Under the pieces are notes generated by a model. That model ran no database searches and had not been told where the DNA came from. It was given only the letters and a program-made list of their open reading frames with translations. From the NCBI GenBank assembly GCA_011087765.1, contig JAALLA010000013.1:1-42302 (forward strand): a stretch of DNA of 42,302 nt, written 5' to 3'. Source of the DNA: Pirellulaceae bacterium. Lineage in GTDB: Bacteria; Planctomycetota; Planctomycetia; Pirellulales; Pirellulaceae. Positions 1-42,302 of the stretch are shown one piece after another (the first letter of the stretch is position 1; each line of letters opens with the position of its first letter). A program made the translations under genes and the position numbers.

Positions 1-2
1 AC

Positions 3-74
3 CATGCGTTGATCCTTTGGGTAGTTCTGTTTGGCTTCACCGGACTGTTGGATAGGGTTGGTCCATTCGGCTGA
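3..74 (+). CDS. C-terminal end of an unidentified membrane protein (partial)
   Basis: The frame is open from the window edge and ends at TGA 72-74. The 23 visible residues are a hydrophobic stretch (LILWVVLFGFTGLL) followed by a short polar tail (DRVGPFG). This looks like the last membrane helix of a protein that begins outside the window. There is too little sequence to name a family, and a chance open frame cannot be excluded. Confidence 0.4.
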   Translation, partial: HALILWVVLFGFTGLLDRVGPFG

Positions 75-125
75 ATTTTTAATTTGAATTAATTTGGAAA
101 GCAAAAACGATTCTTAGGTAGACCA

Positions 126-269
126 ATGAAAGCCTCTCGGGATAACCTCACAGGTGGACGGCAAAAAACGGTTGCTCACCGGCTTTTGTTGGGAGTGGTT
201 TTTGTAGTTATCGGTTTGGCGTTCGTTGTCATACCGATTTGGCTCGCCAACAGCTTTGTGGACTGGTAG
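126..269 (+). CDS. Small single-pass membrane peptide (47 aa)
   Basis: The 47-codon frame begins ATGAAAGCC after a plausible ribosome site (AGGTA, then 5 nt) and ends at TAG 267-269. Residues 1-19 are polar and basic, residues about 20-40 form one membrane helix (RLLLGVVFVVIGLAFVV), and a 7-residue tail follows. It sits 86 bp upstream of lptE in the same direction. Its leader and first 28 codons resemble the start of lptE (both read AGGTA-N5-ATGAAAGCC; about 55 of 84 bases match), which suggests a local duplication of the lptE start region or an ancient paralogue. The function is unknown. It may be an expressed small protein or a duplication relic. Confidence 0.5.
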   Translation: MKASRDNLTGGRQKTVAHRLLLGVVFVVIGLAFVVIPIWLANSFVDW

Positions 270-355
270 GGATAGCCGTCTGCCAAGAGTGAGTGATTAA
301 CTGCAGTTTGCAGGTGAGTGAAATTATTAAAGAAAAGCGAATGTCAGGTATGCTA

Positions 356-910
356 ATGAAAGCCCCTCAAAATAACATCTACAGTGATCGGACAGGAATC
401 GCTGCGCGTCGCATGTTGTTGGGCTTGGTTATTGCGGTTACCGTTTTTTCGTTTGCCGGTTGTGCAAGTTACCACCTCGGAAATCAATATCTATATCGAA
501 GCGATATTCGTACCGTCCATGTGATGATCTTCGAATCAGATTCGGCGCGGCGGTATCTTGGTCAGCGACTGACTGAAGCTGTGATCAAGGACATCGAACT
601 AAATACTCCACTGGTAATTACAGATCCCCAAATTGCCGATAGTTTCGTTCGAGGGCGAATTATTGCTGACAATAAACGCGCTGTCGCCGAAAATTTATAT
701 GACGAACCGAGAACATTGAGAGTCGATTGGCGTGTTGAGGTAGACTGGGTGGATCGGGCTGGAGTCCCGTTGATGCAGTTACAGAGTATCATCATTTCAC
801 GCGATGCTGAGTTCATTCCTGAGGCTGGCCAGTCGATGGCAACGGCACAGCAGCGGATTATTGAACAGGCTGCAAGGGATTTGATCAGTCAGATGCAGAC
901 TCCGTGGTAG
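356..910 (+). CDS. lptE: LptE-type LPS-assembly lipoprotein
   Basis: LptE is the outer-membrane lipoprotein that plugs the LptD barrel and helps deliver lipopolysaccharide to the cell surface. The 184-aa product has a basic N-terminus, a hydrophobic segment (residues 20-33) and a lipobox-like FAGC with the lipidated Cys at position 36. A compact domain follows, containing YRSDIRTVHVMIFES, GQRLTEAVIKDIE and TDPQIADSFVRGRI, the pattern seen in planctomycete LptE proteins. The frame is open from a GTG at 293, with further ATGs at 341 and 350. I chose ATG 356 because AGGTA lies 5 nt upstream and because the upstream 47-aa gene starts with the same arrangement. No lptD is visible in the window. 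The family call rests on recognition of the pattern, not on a search. Confidence 0.7.
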   Translation: MKAPQNNIYSDRTGIAARRMLLGLVIAVTVFSFAGCASYHLGNQYLYRSDIRTVHVMIFESDSARRYLGQRLTEAVIKDIELNTPLVITDPQIADSFVRGRIIADNKRAVAENLYDEPRTLRVDWRVEVDWVDRAGVPLMQLQSIIISRDAEFIPEAGQSMATAQQRIIEQAARDLISQMQTPW

Positions 911-1144
911 GGTTGCGTTTTGCTGGCGTCCTTACATTTAAATCCAAGAAATTTGGGTAAGGCTGGCCGATAGCTTGGGTCATCGCGCACCGAGAAGATA
1001 GTCTGAAGACTCTAATTTTTAACGGTCGATATTTGCCATAAGTCGTCACATTTCGCATTTTGGCATTTTTGGTGTACGATTAAGACCAGTTCGGGGTTGG
1101 CAGCCGAACGAATCAAGCTTACTGCAAAGATTCAAAGGAAACGC

Positions 1145-1849
1145 ATGAGAACATTATTGTTTGTTGTATGGATGTTAATCCCGGTCGGCGCGCTCGCCTA
1201 CCATTTGGGACCTGGTCAGGGGGATCTCAAGAGTGATCGCGCGGCTCAGTTGCTGGCTCAAGCAGATAGCTGGGTAGCTGAAGAGCAGTGGCCCAAGGCG
1301 ATTGAAAATTATAAAGAAGCTTTGGATTTACTTCCTGAAGACGATCTTGCGACTCAGCGTAAAACCAGGCTTGAGCTTGCCAAATGCGAAATCCATAACA
1401 GTGGTTTACCTCAGGCGAATGAAGATTTAAAAGTGCTTGTTCAGGAATTGATGGATGATCCTGAAAGTGATCCTCAAATCTTGTCGGAATCGCGAATCGC
1501 ATTGGCGAATTCACAGTTTTACATTACTTGGTTGATGAGACTCGAAGGCCGCCCTCAGGAGGCCTGGGAGCCGGAGATTACATCCTCTCAGCAGATTTAT
1601 CGATTGCTTGCCGAACAGTCGGAAGACGGTTTGGATTCGGATGTGGTTTTAAAACGCAAGTCAGATCTTGAGTCTTCGGTTAAGTTAGCACGAATGGATA
1701 TTGGCGAATTGCAGGGGTTGCCTCTGCCAAGCCAATGAGCTGGCTGAAATTCATCTTCCAAACGCGGTCGCGTTGGTCAGCCCGGTAAAAAGAAAAAAGA
1801 TGCTCGTGGAGCAAGTGCGGGAATTCCCGCAGATGGATCTGGCAGTTAG
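1145..1849 (+). CDS. Secreted TPR protein, probable selenoprotein with C-terminal U-x-x-U
   Basis: ATG 1145 follows AAAGGA at good spacing; a longer open frame to TTG 1097 lacks such a site. Residues 1-18 are a signal peptide or membrane anchor. A TPR motif lies at about 31-66 (AKAxxYxxAL type), with more helical repeat to about 185. A standard reading stops at TGA 1736-1738 (197 aa). The same frame continues Q-TGA-A-G-TGA-N (codons 198 and 201), then 33 codons rich in Lys, Gly and Ser (SSSKRGRVGQPGKKKKDARG and onward) to TAG 1847-1849. The tail resembles, from memory, Cys-containing tails of planctomycete TPR proteins. A SECIS-like hairpin lies directly after the second TGA, and a terminator follows the TAG, not the first TGA. 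Two selenocysteines at CxxC spacing would suggest a redox or metal-binding role outside the cytoplasm. The alternative is true termination at 1738 with a relic tail. Confidence 0.7.
1758..1776 (+). promoter_or_regulatory. Candidate bacterial SECIS hairpin
   Basis: CCAA (1758-1761) pairs with TTGG (1773-1776). A1762 is bulged. CGC (1763-1765) pairs with GCG (1770-1772). The apical loop is GGTC (1766-1769). Exactly 18 nt separate the second TGA (1745-1747) from the loop, and 27 nt separate the first TGA (1736-1738) from it. From established knowledge, the E. coli fdhF SECIS has a GGUC-containing apical loop closed by a short stem, one bulged nucleotide below it, and about 18 nt between UGA and the GG. 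The bulge here falls at nearly the same position. The hairpin lies inside coding sequence, as bacterial SECIS elements do. Confidence 0.7.
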
Positions 1850-1880
1850 AGCGATTGCTGACGCTGCAATCTGAAATTTT

Positions 1881-1915
1881 AAATACCATGCATTGGCTTG
1901 CATGGTATTTTTTTT
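1881..1915 (+). terminator. Rho-independent terminator
   Basis: AAATACCATGCA (1881-1892) and TGCATGGTATTT (1899-1910) form a perfect 12-bp stem around a TTGGCT loop, followed by a T run to 1915. It lies 31 nt after the TAG at 1849. That fits a transcript whose coding region ends at 1849 and separates it from the 1272-aa gene. Confidence 0.9.
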
Positions 1916-2131
1916 ATCGCTTACTCGTTAGTTGAGAACTTTTGAGTGGTTGATCTGCCTGAGTTGCGATGCCCCTAGTGATTTTTGACAATCGAAATCG
2001 TTGGGATGTCTGCTAAATCACTGTCTGTGGTTAGTCTTTTGGATCCAATTGAGCTAGAATGTGGAAGGGCCCGCTTGTCGGGGCGCAGAGATCCACCATC
2101 GAATTTATCACGCTATTAAGCGAAAATATCC

Positions 2132-5100
2132 ATGCATCAATCAAAACCTTGGCTCGGGATCATGAATTTTGTTTTCACGGCCTTAATCTTGGCGTTGCCG
2201 GCAAATTCATTTTTGAATGCTCAGACGAAACCGGCCATTCGATTAGTACCGGCAGTGAAAATTCCGGCAACAATCGGGCGGTCAGTGCAGGGAGTGAGAA
2301 TTCAAGACCCAGAGTTCCCTCAGGTGTTGCCGCCGGTTGATGAGCGGGGGGCGGTGGCGACTCCAGGTGAGGGTGCGGCAGCATCTAAATCCAAGAGTGA
2401 GAGTACAAACCGTCTGAAGACGCTCGCGAAGTTAAAATTGAATCGCCTTCCATCGAATATTCTTGAAACCTGGTACAAGGATGGGGAGCGTAGCGGGGAG
2501 CAGGATCTGCCGCCCGCGCCACGACTTGCATTTCTGGCAAGCGACGCCCGATTCAAGCGAGCAGTGAAGCAGCTTGAGAATGATTTTACTCTGGGGAATT
2601 GGAATGAAGTTGGCGACTTTCTTGCCAAGATTCCTCATGAAAATGCAAAAGTCGTTTATCGTCAAATTTTAACTTCGGCTTCGAATTCCAATGCACTGAC
2701 CTTTCAGGGAGGGAACGCCGTTCGCTCGCAGGTGGACCCGAGGGCACTCCAACCCCAATACCTAACGTTCGATGATCTGTTTTCGATCGCCGCAATTGCG
2801 CCTAAAAAAACTGACGCAAAAAATGAGGTAGGTTTACCCGATGAGTATTTGAATTTTTTCGCTTCGGCTTTTCGCGCTACGATAGCCAGAGGTAACATGT
2901 CGGAAGATCTAATTACGCGTCTTGAGATGGAACTGGAGAACAAACCGGTTGTGTTTACCAAACGCCAATGTGCAAAACTTTTGTTTAGTGCAGGTCTGGC
3001 TATGGACGTTGGTGAATTTTTACCTGAACTCGCCTTGGCGATGTCGAATAACGATCATGAAGCTCTCAATTTACTCTCTCAGTACCAATTAGCTCTCTAC
3101 TCCAAAGAGAAGAAGACGGAGCATTTGGAAGGCGCCTGGAATGTGACACAGGCAATTCTCGCCGCAGAGGATGTCGATGAAACCCAGCGAAATGCAGCGT
3201 TGGGGCGTGCGGTCGAATTATCCTCGCAGGTTAAAACTGAGTTGGGTAACAAGTGGCTAAACGACAGTTTCGTGGCCAAGCCTGAAGTTGGAATGGAAGT
3301 GCTTGGAGCCATCGGTGTCGATACGTCGAAGTCACTGAAAACAAGTCCGCGGAACCCAGAGACGCGTTTGAATCGACTGAAATTGCAAGACGAAGCAGTC
3401 ACCGCCTTATTTCAAGCCTCTCCGGAACAGGCCTCTGAGTGGAAGAAATTACTTGAGTTGTTAGCCGTAAATTGGTTGCGAGAAGCAGAGATCTCATATT
3501 CTGACGATAAATCGTCGTCGATGGGGCCAACTATGCAGCGTGATCAGTATGGCAATATTTTTTATAGCAACACTGGATCGTCAATTTCCCGTTCAAGAAA
3601 TTTACGATTATCTGCGATTGGCACAGGAGATTTGTTAGAAATACGTCCGTCTGAAGACTGGTTGGCTTTGGTTGGCCCAACCTTGCGTCCTAAATTTGAT
3701 TCCGTTCTGGCCCAGCTTTATCTCAAAGTTTCTGAAGAAGATTTAGCACTGCCTTACATTGAAAAACTGGGAAAAGATCACCCGGAAAAAGCTGAGTCAT
3801 TAGTCAACGAATACATTTCGGTTTGGACGCGTAATCACAATCCCAATAGTGATCGCCGGCGCACTAACAGTTACATGTTTATGTATGGTTTTGAAAGTCG
3901 CGCCGAATCGATTCCATTGACGCGGTCAAAACAAAATCGGAATCTTGAGGAATTAGCGGGCTTAGTGGTTCGCTTGAATAAGTTGATTGAGAATAAATTG
4001 GACGAAAAGTTGGTGGTGATGGCATTTGTTTCCTGTCACAGCACTGCCGAGGTTTACGAGTTGGACGAAATCGAAAAGGTGTTTGGGCCTGTCGGAGAAA
4101 TTGACTCAGAAACAATCGCTGTGCTCGCATCGTCCATGCGTCGAAATCTTGCCGGCATGTGGCGTGACGCAAAAGTTCAAAAGGATAAGAAAACGAAACG
4201 TAAGAAGAAAGAAATCGAAAAAGAAGTTGTCGACGGCTATCTGTTAGCTCAGAGACTTGTTGAGAATGCGATTGCCCGCGATCAAGACTCCTGGCAACTG
4301 ATTAGAACGCAGGCAGAGTTGTTGCACGATGAAAATAATTATCGCGCTGGAATTAAAAATAGTTCCGAGTTTTCACCGCGAAGAAAAGAAGCAATGGCAT
4401 TGTTTCAGGCATCCGCTGAACGATATGCACGCCAAGTTGAACAGATGGAGCCGAGTGAGTATGTCAAGTATTCGCCATTCACTTCCTGGTTTTATGCGAG
4501 TCTTGGAGCGTGTGATTTAGGTCTTATTGAGAATAAGAATCGGACCGATCCGAAGCAGGCGTCCTTGATTCGCGAGGGGATATTATCTTTGCCGAAGGCA
4601 GTTTCCGAATTCCATATGGCTCAGTTTGCAAATTCGCTGTTTAATCGAATGAGCAGTGTCAAGCCGCAACTCAAGCATAAATATCTTGATCTGGGACTCT
4701 CCATTGTTGGGGATCATAAGCAGGCGAGTGAGGCCATCAAGGTCCATGAGTACTACAAAGACCTTGTTAGCGAAATTCGACTCGAAACGCGAGTTGATGG
4801 GGATGCAAGGGTTGGTTTTGACCAACCGTTCGGGGTCTACGTTGACCTCGTGCACACCAAAGAAATTGAACGCGAGTCCGGTGGATTCGGGAGATATTTG
4901 CAAAACCAAAATAGCAGCGTCGCGTTCTCTTATAACTACGGTCGACCGACGAATGACTACCGGGATAAATTTGAGGAATCGGTTCGAGAGACTTTTTCTG
5001 AACAATTCGAAGTTATGTCAGTGACGTTTCAGAAACCGGATGTTCAGTCCATCCCAAGTAATAAACCGGGCTGGCGTGTTACCCCTTATGCTTACATTTT

Positions 5101-5950
5101 GTTGAAGTCGAGAGGGCCGCAGGTCGACAAGGTCCCGCCCGCTCATTTAGATTTAGATTTTTTAGATACCTCGGGCTATGCCATATTGCCAGTTGAGTCC
5201 GCCGTCCTGCCGGTGGAATCTGCTTCCGCTTTGCCGCGGCCCATTGGGAAATTATCTGTCACACAGATTTTAGATGAGAGGCAAGCCGGGGAAGGAAAGT
5301 TAGTATTGGAAATTAAGGCAAGTGGTCAAGGACTGGTTCCCGAACTCGATTCGATCGTTTCTATCGCCCCTGATGATTTTGAAATTTCCGAAATACAAGA
5401 TAATGGAGTCTCGGTTTCTCAGTTCGATCCAACAACGCGGAAGCCAACCATTAATTCTGACCGGTCCTGGTTGGTTTCACTGGAGGCAAAACCCGGGCTG
5501 GCTGAAAAACCAGCGACGTTCTCGTTTCCACAGGCAAACGTTGAAATCGAAGATCTGATTTTTCAACGTTACAATGATGCTGATCTTGCTGTCGCAGAGG
5601 CCACGATCAAATTGAATGCGGACTACGGAAAACGTAGTTCCGCCAAAACCATCTGGGCTGTAATTGGGATTCTTTCGTTCGGCGTTGCTATTTTAGTTGG
5701 TGTTATCGGTTACCGGCGGAGAACTCCCGAAGCGCAGGAAAATCGAGAACTCGTGCTGACTGAGAACATATCGCCGTTTGCTGCGATTTCTATGTTACAG
5801 GATATTTACGACTCGGACGGAGTGAGTAACGAACGCAAAAGTGAGTTGGCGACAACAATCACCAAGCTAGAAGCGCATTACTTCGGTTTTAAACCGTCTG
5901 AGTCCAAGCCAAACGTTGTGGAAGAGTTGCAGAAATGGACACGTTCTTAG
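2132..5950 (+). CDS. Very large membrane-anchored exported protein, unknown function (1272 aa)
   Basis: I do not recognise a named domain. An N-terminal signal sequence (hydrophobic core NFVFTALILALPANSFL) is followed by about 1150 exported residues. Roughly residues 100-900 are helix-rich and solenoid-like, with a very basic patch near 680-700 (KDKKTKRKKKEIEKE). Residues about 900-1170 are beta-rich, with phrases such as GKLVLEIKASGQGLVPEL. One membrane helix follows at about 1174-1194 (IWAVIGILSFGVAILVGVIG), then RRR and a 78-residue cytoplasmic tail. This is a type I topology. ATG 2132 gives the longest product; ATG 2162 just before the hydrophobic core is also possible, with a GGGA nearby. 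It may be a planctomycete-specific surface or scaffold protein, but that is inference. It is transcribed separately from the TPR gene because of the terminator at 1881. Confidence 0.85.
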   Translation: MHQSKPWLGIMNFVFTALILALPANSFLNAQTKPAIRLVPAVKIPATIGRSVQGVRIQDPEFPQVLPPVDERGAVATPGEGAAASKSKSESTNRLKTLAKLKLNRLPSNILETWYKDGERSGEQDLPPAPRLAFLASDARFKRAVKQLENDFTLGNWNEVGDFLAKIPHENAKVVYRQILTSASNSNALTFQGGNAVRSQVDPRALQPQYLTFDDLFSIAAIAPKKTDAKNEVGLPDEYLNFFASAFRATIARGNMSEDLITRLEMELENKPVVFTKRQCAKLLFSAGLAMDVGEFLPELALAMSNNDHEALNLLSQYQLALYSKEKKTEHLEGAWNVTQAILAAEDVDETQRNAALGRAVELSSQVKTELGNKWLNDSFVAKPEVGMEVLGAIGVDTSKSLKTSPRNPETRLNRLKLQDEAVTALFQASPEQASEWKKLLELLAVNWLREAEISYSDDKSSSMGPTMQRDQYGNIFYSNTGSSISRSRNLRLSAIGTGDLLEIRPSEDWLALVGPTLRPKFDSVLAQLYLKVSEEDLALPYIEKLGKDHPEKAESLVNEYISVWTRNHNPNSDRRRTNSYMFMYGFESRAESIPLTRSKQNRNLEELAGLVVRLNKLIENKLDEKLVVMAFVSCHSTAEVYELDEIEKVFGPVGEIDSETIAVLASSMRRNLAGMWRDAKVQKDKKTKRKKKEIEKEVVDGYLLAQRLVENAIARDQDSWQLIRTQAELLHDENNYRAGIKNSSEFSPRRKEAMALFQASAERYARQVEQMEPSEYVKYSPFTSWFYASLGACDLGLIENKNRTDPKQASLIREGILSLPKAVSEFHMAQFANSLFNRMSSVKPQLKHKYLDLGLSIVGDHKQASEAIKVHEYYKDLVSEIRLETRVDGDARVGFDQPFGVYVDLVHTKEIERESGGFGRYLQNQNSSVAFSYNYGRPTNDYRDKFEESVRETFSEQFEVMSVTFQKPDVQSIPSNKPGWRVTPYAYILLKSRGPQVDKVPPAHLDLDFLDTSGYAILPVESAVLPVESASALPRPIGKLSVTQILDERQAGEGKLVLEIKASGQGLVPELDSIVSIAPDDFEISEIQDNGVSVSQFDPTTRKPTINSDRSWLVSLEAKPGLAEKPATFSFPQANVEIEDLIFQRYNDADLAVAEATIKLNADYGKRSSAKTIWAVIGILSFGVAILVGVIGYRRRTPEAQENRELVLTENISPFAAISMLQDIYDSDGVSNERKSELATTITKLEAHYFGFKPSESKPNVVEELQKWTRS

Positions 5951-6028
5951 AGGTGGTCCATTTGCCTTTTAAACTCGCGATCGCATTCCAACTTGAATCC
6001 AATCAATTCAAATCTTGTTGCAGCACAA

Positions 6029-6049
6029 CTGGGGAAGGCTATTCCCCAG
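6029..6049. terminator. Hairpin, possible terminator of the 1272-aa gene
   Basis: CTGGGGAA (6029-6036) pairs perfectly with TTCCCCAG (6042-6049) around a GGCTA loop, 79 bp after the stop of the upstream gene. There is no T run, so termination efficiency is doubtful. Confidence 0.35.
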
Positions 6050-6242
6050 GCGTACTTGGTCTCGAATTTTGAGGATGAAATTCAAATTCTTGACGCGGTT
6101 TGCGGACGGAAGTGGCGGTGGTTTTAACAAATAGGTGGGCCAATGCCGCTCTTTCTTAGACTCGAGGCTGTGAAGATGGGTAATCTGGGTGTCTTTTTGA
6201 GCGTTGGATTTGGCGATTTCCAATGAATCAGAGGTTCAACGG

Positions 6243-6270
6243 TTGCACTTTTTTTACAAAACGGTATTCT
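6243..6270 (+). promoter_or_regulatory. Possible sigma-70-type promoter for csrA
   Basis: TTGCAC (6243-6248) and TATTCT (6265-6270) are separated by 16 nt in an AT-rich stretch, about 105 nt upstream of csrA. It was judged only by similarity to the consensus. Confidence 0.3.
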
Positions 6271-6375
6271 CACGAATAATTGAAGCGGCTTGTCAAGACC
6301 CGTTTGGAGAAAATTTTTGAGAGTTACGGCTTGGAGCCAGAGTTATAGGAATCTCGTTTATCAAAGGAATCGATA

Positions 6376-6594
6376 ATGTTAGTGCTTAGTCGAAAGGTTG
6401 GCGAGCGCATTTGGATTGGGGAGGACATTTCCATAACTGTCGTCCGGATTACGGGCGGAGGCGTTCGTCTTGGGATTGAAGCCCCTAATGAAATGCCGGT
6501 AGTTAGAGAAGAACTCAAGTTGAAGCTTGAGCAAGATCAGTCGGATGTTGAAGTTGATATCGTCGACAATTCATCGCCACAAAAATCGGTCTGA
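6376..6594 (+). CDS. csrA: Carbon storage regulator CsrA
   Basis: CsrA is a small dimeric RNA-binding protein that controls translation and stability of mRNAs with GGA motifs in their leaders. The 72-aa product starts MLVLSRKVGERIWIGEDI and contains the central ITGGGVRLGIEAP and the VVREEL stretch, all family hallmarks, so the identification is firm. ATG 6376 follows AAAGGA at good spacing. The gene stands alone, with a convergent ftsQ-like gene on the other strand after it. No flagellar genes, its common neighbours in other bacteria, are in the window. Confidence 0.96.
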   Translation: MLVLSRKVGERIWIGEDISITVVRITGGGVRLGIEAPNEMPVVREELKLKLEQDQSDVEVDIVDNSSPQKSV

Positions 6595-6701
6595 GACCTG
6601 CTTTGTCTGGGTGTCCAAACTGAAAACAATATCCAATCTGATGGCCTCATTCCATCAATCGGTTACTAGCTAGCCCGTGATTTATTCACCACTTACACCG
6701 G

Positions 6702-7658
6702 CTACTTTATCTCCAGCCTTGGCTCGTTAGATTTACTCGCCGTTTTGGACACTCCGGTTGAGATCGCTTTGCCTGAGCGAACGTCAATCCTGCCAAGGTC
6801 CACCTCATTCAGTATACCGTATTGGGCGACGACCGCTTCGATCGCTCGGATCTTCTCAATCGCGTTTGCCTCCGAATCTGCTTCTTTGCCTGGAGCGTTA
6901 CCCCACACTATGCGTGTTCCAGAGCCAGAATAAAGCTCGAAAGGTTTGGGGTTTTGTGCTGAGCTGTTTGATTCAATCTGATTGGTTGTGATCCTTTGAA
7001 TCCCAAGTTCACTAAGCGGGCGTTTGAAAGCAGAACTGATTGCGGCGGCATCGTGAATTCGTGCATCAGGCCATTGTTCCCAGGTCGCTTCGAACTGCGA
7101 TGGGAACAGGACCGCTATCCATGGAAGGCTTAAGTTATCACCAATGGATTCAGGCATTAGGACCCCATTGCGGTCGACCGGTAACAAAACCGTTTTGCCC
7201 ATTTGATTGGAAGGCCACTTGTTTTTCATCGTTACCGCGCTAAGTTCGACCAAGGCGATTGGCTGGCGGTAGATTACGTCGATATTGAGACCTGATTTTG
7301 ACTTCTCAATGCTGTTAATTTGCTCAACGAAACCTACTTGCTTCATGATACCCGCGGTTCGTGGAACGAGTTCGGTATCAAGAATTGATGCTTGTTCTCC
7401 GTTAGACTGGTCCAAGACCATTTCTTTGAGATCAAGCTCGGACCAATGTGGTTGCGGCGTCAAAGCGATTTTTTCTTGGGTCAGGCTGAATTCTTCCAGG
7501 TTGACAATCGTTTCCTGATGTCGTTCCCAGAGGAAAATGGCACTCCCAATCAAAATCGAGGTAGCAAAGATGAAGAGGGTCGTGGGGTGTACGAGCGTGC
7601 CTCGAATCGAAATTCCCGCTAAAAGTCTATCGAGAATGTCTTTGTTGTGTTTTGGCAT
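6702..7658 (-). CDS. FtsQ/DivIB-like membrane protein
   Basis: The 318-aa product has a short basic cytoplasmic N-terminus, one membrane helix at about 26-44 (TTLFIFATSILIGSAIFLW) and an exported domain. Two phrases match the FtsQ/DivIB pattern: a POTRA-like end followed by DVIYRQPIALVEL, and VLLPVDRNGVLMP. FtsQ normally links early and late division proteins at the septum. Planctomycetes lack FtsZ, so its role here is uncertain. I preferred ATG 7658 because GGGAGAG lies just upstream; ATG 7685 has no ribosome site. It follows murB on the same strand with 125 bp between, the usual murB-ftsQ order of the dcw cluster, which supports the call. Confidence 0.6.
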   Translation of the reverse strand: MPKHNKDILDRLLAGISIRGTLVHPTTLFIFATSILIGSAIFLWERHQETIVNLEEFSLTQEKIALTPQPHWSELDLKEMVLDQSNGEQASILDTELVPRTAGIMKQVGFVEQINSIEKSKSGLNIDVIYRQPIALVELSAVTMKNKWPSNQMGKTVLLPVDRNGVLMPESIGDNLSLPWIAVLFPSQFEATWEQWPDARIHDAAAISSAFKRPLSELGIQRITTNQIESNSSAQNPKPFELYSGSGTRIVWGNAPGKEADSEANAIEKIRAIEAVVAQYGILNEVDLGRIDVRSGKAISTGVSKTASKSNEPRLEIK

Positions 7659-7783
7659 AACGCTCTCCCGAAAATGAAGTTCCATCTAACGAGAGATGGC
7701 TCTTCTGTCAAAATCGAGTTTTCAGCGTTAAAACTTTGGAAGGATCGCAAAAAGTCATAGAACCGGCGATGTCAGCAAATTCC

Positions 7784-8662
7784 CTACCAAATTTGAATCG
7801 CAGGTTCCAAAGTCTGCTCAAGTCGCTCGGAAACTTGCGTCTGAACGATCTTAAGGAGGTTAAGGACATCTTCACTTGTCGCCCCAGATTCGGCAACGAA
7901 GAAATTAGGGTCTGAGTCCAGCAGTTCCACTTTGCCAGCCCGGGTACCTTTCAGGCCAGCCCGTTCAATCAAATCGCCGGCCTGTTCCCCACCCAAATCC
8001 TTGAACATATAGGCTGCTTGCAATTCGGAACTCGGTTGCTGGGAGCGCCGCACGATCCAGAGCTTTTGCATCGCTTTGGTTAGATTTTCCGGAGGCTCTT
8101 TTTCAAGGACGAATTCAGCCTTCAAGATAACTAATTCGCTAAGGCTACTTTGCCGGTAGGAAAAGGAGAGGGATTCTTTTTCGCGTGTGATACGCTCTCC
8201 CGCACGTGTCAGGACTTCTGCGGATTCCACCCACGTCCCAATGTCTACTCCGTGAGCGTCTGTATTGTTGTGAAGAGCGCCGCCAATGGTCCCCGGAAGA
8301 CCCACCAGTTGCTCGGGTCCGGATAAGCCTTCACGAACGGCGGTTGCGACAAAGTGGGAGAGTCGAGTCCCGCCGCCAACCGTGATCCGATTCTCATTGA
8401 CTGCAATTGTGCAAAAATCCGGCGCTGCTAAATGGATTACGAGCCCCTTAACGCCGGTATCGTTAATCAGAAGATTGGTACCACTACCGATTAGACGGAT
8501 AGGTAGATTGGCTTCGGAGAACTGCTTGACAAGTCCAGTGAGTTCTTCGTTGTTGGTTGGTTCCGCAAAATATTCAGCGACTCCACCGATTTTAAGCCGT
8601 GTAAAGGGAGCCAGTGGTTCGTTCTCGCGAACAATGTGTTCGTATCCAGATAGCAATGACAC
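7784..8662 (-). CDS. murB: UDP-N-acetylenolpyruvoylglucosamine reductase, MurB-like
   Basis: MurB reduces the enolpyruvyl group on UDP-GlcNAc to give UDP-MurNAc, the second step of peptidoglycan precursor synthesis, using FAD and NADPH. The 292-aa protein has FAD-domain motifs (IGSGTNLLINDTGVKG, LPGTIGGALHNN), the conserved YR (170) and the C-terminal LIERAGLKGTRAGKVE. Two catalytic positions look changed. Where E. coli has GSFFKNP (Ser229), this protein has AYMFKDL, with Tyr218 at the Ser position. Where E. coli has LEPEV (Glu325), it has LEPAI, with Ala288. The fold is clearly MurB, but activity is uncertain. It is followed by an ftsQ-like gene. Confidence 0.88.
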   Translation of the reverse strand: MSLLSGYEHIVRENEPLAPFTRLKIGGVAEYFAEPTNNEELTGLVKQFSEANLPIRLIGSGTNLLINDTGVKGLVIHLAAPDFCTIAVNENRITVGGGTRLSHFVATAVREGLSGPEQLVGLPGTIGGALHNNTDAHGVDIGTWVESAEVLTRAGERITREKESLSFSYRQSSLSELVILKAEFVLEKEPPENLTKAMQKLWIVRRSQQPSSELQAAYMFKDLGGEQAGDLIERAGLKGTRAGKVELLDSDPNFFVAESGATSEDVLNLLKIVQTQVSERLEQTLEPAIQIW

Positions 8663-8767
8663 GGAGGATCCTAAAGCGAAAAATGTAAAAGGAAAAAGGT
8701 TCTAATCAGTTTGAAGCCCTGGCACGCGATAGACTTGGGGCCACAAACCAACTAATGCTTATTTTAT

Positions 8768-8793
8768 CGTCTTTCTTAGATTCTAGAAAGACG
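8768..8793. terminator. Inverted repeat between murB and the reductase gene
   Basis: CGTCTTTCT (8768-8776) pairs perfectly with AGAAAGACG (8785-8793) around an 8-nt loop. It lies 26 bp after the stop of the minus-strand reductase and may end its transcript. The AT stretch after it on the minus strand (ATAAAATAAG) is not a clean T run. Confidence 0.4.
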
Positions 8794-8819
8794 CTGTTTC
8801 GATTTCAGTGAGGCAATCT

Positions 8820-9581
8820 TTACCAATATCTTTCGAGTACGATCTGACCGGGGGACTTGCTTCGGTGGCGTTTCATTTCGCGTTTTCCTAAGACTTCTTC
8901 CATGGTGTCCAACATCGCTGGGTTACCGCACAGCATTACCGTTGAGTTGTCTGAGCGACACTGGAAACCGCTAGCCGACTCAATTTCTCCGTTTTCAAAT
9001 AAACCGGGGATTCGCCCTTTGAGGGTGCCGTTTGCTTCTTCCCGGGTCAGTGATTGAATCATTTTGAATTTTCCCGGATGCTGTGATTCCAGCGCTGAAA
9101 GTTCCTCTGTGTAGGCTAAATCGGAAAATTGCCGCACCCCGTGAACAACGCAAATTTTATCATAGTTTTCCCAAGGCTCATTCGTACGGAGCATTGCAAT
9201 ATAGGGTGCAAGTCCGGTGCCTGTTGCAACCAGCCACAGAACTTCCGAAGGGGGGCTTTTTTTGAGGGTGAAACTGCCGGCTGCTTTCTGACCAACGAGG
9301 ATTGCATCCCCGTTTTTTAGTTTCCAAAGGTGGGGCGTTAACTCTCCATCATCGACGAGGACAATAAAGAACTCGAGTTCTTGACCGTGGGGAGAGGCCA
9401 CAGAGTAGGGACGGTTGATAATTTTGGAATCGTCTTCTTCGTGCCCTTGTGGAAAAAGACCAAGATGAAGGAATTGTCCCGAGAGGAATGGTTGCACTTC
9501 ATCGGTCGCGATCCGCAACGTAAATAAACCTTCGGTCCAGATCTTTTTGTCGACGACCGTTGCTGTGCACCATTTCGGCAT
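8820..9581 (-). CDS. fpr: Ferredoxin/flavodoxin--NADP+ reductase
   Basis: This FAD enzyme moves electrons between NADPH and ferredoxin or flavodoxin in the cytoplasm. The 253-aa product has the FAD-binding motif RPYSVASP, LVATGTGLAPYIAML for NADP binding, VVHGVRQFSDLAY, VMLCGNPAML and the C-terminal LERYW, where the terminal aromatic residue stacks on FAD. The order and length match bacterial Fpr proteins. I chose ATG 9581 (MPKWCTATVV) because family members begin there; the frame extends to 9638 without similarity. It is divergent from valS, with 364 bp between. Confidence 0.9.
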   Translation of the reverse strand: MPKWCTATVVDKKIWTEGLFTLRIATDEVQPFLSGQFLHLGLFPQGHEEDDSKIINRPYSVASPHGQELEFFIVLVDDGELTPHLWKLKNGDAILVGQKAAGSFTLKKSPPSEVLWLVATGTGLAPYIAMLRTNEPWENYDKICVVHGVRQFSDLAYTEELSALESQHPGKFKMIQSLTREEANGTLKGRIPGLFENGEIESASGFQCRSDNSTVMLCGNPAMLDTMEEVLGKREMKRHRSKSPGQIVLERYW

Positions 9582-9945
9582 ATCCAACTCAAATTGGTTT
9601 GGGAAAGGTAACGGGCTTGCCCTACATGGCTTCCGCACGGGTAATCATCGGTGATTTTCAAAGGCGAATCAAGAAGAGAAGGCTTACTGGATTTCATCAA
9701 CCTATACTCAAAGCGCTGTGGTTACCGGGCGAAATGCAGTTACGAATCAATGAATGAAGGAAAACCGGTCGAAAAAACGACCTTGCTCAAGGCGTTGTCA
9801 CGAAATCCCGTGTTTTTAAGAAATTGCGGTGAGGAAACCGGTTGGGGAATTTAGCGAATTTGCCTATAAACTTGGATTACGACATTCACTATCTTTGCTT
9901 CGCTGGAAGCTCAAGATTACAAACTTGATTCAGGATTCTAGACGG
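9582..9945. other. Intergenic region between divergent fpr and valS
   Basis: These 364 bp should hold promoters for both genes. Open frames on both strands are short and have no recognisable protein features. I saw no clear -35/-10 pair, T-box or other riboswitch. Confidence 0.5.
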
Positions 9946-12900
9946 ATGACTACTTTTAATCCAAACGATATTCCAAGTCGATTTGATTTTGCTGAGGCGC
10001 AAAACCGTATTTTCAAAATGTGGGAATCGGGCGGCTATTTTGAAGGTGATCCAGAATCCAAGAAACCGCCGTACACGGTTGTGATTCCTCCTCCCAACGT
10101 CACTGGAGCATTACACCTTGGGCATGCTTTGAATAACACGCTTCAGGATACGTTGATTCGGATGAAGCGGATGCAAGGATTCAATACACTTTGGATGCCG
10201 GGTACCGATCACGCTGGAATTGCCACGCAGGCAGTCGTGGAGCGTCGGTTAAAGGAGGATGAAGGAAAAACACGGCACGATTTGGGGCGGGAAGCGCTGG
10301 TCGCGCGTATTTGGAAGTGGAAAGAGCAGTATGAAGCCCGCATCCTTGGACAGTTGAAGCAGATTGGTTCAAGCTGCGACTGGAAACGAACCCGTTTCAC
10401 GCTAGACGAAGTTTGCGCACGGGCAGTTCGCCATACGTTTTTTGATCTATTTCAAAAGTCTTTAATCTATCGAGGAAAGCGATTAGTCAATTGGGACACT
10501 TACCTACAAACCACGGTGAGTGACGATGAAGTTTTCTCGAAAACCGTAAAGGGTCAATTTTGGCATTTTAAATATCCTGTGATCGACCCCAAACCTGGCG
10601 AACCAGAATACGTTATTGTCGCCACCACGCGTCCTGAGACCATGCTAGGTGATACTGCCGTCGCTGTTCACCCAGAGCCGGACCGGGCGCTCGACCGTGT
10701 CGCTTCAGAATTGAGAGAGAAACTTAAAAAGAGTTCTGACTCAGAGAAGGCGAACGTTGAGGCGCAACTCGAAGCATTGGCCGCCCGGCGAGAGCTTATG
10801 TTGTCTAAGCTTGAACAGTTGCGTGATATGGCGGCCGATGGTCGAAAACTATTGTTGCCGCTGATGGATCGAGAGATTCCTCTCGTGGGTGATGTTTGGG
10901 CGAAACCGGAACTGGGGGCGGGTTGCGTCAAGATCACACCCGCTCATGATCCCAATGATTACGAAGTAGCGAAGCGGTGTGATCTTCCCATGATCAACAT
11001 TATGAACCGAGACGGCACGCTCAATGTCGAAACGGGAGTCTATTCCGGACTCACAATGAAACAGGCTCGAAAGAAAGTAGTGGAAGATTTAGACGCGCTT
11101 CAACTTCTGGATACGGTTGAGGATCGTGAGATTGAGCTGCCTCAGTCTGATCGAAGTAAAACACCGATTGAGCCGTACTTAGCCGATCAGTGGTTTGTCG
11201 CGATGAGTGAGCTTTCCCAGTCGGCAATCGATGCGGTGATTGAGGAAAAAGTTTCCATTACTCCTAAACGCTATGAACGTGGTTATCTTGATTGGCTTGG
11301 GGAGAAACGTGATTGGCCGGTCTCCCGTCAGTTATGGTGGGGACATCAAATACCAGTTTGGACCAAAGCTTGTACGGCCGAAGCGGAGGTTCAGCCATTG
11401 ATCGATGCAATTCACGCACTTCCCGGTTTTGATGAGATGGTCGCGGCGGTCCAGTTGGAGCCTTGTGAAGAAACGGATTCGGATAAACGAGCGAAACTCG
11501 AGCTGCCGTTTGCCTCAGTTCACGTTTGCGTTCAATCCGGTTGTGAGGAGTTTGAAAACGCTCTGGAGGAAATTGGATTAACACGGGAAGAAGACGTTCT
11601 GGATACTTGGTTCAGTTCTGCACTTTGGCCGCATTCAACGCTCGGCTGGCCGGAGCAGACGCCCGAATTGGCTTGTTTTTATCCGACCAGTACTTTAATC
11701 ACCAGTCGGGACATCATTTCTCTTTGGGTAGCGCGTATGGTGTTGATGGGATTGAATAACTGCGGTGAAGTGCCGTTTGATAAAGTCTATATTCACCCAA
11801 AAATTCAAGATGGATTCGGTGAAACAATGTCCAAGTCCAAAGGAAATGGCATTGATCCTCTGGATGTTATTGCAAAATTTGGCGCCGACGCTTTGCGATT
11901 CGGAATGGCACATCTTTGTACAGAGACGCAGGACGTCCGGTTGCCGGTACAATTTGAATGTCCTCATTGCCAGCATTCATTTGATCAAACGAAAAAGAAC
12001 CGAATACTTCCCAGAGTTGCCTGTCCTAGTTGCAAAAAGGAATTCTCCACGCAATGGGCAGAGTCTGAAGAGGACAAAGCCCTTGAAAAAGGTGCTGTTA
12101 TCAGTGAGCGTTTTGAGACGGCGCGAAACTTTGTAAATAAACTTTGGAATGCCTCGCGATTTGCAATGTTAAATTTAGAGGGGTACGAGGCATCCCCGAT
12201 TTCAGAGGAGGATCTGACGGTAGAAGACCGCTGGATGTTGAGTCGATTGACGACCGTTTCAGGCAACGTCACGGCTTGGCTTGAAGAATTTAAATACGCG
12301 GACGCCACACGCGAGCTTTATGAATTTGCTTGGCATCAGTTCTGTAGTTTCTATGTCGAGATGTTAAAAGACCGGTTCGCAGATGAATCAAAGCGGCCGC
12401 ATGCTCAAAGAATGTTAGCCTATTCGCTGGATTGCCTTTTGAGACTGTTGCATCCTGTCATGCCGTTTATCACCGAGGAAATTTGGCAGAACTTAGCTCA
12501 AATATGCCCTCAACGAGGCTGGTCTGAAGCTGCAACGGCTAATCGCTGTATTATCGATTCGGCTTGGCCAGATTTAAAACCGGCTTGGAGAGATGAGGCA
12601 ATTGAAAATCAGTTCTCGCTCTATCAGGCAGCTTTAAGTGATTTGAGAGAGATTCGAAATTCGCAAAATATCGGGAATAAAAAGAAGGTCAAGTTTTCGA
12701 TTAAATGTGCAGCCGATATTGGTAAACAGCTGCAGCCACTTGGGATTTATTTCAGTCGAATGGCAAATGCTGAGTTAGTCGCACTGGGGCCAACGGCGGT
12801 GGCACCAGAAACAAGTGCGACCCGAACCACGGCTGAGATGGAGATTTACGTTGATCTTGATGGGTTGATTGACATTGGAGCCGAGGTAAAACGGCTTGAA

Positions 12901-13077
12901 AAGGAAAAAGGAAATCTTGAAAAGAGTATCTCGAGCAAGCAGCGACAACTGTCCAATGAAAAATTCGTGGCAGCCAAACCTGATTTAGCGAATGAAATAC
13001 GGACTAGCCTTTCGCAAGCGGAAAGCCAGCTTGCAACCATTGCCGATTCCTTGCAAAAAATGAATGCCAAGCTCTGA
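9946..13077 (+). CDS. valS: Valine--tRNA ligase with unusual insertions
   Basis: ValRS charges tRNA-Val and hydrolyses mischarged threonine in its CP1 editing domain. The 1043-aa protein has HLGH at 57-60 and MSKS at 628-631 (the ATP-binding signatures), VATTRPETMLGDTAVAVHP and GAGCVKITPAHDPND in the editing domain, and a C-terminal coiled coil (VKRLEKEKGNLEKSISS). Two insertions stand out. A charged helical stretch of about 45-50 residues (about 250-298) splits the editing domain between AVHPEPDR and LLLPLMDREIP. A zinc-ribbon-like loop lies just after MSKS, with C672-x2-C675 and C693-x2-C696. ATG 9946 fits the family start and has AGGA upstream; the frame extends to 9829 without similarity. 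Confidence 0.97.
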   Translation: MTTFNPNDIPSRFDFAEAQNRIFKMWESGGYFEGDPESKKPPYTVVIPPPNVTGALHLGHALNNTLQDTLIRMKRMQGFNTLWMPGTDHAGIATQAVVERRLKEDEGKTRHDLGREALVARIWKWKEQYEARILGQLKQIGSSCDWKRTRFTLDEVCARAVRHTFFDLFQKSLIYRGKRLVNWDTYLQTTVSDDEVFSKTVKGQFWHFKYPVIDPKPGEPEYVIVATTRPETMLGDTAVAVHPEPDRALDRVASELREKLKKSSDSEKANVEAQLEALAARRELMLSKLEQLRDMAADGRKLLLPLMDREIPLVGDVWAKPELGAGCVKITPAHDPNDYEVAKRCDLPMINIMNRDGTLNVETGVYSGLTMKQARKKVVEDLDALQLLDTVEDREIELPQSDRSKTPIEPYLADQWFVAMSELSQSAIDAVIEEKVSITPKRYERGYLDWLGEKRDWPVSRQLWWGHQIPVWTKACTAEAEVQPLIDAIHALPGFDEMVAAVQLEPCEETDSDKRAKLELPFASVHVCVQSGCEEFENALEEIGLTREEDVLDTWFSSALWPHSTLGWPEQTPELACFYPTSTLITSRDIISLWVARMVLMGLNNCGEVPFDKVYIHPKIQDGFGETMSKSKGNGIDPLDVIAKFGADALRFGMAHLCTETQDVRLPVQFECPHCQHSFDQTKKNRILPRVACPSCKKEFSTQWAESEEDKALEKGAVISERFETARNFVNKLWNASRFAMLNLEGYEASPISEEDLTVEDRWMLSRLTTVSGNVTAWLEEFKYADATRELYEFAWHQFCSFYVEMLKDRFADESKRPHAQRMLAYSLDCLLRLLHPVMPFITEEIWQNLAQICPQRGWSEAATANRCIIDSAWPDLKPAWRDEAIENQFSLYQAALSDLREIRNSQNIGNKKKVKFSIKCAADIGKQLQPLGIYFSRMANAELVALGPTAVAPETSATRTTAEMEIYVDLDGLIDIGAEVKRLEKEKGNLEKSISSKQRQLSNEKFVAAKPDLANEIRTSLSQAESQLATIADSLQKMNAKL

Positions 13078-13217
13078 ATGAGGTCTTGTGGCGGCTTCAA
13101 ACTAAATTAGAGCGTGTTCCGCGTTCTTAATGGTTTTTTGAATTGTGCTCAAATTCCACTCGCCAGGCATCGTTGGCTCGAAAGGGGAGGGTGTCAAAAG
13201 ATCTGACTTGGCGGTGT

Positions 13218-13493
13218 TCACTTATGGAAGATTTTGCGGACTACCGGCGACTGTAACCAAGTCCGAGGGTGCAAGCGATCTGTAGAAAAAAATCGCTGGT
13301 CGCCACAACATTGGCACCGAAAGGGACCAATGAAGGTAATCAGTCCGAATGTGAGTCCCAGTAAATATGAATAGAACCAGCGGTTTTTGTGAGCAAGGAA
13401 GTGGCTTTCAGAGCGATTGCAATTAAAACAGTGAAGTCGCTTGCGTGGACGTGATTCCGAGTGCTTCGGAGTTGGGCTGGATGTCGTATTCAT
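13218..13493 (-). CDS. Small cysteine-rich membrane protein (91 aa)
   Basis: ATG 13493 opens a 91-aa product. It has a basic, Ser/Thr/Pro-rich N-terminus, CFNC near residue 25, a hydrophobic helix (WFYSYLLGLTFGLITFIG), then RCQCCG and a basic tail. Two Cys pairs flanking a membrane segment suggest a zinc-ribbon-like small protein, a type common in planctomycete genomes. Function unknown. The frame extends upstream to 13643, but that part looks non-coding. It lies between valS and acnA, convergent with valS. Confidence 0.5.
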   Translation of the reverse strand: MNTTSSPTPKHSESRPRKRLHCFNCNRSESHFLAHKNRWFYSYLLGLTFGLITFIGPFRCQCCGDQRFFSTDRLHPRTWLQSPVVRKIFHK

Positions 13494-13683
13494 GAATCTC
13501 TTGTGAATCGGTAACGATAACACACATTCGAAGGCGGAAAAATTGGGTGTTATCAGAAAGCAAAAACGAATGGGAATTGCCTGGTTCAACGTTAATAGCA
13601 ATTCCCAAAAAAGCAAGAGTCGAACAAAGCCGAACTCTTGCATTTGGGTCTCGTCGTTTGGACGATGCTCTGAATGGTAATTT

Positions 13684-13704
13684 CGCTCACCCTTCTTGGG
13701 AGCG
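13684..13704 (-). terminator. Weak hairpin after acnA
   Basis: CGCTC (13684-13688) pairs with GAGCG (13700-13704), and two more G-C pairs form above a bulged base. It lies 23 bp after the acnA stop on the minus strand, followed by an AT-rich but not T-rich sequence. Confidence 0.3.
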
Positions 13705-13726
13705 AGTAGAAATTGCCAAGCCTCGA

Positions 13727-16429
13727 CTATAAAAGATTTCGCAGCACAGTTTGCAGGATTCCACCATTTCGATAGTAATCCATCTCAACGGGGGTATCGA
13801 TTCTAACGATCGCATCGAATTCTACTTTGCATCCATCGTCTTTGGTCGCTACGACCTGAATGGTTGAACGGGGTTCAAGCGTATCGCTTAGCGAGGGAAT
13901 ATCGAAAGTTTCTTTTCCGTTAAGCCCGAGTGCTTTCCAGTTGTTTCCATCTGCGAATTCAAGCGGAAGAATTCCCATGCCGACGAGGTTACTGCGATGA
14001 ATTCGCTCGTACGACGCAGCAATCACAGCATGGACGCCAAGCATCATAGTACCTTTCGCTGCCCAATCGCGGCTACTGCCAGTTCCGTACTCGGTTCCCG
14101 CGAGAACGACCAAAGGAGTTCCGCTTTCTTGATATTTAATAGAGGCGTCGTAGATAGACATTTCCTCACCGGTTGGCACATAAGTGGTTACTCCGCCTTC
14201 GGTTCCTGGTGCGAGGTGGTTGCGAATTCTAATATTCGCGAACGTTCCCCGTACCATTACGCGGTCGTTACCGCGTCTCGATCCAAAGCTGTTGAAGTCA
14301 CGTTGTTCAACCTGATTATCCTGAAGATAGCGTCCAGCGGGACCGTCTTTGGCAATGGCACCAGCGGGTGATATGTGATCGGTCGTCACGGAATCACCGA
14401 GCAGAGCTAAACATCGGGCACCCATAATAGGAGCGATGTTGGTAACTTCCGGAGTCATTTGAGCGAGAAACGGCGGTTCTTGAATGTAGGTGCTTTTCGG
14501 CGACCATTCGTAAAGGTCTCCTTCGCCGGTTTCGATTCGATTCCACATTTCGTTTGAATCAAAGGCGTTGGAGTATTGTTTTTGGAACATTTCCGCCGTT
14601 ACGTTGGCCTCCATCACACTGGCGACTTCATCCTGAGAAGGCCAGACATCCTTGAGGTATACGTCCCCATCGACTCCCGAGCCGAGTGGTTCGTTAACAA
14701 GATCGATGTCTGTCGTACCGGCAAGTGCATAGGCAACGACGAGTGGTGGGCTGGCAAGATAGTTTGCCTTGGTCATGGGGTTGACCCGCCCTTCGAAGTT
14801 TCGGTTACCACTGAGGACACTTGAGGCAACGAGTTCGCCGGTAGTGATGGCACTTGAGACCGGTGCGGGCAGTGGCCCACTATTTCCGATGCAGGATGTG
14901 CAACCGTAGCCAACGGTATGGAATCCAAGCGACTCCAGAGATTCAGTGAGCCCGGCTTGGTCAAGGTAGTCGGTAACAACCCGGGAACCAGGTGCCAGGC
15001 TTGTCTTAACATGCTGTGGAACTTTCATTCCCAGTGCAGCGGCTTTTTTCGCCAAGAGGCCAGCGGCAATCATGACAGACGGATTGCTTGTGTTTGTGCA
15101 ACTGGTAATGGCTGCGATGACCACGGCGCCGTGGGAAATCTCACTCGATTGGTCACCGTTTTCTACCGTTGCGCTTCGATCCAGAGCGGATTCATCTAAT
15201 CCAAATCCGGAATGCCCCACAGGAGCCTGAAGCGAATCATTAAATGACTGTTTCATCGCGGAGAGTGTAATTCTATCCTGTGGACGTTTGGGTCCGGCTA
15301 ACGAGGGTTCAACCGAAGCCATATCCAATTTCAGAGTTCTTGTGAAATTCGGCTGAGGCGATTCGTCTGTTCTAAATAATCCTTGCTCTTTGGTGTAACG
15401 TTCAACAAGTTCCACCTCCGATTCGCTCCGTCCGGTTCGTCGCATGTAATCAAGCGTTACATGATCCATTGGGAAAAAGCCCATCGTGGCACCGTATTCA
15501 GGTGCCATGTTGGCAAGTGTGGCGCGATCTGCCAGTGACATCGTCGCGACGCCCTCTCCGAAAAATTCAACGAACTTCCCGACGACTCCAGCCGCTCTTA
15601 ATTGTTCGGTAGCGGTCAATACAAGATCGGTCGCGGTGGTGCCGGCTGGAATTTTTCCAACTAATTCAAAACCGATTACCTCGGGCAGCAACATGTAGAT
15701 CGGCTGACCGAGCATGGCTGCTTCAGCCTCGATTCCCCCGACCCCCCACCCGAGAACACCCAATCCGTTGATCATGGTAGTGTGGCTGTCTGTGCCGACG
15801 AGAGTGTCTGGGACTGCCACCAGTCCAGCCTCATCCTCGCGAGTGAATACACCCTTAGCTAAAAATTCAAGATTGACCTGATGAACAATTCCAACATTCG
15901 GTGGGACAACGCGGAAATTATCAAATGCTTTCTGACCCCAACGCAGAAATTCATAGCGTTCACGGTTTCGCTTAAATTCTAGCTCCACATTTAAGTCCAG
16001 TGCGGCGTTACTGCCGAACTGGTCGACTTGGACGCTGTGGTCGATGACCAAGTCAACTGGGATGAGAGGATTAATCTTCTTTGGATCCCCTCCTAGGCGG
16101 GCCATGGCGGATCTCATGGCGGCGAGATCGACCACCGCGGGGACGCCTGTGAAATCCTGAAGGACGACACGAGCCGGTTTGTAGGGGATTTCGACTTTAG
16201 CAGGCGATTCCGCATTCCAAGTGGCTAGGCTGTGAACGTCCTGTTCATGGACGGTGACGCCGTCACAATTACGCAACACCGACTCGAGAAGAACACGGAT
16301 AGAGTAGGGTAGTCGGTCGATTTGACCGATGCCTTGATCCTGAAGAGTTGATAATCGAAAAATTCCGACGTCCTGGCCGCCAGTTTTGAAAGTGTCTCGG
16401 GCACCGAACGCGTTAAATTTTGAGCTCAT
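13727..16429 (-). CDS. acnA: Aconitate hydratase A
   Basis: Aconitase interconverts citrate and isocitrate through cis-aconitate in the TCA cycle, using a [4Fe-4S] cluster. The 900-aa product has the length of the AcnA/IRP-type family. The three cluster cysteines are present: C444 in [10 protein letters not shown], and C510 and C513 in [10 protein letters not shown]. Other signatures are [38 protein letters not shown], and [17 protein letters not shown] in the swivel domain. ATG 16429 is the natural start, close to AGG. The gene is complete and apparently monocistronic. Confidence 0.97.
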
Positions 16430-16661
16430 TATTTGGCCTGTTAGATGATGTTTTACCGTGCTTTATTGTGGAGATTCCGTAATTTACTGTCAACCGCCGA
16501 GACGATGAGATGGCAGGGAAAGATCAGCGCAGAATCGTGAGATTTAAGGAATCTCATCTTTGGATGGAATGTTCTTGAACGGCAAACGTTTCGCCGGCAA
16601 CCAAAACAATGCAAATCCCGCCAGTAATATCTGCTTCAGTCGACCTACCGTTAGAGGGGGA

Positions 16662-17552
16662 TTAGTTCAAATCGTGTTCAATCCAATAATGCGCAAAATT
16701 AATGGCAGGCGTAAAAACGGTCTCGGTTTTACGCTGAAGAATGGCAACTAAACGGCCAGAGGGGTCAATTGCTTTCACCATTTCGCACGGGCGGGCGGCG
16801 TCGAATGACCAGGTGTGGCCGTTGGCAAATCGTTGGATTTGTTCCTGGGGGATCTCGATCGAATCAAGTTGCCCTAATGGCTCGGCAGCATTCACTAAAA
16901 GGTTCTGCAAATTGGATTTTGTAAGATCGTCTAAATTTAAAGAGTTAGCTAATTCAAATTCACCAATAGAAACACGTTTGAGCGAAGTCATTATTGCACC
17001 GGAACCTAACTTTTCCCCAATGTCACGCCCAAGCGACCGGACGTAGGTTCCGCTTCCACAGTGAATGCGAAGTTGAAATTTTGGATAACTAAATTCAACT
17101 AATTGAAGCTCATGGATCAGAATCTTTCGAGGAGCGAGTTGAACATCCTTGCCCTGCCTCGCAAGGGTGTACGCCCGCTTCCCTTGCACTTTCAGGGCGG
17201 AAAACGCCGGTGGTCTTTGCAGGATTTCGCCAGTAAAAGAAGGAAGAACCGCCGCTAGGTCTTCCGCTGAAATTTCCGGAGCAAACGGAACGACTTGTTT
17301 TTCTCCGTATCGATCTTCCGTATCGGAGACAACTCCCAATTCGAAATCAGCTAGATAGACTTTAGGTTGATCTTGAATGAAACGAGTCAGTCGTGTCGCT
17401 GGCCCAATGCACAGCACGAGAACACCGGTCGCTAATGGGTCGAGAGTTCCGGCATGCCCAATGCGAGTTGGTTTAATCAACTTCTGAATCGTGTTAACAG
17501 CACCGCGGGATGTGACGTGGGGCGGTTTGTTGATGTTGAGGAAACCAAACAC
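16662..17552 (-). CDS. truB: tRNA pseudouridine-55 synthase
   Basis: TruB converts U55 in the T-loop of tRNAs to pseudouridine. The 296-aa protein begins MFGFLNINKPPHVTSR and has the catalytic Asp38 in GHAGTLDPLATGVL, then YLADFELGVVSDTED, RPPAFSALKVQGKRAY, and the RNA-binding CGSGTYVRSLGRDIG. The start is GTG at 17552, and no ATG fits the conserved N-terminus. A 57-aa coiled-coil gene lies 68 bp upstream on the same strand and probably shares its transcript. Confidence 0.95.
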   Translation of the reverse strand: MFGFLNINKPPHVTSRGAVNTIQKLIKPTRIGHAGTLDPLATGVLVLCIGPATRLTRFIQDQPKVYLADFELGVVSDTEDRYGEKQVVPFAPEISAEDLAAVLPSFTGEILQRPPAFSALKVQGKRAYTLARQGKDVQLAPRKILIHELQLVEFSYPKFQLRIHCGSGTYVRSLGRDIGEKLGSGAIMTSLKRVSIGEFELANSLNLDDLTKSNLQNLLVNAAEPLGQLDSIEIPQEQIQRFANGHTWSFDAARPCEMVKAIDPSGRLVAILQRKTETVFTPAINFAHYWIEHDLN

Positions 17553-17620
17553 TTAATTACTGATTTATCGAAAGACCGGTGGAGGAAAAAGAAGTTGAAT
17601 TAAAGGATTTAAATCTGTTG

Positions 17621-17794
17621 CTAATTCGAATTTTTTAATTTAGAAATTTCCGCTTTGATATCGGAGATTTGCTGTTCAATTTTTTCGACCTCGTCAGCCT
17701 CGTCTGTTTGCTGGCGAGCGGCAACTAGAATCTTTTGGGTCTTCTCAAGTCGCTGACGAAGGATTTCCAGTTTCTTCTTTGTTTTTTTATCCAT
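17621..17794 (-). CDS. Small coiled-coil protein (57 aa)
   Basis: ATG 17794 to TAG 17621 gives a highly charged 57-aa product (MDKKTKKKLEILRQRLEKTQ and onward). Leu and Ile fall at heptad spacing along nearly its whole length (L9, L12, L16; later V36, I39, I43, I46, I50), and there is no Pro or Gly. This is almost certainly one continuous coiled coil. Similar short proteins next to truB or translation genes are, from memory, common in planctomycetes. Function unknown. It lies 68 bp upstream of truB on the same strand. Confidence 0.7.
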   Translation of the reverse strand: MDKKTKKKLEILRQRLEKTQKILVAARQQTDEADEVEKIEQQISDIKAEISKLKNSN

Positions 17795-17853
17795 CAGATA
17801 AAACCGTCGCTTCTAGGAATGTTAGAGGAAAAGCAAACGCTTGCGTCTGCGAT

Positions 17854-17887
17854 AAAAAAAAGAGTCCGGCGAGGTGTCGCCAGACTC
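17854..17887 (-). terminator. Rho-independent terminator (possibly bidirectional)
   Basis: GAGTC-C-GGCGA (17862-17872) pairs with TCGCC-A-GACTC (17877-17887), with one C-A mismatch and a GGTG loop. On the minus strand it is followed by eight T (A run 17854-17861). It ends the transcript of the interrupted secreted-protein gene 17942-18688 and insulates the coiled-coil/truB pair. A shorter T run on the plus side could also act. Confidence 0.85.
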
Positions 17888-17941
17888 ATTTTTATAAGGG
17901 AAAAATGGCCGCTCCGTCAATTGCATGCAAAGGACAAACGT

Positions 17942-18688
17942 TTAGTTGTTGGTTACGGTTGCATCAAGAGATTCGGTGCCTGAAGCGATTGGAATGATCG
18001 GAGCTGGTTTTCCAGCGTACCAAAGCTCGGTGATTTTCTCTGCCTCGGCTCCACGGAGTTTAACTGGAAGCTCGTTTGAGAACTCGATTTTTGCCAATTT
18101 GTCCGTTCCATAGAACGTGTTAATTGTTTGCTTGACCATCTTCATTCGCTGTTGGTTAAGCTCGGCGTCGGTGTCTCTGTGAATGAATACGGTTCTTCGC
18201 GCTTGTGGCATGTTGTTCATGATGCCTGCGACAGTATGGTTGCCGAAGGTGTTTAGCTTGCCGGTAATTGGATCGAAGTGATTCGTGGTTAAGACACATT
18301 GTTCTTCGAATCCCTTGTCGATCATGGGGGCCCACATTGAGGTGTACAGTTGCCGATCGGCACAGTCAAAAGGTTATGGCCAGGCACTGTTGCGAGCGGT
18401 AACGGTGGCTGCATGCTCTTTCGCTTTAGCGTGAATTTTTCTCCAGCGATCCATGTGCTTGCCATTGCCAAACCTGTTTCGCGTACTGGCATTGGTAAGA
18501 TCACAGGAATCGCAAGGAATCTCGGCAATTTCAGTTTCTTGTTCGGCCGCGATCAGCTCTTGTGCGGAACGGGTTTGGTTAAAGCTGATGACGGAAGTGT
18601 AGGCTGTTTTCTCTTGTGCATGAGAGAGGCCTGTCAAAACCAATGAGACACTTGCAAACGTGATTAAAGACTTTAGATTTCGCATCAC
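17942..18688 (-). pseudogene. Secreted protein gene interrupted by one in-frame TAA
   Basis: The frame begins MMRNLKSLITFASVSLVLTG (a signal peptide ending near SHAQ), passes a CDSC motif, and reaches TAA at 18376-18374 after 104 codons (NSAWP-stop). The same frame then continues without a break, PFDCADRQLYTSMWAPMID and onward, for 143 more codons to 17942. Both halves share one frame, and the join reads as continuous protein, so a single substitution (for example AAA to TAA) is the simplest explanation. The complete product would be 248 residues. From memory, the W-P-x-P-F-x-x-x-D-R context occurs in a planctomycete secreted family. Function unknown. It could also be a sequencing error or, less likely, readthrough. 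No hairpin like the one at 1758 was seen. Confidence 0.75.
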
Positions 18689-19054
18689 TTCACTCCAGTA
18701 AATGGGTCCGATTTTGCCTTCGCGGTTTGCCGAGACTTGGGCGTCGGCAGATTAGACGGCAGTTTGATAAAGATCGTCTTGATCATACTTTCGTGGCGAC
18801 AATTCTCTACCGCGGTGCGCGAATCGCGTTATTTGCATCCGCTCATCTCTAATATCGGTAACACCGTCGTAATGCTGCGTATCGAAACGAACTTGCCGTG
18901 AAAAATAAAAGCTTAAGGGACGGATTTTGGGAAAGGTCTTTGGTTTTTCCGTGCAAGCCGAATTTTTTGAATAGTCTGAACAGACAAAGCTTGACGGTTG
19001 GGGTTACTTTCCGTGTCCGTTGTCGAGGGGCTGGAGGGTGCCAAGAAAGCTGGA
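18689..19054. other. Intergenic region
   Basis: No open frame with protein character, clear terminator or RNA gene was seen between the interrupted secreted-protein gene and tadC. Confidence 0.5.
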
Positions 19055-20038
19055 TTACTGGCCTGACATAAGAGGCAGCATCTCATTGATCATAGTCAGG
19101 GCGGCTGGACCTACGAGGATTACGAAAATGCCCGGAAAGATGAAAAGTACCAAAGGGAAAATTAATTTAACAGCGGTTTTAGCTGCTTTTTCCTCTGCGA
19201 TCTGGCGTCTGCGGGTTCGCATCGCATCGCTTTGAATTCTCAGTGCTTTTCCAACACTAGTACCGAACTTGTCGACCTGAATCATGACCGACGCCAGAGT
19301 TTTCAGGTCATCTACTCCGTTCCTGCGTCCCAGATCCATCAAGACAACTTCGCGGGTCGATCCCATTTGAAGTTGATGATTGCACAACTTAAATTCATTA
19401 GCGACGGTTGGATGTGTAAACATCATCTCTTCAGCTACTTTTCGAAGTGCTTGATCCATTCCGAGGCCAGCCTCCACGCAGACAACCATCAAGTCCAATG
19501 CATCTGGAAGGCCGAGAAATAGCTTTTGTTTCCTTTGGGCTCCAATGAATCTTAAAAGCAGTTCAGGAATCAGCATGAATCCCACCAGGGTAACCAAAGC
19601 GTAGATCAAACTGTATGTGTTAATTCCATTGGTGAAAAGTGCGACTCCTCCGCCAAGGAAAAAACCAAATCCTGCGGAAACGACTTTTAATGTGGACAGA
19701 ATTTGAGTCGCGTTTTCGGTTCTCCAACCCGCTTCGTCCAGCGTTTGTTTTAGCTTACCAGCTTCTTTTTCGTTCTTTGGTTGGAGTGCTTCAGCAATCT
19801 TTGGGCTAGCCTGCTCCAGTAATTTGGTGATGCCTTCTTTTGCACCGCCGCTACTTTTAACGATCTCAGGTTTACCGAGGCTTCTGTTTTTCATCTGCTC
19901 GAGTCGAGACTCGGTTTTTGATTTTCCATTTAGGAAAATATCAGAGATAACCCAAAAACCAATTGCGATGGCGGCGAACGCCGCGAACGGAAGAATCGCA
20001 ATAAAGTCAATTGCAGAAATAAGGATGAACATATTCAT
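19055..20038 (-). CDS. tadC: Tad secretion inner-membrane protein TadC (GspF family)
   Basis: TadC pairs with TadB to form the inner-membrane platform of the Tad (type IVc pilus) machine. The 327-aa product has an N-terminal membrane helix, a charged cytoplasmic stretch, two helices near the middle (FGFFLGGGVALF, YALVTLVGFMLIPELLLRFI), the GspF domain with LPDALDLMVVCVEAGLGMDQAL, GVDDLKTLASVMIQVDKFG and RRRQIAEEKAAKTAVKLIFP, and two terminal helices. ATG 20038 lies 4 nt after the tadB stop, indicating coupled translation. The frame extends to 20077 inside tadB. Confidence 0.92.
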   Translation of the reverse strand: MNMFILISAIDFIAILPFAAFAAIAIGFWVISDIFLNGKSKTESRLEQMKNRSLGKPEIVKSSGGAKEGITKLLEQASPKIAEALQPKNEKEAGKLKQTLDEAGWRTENATQILSTLKVVSAGFGFFLGGGVALFTNGINTYSLIYALVTLVGFMLIPELLLRFIGAQRKQKLFLGLPDALDLMVVCVEAGLGMDQALRKVAEEMMFTHPTVANEFKLCNHQLQMGSTREVVLMDLGRRNGVDDLKTLASVMIQVDKFGTSVGKALRIQSDAMRTRRRQIAEEKAAKTAVKLIFPLVLFIFPGIFVILVGPAALTMINEMLPLMSGQ

Positions 20039-20042
20039 AGGA

Positions 20043-21008
20043 TTACACTTTAATATCGATGATTTTTTTGATTGCAAATGCTCCGATGAATTGGAGGATC
20101 AAGCCTCCGAGTAGCATTTTCTGGCCTAACGGTTCTTCGAATAGCATCATCACGTATTCGTAGTTGAGCTTCATCATGACGACAAAGAGAACGGGTGGCA
20201 TTGCCAGCAAGACAACACCTGAGATTCGTCCTTCACCAGTCAATGCCTGGATTTGTCCGCGGATTTTAAATCGCTCTCGAGTGAGACCGGAAATTTTGTC
20301 GAGAACTTCTGCCAGGTCACCACCAGTTTGGCGTTGAAGCACGACGGCAGTTACAAAAAATCTGAGATCCAAGTTGGGCACTCGGTCCGACATGGCTCTC
20401 AATGAATCATTGAGTGTCATTCCTAAATTTTGTTGTTCGAATGCGAGATTGAATTCAGGGCCGAGGGGTTGATCGACCTGAGTCCCGACGAGTTGGATTC
20501 CTGAAGGCAAACTTTGGCCGGCGCGTAATGCTTGAGACATAAGGTCGAGTGCGGCCGGTAGCTGTTCGCCAAATTTGTTTATGCGTTTTTTTCGGATGAA
20601 ATTTAGGGCCCAGAACGGTAGGAAGGCTGCAACAATACTTGTGACGGGGGCAAAGCCGATCGGTAGGAAAAATGCGGTAAGAAAACCGGTTGCCAAGGTA
20701 AGGCCAACGGTGAGACCGATGAATTGCCCGATCGTTAGATCGGTTCCTGTTTGACTGAGGAATTTTCTAAAGTTTAAAAACTTGTTTAAAAATTCTTCGA
20801 TCTTGTCAGGAGCATCGTCCAGCGGTGAGTTTAGGAGACTGGCAGGCGTTGCCGCTCTCGTGTTTGATCCACGGCCCTTGTTTTGGGTCAAGCTTGCCAA
20901 ACGATCTTCGATATGATCCTGTTGATCGTTCTGGAAAAGCATCGAAGCCGCGAAAACCATTCCGCCGATTCCGACCGCAATCAATCCAAATAAAATGTAG
21001 GTAAACAT
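20043..21008 (-). CDS. tadB: Tad secretion inner-membrane protein TadB (GspF family)
   Basis: The 321-aa protein has an N-terminal helix (FTYILFGLIAVGIGGMVFAA), a polar linker, a helix pair near 90-140, the GspF signature LPAALDLMSQALRAGQSLPSGIQ with LRFFVTAVVLQRQTGGDLAEVL and RERFKIRGQIQALTGEGRIS, and two C-terminal helices. This is the typical TadB layout. It lies 92 bp after cpaF and abuts tadC, all on one strand. Confidence 0.93.
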   Translation of the reverse strand: MFTYILFGLIAVGIGGMVFAASMLFQNDQQDHIEDRLASLTQNKGRGSNTRAATPASLLNSPLDDAPDKIEEFLNKFLNFRKFLSQTGTDLTIGQFIGLTVGLTLATGFLTAFFLPIGFAPVTSIVAAFLPFWALNFIRKKRINKFGEQLPAALDLMSQALRAGQSLPSGIQLVGTQVDQPLGPEFNLAFEQQNLGMTLNDSLRAMSDRVPNLDLRFFVTAVVLQRQTGGDLAEVLDKISGLTRERFKIRGQIQALTGEGRISGVVLLAMPPVLFVVMMKLNYEYVMMLFEEPLGQKMLLGGLILQFIGAFAIKKIIDIKV

Positions 21009-21100
21009 GTTTGAACTCTTGACGCTTAAATGCTCAGGTGTCTGCCGGAGTCTAGGAGGAGGGTTTGTGGCTGGACATAAGGTTGGGTATTTTGGTTTTA

Positions 21101-22399
21101 TTAATCTTCCATCATGACGCGTTCACGGAAAATACTTGCTGGGAGCTTGATTCCCATTGCCTCAAGTTTATCCATGCACTTGGGACGGACGCCGGTGCAA
21201 AGGAAACGGCCTCGTGTTCGTCCGTTTTCATCAACGCCTGTTTTTTCGTATTTGAATACATCCTGCATCACGATAGTGTCGTTTTCCATCCCGCAGATTT
21301 CGGTGATTTGGGTTACTTTTCGCGCTCCACCTTGAAGTCGATTCGCCTGGATGATTAAGTCAACCGCACTCGAAATTTGATTTCGCATGGCTTTGACGGG
21401 TAGTTCAAAGCCAGACATCATGATCATGGTTTCCAGCCGGGAAATGCAATCTCGAGGTGAGTTGGCGTGAGTCGTTGTGAGTGACCCTTCGTGGCCGGTG
21501 TTCATGGCTTGCAGCATGTCCAACGTTTCCGGACCGCGGCATTCGCCAATGATGATTCTTTCAGGACGCATTCTCAAACAGTTTTTCACTAAGTCGGTCG
21601 CTGAAACTGCACCCTTACCTTCGATATTTGGTGGACGGGTTTCGAGGCGAACCACGTGGTCTTGTTGAAGCTGGATTTCTGCAGCGTCTTCAATCGTGAC
21701 GATTCGATCTTCGTTGGAAATGAAGCTTGAAAGTGTATTAAGTAAAGTCGTTTTACCAGAGCCGGTACCGCCAGAGATGATGATGTTCAAACGAGCTTTC
21801 ATAGCTCCCTCGAGGAGCATCACCATTTCAGGCGTAAATGCCTGGTAATTAAGGAGGTCTTCTAGCTTAAGCGGATTTGCCCCGAAACGCCGAATGGACA
21901 TGGCAGCGCCATCTAGAGACAACGGGGGAATGATCGCGTTTACACGCGAACCATCTTCGAGTCTCGCGTCGACCATGGGACAGGTTTCATCGACGCGTCG
22001 GCCAACCTTGGACACAATCCGGTCGATGATTTGGAGTAAATGAGCATTGTCGCGGAATTCGACATTCGTCTTTTCCATTTTGCCGCTGCGTTCGGCGTAG
22101 ATGTTCTTCGGGCCGTTCACGAGGATATCGCTAATTAGCGGGTCCTTTAGCAGTAGCTCAAGGGGCCCGAGTCCAAAGGTCTCGTCCAGTACCTCTTCGA
22201 CCAATCTATCTCGTTCGGTTCGGTTGAGAAGATTGTTCTCGCCATCGCACAAATGCTCGACAACGACGCGGATTTCACGACGCAATACATCGCCTTCCAA
22301 CTCTCCTACACGACTCAAGTCAAGTTTGCCGATTAACTTGCCATGAATTCTCTGTTTGAGTTGATCAAATTCGCTAATTTTTTGTTTGATGGTGGTCAT
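21101..22399 (-). CDS. cpaF: Tad/CpaF secretion ATPase
   Basis: CpaF (TadA) is the hexameric ATPase that drives pilus or substrate export through TadB and TadC. The 432-aa protein has the N-terminal CpaF domain ([39 protein letters not shown]), Walker [10 protein letters not shown] at 210-218, the Asp box ([13 protein letters not shown]), Walker B ([20 protein letters not shown]) and a His box ([14 protein letters not shown]). All functional motifs are intact. It is the first gene of the cpaF-tadB-tadC group. No pilin, prepilin peptidase, secretin or cpaE lies nearby, so the rest must be encoded elsewhere. Confidence 0.96.
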
Positions 22400-22648
22400 T
22401 TAAGTCTAACCGAAAGCCATGGGGATTTTAGTTTTGCGTTGCTATCTAGCACGGAATCAACGGCTTAATTTGATTAGAAAAACATAGGTTACATTTTATG
22501 CAACATGGAACGTTGCAAAAAATAAACAGACTTATCTGGACTCCCCAGTCGAAAAAGTATGTTTAGATGTGAGAATCGGGATATTCTGCACAATCAAAAC
22601 AGATAGATGGTCGATTGTGGATCCCTACAATTGATCCAGCTGGAGAGA

Positions 22649-22762
22649 TCAGCAGCCGCCTCCAGTTTTGCAGGAGGTTCGTCTGGCAATGAGAACGCTC
22701 TCGTTTATTTTGAGAGGGCTGTGATCCTGATAAAGAGATCGTTGGAGTTTGTCTAAACTGAA
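22649..22762 (-). other. Open segment resembling the C-terminus of a small Cys-rich peptide
   Basis: Read on the minus strand after TAA 22765-22763, 37 codons run to TGA 22651-22649. They are protein-like: FSLDKLQRSLYQDHSPLKIN, then ESVLIARRTSCKTGGGC. There is no ATG, GTG or TTG start in this segment. The same frame before the TAA reads SETAVIASQLA, which also looks coding, but its only nearby starts would be ATT 22801 or CTG 22810. It may be a small peptide gene broken by a TAA, or chance. The two Cys in the terminal CKTGGGC are what drew attention. Confidence 0.25.
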
Positions 22763-22790
22763 TTAAGCCAATTGAGATGCGATGACCGCA

Positions 22791-22816
22791 GTTTCAGAAA
22801 TTGGTTTCAGAAATTG
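22791..22816. repeat. 13-bp tandem repeat (two copies)
   Basis: GTTTCAGAAATTG occurs twice head to tail (22791-22803 and 22804-22816), followed by a partial third copy (GTTT). It abuts the 3' end of the molybdenum-carrier-like gene (stop at 22819-22821) and looks like a slippage duplication. Confidence 0.9.
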
Positions 22817-22818
22817 GT

Positions 22819-23313
22819 TTAGGACGCATCGGCGGCGCGAGGTAAAGCTTCGTAAAGGAACGCATAGGCCAGCGAGTAGATGGCAGGCTGGGTTGAAGCA
22901 CGGGGGCCAGCGACGTTCAGAGTTTCAATTTGGTTGCTGGTTCCCCAGTCAGTCAATGAGGCCGAGAGTTGAGCTGTATCTAAGATGCTGGGGCTGAGGT
23001 CAATGCAGAGGCACGGTTGAGAGTGTGTTCGCGATAATCTCTGAGTCAGGGCTGTCCCACCCGAAATTGTTTTTAAATATAAAATCAGAGTCCCGCACGA
23101 GTCGAGGACATTTTGCTCAGTTCGCTGAGCGTAATTTCGAGTGTTGGTTTCTTGCAGTTGGTAGATCGGTGCAATGCTGCCGTCTTCCGAACGGCGCCCC
23201 GCGGGGCACCAACCACCATGCGGGATCCGCAAAGCGATGGCGACGTCAAGAGCCGCCCGATCCGCTCCTGTTTGCCCACCGGAAATGATCTTTTTAAAAG
23301 GCCGAAAGAACAT
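22819..23313 (-). CDS. Putative molybdenum carrier-like protein (SLOG/lysine-decarboxylase-like fold)
   Basis: The 164-aa product has the family signature KIISGGQTGADRAALDVAI, then HGGWCPAGRRSEDG, a YAQRTEQNVLDSCGTLIL stretch and TISGGTALTQ. This matches the small 'putative molybdenum carrier' (MoCo carrier-like) family, whose GGQTGAD loop binds a nucleotide or phosphate-like ligand in a Rossmann-type fold. The name comes from distant similarity to a molybdenum cofactor carrier; the true ligand is unknown. ATG 23313 is clear. It lies between the Tad genes and the LysM protein with no obvious link to either. Confidence 0.85.
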   Translation of the reverse strand: MFFRPFKKIISGGQTGADRAALDVAIALRIPHGGWCPAGRRSEDGSIAPIYQLQETNTRNYAQRTEQNVLDSCGTLILYLKTISGGTALTQRLSRTHSQPCLCIDLSPSILDTAQLSASLTDWGTSNQIETLNVAGPRASTQPAIYSLAYAFLYEALPRAADAS

Positions 23314-23389
23314 GGCGTGAATTCCAAATGATTCGATCCACTCAGTTTAGCAGGCGAGGAAGGTCAAGCGAATCAACTCGATTTACGCT

Positions 23390-24733
23390 TTATTGCGGAA
23401 GAATGAGTTTCAGGCCATCGGGCAGCGGCGAATCCGGTCGAACGTCGCTGTCTAAACTATTTTGGTTAAGCTGGTAAATCTCAACGAATCTTGAAGCTTG
23501 ATTTAGCCTTTGGCGGGCAATTTCAAAAAGGGTTTCACCGCGGGACGTGACGTGATAGGCGTTGGTTTCTACTGAGGTCTCAGAAGGTGGAAGGGCATCT
23601 GATTTCGATACTTGCGGGCATTCAGCAGGCCATCGTTTTTTAAGTTCACGCTTGGTTGGTGTTTTGAGCTCTAGTCCTGGTACTAAATTGTAGTCTGGGT
23701 GACTGGATTGGTTGTGACGAAACAAAGCCCGGAAGTACCTTCCGTCTTGATAAGCTATTTCGGAAACAGACCAATAGGTATCCCCGGGTTTTGTCTTGTA
23801 AGTTCGTAACTTCGATTGAGCTTCCACCGGTTGCGGTTTGTCAGATCCACTGAGTTCGGTAGTAATTGGATTCGAAGGATGGGGTTTAGCCTCACTCGAA
23901 GGTTCGGCCGAGTCAATTGACTTGTTTTCAACGAAAGTTTCGTCGATTCGTTTTTTGGGGAAGGGAGGCTTGGACTGTTTCGGTGGAATAAAATCAGTTG
24001 TCTGAGTAGGTGGTGGCGCTTGCGATTTTGGATTCGATACAATGCTTTGAGTTGACTGGCTCTTTTGATTTAGGAAACTTGGAATCCGTGGCGTTTTTAT
24101 GATATCAGGGCCAGACGTTTCGGGTTTGCCAATTTGGAACTGGTTGGATTCATATTTGACACGAGCAATCTTTTCGCCCCTGTTCGTTGAGTCGGAACGC
24201 TTTGGTCTAAGTTGGGAGCCCAGTGAGTTTCCCGGAGCGCTGTTTCGATTTGCGTAATCTACATTTGGAGTGGGCGCCACAAACCTATTTCCATCGTTTG
24301 CCCGGTCGGTTGGAATGAGGTCCGAGGCAGGAACAGGCAACGGTGGAAGATTTGTTTTGAATTCAAATTTTGGTTCGGCGGGAACCATGGTCGGTGCTTT
24401 GGGAGACCGGGGCCTGAATGACTGATTATCTTTTCGAGGCTCAATCTTTAGAGGATCGATTGGCAGACTTTCGAAGTCGTCAGTACGACGCGGCGCTGTT
24501 ATAAGGGCTTGGGCGATCCCTGAATCAGCGAAGTTATCTTTTGGTAACTGCGGAACCTCATTGGTGTTTGTCAGACTGACCGAGCGAATAAAAGGGAGAG
24601 TCAGCGTTTGCCCCGTCATCCTTAAGGTGCCGACATAGATGAGTGTCGCGAACAAAAGTGCGACTACCGAAAGGCCGATTTTAGCTTCACGGAGTAACTG
24701 ATGGCTAGATTGTGGCTTAAATGGGTCGGCCAT
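23390..24733 (-). CDS. Membrane-anchored double-LysM protein
   Basis: The 447-aa protein has a 17-residue cytoplasmic start, one membrane helix at about 18-37 (KIGLSVVALLFATLIYVG), a long Pro/Ser/Asn-rich disordered linker (about 40-305), and two LysM domains at about 310-359 (RTYKTKPGDTYWSVSEIA) and 391-447 (YHVTSRGETLFEIARQRL). LysM binds GlcNAc-containing glycans, usually peptidoglycan. The product should therefore tether the inner membrane to the cell wall. ATG 24733 follows GGGA at good spacing. It lies directly downstream of rsmH, where dcw clusters normally carry ftsL. A single N-terminal helix with an exported domain gives it FtsL-like topology, but there is no sequence support for FtsL. 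Confidence 0.88.
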   Translation of the reverse strand: MADPFKPQSSHQLLREAKIGLSVVALLFATLIYVGTLRMTGQTLTLPFIRSVSLTNTNEVPQLPKDNFADSGIAQALITAPRRTDDFESLPIDPLKIEPRKDNQSFRPRSPKAPTMVPAEPKFEFKTNLPPLPVPASDLIPTDRANDGNRFVAPTPNVDYANRNSAPGNSLGSQLRPKRSDSTNRGEKIARVKYESNQFQIGKPETSGPDIIKTPRIPSFLNQKSQSTQSIVSNPKSQAPPPTQTTDFIPPKQSKPPFPKKRIDETFVENKSIDSAEPSSEAKPHPSNPITTELSGSDKPQPVEAQSKLRTYKTKPGDTYWSVSEIAYQDGRYFRALFRHNQSSHPDYNLVPGLELKTPTKRELKKRWPAECPQVSKSDALPPSETSVETNAYHVTSRGETLFEIARQRLNQASRFVEIYQLNQNSLDSDVRPDSPLPDGLKLILPQ

Positions 24734-24898
24734 TTGAATCCCATTGAACAAACGAAAGCATCGCAGGTGGCGGACTATACAGAAAAGCCGAGTGAGATGG
24801 AACGCAAAGAGCATCGCGTTTCGCCCAAATTTGCTTGGGGAAGGCCAGCGGTGCTAGCGTCTGCAAGTGTTGGCTTGTGCAGAGAATGCGATGGCTGT

Positions 24899-25771
24899 TC
24901 AGTGTTTTTTCTGAGCGACGCGGAGTTTTGCACTGCGGCTTCGTGGATTGTTCATTAATTCTTCTTCTCCGGCCATGATTGGTTTTCGGGAAAGAATTTC
25001 GAGCTGATCATTCTGCTGAAGTGCTTGTTTGACAATCCTGTCTTCCAGCGAGTGAAAGCTGATGATTGCTATTCGTCCTCCGGGAGCAAGTAGATCAGGA
25101 AGTCGATTGACGGCAACCTTTAACCACTTCAATTCTTCATTGACAGCAATTCGAAGTGCTTGAAATGTTTTTGTAGCAGGGTCGATTGATTTCTTTTTTG
25201 TCCTCGGAATGCAAGGACGAACGATGTTTGCCAGTTGGGCAGCTGTTTCGATTTTGTTAGCGTGTCTCAGTTTGACTATTTTTCGAGCAATTCGTCGGCT
25301 AAATCGCTCCTCTCCGAATTCATAAATTAGATCGGCGAGGTGCTTTTCGCTTAACCGATTAACCAATTTAGCTGCTGGTTCTCCCGCCATTTGATTAAAG
25401 CGAAGATCCAGTGGGCCGTCGCTGTGAAAGCTGAACCCTCGCTCACGAGCGGCGAGTTGGTCACTGGAAAGTCCGAGTTCTAATAAAATGCCGTCCACTT
25501 GGGTGACATCAAACAAGGAGAGTTGCTCAGGCATGTCTGAATAATTGGCGATTATTAGATGGGCATTTTCTGCAGATATACGTGTTTTCGTATCCTCGAC
25601 TGCGATGGGGTCGCGGTCGAAGCCAAACAACGTCCCCGTAGCTCCAATCCGTTCTAGGATCACCTCAGCATGGCCGCCGCCTCCGAGTGTGCCATCAACG
25701 ATGGTACTTCCCGGTTGAGGGTTGAGTCCATCAATGACTTCTTGAGGCAAGACTGGAATGTGGATTGTCAC
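24899..25771 (-). CDS. rsmH: 16S rRNA m4C1402 methyltransferase
   Basis: RsmH (MraW) methylates N4 of C1402 in 16S rRNA, next to the decoding site. The 290-aa protein starts at GTG 25771 and contains IPVLPQEVIDGL, the SAM-binding VDGTLGGGGHAEVIL, GILLELGLSSDQL, RGFSFHSDGPLDLRF, FQALRIAVNEEL and IISFHSLEDRIVK, all family signatures. Length is normal. It is normally part of the dcw cluster; here only the LysM gene follows it on the same strand. Confidence 0.96.
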   Translation of the reverse strand: MTIHIPVLPQEVIDGLNPQPGSTIVDGTLGGGGHAEVILERIGATGTLFGFDRDPIAVEDTKTRISAENAHLIIANYSDMPEQLSLFDVTQVDGILLELGLSSDQLAARERGFSFHSDGPLDLRFNQMAGEPAAKLVNRLSEKHLADLIYEFGEERFSRRIARKIVKLRHANKIETAAQLANIVRPCIPRTKKKSIDPATKTFQALRIAVNEELKWLKVAVNRLPDLLAPGGRIAIISFHSLEDRIVKQALQQNDQLEILSRKPIMAGEEELMNNPRSRSAKLRVAQKKH

Positions 25772-25968
25772 GGTGAACCCGTTTCAAATGAAGCGTTGCG
25801 AATAAGGAAGCAAAATCAAAACCCAAGTCTAACCAAATCGAGAGACAAACTTAAGGTGTGCGAAATTCAAAGCAATTGCCTGGGCGGATGGGATAGGAAT
25901 AAGATTACCATGTTGCCGAGGACCTAACTTAGCATAACGCTGTAAAGCCATTGGAAACGCGATGGTGT

Positions 25969-27111
25969 TCAAATTGCTTTTTCGAATAGCTCATAAACTC
26001 GAGATTTCACCAGTGGTAAGGTCCGGCCAATTGCGCGAATTGACTTCATGTTTGCTTCATCGACCCACGAGAATTCCCACTTTTGAAAGGCAGAAAAGTT
26101 CTCCACCAGTTCCTGAATCAACAACATTGCAATTCCTTTTTTCCGGAATTGATCGTCAACTCCAAGGGCGATCACCCGGCCGTAGGGGGTCTTTTTAATA
26201 AGGCCCGGCATTTGTAACATCCGCAGCCAATCAAAAGGGCCTTTCGCCCGTTTCAAGGCCCAATTGATATCGGGGATCGTGACGATGTATCCCACGAGTT
26301 GGCCTTCCCAATACGCGACGTGAATGGTGTCGTACCGAATGACGCGGCGAAGATTCTTAATCATGAAATTAAGTTCATCAGAAGTTAGCGGGACAAATCC
26401 CCAACCGAGCGATCTGACCTTGTTTCCCAGTTCATTGACGTCTCGCATCGTTTCATCAAAATTTTCGGCTGAAACTGTCCGCAGGTCTAGTTTAGGATAC
26501 CGCGAGAGAATTTTTTGCTTAGCCGACTTAAGATGGATCCACTTTTCGGACTTGGTATCTGATTCGTCCGAGATGTACTTGAATGCGAAGAATCGTTTAA
26601 TACTAGCGAGGCCGGCGGCTTGCAGTTGAGTTTCGTACCGTTTCAACGTGTAACCTGTCATGATCATCGGCGGTTCATCGGTTCCGTCAACGAGCACTCC
26701 AAAATCGCTTTTCATGGATGGATTGACTGGTCCGCGGATTGACTCGCAGCCGCGTTTTTTGAGCCATTGAGCTGCGGCCTCAATCAACGCGTCAACAATC
26801 ACCTGGTCGTCGATCGCTTCAAAGAATCCAAAGAAGCCAACTCGATCGTCGTGGTGCTGATTGTGTAAGTCGTCTTTGATTGCGACGATTCGTCCCACGA
26901 TGCTACCGTCGCGATAACAAACGAACATCTCACGCGAGGCGTGCTTGTAGAATGGGTGGCGCTCAGTGTCTAGCTGGAGCTTTTCCATCGACTTCAGCGG
27001 AAAAACGACAACGTCGTTGTCGCGATAGAGATTCCGCTTTAGTTGATAGAAGTCACGTGCCTGAGCCGATGTCGAGACCGGTTGAATCGAGAAAGAATCT
27101 GAGGCACTCAT
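25969..27111 (-). CDS. GNAT-fold acyltransferase, possibly ceramide-synthase-like
   Basis: The 380-aa protein has an N-terminal half with FYQLKRNLYRDNDVVVFPL, VGRIVAIKDDLHN and IRGPVNPSMKSDFGVLVDG, followed by MIMTGYTLKRYETQL. The C-terminal GNAT half has WEGQLVGYIVTIPDIN and an acyl-CoA-binding-like IALGVDDQFRKKGIAMLLIQ. The long GP-N-x-S...G-LVDG form is a distinct GNAT group; from memory it includes the bacterial ceramide synthase (bCerS) of Caulobacter and Bacteroidetes. Its start lies 5 nt after the stop of the alpha-oxoamine synthase gene, so the two are one operon. The general GNAT call is firm; the ceramide role is inference. Confidence 0.75.
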   Translation of the reverse strand: MSASDSFSIQPVSTSAQARDFYQLKRNLYRDNDVVVFPLKSMEKLQLDTERHPFYKHASREMFVCYRDGSIVGRIVAIKDDLHNQHHDDRVGFFGFFEAIDDQVIVDALIEAAAQWLKKRGCESIRGPVNPSMKSDFGVLVDGTDEPPMIMTGYTLKRYETQLQAAGLASIKRFFAFKYISDESDTKSEKWIHLKSAKQKILSRYPKLDLRTVSAENFDETMRDVNELGNKVRSLGWGFVPLTSDELNFMIKNLRRVIRYDTIHVAYWEGQLVGYIVTIPDINWALKRAKGPFDWLRMLQMPGLIKKTPYGRVIALGVDDQFRKKGIAMLLIQELVENFSAFQKWEFSWVDEANMKSIRAIGRTLPLVKSRVYELFEKAI

Positions 27112-27116
27112 TCGAA

Positions 27117-28403
27117 TTAGTGAGCCGAACCGTTTGAGCCAGCCGAAGTGATTCCCGCACCAGGCATCACCGTAGCGACTTTGCTGGCCGCTGCTTCATT
27201 TCCTTCTAGAAGTGGGATTCTAGTGGAAACATCCACAATGGCTTCAACGAGTCGTCGCATTTCTTCGGGAGTATGTAATGCACTGGCTGTCATTCGAATA
27301 ATCGATGTTCCGTAAGGAACAGCTGGGTACATGACTGGATTAACGACAATTTTGTAATCGTCCATCAACATGCGTACCGCAGTCAACGCCATGGCACCCC
27401 GTGTGAAGATCGACGTGACAGCGCCTTTCGGATCGCCGATGTTGAAGCCCGCATCTCGAAGGCCTTCACGAAGAACAGTGATGTTCTCCCATAATTGGTG
27501 TCGTCGCTCAGGCATGGACTGCATCAGTTCAAGCGATTTGATCGTTGCATTGGTCATGCAACCGGGAAGGGCTTTGGTAAGCATGAATCCCGGTGAAACG
27601 AATTTGATAAAATCAAGTGCTCGTTTGTTGCCGCAAATGTATCCACCAAAGGTACCAAACGATTTAGCGAAGGTTCCGCCGTGTAAATCGACTTGGTCTT
27701 CAACTCCGAAGTGCTCTGGAGTACCTCGTCCGTTGTCACCTAGAACACCTGTTCCGTGAGCATCGTCGACAAACAACTGGGCGTTGTACTTATTTTTCAA
27801 TTCGACGAGGTGGGGCAGCGGAGCGAGATCGCCCGTCATTCCGTAGACACCGTCAACCGCAATCAACTTTGGTTGCTCTAAAGGACAGGCCGCTAATTGA
27901 CTTTCAAGATCATCCATGTCGTTGTGGCCGAACCAGCTTGCTTCGCCTTTGCAAAGTCTAGCTCCGTCATGCAAACAACCATGGGCGTAAGCGTCAACGA
28001 AGACCCGTTCTTTTCGACCGACCATACAAGCCACGGTACCGGACATCGCGCCGAGGCCCAGATTAAACACCAAACTTGCTTCGGTTCCGCGGAACTTGGC
28101 TAAGTCAGCTTCAAGCTTGAGGTGCATGGCGGTATTGCCGGTTAACGGGCGGGCACCAAGAGGCGTTCCGACGCCGCTCACGGCGCAAATGTCAGTACCT
28201 GCTTTGACAACCTCAGGATGGGTAGCCAGTCCAAGATAATCATTGGTTGCAATTTGCAGGTACTCAGTTCCCTCAATCTCAACGTTGGGAAGGCAGTTGG
28301 TAACCGGAAATTGACGGAAGAAGACGTCTGGATCGAAATGATCGCCGGTAACTTTCTTTATGCGGTTCCAAAACTCATCGCACTTGTCAAAAATGTCTGG
28401 CAT
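27117..28403 (-). CDS. PLP-dependent alpha-oxoamine synthase (serine palmitoyltransferase / AONS / KBL family)
   Basis: Members of this family condense an amino acid with an acyl-CoA, releasing CO2. The 428-aa product has TNDYLGLATHPEVVKAG, the HDGARL region after YAHGC, the cofactor Asp/His motif VDDAHGTGVLG, and the PLP lysine in GTFAKSFGTFGGYICG. The C-terminal NPVMYPAVPYGTSIIRMT is also typical. Sequence alone does not separate serine palmitoyltransferase, 8-amino-7-oxononanoate synthase and 2-amino-3-ketobutyrate ligase. No biotin or threonine dehydrogenase gene is nearby, whereas a GNAT acyltransferase follows 5 nt later and an RND transporter precedes it. That context favours a lipid (sphingoid base) role. 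Confidence 0.88.
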   Translation of the reverse strand: MPDIFDKCDEFWNRIKKVTGDHFDPDVFFRQFPVTNCLPNVEIEGTEYLQIATNDYLGLATHPEVVKAGTDICAVSGVGTPLGARPLTGNTAMHLKLEADLAKFRGTEASLVFNLGLGAMSGTVACMVGRKERVFVDAYAHGCLHDGARLCKGEASWFGHNDMDDLESQLAACPLEQPKLIAVDGVYGMTGDLAPLPHLVELKNKYNAQLFVDDAHGTGVLGDNGRGTPEHFGVEDQVDLHGGTFAKSFGTFGGYICGNKRALDFIKFVSPGFMLTKALPGCMTNATIKSLELMQSMPERRHQLWENITVLREGLRDAGFNIGDPKGAVTSIFTRGAMALTAVRMLMDDYKIVVNPVMYPAVPYGTSIIRMTASALHTPEEMRRLVEAIVDVSTRIPLLEGNEAAASKVATVMPGAGITSAGSNGSAH

Positions 28404-28748
28404 GAAAGTATCTTTTTGGTAGATGTTTTGAAAAAGGTTCGGAATCGAACGCTTTGGCGAACGGAAGCCTGAGGTTTATATCGAGCAGCAAATAGTCCGC
28501 CGTTTAGCCTAACTCAGAAAGCAACGTATTTCGTCCGAAGAATGAACGCAGCTAGCGTTTTTTAAATCAGCCTTTTGACCGACTTTTCAACGGTTTTCAG
28601 CCAAGTAAGTCTACATAGAACCCCTTCGTTTGCAACGGCTGAAATCGGCGATTTGCCATTCTCAGGGGGCAAATGAGTTAAATGTCGCCTTAATGAGGGC
28701 GAACGGTGGTTTGGCGATTGGGAGTGAAAACAATCACTAAGGGTGGGA
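28404..28748. other. Intergenic region before the oxoamine synthase gene
   Basis: These 345 bp separate the RND gene from the oxoamine synthase on the minus strand. I see short imperfect hairpins (for example TCGCC...GGGCGA near 28684-28701) but no T run, RNA gene or open frame of interest. Confidence 0.4.
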
Positions 28749-31244
28749 TCACTTCCTTCGAACCGTGTTTAGCGGTTCTGAGTGAAGGTTTGACGTGGTG
28801 GTGGACTGGGCGGAATCCCTGCGTTGATTTCCGAAGGAGAGCGGTGGATCGGAGGAAATCTCCCCACGTTTTTTGACCGATTTCAACCGAAACAGTCTCC
28901 CTGCAGGTCCGGCGAGGATCGCGGGGAGCAAAAGGAGATCTCCCAAGAGCGCCGTTAGCAGCATGATCATTAACAGGGCTGCAAATTTCGCGGTCGGCAT
29001 GAACACTCCGAAAACAAATGGCATGACTCCGAGTCCGCAAATCAAGGAGGTGTCGATCATTGCTTTCGCACAGTGGTCAAATGCGAAACGAATAGACGAG
29101 TAACGGGACATCCCGTTTTGGGTTCCTCGTCGGTACCATGTTAAGAAATGGAGCGTATCATCGACCGCGATTCCGAGGGCGACGCTGGCGGTCATGACCG
29201 AACCAATTTCAATCGAGATTCCTAACCATCCCATTGCTCCAAAAACTACCAACGGGGGGAACACATTGGGGATCATTGCGACCAACCCGGCCCAAAAGCT
29301 TTTAAGCACGACCATCATGATGATGCTGATGATCAGAAAAGCAGTTAAAAAACTGTACATCAAATCCTGGAGAATTTGATGCTGGGCTTTGTAGACGAGA
29401 GGAATCCCGCCGGTCAGTTGCGCCGAAACGCCCGTCAGTTTCAAATGCTCCATTTGGTAATTGACATTCTTACTAACCATTTCGAGGAAATCGCCGTAGT
29501 CAATATCGTTGAGGGCGGCAACGCGCAGGCTAATCCGCCAGTAGGATTTATCACCAACGGTCTTAACTAACTTTGCTTCTTCAAATTTTGGGTAGTTTTT
29601 ATTCCAGACATCGAGTTTCGTTTTCCGTTTTAATTTATCGCGAAAATTAGAACCTCTCGGCATGCGCGGTTCAAAGGACGCAACTGAGAGAGTCGCGCTG
29701 ATTGCCGTTGTTTGTTTAATCGCCTGTTCGACGGATTTGACGACTTGCATGCGCTGCCAATTTGAAAATTCGTTGTTTTCATCGAATTCAAGTACCACTT
29801 CCATCGGCACTAAAGAGCCAAGTTTGGTTTCAAGCCATTTGTAATCACTGATGATCTTGGCTCGCTCGGCAAATCTATTTTGTAGTTTGACGGACGCTCC
29901 CAGCTGAAATACACCGGTGGCAAGGAGGGTGACCCCTATTAAGCAAGGGATGACCACAAGCCAGTGCGAACGGTAGACCCAGTGCATCAGCAGTGAAGTT
30001 GAGCGGCTGACGCCCGAGGTGCGCTCGCGTTTGGACATGGAGCCTTGATCCGAAAATCGCTTACTAATCCGCCCGCGCATGAGGTACAGCGTCGCTGGCA
30101 GGATCAACAGCATGACGGAAATGCTGGTAAAAATGCCCAGTGCCGAATAAATCCCAAACAAGCGAATCGGTACGACTTGGCTGGTTGCAAGCGACAGAAG
30201 TCCAATGGCAGTGGTTGCCGAGGAGAGCGCGACGGGATAACCACCATCAACAATCGACTGATCGGCCGAGTTGATACCATAGCCAAGCGTCGATGCCTTT
30301 CGGTAGTAATTAACCATATGGATACATCCAGAAACGCCCAGGATGAACGTCAGCGTAGGAAGCATAACCATGGTTAGATTCATTTTGCCGCCGGTCCAGT
30401 AAAGGAATGCTAAACTGATTGCAGCGCAGAAACCGGCAAAGAAAATAACAATGAGTGACAGAGGTAAATCACGGAGACGAAACCAGGTAAGGCAAAAAAC
30501 TAAAGCAACCGACATCCCCAGAAAGCTCTTCAGCGACTTTTGACTTTCGACCTGGATGGCTGCACCGTCCGCGGTAGGTCCGCCAAGTTTTAAATCACTT
30601 ACTTCAAGACCTAGTTCGGATTTCGAAACTTCGTAAATTTTATCAATGATCAGTCGCCGGCTATCGACCAGTTTTTTGCTGGGAAAGGCCACGATGCAGG
30701 TAGTCTCTAAATCTGGCCCTACCAGCAAACCCTGCATTCGTTTTTTCGCAGCGGTTTCAGACAGTCCTGAGTCTTTGAGTTGATAGAGCATCCGCTCACC
30801 ACTCATCACATTACTAAACGCGGGTAACTCGGGAAGCTCTTCACCGTCAGGGTCAGGGAGCGTTGCTTCCTGAAATGCTTTGCGAAGCTCGGCGACCTCG
30901 GGATTGCCAATCTTGCAATCCTCCCAGCTGAGGACAACCATTTCATCGATACCGAAGCGATTAAGAAATTTATCGTAGGTGACTGCCTCTTCAAAATCGG
31001 TGGGAAGCCACTGGCGAATATCAGTAGCGCTGACACGCAATGATTTAACAGAACCCATCACGACAAGAGGCGCGATAAACAAAGTCACGCAGAGAATGGT
31101 CGTCGACCATTTTGCCAGGAACGTGGGACGACCATTTTCGTTGGTTGCCTCGACATATTTTTTTCGAGGTCCAGATTCGCTGGCCTGGGAAGGAATTTCA
31201 TCCGGCGATGAGTTTTCGTTAGAGCCCGTCAAGAAAAATTCCAA
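28749..31244 (-). CDS. RND/MMPL-family transporter (HAE3-like)
   Basis: The 831-aa protein has a helix near residues 50-70, a large exported domain, a cluster of five to six helices (SLIVIFFAGFCAAISLAFLY; MVMLPTLTFILGVSGCIHMV; a GD-like region SSATTAIGLLSL), then a second repeat with a helix (HWLVVIPCLIGVTLLATG), an exported domain and a helix cluster (MTASVALGIAVDDTLHFLTW). This two-fold layout and the VALGIAVDDTLH motif mark the MMPL/HAE3 group, which moves lipids or hydrophobic compounds. The start appears to be TTG 31244, and no ATG precedes the first helix, so the N-terminus is uncertain. It is upstream of the oxoamine synthase and GNAT genes on the same strand. Confidence 0.9.
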   Translation of the reverse strand: MEFFLTGSNENSSPDEIPSQASESGPRKKYVEATNENGRPTFLAKWSTTILCVTLFIAPLVVMGSVKSLRVSATDIRQWLPTDFEEAVTYDKFLNRFGIDEMVVLSWEDCKIGNPEVAELRKAFQEATLPDPDGEELPELPAFSNVMSGERMLYQLKDSGLSETAAKKRMQGLLVGPDLETTCIVAFPSKKLVDSRRLIIDKIYEVSKSELGLEVSDLKLGGPTADGAAIQVESQKSLKSFLGMSVALVFCLTWFRLRDLPLSLIVIFFAGFCAAISLAFLYWTGGKMNLTMVMLPTLTFILGVSGCIHMVNYYRKASTLGYGINSADQSIVDGGYPVALSSATTAIGLLSLATSQVVPIRLFGIYSALGIFTSISVMLLILPATLYLMRGRISKRFSDQGSMSKRERTSGVSRSTSLLMHWVYRSHWLVVIPCLIGVTLLATGVFQLGASVKLQNRFAERAKIISDYKWLETKLGSLVPMEVVLEFDENNEFSNWQRMQVVKSVEQAIKQTTAISATLSVASFEPRMPRGSNFRDKLKRKTKLDVWNKNYPKFEEAKLVKTVGDKSYWRISLRVAALNDIDYGDFLEMVSKNVNYQMEHLKLTGVSAQLTGGIPLVYKAQHQILQDLMYSFLTAFLIISIIMMVVLKSFWAGLVAMIPNVFPPLVVFGAMGWLGISIEIGSVMTASVALGIAVDDTLHFLTWYRRGTQNGMSRYSSIRFAFDHCAKAMIDTSLICGLGVMPFVFGVFMPTAKFAALLMIMLLTALLGDLLLLPAILAGPAGRLFRLKSVKKRGEISSDPPLSFGNQRRDSAQSTTTSNLHSEPLNTVRRK

Positions 31245-31443
31245 TGCTGTTATTTTTATTAAGCCTGATGGATCAGGTGAATTTCACCGTGCCAGCCTCG
31301 AGGACAAGGGGTGAGCACCCGGCTCGCTTGATTGGAAATACGGATCAATATCCTTTGTCGTTCCAATGCCGCATTCCTAACCTACACAAGTTTTACTTTA
31401 CCTGGCAGCGTTGTTGCAACGCTTCGGATTGAGATTCATCCAT

Positions 31444-31471
31444 AAAAAATGCCGCTCTGGTAGAGCGGCAT
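31444..31471 (-). terminator. Rho-independent terminator of the 191-aa lipoprotein gene
   Basis: ATGCCGCTCT (31449-31458) and AGAGCGGCAT (31462-31471) form a perfect 10-bp stem with a 3-nt loop. On the minus strand it is followed by T's (A run 31444-31449). It lies 27 bp after the lipoprotein stop. Confidence 0.9.
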
Positions 31472-31497
31472 TGATTAGATAATTTGTGGCGGAACCG

Positions 31498-32073
31498 TTA
31501 ATAGTGAGTACTAGAGGCTCCGTAGTCGAGATTCCCAACCTGATGGAAGTGGTTGTGGTCGACATAAAGTACCTCAACGGAATCTTCGTCCTCAAGTGTA
31601 TGAGGTACCGGCCAGCCGACAATCTTTCGCTCAGAGAAATAAACGGTGCATTTGTAGTGAGCGTGATGCAGTTGGACTGGGCCAACGAGTGGAATAACGC
31701 GTGGTGGATCAATGTAGTCAGCGATCTTTTCTTTGACGATCGTAACGTTGTTACGTTGCGTTTCGTTAAGGAATGGGAATCCACCTTGTACCGAGCGAGC
31801 TCGCTCAAGTGCCCACCAGACTTCATCGTCCGATGGAGGATCGAGAGCAACAACTGGCCCCCCGGCGGTTAGCGGTCCCATGATTGGAACTCTTCCATAT
31901 CTCTCATGAATATGGAATTTGTCTTCCTTATCCTTCTGAAAGTAGGGGGAGACAGGAATAGGAATCGTCAAAATTCCTAAGGAAGGTCCGGTGGAATAAA
32001 AGCATCCCGAACTCGAAACTGTCGCTGCTGCAACAAGCAACATCATGGTGACAGTCAATCTTTTGGTTAACAT
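31498..32073 (-). CDS. Predicted lipoprotein, unknown function (191 aa)
   Basis: ATG 32073 follows AAAGGGA. A signal peptide leads to a lipobox SSGC with the lipidated Cys at 24. The mature part has ITIPIPVSPYFQ-like (ILTIPIPVSPYFQ), YGRVPIMGPLTAGGPVVALD, PPSDDEVWWALERAR and a C-terminal His-rich stretch (HHAHYK, VDHNHFHQ). From memory this resembles a planctomycete-specific lipoprotein family. The His-rich ending might bind metal, but no known metal motif is present. It is transcribed alone, with a clear terminator downstream. Confidence 0.8.
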   Translation of the reverse strand: MLTKRLTVTMMLLVAAATVSSSGCFYSTGPSLGILTIPIPVSPYFQKDKEDKFHIHERYGRVPIMGPLTAGGPVVALDPPSDDEVWWALERARSVQGGFPFLNETQRNNVTIVKEKIADYIDPPRVIPLVGPVQLHHAHYKCTVYFSERKIVGWPVPHTLEDEDSVEVLYVDHNHFHQVGNLDYGASSTHY

Positions 32074-32166
32074 CGCAAATCCCTTTGTGGTGTAATCACT
32101 CTTATGAATACCTATCGTGATAAACTATGCGGGACTTGCGGATATTTCGGACTATTCGGAAAACAA

Positions 32167-32196
32167 TATCTAAATTACCTGTGTCAACGCTTTCAA
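32167..32196 (-). promoter_or_regulatory. Possible sigma-70-type promoter for the 191-aa lipoprotein
   Basis: On the minus strand, TTGAAA (32196-32191) and TAGATA (32172-32167) are separated by 18 nt, about 95 nt upstream of the lipoprotein ATG. A TTGACA lies inside the spacer and could serve another start. Confidence 0.3.
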
Positions 32197-32710
32197 AATG
32201 CGGTTTTGACATGATTTCCAGCAGGAATTGTAAATCTGGGTGGAATGCGTCGTTCTGTTGAGCTGAAGGATTCTGGAAGGCACGGAACAGTTCTCGAAAA
32301 ATTAGAGTCGTTTTAGCTAACCTCGAGGAATTGCCAGCACGTAGAACCCAAGCGGGGTGTCGAGGAGTGACGCGAGTGATCCGCGAGTGAAAGGCGTAAG
32401 AAGCCCGACCATTTTAGTTCGATACGGACGGATTGGCTGCTGTAGGAACGCTGCTCAATTAGCAAACTTGATCACCTCAGGATTCAGCGGGGCATGGTCA
32501 ACGCGAAAAACCTCGTTTTCTGAGAGAGTTTCAAGACGAGCCAAACCTGGGCAAGCACCCGAGCAAGCAAAACGAGGCTACTTAATAATCGGACGGCATT
32601 GCGGCTGGTGCGTTGCTTCGCCGCGAATTTATCGAGCTCTGCTCATCGGGTGGTAGCGAGCACTGTTGGCGATGGCCACAGAATTTTGAGATAATCGCTT
32701 ATGTGGGCGC

Positions 32711-32745
32711 AAAAAAAAGCCCCGCCATTGATTGGCGAGGCTTTT
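32711..32745 (-). terminator. Rho-independent terminator of the BON-protein gene
   Basis: AAAAGCC-C-CGCCA (32715-32727) pairs with TGGCG-A-GGCTTTT (32733-32745), with one C-A mismatch and a 5-nt loop. On the minus strand a run of T follows (A run 32711-32718). It lies 27 bp after the gene's stop. Confidence 0.88.
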
Positions 32746-32771
32746 GATTGTGTTTAGAACACTTCGATCGA

Positions 32772-33473
32772 CTACTTGTCGTGGAAGTCTAGCATCCACC
32801 ATCCGTCATCCCATTCCAAGCTAACCTTACGCCATCCAAGTGGAACTTGAGGGTATGGGTAGAATGGGCCGATATATGGCCATGCTGATGCACTGTACTG
32901 TTGCGGATAAGTCACCGCACCGTAGTTCGGGTGAGCTGCATATCCAGGCCAAGCATAACCGGGAAGGTTAGGAGCTTCGGTCGGTGTTCCGACATTCGCT
33001 GCATGACCGGCAGGCATGCCTGCTCCGCCAGCGGTTGCGAAAGGCAGAGGCTCACCTTCGATTACCACAGCAGAGATTGGATTGCTAACAGGTGTAGCGA
33101 CAATCTGCCGTTGTGCTTGCATTGGAGCGGGAGCAGTGATGGCTGCTTGCTGGAAAACTGCTGGCTGCTGAGCAGGAGCCGCAATCGCTTTGACTTCGAT
33201 GTCGTCTACAACTTTTACGACTCCGAGGTGTCCGGCTTGTTGAGCGGACGTCAGGATAGTCATTTCCTGAGCTGGGTTTGATACATGCCCTTTGAACCAA
33301 ACAGTTCCATTTTCGACACGCATGTCGACGTTGAAACCCTTTAAATTTCCTTGGCTTTGCTCGGCTTGAAGCCGGCTCTTGATAAAATCAGCGATTTGCT
33401 GATCGTCCGCCATACCCAAGACGGGTATAAGCGAGGTAACCGCGACCGCGATTCCAAGCACTAAACGACGCAT
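32772..33473 (-). CDS. Secreted BON-domain protein
   Basis: ATG 33473 follows a strong ribosome site (GGAGGG, 7-8 nt). The 233-aa product has a signal peptide (RRLVLGIAVAVTSLIPVLG, cleavage near GMA-DD). A BON domain at about 24-85 contains DQQIADFIKSRL, MRVENGTVWFKGHV and AGHLGVVKVVDDIEV. A Pro/Ala/Gln-rich stretch follows, then a Tyr/Pro/Trp-rich region (YAWPGYAAHPNYG), ending GWRKVSLEWDDGWWMLDFHD. BON domains bind phospholipid membranes or act in envelope stress. The Y/P/W-rich tail is typical of a planctomycete surface-protein family. An in-frame start at 33494 would add seven residues and is less likely. Confidence 0.88.
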   Translation of the reverse strand: MRRLVLGIAVAVTSLIPVLGMADDQQIADFIKSRLQAEQSQGNLKGFNVDMRVENGTVWFKGHVSNPAQEMTILTSAQQAGHLGVVKVVDDIEVKAIAAPAQQPAVFQQAAITAPAPMQAQRQIVATPVSNPISAVVIEGEPLPFATAGGAGMPAGHAANVGTPTEAPNLPGYAWPGYAAHPNYGAVTYPQQYSASAWPYIGPFYPYPQVPLGWRKVSLEWDDGWWMLDFHDK

Positions 33474-34024
33474 TAGAGATCCCTCCTGGTTCAAAATCGT
33501 TGATCGCAGTCAAACAAATTCGTTTCGTTTTGATTCGCGGCACGGTTGCCGTCAGATCAAATTAAATTTGTTGGCTCAGTATCAAAAGAATTTTGTAAAT
33601 GTATTGAAACAAGCACAACGCTGTTTACAGGCTTGGGTTCCAAAAATTGAATCCGCAATGAATGCTTGCCGCAGAGAGGCTGAAACTCAAACAAATCAAC
33701 GTCCATGTCGATTGTTCAAGTTCTCGCTTGCGAGGCCCCCCTCGCGGATTCAGTCCATTGAACCCAATGTTTGTTTCGGCCATCACGAGGATCAGAAGAC
33801 ACAATTTTTCCGATTTTAAGGATCTTCTCAGAAATTCTGCCGGATCTTGGGCAACGAAGAGTCTGTTTGCTAGCGGAAAAAGTTAAGTTAGCGGAGATGA
33901 GACAAGTTTGCGTGCAAACTTCTTTTTAAGTACCAAAACTTTCGCGCACTAACGGGAACTGAAGGTGCAGCGATTGGTCATCTGGCTCTAAACAAATTAC
34001 GGTTTCATTGCGAATCCTAAAGCG
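33474..34024. other. Intergenic region with an unassigned plus-strand terminator
   Basis: This 551-bp stretch separates two minus-strand genes. It contains a small GC hairpin (GCGAGG/CCTCGC, 33730-33745) and a terminator-like hairpin facing plus (33904-33927). Plus-strand frames at 33568-33819 and 33662-33886 do not look like proteins. A short plus-strand RNA is possible. Confidence 0.4.
33904..33927 (+). terminator. Terminator-like hairpin with no assigned upstream gene
   Basis: AAGTTTG (33904-33910) pairs with CAAACTT (33915-33921) around CGTG, followed by CTTTTT. The T run is on the plus side only. The nearest annotated genes on both sides are on the minus strand. Confidence 0.6.
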
Positions 34025-35071
34025 TCATTGTTTAGAGTGTTTCTTGGACTGATAGTGTTGCTTCAAAAGATCCTGTCCAAAGTCATTCTTGAAATCGCGC
34101 CAGACGGCGTGAACGTGATTGGCTTTATTCTGTGTGTTGTCGTATTCGAGAATAAACGATGGCCCTTGGACTCGATAGTAATGTGGTTTTCCGCGTTCTA
34201 GCTGACCAGCCCAGGCAAAATGTAGTTGATCAAAACCACCAGCTTCGATTTTCTTCCAGTCGTTCGCTGCAAGTTCTGCGCGACATTTGTTTAGGTGCGA
34301 ATCGACAATTTGTCGAAGCATGGATTTTTGTTCGTCCGTCATTTTTGACGCGGAGAGTCCCTTGGGAGTCAAAACAGCTGCCTCTCGTCCGGGGCCATTA
34401 ATGACATCTCGAGGCGCTTTTTGGTTAAACACTGCTAGGGCCAGTTGTTCTGTGGTGAGTGCTTTCACTAATCCACGACCAAGATCCTCTTCTTTGCCGA
34501 GGACGCGAACCCCTTTAAACTGCCCAGATTGAACCTCACCCGGATTTGATCCAAAAAATGCAGGCGTGACCACAACTTCATTTTCAACGACGGTGATGCT
34601 GATGGAGAGGTGGTGTCCCTCAATTCGCCACCCCCAAGGGGTTTTGAGTGAAGGTTCTCCAAACAGGAACAGGTGGTACTTTTCGGGATCGCGCTTTGGG
34701 GAATTGTTTTCCATTTCATGCAGTATGTGCTCCAACGCCATAATTTGCAGAGAAGTGGAATAACCGCGATGGCTGAGTGCCGTTTGGATAAGCGACATTG
34801 CCAAAAGTCGTTGATTGGGCTGGAGAGTTTTCAGGCTCAGTCCCTGCCGTTCCATAGGAATGAATTGCCAATCTTTTCGAAGTTCGTCGTCGATCGGAAA
34901 AACCAGTGTCGTTTTCTGCTTCGGCGTGAGAGATTGCAACAAATGATTCGCAGAATCCGTCATTTCCGACGCAATTTCATGGGCGCCGGCGCTTGATATG
35001 AAGTTCGGTATGAGCAAACAGAGGGCCGTTATGGTGAACAGAAGATTTAGGTTTAATTTCATGGTGTTCAT
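34025..35071 (-). CDS. Exported DUF3500-family protein
   Basis: The 348-aa product (from ATG 35071) has a signal peptide (NLLFTITALCLLIPNFISSAG). The mature part contains LLQSLTPKQKTTLVFPIDDE, a DWQFIPMERQGLSL region, EKYHLFLFGEPS, WGWRIEGHHLSISITVVENE and HFAWAGQLERGKPHYYRVQG, ending with HVHAVWRDFKNDFGQDLLKQH. This is the DUF3500 pattern. The conserved His residues in WRIEGHH and NHVHAVWRDF suggest a metal or active site, but no activity is established to my knowledge. The start is uncertain: ATG 35062 is next in frame, and no clear ribosome site precedes either. Confidence 0.88.
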   Translation of the reverse strand: MNTMKLNLNLLFTITALCLLIPNFISSAGAHEIASEMTDSANHLLQSLTPKQKTTLVFPIDDELRKDWQFIPMERQGLSLKTLQPNQRLLAMSLIQTALSHRGYSTSLQIMALEHILHEMENNSPKRDPEKYHLFLFGEPSLKTPWGWRIEGHHLSISITVVENEVVVTPAFFGSNPGEVQSGQFKGVRVLGKEEDLGRGLVKALTTEQLALAVFNQKAPRDVINGPGREAAVLTPKGLSASKMTDEQKSMLRQIVDSHLNKCRAELAANDWKKIEAGGFDQLHFAWAGQLERGKPHYYRVQGPSFILEYDNTQNKANHVHAVWRDFKNDFGQDLLKQHYQSKKHSKQ

Positions 35072-35154
35072 AATGGTGGAACGGTTAAGAATTGAGTTCG
35101 CATTATCGTAGACGGAAAACGGAAATGCCAGCATTTGCATTTAGAAATAGATAA

Positions 35155-36171
35155 TTATTTATTTCGCCAAATAAGATGGTCACTGAGTCCCAGTTTTGAT
35201 TGAAGGTGGGCGATTTCAGATTTAAACCTCTTGGCATCGACGGGATAGCCTTTGGTGGGTTTTATTTCAGGAAGTTGCTCACTCCAGTATTGATTCCAAA
35301 TCCCCATGAATACTTCCCGGAGGTACTTCGCAACCATCGAGGCCAGTGCGGTTGGTAGGAAGGATTCGCCTTTTGCCTGAAAGCGTATAAAAACATCGTG
35401 ATCATTCTGACGGAAACTGTAATCACTCATTTCCCTTGTTTCGTTGCCCACCAAGACGAGTTGTTCCGCCAAAATGTCTTGAACCAAGCCTGCATACTTG
35501 CTTCGACCGCCGTGTTTATCACAACCAATTTCTGTGTCGTCGTCGCAGTGTTTCATTAATCGCTGGACAATTTTGAGGGTGTAGGTAGACAGCAGAGTTG
35601 CTTTGTTCCCGAGGGCAACAAGTTGATTATTAAACTGCGGTGGGAAAATGGGATGGCACTCGATTTCCATTAGCTTGACTCCGGCTCGAGCACAATTTTC
35701 TTGAAATAGCTTACCGAGTAATTTGATTTTATGAGGGTCGCCAGCCATGGGAAGAAGTTTGTCTTGCCCATTCAGCCAGCGCTGGCGATCGCTATGAGCA
35801 AGCGAGTGTTGCGGGCAAATCAATTCGGTCAGCTCTTGCCAGTTGGCGGGGATTTTGCCTTTGAGTGCGTACACGAGTGCAAGTACGTTCGTTTCTAATT
35901 GGTCGATCGAGCCTGAATAGACTTTTTTAGAATCTGCAATAAAGAGCTTGGGGTTGGATGCGGAGCGACTGGCGTGGTTTCCCACTGCGTCGCTGAGCGC
36001 AAGATACAGATCGATCTCGGTGGATTCGGTTTCCCAAAGAGTCCCCGCGATGGTTAACGGGCCGAGGTTGGGGCCATAGCCTGCTTCGTCAGTTCCAATG
36101 AGATACGGCAACTTAACGCTTTCAAGAATCGAACTGAAATTACTTAAATTGCAGGCAGCGGCACAGCCCAC
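35155..36171 (-). CDS. Long RNase HII-like protein
   Basis: RNase HII nicks RNA in RNA/DNA hybrids. This 338-aa protein has the catalytic Asp-Glu motif as GTDEAGYGPNLGPLTIAG, then FIADSKKVY, a later Asp in EIGCDKHGGRSKYAG, and SMVAKYLREVFM. All correspond to RNase HII blocks. It is more than 100 residues longer than typical RnhB, with extra sequence in the middle, and has DEAGYG in place of the usual DEVGRG. It may act on a different nucleic-acid substrate; the genuine rnhB may be elsewhere. The start is GTG 36171; TTG just before LPYLIGTDEAG is an alternative. It is divergent from the PhyH gene. Confidence 0.75.
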   Translation of the reverse strand: MGCAAACNLSNFSSILESVKLPYLIGTDEAGYGPNLGPLTIAGTLWETESTEIDLYLALSDAVGNHASRSASNPKLFIADSKKVYSGSIDQLETNVLALVYALKGKIPANWQELTELICPQHSLAHSDRQRWLNGQDKLLPMAGDPHKIKLLGKLFQENCARAGVKLMEIECHPIFPPQFNNQLVALGNKATLLSTYTLKIVQRLMKHCDDDTEIGCDKHGGRSKYAGLVQDILAEQLVLVGNETREMSDYSFRQNDHDVFIRFQAKGESFLPTALASMVAKYLREVFMGIWNQYWSEQLPEIKPTKGYPVDAKRFKSEIAHLQSKLGLSDHLIWRNK

Positions 36172-36308
36172 CCGGTTTGATATGATAATTGTTTCAATTT
36201 AATCGATGAGACGGTGCCGGATAGGTGGCGAGGCAGGGCTTTCCCGGTTTTGTTTTTGGGGTCTCGGCGAAAATTAGAGATTTGATTCGTTTTGGAAGGC
36301 GTTGTCTG

Positions 36309-37013
36309 ATGGAATTTGAAAAATTGGCAGAGCAGTTCTGGGAACAAGGATTCGTCGTTGTTGAGTCTTTCTTTCAAGCGGATGAGATGGATCGATTGTG
36401 TCACTTGATATTTGAGGAGTTTGGAGATTCTCCAAGTTTTATGCACGATGAAGAGTTTTTAGAAAAGTCGAAAGCGGATGTGATTCCCTGGTTTCCGCAG
36501 CGAGAAGGTGTTTTTGATTTCGACGCTACGGGGAATCATCGCGATCTTCAACGACTGACCGCCGCGATCTTGGGTGAACAATGGTGCGAACAATATACGA
36601 TGGTGATGTTCTCCAATCGAAACAGTGATGGGCAATCATGGCACCAAGATTGTCCGCCAGAAAACCCATCCCGGTTTAATTTAAACCGGTTGGTTTACCC
36701 TCACGATATCGACGATCAGACAGGAGGGAGAACCGTTGTTATGCCAGGGTCTCATCGCCGCGGCGTTCTCCCTGCCGGTGCGCCGAATGAAGACCTAGAT
36801 GGTCAGGTCGTGCTGCAATTGAACAAGGGAACACTCGTGTTATTGCATGGACACTGTTGGCATCGTGTGCTTCCGATCAACAATAGTAAACGTGTTTCTA
36901 TTAATTTTCGTTCGGCACCCGCCGGAACCCCCGATGATATCACTGATGTATGTGTTTATCGAAATATGAGGTACCGATTTTCGACCAGCGAAGTAGTGCA
37001 AGAGAGAGTCTGA
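36309..37013 (+). CDS. PhyH-family (phytanoyl-CoA) dioxygenase
   Basis: These Fe(II)/2-oxoglutarate oxygenases hydroxylate diverse small molecules. The 234-aa protein has the iron-binding WHQDCPP (His112, Asp114), the distal His185 in GHCWHRVLP, and Arg195 for 2-oxoglutarate in KRVSINFR. GGRTVVMPGSHRRGVLP between them is the usual PhyH connector. ATG 36309 follows GGAAGG; the frame extends to 36225. The substrate is unknown. An aldehyde dehydrogenase follows 184 bp downstream on the same strand. Confidence 0.88.
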   Translation: MEFEKLAEQFWEQGFVVVESFFQADEMDRLCHLIFEEFGDSPSFMHDEEFLEKSKADVIPWFPQREGVFDFDATGNHRDLQRLTAAILGEQWCEQYTMVMFSNRNSDGQSWHQDCPPENPSRFNLNRLVYPHDIDDQTGGRTVVMPGSHRRGVLPAGAPNEDLDGQVVLQLNKGTLVLLHGHCWHRVLPINNSKRVSINFRSAPAGTPDDITDVCVYRNMRYRFSTSEVVQERV

Positions 37014-37197
37014 AGCAGAGTGAGGAGTTTGCATGCGGTTCTAGCAATTCCTTTGGGTTGTCTTTGGTTGGCCGGGGTTGTAGCTGTTCGAGGTTAGTTT
37101 CAGGAGCGGAGTATTTCGCGTGCGCCCCGATTTCATCCATGTTCATTTGAGGTATGATCGGGTGTAATTTGATCATCATTTTCGAGTGGTTAGCGAT

Positions 37198-38748
37198 ATG
37201 AATTCTGTCGATTTTTCGGTGCGAGCGTTAAGTATCCTGAAGGAGCTGGGAGCTGAGCTGCCATTGCAGTCGGTTGCGATTGGTGAAAACTGGGAGACTG
37301 GCACGGGAGAAGTCGTCGATGTAATTTCCCCCATTGATGGAAGCTCAACGGGTGTGATTCAGTATTGTTCTGCCGAAAAGGTGGATGTAGCAGTCTCTGC
37401 GGCGACCGAAGCGTTCCATGCATGGCGAACCGTACCGGCCCCGATCCGAGGACAATTAGTTCGTGAAATCGGTAACGAGCTGCGAGCCAACAAGGAAGAA
37501 TTGGCAGACCTGGTCGCTGTCGACTGCGGCAAGATTTATCAATAGGCTCTCGGCGAGGTCCAGGAGATGATTGATATCTGTGATTTTGCAGTCGGCTTGA
37601 GTCGTCAGCTTTACGGGCTGACGATTGCGAGTGAACGACCGATGCACCGTTTAACTGAACAGTGGCACCCCTTGGGACCAATTGGCGTGATCAGTGCCTT
37701 TAATTTTCCAGTCGCGGTTTGGGCTTGGAATTCGATGTTGGCGCTGGTCTGTGGCGATCCCGTTCTGTGGAAACCTTCCGAGAAAACTCCCTTGACGGCG
37801 ATTGGTTGTCATTTAATTGAGATGAAAGTGATTGCGGCATTCGAAGATGCACCCAATAACCTAATTCAGCTTTTGATTGGAGGAAGTGACGTTGGAGAGG
37901 CGATTGCGGCTCATCCTGGATTGCCGTTGATTTCTGCAACAGGTTCATCGGCGATGGGGAAATCGGTTGCGGCTACTGTGGGGGCAAGGTTAGGCCGGCC
38001 TCTGTTAGAATTGGGTGGGAACAATGCGGCGATCGTTGCTCCTTCAGCTGATCTTGCGCTTGCGGTGCGAGGTATTGTCTTCTCAGCGGTGGGGACCTGC
38101 GGGCAGCGGTGCACGTCTCTTCGGCGGCTAATTGTTCACGAGTCAATCGCAGACGAGTTAGTTCAGAAATTGATTGCTGCCTACGGTCAGTTGTCGATTG
38201 GTAATCCGTTGGAGCCTGCAACACTGATCGGTCCTTTAATTGATGAAGACGCGGCAGAGAAAATGCGGTCGGCTCTCGATGCGGCCCGTGCCGAGGGTGG
38301 TTTGGTTCATGGCGTCGAGCGACTGGCCGATGAGAGTGGGCACGGGGCTTACGTCAAACCAGCACTCGTCGAAATTTCGGCCGATGCATTGATAATCAAA
38401 ACAGAGACGTTTGCCCCAATTACCTATGTGATTCGCTACAGTGAACTCTCGGAAGCGATTGAAATTCAAAACAGTGTTAAGCAAGGGCTTTCCAGTTCGA
38501 TATTCACCAGTGATGTGCGTGAATCGGAGCTGTTTTGTTCGCCGGCAGGTTCGGATTGCGGGATTGCCAACGTGAACATTGGTACCAGTGGCGCGGAGAT
38601 TGGCGGCGCTTTTGGAGGCGAGAAGGAGACAGGTGGAGGGCGTGAATCCGGTTCGGACGCGTGGAAGTCGTACATGAGGCGGGCAACCAACACAATCAAC
38701 TACTCAACGGACTTACCACTGGCTCAGGGGATCAAGTTCGATCTCTAA
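37198..38748 (+). pseudogene. ALDH7-type aldehyde dehydrogenase interrupted by one in-frame TAG
   Basis: ALDH7 enzymes oxidise alpha-aminoadipate semialdehyde and related aldehydes with NAD. The frame opens at ATG 37198 and reaches TAG at 37543-37545 (codon 116) in KIYQ-stop-ALGEVQEMIDICD. It then continues unbroken to TAA-type end at 38748 for a full 516-position protein. The family has Glu at this position (KIYQEALGEVQE), so GAG to TAG is a one-base change. Downstream domains are intact: NFPVAVWAWN, VLWKPSEKTPLTA, the catalytic Cys in GTCGQRCTS, ETFAPITYV, and GGEKETGGGRESGSDAWKSY. The absence of other decay suggests a very recent mutation or a sequence error. Reinitiation at ATG 37567 would lack the N-terminal part of the NAD domain. 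Confidence 0.9.
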
Positions 38749-38789
38749 TTATTCGGTGGGCAGTCGGAAATCTCTTGCCAAGCCGCGGT

Positions 38790-39803
38790 TTAAATTGCCT
38801 TGCGATTTAACGCCGAGTTGTTGGGGCCGACTAAATTTCTGACGATGCCGACTTTTTGAAGTGCGGCCAGACTCAGGTAAGTCAAATCGATTTCCCACCA
38901 ACGATGACCGTGCCGGGCAGAACGTGGATCGGCATGATGGTTGTTATGCCAACCTTCACCGTTAGTCAACAAAGCAAATAGCCAGTTGTTTCGGCTGTCT
39001 TCACGTGTTTCGTAATTTCGATACCCCCACATGTGAGCAGCGGAGTTGATTGCCCACGTCACATGCCAGGTGTAGACCGTTCGCATGATCACAGTCCAGA
39101 AGAAGAACTGGGCGGTGAAACGAGCCACATTTTCTGGAGCAAAGACAAACGCCAAACCGAAACCAACGCCAAGTAGAAGAAGGGCGTGGGCGACATAAAC
39201 CCAGACCCAATTAAATCCTCGCTGGAGCCACATGTAGTACTTGTCTCGAATTAGATCGCGGACATATTTGTCGTAGGCCGACGCAGTACTTAAATCAGTG
39301 TTGTCAACAAACATCCATCCCATGTGTGACCAGTAGCCACTGACGTTGGGAGTATGTGGGTCGGGTTGGTGGTCGGAATGCTGATGGTGGACGCGATGAA
39401 CGAGAACCCAGCGTGCTGGGGAATCTTGAAAACTGCAGACTCCCAGTGTCGCCAACGTGTACTCGAACCATTTTGGGCAATCGAATCCACGATGGGTGAG
39501 TAGTCGATGATAGCCGGCCCCGATCCCCATGGACGTAAAAATGTAATTCCCAATAGGAAGGAATAGGAGCCCCCACCATGAGAAGAAATACGGGATAAAC
39601 GCGAGTGGAATTAGAAGATGAAAAACTGTGACTGGAATTATATAAGACCAAAGCACTTTACTGTTCGCATTGACTCCCTCTGGCTTAGGAATACGCGACT
39701 GGTCAGACTTTTCTGTTTCGACGTGAATGTCTTTTGCGATCGCGTCTGTATCGGCCGCTTTGGCAGAATTGTCTTTTTGTTCGGGTTGAGTTTCAGTAGC
39801 CAT
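38790..39803 (-). CDS. Membrane fatty acyl-CoA (delta-9 type) desaturase
   Basis: The enzyme introduces a double bond into acyl chains with a membrane di-iron centre. The 337-aa product has an Ala/Glu/Lys/Asp-rich hydrophilic N-terminus of about 45 residues, membrane helices, and the three His boxes [15 protein letters not shown] and [24 protein letters not shown] and the helix pair near 200-250 are standard. ATG 39803 follows AAAGAAG; the longer frame starts at TTG 39839. The gene stands alone, convergent with the ALDH gene (41 bp apart), so they may share a terminator region. Confidence 0.93.
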
Positions 39804-40126
39804 GGCTTCTTTATTCAAATCGTAGGGGGAACGCGACAAGACCGCGGTTCAACTTGCGCGGCCCGATAGCGTGTCAGTTTAGTCTTGTGCAGTCGCTGGC
39901 GAAAGTTCACTTGTTCAAGTCGTGGAAACTAACCTACGGTCAACCGCTCATTGGTCGGCCAACTGTTTTATTTATTAAAGATTAACTGAACGTTTCGTGG
40001 GTTTAAGCCAGCCCCGAGGCTCCTGCGGGTGGGAATATGGGAAATCGTTCACTGGCTGACGAAAGAGGCGGTCAGCTAAAACAGCTTGGGCACAAATGGA
40101 TTTTACGAAGCGGCACTGTTCTTTGT
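39804..40126. other. Intergenic region upstream of the desaturase
   Basis: These 323 bp hold no recognisable gene. I saw no clear terminator for the lipoprotein gene ending at 40127 and no confident promoter for the desaturase. Confidence 0.45.
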
Positions 40127-40834
40127 TTATTTTAGCTGGAGGGATTGGCTACTATCGCTCACCTTGGCCTGCGGTGGCTCTGTCTCTTCGAGTGCTTCAA
40201 CGCCGGCAAGGCTTTGCAGTTTCGCTACATCAAAATGGTTCTCAAGAGAAAGCAAGTCTTTTGTTTGGCCAGGCTCTAATTCAAGCATAAGGCCCGAAAT
40301 TCGCCAGCCATCTAGATGTTTGTGGAGTTGCCAGGTGACTTCCATTTCGTAAGGCTCGCCATCGATCTTGTCGATGACATAGGTGTCTACATGGGCGAGT
40401 TTTTGTTTGTTGGTTGCATATCGGACTTCACCGGTTCGGTAGGTCGAGGTTGGCCCGCCCATCGGCTCCAGTTTTAAACCAGCTTTGGTCGTTGCAGTCA
40501 GCGCTGTCCGGGTCAATAAATTTTCCGCAGCAATTCGATTACCGGACTGAAGGAGATCTAAGAACCGTTGGCAAACCTCGGAGGGTGTCGATTGGGAGGT
40601 GATTTCTTTAGCAATTTCTTGAGCAGGCGATGACAACTCAGTCGTGTTCTCAACCGCTACTGTATTTGTCGCGGTGGAAACAGGCAGGTCCTTTGCATCG
40701 ACGGTGGTTTCGCTTGGCGGTTCAGTTGCGAGTTGAGCGGATTTCTCTTTCATGCAACCAGACAAAGACAACAAGCTAATTGCAACCATTGCGGTGAGTC
40801 CGCTGAAACTATATCGCCCAAAAAAACGCGGCAT
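40127..40834 (-). CDS. Predicted lipoprotein, unknown function (235 aa)
   Basis: ATG 40834 follows GGAAGGA at good spacing. The signal peptide ends in a lipobox LSGC with Cys27. A Thr/Ser/Glu-rich linker (about 28-80) leads to a compact domain with PSEVCQRFLDLLQSGNRIAA, LLTRTALTATTKAGLKLEP, and VTWQLHKHLDGWRISGLMLE. The helix-plus-sheet layout with an ending GWRISGL is like the SnoaL/NTF2-type small domains found in planctomycete lipoproteins. No catalytic residues are evident. The gene appears single. Confidence 0.8.
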   Translation of the reverse strand: MPRFFGRYSFSGLTAMVAISLLSLSGCMKEKSAQLATEPPSETTVDAKDLPVSTATNTVAVENTTELSSPAQEIAKEITSQSTPSEVCQRFLDLLQSGNRIAAENLLTRTALTATTKAGLKLEPMGGPTSTYRTGEVRYATNKQKLAHVDTYVIDKIDGEPYEMEVTWQLHKHLDGWRISGLMLELEPGQTKDLLSLENHFDVAKLQSLAGVEALEETEPPQAKVSDSSQSLQLK

Positions 40835-41344
40835 TATCAAATCCTTCCGTGGATGTTGGCAATCGGAAAACAAATCCGAAAGACTGGATCAATGCACAGT
40901 TTGCACTTATTGGGGGGATCGGGTCAATATGAATTTATAGTCCAGGAGCGGATAACTTGGAGGGTTGAGATTTAGTAACCTAACTTCGACTTGAAATGCT
41001 ATCACTTTCGTTGGTTTGGGTTGATGGAATCCAATCGGGAGTCACTGGCGACAAGATCTGAACTCCCGATACACCTGCATGAGCTTGTTTGAGGCATGAC
41101 TTTCTCGTCATTCCGCCATCGACGACTTTTGAGAGGCTTGGATCATTTTAATTGTTGTAAAAGATTGGGATTCAATTGCACCAGTTTCGAGGTGGGGTCG
41201 CTGATCCAGTCCGGTGTGATTTAGGCCAGTCTAAGTCGGCCGTAGTAACGATTGGCGTTTTAAGGGTGTTAGGGTTCTGTTAATCTTCGCAACTTCAGTA
41301 AGGCAACTTACGATGCTATTCCGTTGTTCCGATTGGAATTCTGA
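40835..41344. other. Intergenic region between divergent lipoprotein genes
   Basis: About 510 bp that should contain promoters for both genes. Short open frames here lack protein character. Nothing else was recognised. Confidence 0.45.
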
Positions 41345-42220
41345 GTGTTAACGCGTTTCTACATTGTTCCCTTGGGTATTCGATGGCTGTTGGCGATCTG
41401 TTGTACTCTGATCAGTGGATGCGCGATGCAGAAGGGGCGAGACTCGTTACCAACCAAGCAGCAGTTGGTCGTGGATCAGTTGGTTGTGCATTCCGATTTC
41501 CATCTTCCTAAGAACCATCGATTGATTCGGGAGTTGACGTCCCGGCGAAATGAGATCTCAAGTATTCTCGATATCCCGACATCAGATGAGTCGATTCATG
41601 TTTTCTTGTTTGATGACGAAGCCCATTTTCAAGCATTTATGGAACGGGCGCACCCAGAGTTTCCCGGGAGACGAGCTTTTTTTGTGAAAAGCGATAACAG
41701 TCTTAATGTGTACGCCTATTGGGGGCCACGAGTGGGAGATGATTTGCGTCATGAAGTAACCCATGGCTATCTTCATTCGGTTGTTCCTAATTTGCCAATT
41801 TGGCTTGATGAAGGTCTGGCTGAGTTTTTTGAAATTAAGCGAGGCAAGCAAGGGCTCAACGGTCCCCACATTTACAGTCTGTCTAATCGCTTGCGACGCT
41901 CTGATTGGCAACCTGATCTGGCTAGGCTGGAAACATTGCGTGATGCGGCGGAGTTGAATCAAATGGATTATGCTGAGTCATGGTTGTGGGTTCATTTTCT
42001 TTTAAGCGGTGGCGAGGAAACTCAAAGACTTCTCCAAAACCAGATGAAACAATTAATGCGTTTGGGCGTTGCCGATTCGATGGCCGAAGCGGTCGCGGAT
42101 TTGATACCCGATAGCGAGTCAAAGTTGATTGCACATTTGAAGTTGCTTGAAGGTAAATCGAGCTTGCCCAGTGTGAGTCGTCCGATCGGCGTAAACGGAG
42201 CCTCAAGAGACAACTATTGA
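41345..42220 (+). CDS. Lipoprotein zinc metallopeptidase-like protein
   Basis: The 291-aa product has a signal peptide ending in LISGC (lipidated Cys26). The domain contains HVFLFDDEAHFQAFMER and the metallopeptidase core RHEVTHGYLH (HEVTH at 136-140: zinc ligands His136 and His140, catalytic Glu137), followed by WLDEGLAEFFE (probable third ligand Glu156). This is the gluzincin layout of DUF1570-like peptidases. It should be a membrane-tethered periplasmic protease; the substrate is unknown. The start appears to be GTG 41345, with only a weak ribosome site, so the exact start is moderately certain. Confidence 0.85.
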   Translation: MLTRFYIVPLGIRWLLAICCTLISGCAMQKGRDSLPTKQQLVVDQLVVHSDFHLPKNHRLIRELTSRRNEISSILDIPTSDESIHVFLFDDEAHFQAFMERAHPEFPGRRAFFVKSDNSLNVYAYWGPRVGDDLRHEVTHGYLHSVVPNLPIWLDEGLAEFFEIKRGKQGLNGPHIYSLSNRLRRSDWQPDLARLETLRDAAELNQMDYAESWLWVHFLLSGGEETQRLLQNQMKQLMRLGVADSMAEAVADLIPDSESKLIAHLKLLEGKSSLPSVSRPIGVNGASRDNY

Positions 42221-42232
42221 ACAGCAATTTCA

Positions 42233-42253
42233 CGAGCAACGAGGGGTTGCTCG
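42233..42253 (+). terminator. Hairpin after the metallopeptidase gene
   Basis: CGAGCAAC (42233-42240) pairs perfectly with GTTGCTCG (42246-42253) around GAGGG, 13 bp after the stop. The sequence after it is CTCTTGG, without a full T run. Confidence 0.5.
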
Positions 42254-42274
42254 CTCTTGGTGCTCGCTCTTGGT
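42249..42274. repeat. 13-bp tandem repeat (two copies)
   Basis: GCTCGCTCTTGGT occurs twice head to tail (42249-42261 and 42262-42274). The first copy overlaps the right arm of the hairpin at 42233-42253, so the repeat may have grown from that arm. Confidence 0.9.
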
Positions 42275-42302
42275 GTTGCGAGTGGCTAGGGCTGCTCTTT
42301 TC

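Follow-up and report, generated by a model that had tools for sequence, protein, structure and literature searches.

The window that we analysed is a stretch of 42,302 nucleotides (contig C220 of genome G000, positions 1-42302) from a draft genome of 371 contigs that is 88% complete. On its forward strand, positions 1145-1849 hold a gene that, when TGA is translated as selenocysteine (Sec), runs from the ATG at 1145 through the residues PSQ-U-A-G-U-N to the TAG at 1847-1849. The product of 234 residues consists of an N-terminal hydrophobic helix, a TPR scaffold, a C-terminal U-A-G-U motif and a tail. The two in-frame UGA codons lie at 1736-1738 (U198) and 1745-1747 (U201). A first-pass annotation had followed the TPR frame past both codons to the TAG and had noticed their CxxC spacing, and translation bears it out on both points; its description of the tail as an Asn followed by 33 codons is one too long, since the 33 residues after U201 include the Asn. 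The tail (forward strand, 1748-1846) is rich in lysine and glycine and ends in DARGASAG-PADGSGS, and within its coding sequence lies a hairpin resembling a SECIS apical stem-loop (forward strand, 1761-1774).

Downstream on the same strand, a consensus scan marks a terminator-like hairpin followed by a T run at 1881-1910. Its stem starts at 1881, 31 nt 3′ of the TAG, where the first-pass annotation had placed a terminator, but it says little by itself for the longer gene, because 1.7 such sites are expected by chance in this region and the scan found 2. Next comes a large gene at 2132-5950 (forward strand, 1272 residues), whose product has hydrophobic segments near the N-terminus and around residue 1170 and no significant Pfam match. 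Directly upstream of the selenoprotein gene is an LptE-like gene (293-910; PF04390, 4.1e-08), the position of which is occupied in a related genome (G285) by a 195-residue gene. Further upstream, a short open stretch at 126-270 was seen by eye to begin like positions 356-480 (MKA-S/P and a hydrophobic segment), and it reads as if it were a copy of the start of the LptE-like gene.

In a first scan for relatives, nine genes with 65-95% identity in the best segment were found in MAGs assigned to Mariniblastus, Pirellulaceae, Planctomycetaceae or Planctomycetota, and all nine carried both TGAs and the in-frame tail. These are the same genes as those in the genomes counted below (L006, for example, is a contig of G285) and were counted once. 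When genome collections were searched, the gene was matched in 43 of 296 genomes from the order (counting weak partial hits, at E ≤ 0.001), and in 56 of 241 genomes of the family and 68 of 397 genomes of the class (both at E ≤ 1e-12). At that last threshold, twelve genomes of the same genus lacked the TPR gene in the family search of 241. A TGA occupies the motif in 49 genomes; 37 of these belong to the order and the other 12 to the rest of the class.

The Sec forms fall into three arrangements: UxxU, as in the window; U-x-x-T-U, in which the second Sec stands at +4 instead of +3; and UxxC, with Cys at +3. In the Cys forms, cysteine takes the first site and +3, and often +4 as well. The first set that we read comprised 53 genes, with 35 Sec forms (10 UxxU, 15 U-x-x-T-U and 10 UxxC) and 18 Cys forms; the final set has 49 Sec forms, one for each of the 49 genomes, and 28 Cys forms, under motif rules that accept only U or C at the first site. 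The 53 were drawn from 74 loci by setting aside Cys forms with P-K-E-C (L032, L033, L035-L038), loci without the motif (L045, L117, L119), loci without a start by rule (L044, L115, L116, L118) and eight exact duplicates (L002-L005, L007-L010); L046-L052 lay outside the 74. L115 and L116 re-entered the final set used for the hairpin, and L118 did not. The class-wide search added 24 loci, with L138 and L148 left out as motif-less and most rows flagged "none" left out of the reading. L138 (G674) had been flagged with one TGA.

Alignment, sequences and tree agree that homologues have Cys at the UGA position. Planctomycete TPR proteins with Cys in a similar tail had been mentioned in the first-pass annotation, and such homologues do exist: the near homologues have TGA or Cys at the same place together with the conserved tail, and none of them ends tailless at the first stop. 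More distant relatives (L044, L045, L047-L051, L052, L117, L119) have neither the Sec nor the Cys pair. In a 60-row tree that uses the protein up to the motif, the ten UxxU forms make up one clade (100/98), and Cys occupies their second Sec site in the UxxC and CxxC forms. The Cys forms require at least five changes on this tree, three of which well-supported branches make unavoidable; several changes are likewise required for the other Sec arrangements. Sequencing error as the source of the TGAs was rejected, because they recur in 49 genomes, two of which are assembled as one contig (G371, G482). The 9 Mb contig of G482 carries four copies of the gene (L145-L148), two with CKGCC, one with UQGC and one, L148, that is motif-less by rule, and these copies are a natural set of Sec and Cys paralogues.

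The sequence beyond the UGAs evolves as a coding sequence. In seven orthologues that align with the window without gaps, the differences in the tail fall mostly at codon position 3 (for example, 7 of 7 in G285, 6 of 6 in G377 and 11 of 15 in G372); the 90 nt after the stop codon differ from the window at 21-66 positions when compared without gapping. The table from which these counts were taken has 43 rows, eight of them duplicates. The in-frame, protein-like tail described earlier is, by the bias toward third-position differences, conserved beyond chance, and the UGAs therefore lie within a conserved coding region, as in a bacterial selenoprotein.

Bacterial selenoprotein mRNAs are defined by a hairpin just 3′ of the UGA with GGU in its apical loop, and the SECIS of Escherichia coli fdhF has a GGUC loop 18 nt after its UGA. 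The window has the same loop at the same distance: AACGC (1761-1765) and GCGTT (1770-1774) enclose GGTC (1766-1769), which lies 18 nt 3′ of the second UGA and 27 nt 3′ of the first. The window's strand does not stand out when folded alone (z = -1.66, with 11 of 200 shuffled versions folding equally well), and no Rfam SECIS family matches the hairpin. It is the comparative evidence, not the fold of this one strand, that carries the case for the hairpin. A stem five or more pairs long that is tipped by GGU, sought in no fixed register by a rule defined after the sequences had been seen, is present in 48 of the 49 Sec forms and in none of the 28 Cys forms. The GGU is found 18-33 nt after the last UGA: at 18 nt after the second UGA in UxxU forms, at 21 nt in U-x-x-T-U forms and at 19-33 nt after the single UGA in UxxC forms. 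The sole Sec form to fail the rule, L097, folds with a bulge, and in five others (L113, L114, L137, L139, L147) the first G of the GGU is taken up into the longest stem.

CGC-GGT-CGC is found in frame in most Sec forms. The hairpin is not accounted for by the encoded residues alone, because randomisation of synonymous codons yields it in only 8.7% of trials on average and in at most 24.2% for any one tail. In an independent energy fold, the GGU fell within an apical loop for 34 of 35 Sec forms and 0 of 18 Cys forms; the loop of L091 is in another register, and L073 was missed despite having a stem in the register-free test. When forms were taken as independent, stem pairing scored 162 against a mean of 138.5 and a maximum of 150 in 10,000 shuffles, with a fixed register that is wrong for L089, L097, L113 and L114. 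The outer pairs of the stem covary across forms (AA/UU, GC/GC, GU/AC, GA/UC, AG/CU, AC/GU). The window's longer outer stem is not kept in L074 and L075. The SECIS-like hairpin that the first-pass annotation had placed after the second TGA is thus present and is kept across the Sec forms.

The genome of the window possesses the machinery for decoding UGA as Sec. Its tRNA-Sec scores 67.4 bits, over the cut-off, and is called SeC with anticodon tca by ARAGORN; SelB (369 bits), SelA (590 bits) and SelD (259 bits) are likewise over their cut-offs. The search for these four genes that had been proposed as a check therefore found each of them, and an absence of selB and selC, which would have spoken against recoding, is not seen even in this draft. 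The SelD match (C351, 748-1656) lies within a 740-residue open frame, as it does in G285, and the frame in G109 has 767 residues; judged from these frames, SelD of G000 is probably fused to another domain.

Among genomes of the order, SelB is over cut-off in 35 of 37 that have a Sec form and in 10 of 36 others (Fisher p = 1.5e-9, with genomes taken as independent). The sample of 73 consists of 30 of the 43 genomes from the order search, 13 weak matches being left out, and 43 from the family search, in which G352, G353, G360 and G364 of the 56 were left out; the 12 Sec genomes outside the order are not part of it. Split by search, the figures are 5 of 5 Sec genomes against 3 of 25 others and then 30 of 32 against 7 of 11. 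Both Sec genomes in which SelB was missed (G332, G334) are drafts, 78% and 82% complete. In the eight of the 30 genomes that have SelB, SelA is over cut-off in 8 and SelD in 7 (G050 being the exception). The tRNA-Sec model RF01852 exceeds its cut-off in 13 of these 30 genomes and also in 5 of 14 controls; at 64 bits or more, a line drawn after the fact, it picks out the same eight genomes as SelB, and the next best score is 51.9 bits.

Sec/Cys exchange, the conserved tail, the hairpin and the Sec machinery all support the interpretation first put forward for this locus. Judged from sequence comparison, we consider it almost certain that 1145-1849 is a bacterial selenoprotein gene in which both UGAs specify selenocysteine.

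The AlphaFold model of the window protein, computed with Cys in place of Sec, has a mean pLDDT of 82.9 and consists of helices at residues 2-20 and 23-183 and a short helix at 186-190. It displays a scaffold of repeated helical pairs, as expected of a TPR protein; Pfam TPR matches are below gathering, and a PDB search gave no match at E ≤ 0.001, its matches being mostly generic TPR or other helical-repeat chains. Confidence falls below a pLDDT of 50 at residues 205-227 and 230-234, and the block means are 83 for residues 191-200 and 50 for residues 201-210. In the model, U198 and U201 are predicted to lie where the ordered TPR scaffold ends, at the base of a disordered tail and not deep within it. 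The model lends no support to a freely swinging arm bearing U198, because the mean for block 191-200 is 83.

The gene order around the TPR gene is MoxR-DUF58-x-VWA-VWA-TPR-large protein. In 21 loci (20 and the window, each read for up to 20 kb), the large protein of 1235-1639 residues is in every case the first family member to follow the TPR gene on its strand; a MoxR family member is present in 17, the first VWA family in 13 and the second in 14, DUF58 in 11 and an unnamed 280-residue family in 13, and some of the genes are fused. At one locus (L054), MoxR, DUF58 and both VWA proteins are over Pfam gathering. Genes for MoxR, DUF58 and two VWA proteins do stand beside the TPR gene, and we call this arrangement Bat-like. 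It is not a Bat operon proper, as the NCBIfam models for BatA and BatB score 48.8 bits (cut-off 380) and 38 bits (cut-off 350), and the large neighbour was rejected as a BatD because it has no Pfam BatD match. In G000 and G285, the MoxR, DUF58, unnamed and two VWA genes occur together but away from the TPR gene (in G000 on another contig, C115, at L123 6425-11223), and the operon is therefore split in that lineage. In G021 and G176, the operon genes were not seen within the stretch read (up to 20 kb). Relatives that lack the pair (G071, G192, G220, G261, G231, G270) have the same kind of operon, which indicates that the family can do without the Sec/Cys pair. A search for a conserved Cys partner in the other operon members gave a few columns that are at least half Cys and nothing clear.

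One interpretation of these observations, to which we would assign a probability of roughly 0.7 as a whole, is that the gene encodes a selenoprotein with a redox-active Sec pair that works in a Bat-like complex. SelB and Sec-tRNA would bind the hairpin at 1761-1774, and both upstream UGAs would be decoded as selenocysteine; if so, one hairpin serves two UGAs that are 9 or 12 nt apart. The N-terminal hydrophobic helix may anchor or export the protein, and this hydrophobic stretch suggests that the TPR domain faces the periplasm, where, as the gene order hints, it might dock into the MoxR/VWA membrane complex together with the 1272-residue neighbour. There, the Sec pair could be a redox centre that cycles between a diselenide and its reduced form, with UxxC forms cycling via a selenenylsulfide and CxxC forms via a disulfide, and it could reduce partner proteins or pass electrons in the periplasm. 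We infer the redox role of the pair in the complex at even odds. The fullest version of the proposal, that a family without an oxidoreductase fold has a diselenide-forming pair at the end of its TPR scaffold and that this pair serves a Bat-like MoxR/VWA membrane machine as its redox centre, is more tentative and falls a little short of even.

Two alternatives would do away with selenocysteine. Translation table 11 ends the frame at 1738, and the gene might stop there, leaving the tail as a relic or untranslated; we rejected this as highly improbable, given that Cys homologues translate through the tail, that Sec forms retain it in frame with differences mainly in third positions, and that the hairpin and SelB are present. 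Equally improbable is decoding of the UGA as some other amino acid, or ordinary readthrough of a stop, for which the open frame is the only argument. Where near homologues lack the UGA, they have Cys at the site, and tRNA-Sec and SelB are both at hand. Moreover, the terminal stop is itself TGA in 6 of the 35 distinct Sec-form genes (L026, L073, L085, L087, L092, L103), one of the genomes, G371, belonging to the genus of the window, and UGA therefore still stops translation in Sec-form genomes. In these six genes, a single mRNA uses UGA both for Sec and as a true stop.

The nearest rival to the redox mechanism accepts the selenoprotein and assigns the same motif to the binding of a metal ion or metalloid instead of thiol-selenol redox chemistry, with the Bat-like complex inserting or handling metal as some other MoxR/VWA pairs do. 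Many Cys forms carry extra Cys residues, such as CKGCCSGECNCKCKK in L039 and two CxxC in L040 and L042, and the MoxR/VWA pair NorQ/NorD is reported to be needed for iron insertion (PMC9976466). The Sec forms, by contrast, have either two Sec or one Sec and one Cys, and their tails are otherwise free of Cys; a 2026 review deems most uncharacterised selenoproteins likely to be redox proteins (PMC13188914). We think that metal binding is unlikely, though far less so than a frame that ends at the first UGA, and we favour the redox-active Sec pair.

The family does not appear to have been named before. No NCBIfam model was over its cut-off for 10 Sec forms and 7 homologues, and neither TPR nor Bat proteins are entered in the portion consulted of a 2026 table that covers 119 families of prokaryotic selenoproteins (PMC13188914); an already named selenoprotein family was rejected on these grounds. 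The main text of two further papers contains neither "TPR" nor "planctomycet" (PMC9312934, PMC12013277), and no TPR or Bat selenoprotein occurs among the literature matches listed. Sec usage in planctomycetes has been described, and table S9 of that study, which lists selenoprotein candidates of two planctomycetes, may hold an earlier mention (PMC4807772). The novelty suggested by the first-pass annotation holds only within the databases and literature searched. Within them, the gene adds a selenoprotein family found in 49 planctomycete genomes, in which the end of the protein is lost if the UGA is read as a stop. For asking what selenium contributes, the family offers a natural series of UxxU, U-x-x-T-U, UxxC and CxxC forms, and the Bat-like operon gains a residue that can be tested.

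The arrangement can be set beside several known systems. The Prx-like oxidoreductase, the FmdB family and the NF041115 metal-binding protein are UxxU or UxxC selenoproteins and likewise have a pair of UGAs spaced as in CxxC, or a single UGA with a Cys at +3; a published survey (PMC13188914) names them among oxidoreductase, regulatory or metal-binding families, whereas in the planctomycete family a TPR scaffold precedes the pair and U-x-x-T-U forms occur too. RavA-ViaA and NorQ-NorD, both MoxR/VWA chaperone pairs, are alike in joining a MoxR ATPase to a VWA partner and unlike in that no TPR selenoprotein is mentioned in the abstracts listed. A third likeness is to the Bat (Bacteroides aerotolerance) operon, in which MoxR, DUF58 and two VWA genes are likewise followed by a TPR gene and a large gene; the differences are that the NCBIfam Bat models remain under cut-off here and that the large neighbour is not BatD by Pfam. 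We know of no described Bat TPR protein with Sec or a conserved CxxC. One study describes VWA and TPR domains in Bat proteins, partial rescue of a B. fragilis bat mutant by reducing agents, no oxidative-stress role in L. biflexa bat mutants, and a proposal that Bat proteins act by reducing damaged proteins in the periplasm or by exporting reducing power to it (PMC3557215). If the redox reading is correct, a diselenide pair would be the chemistry that this old proposal has been missing.
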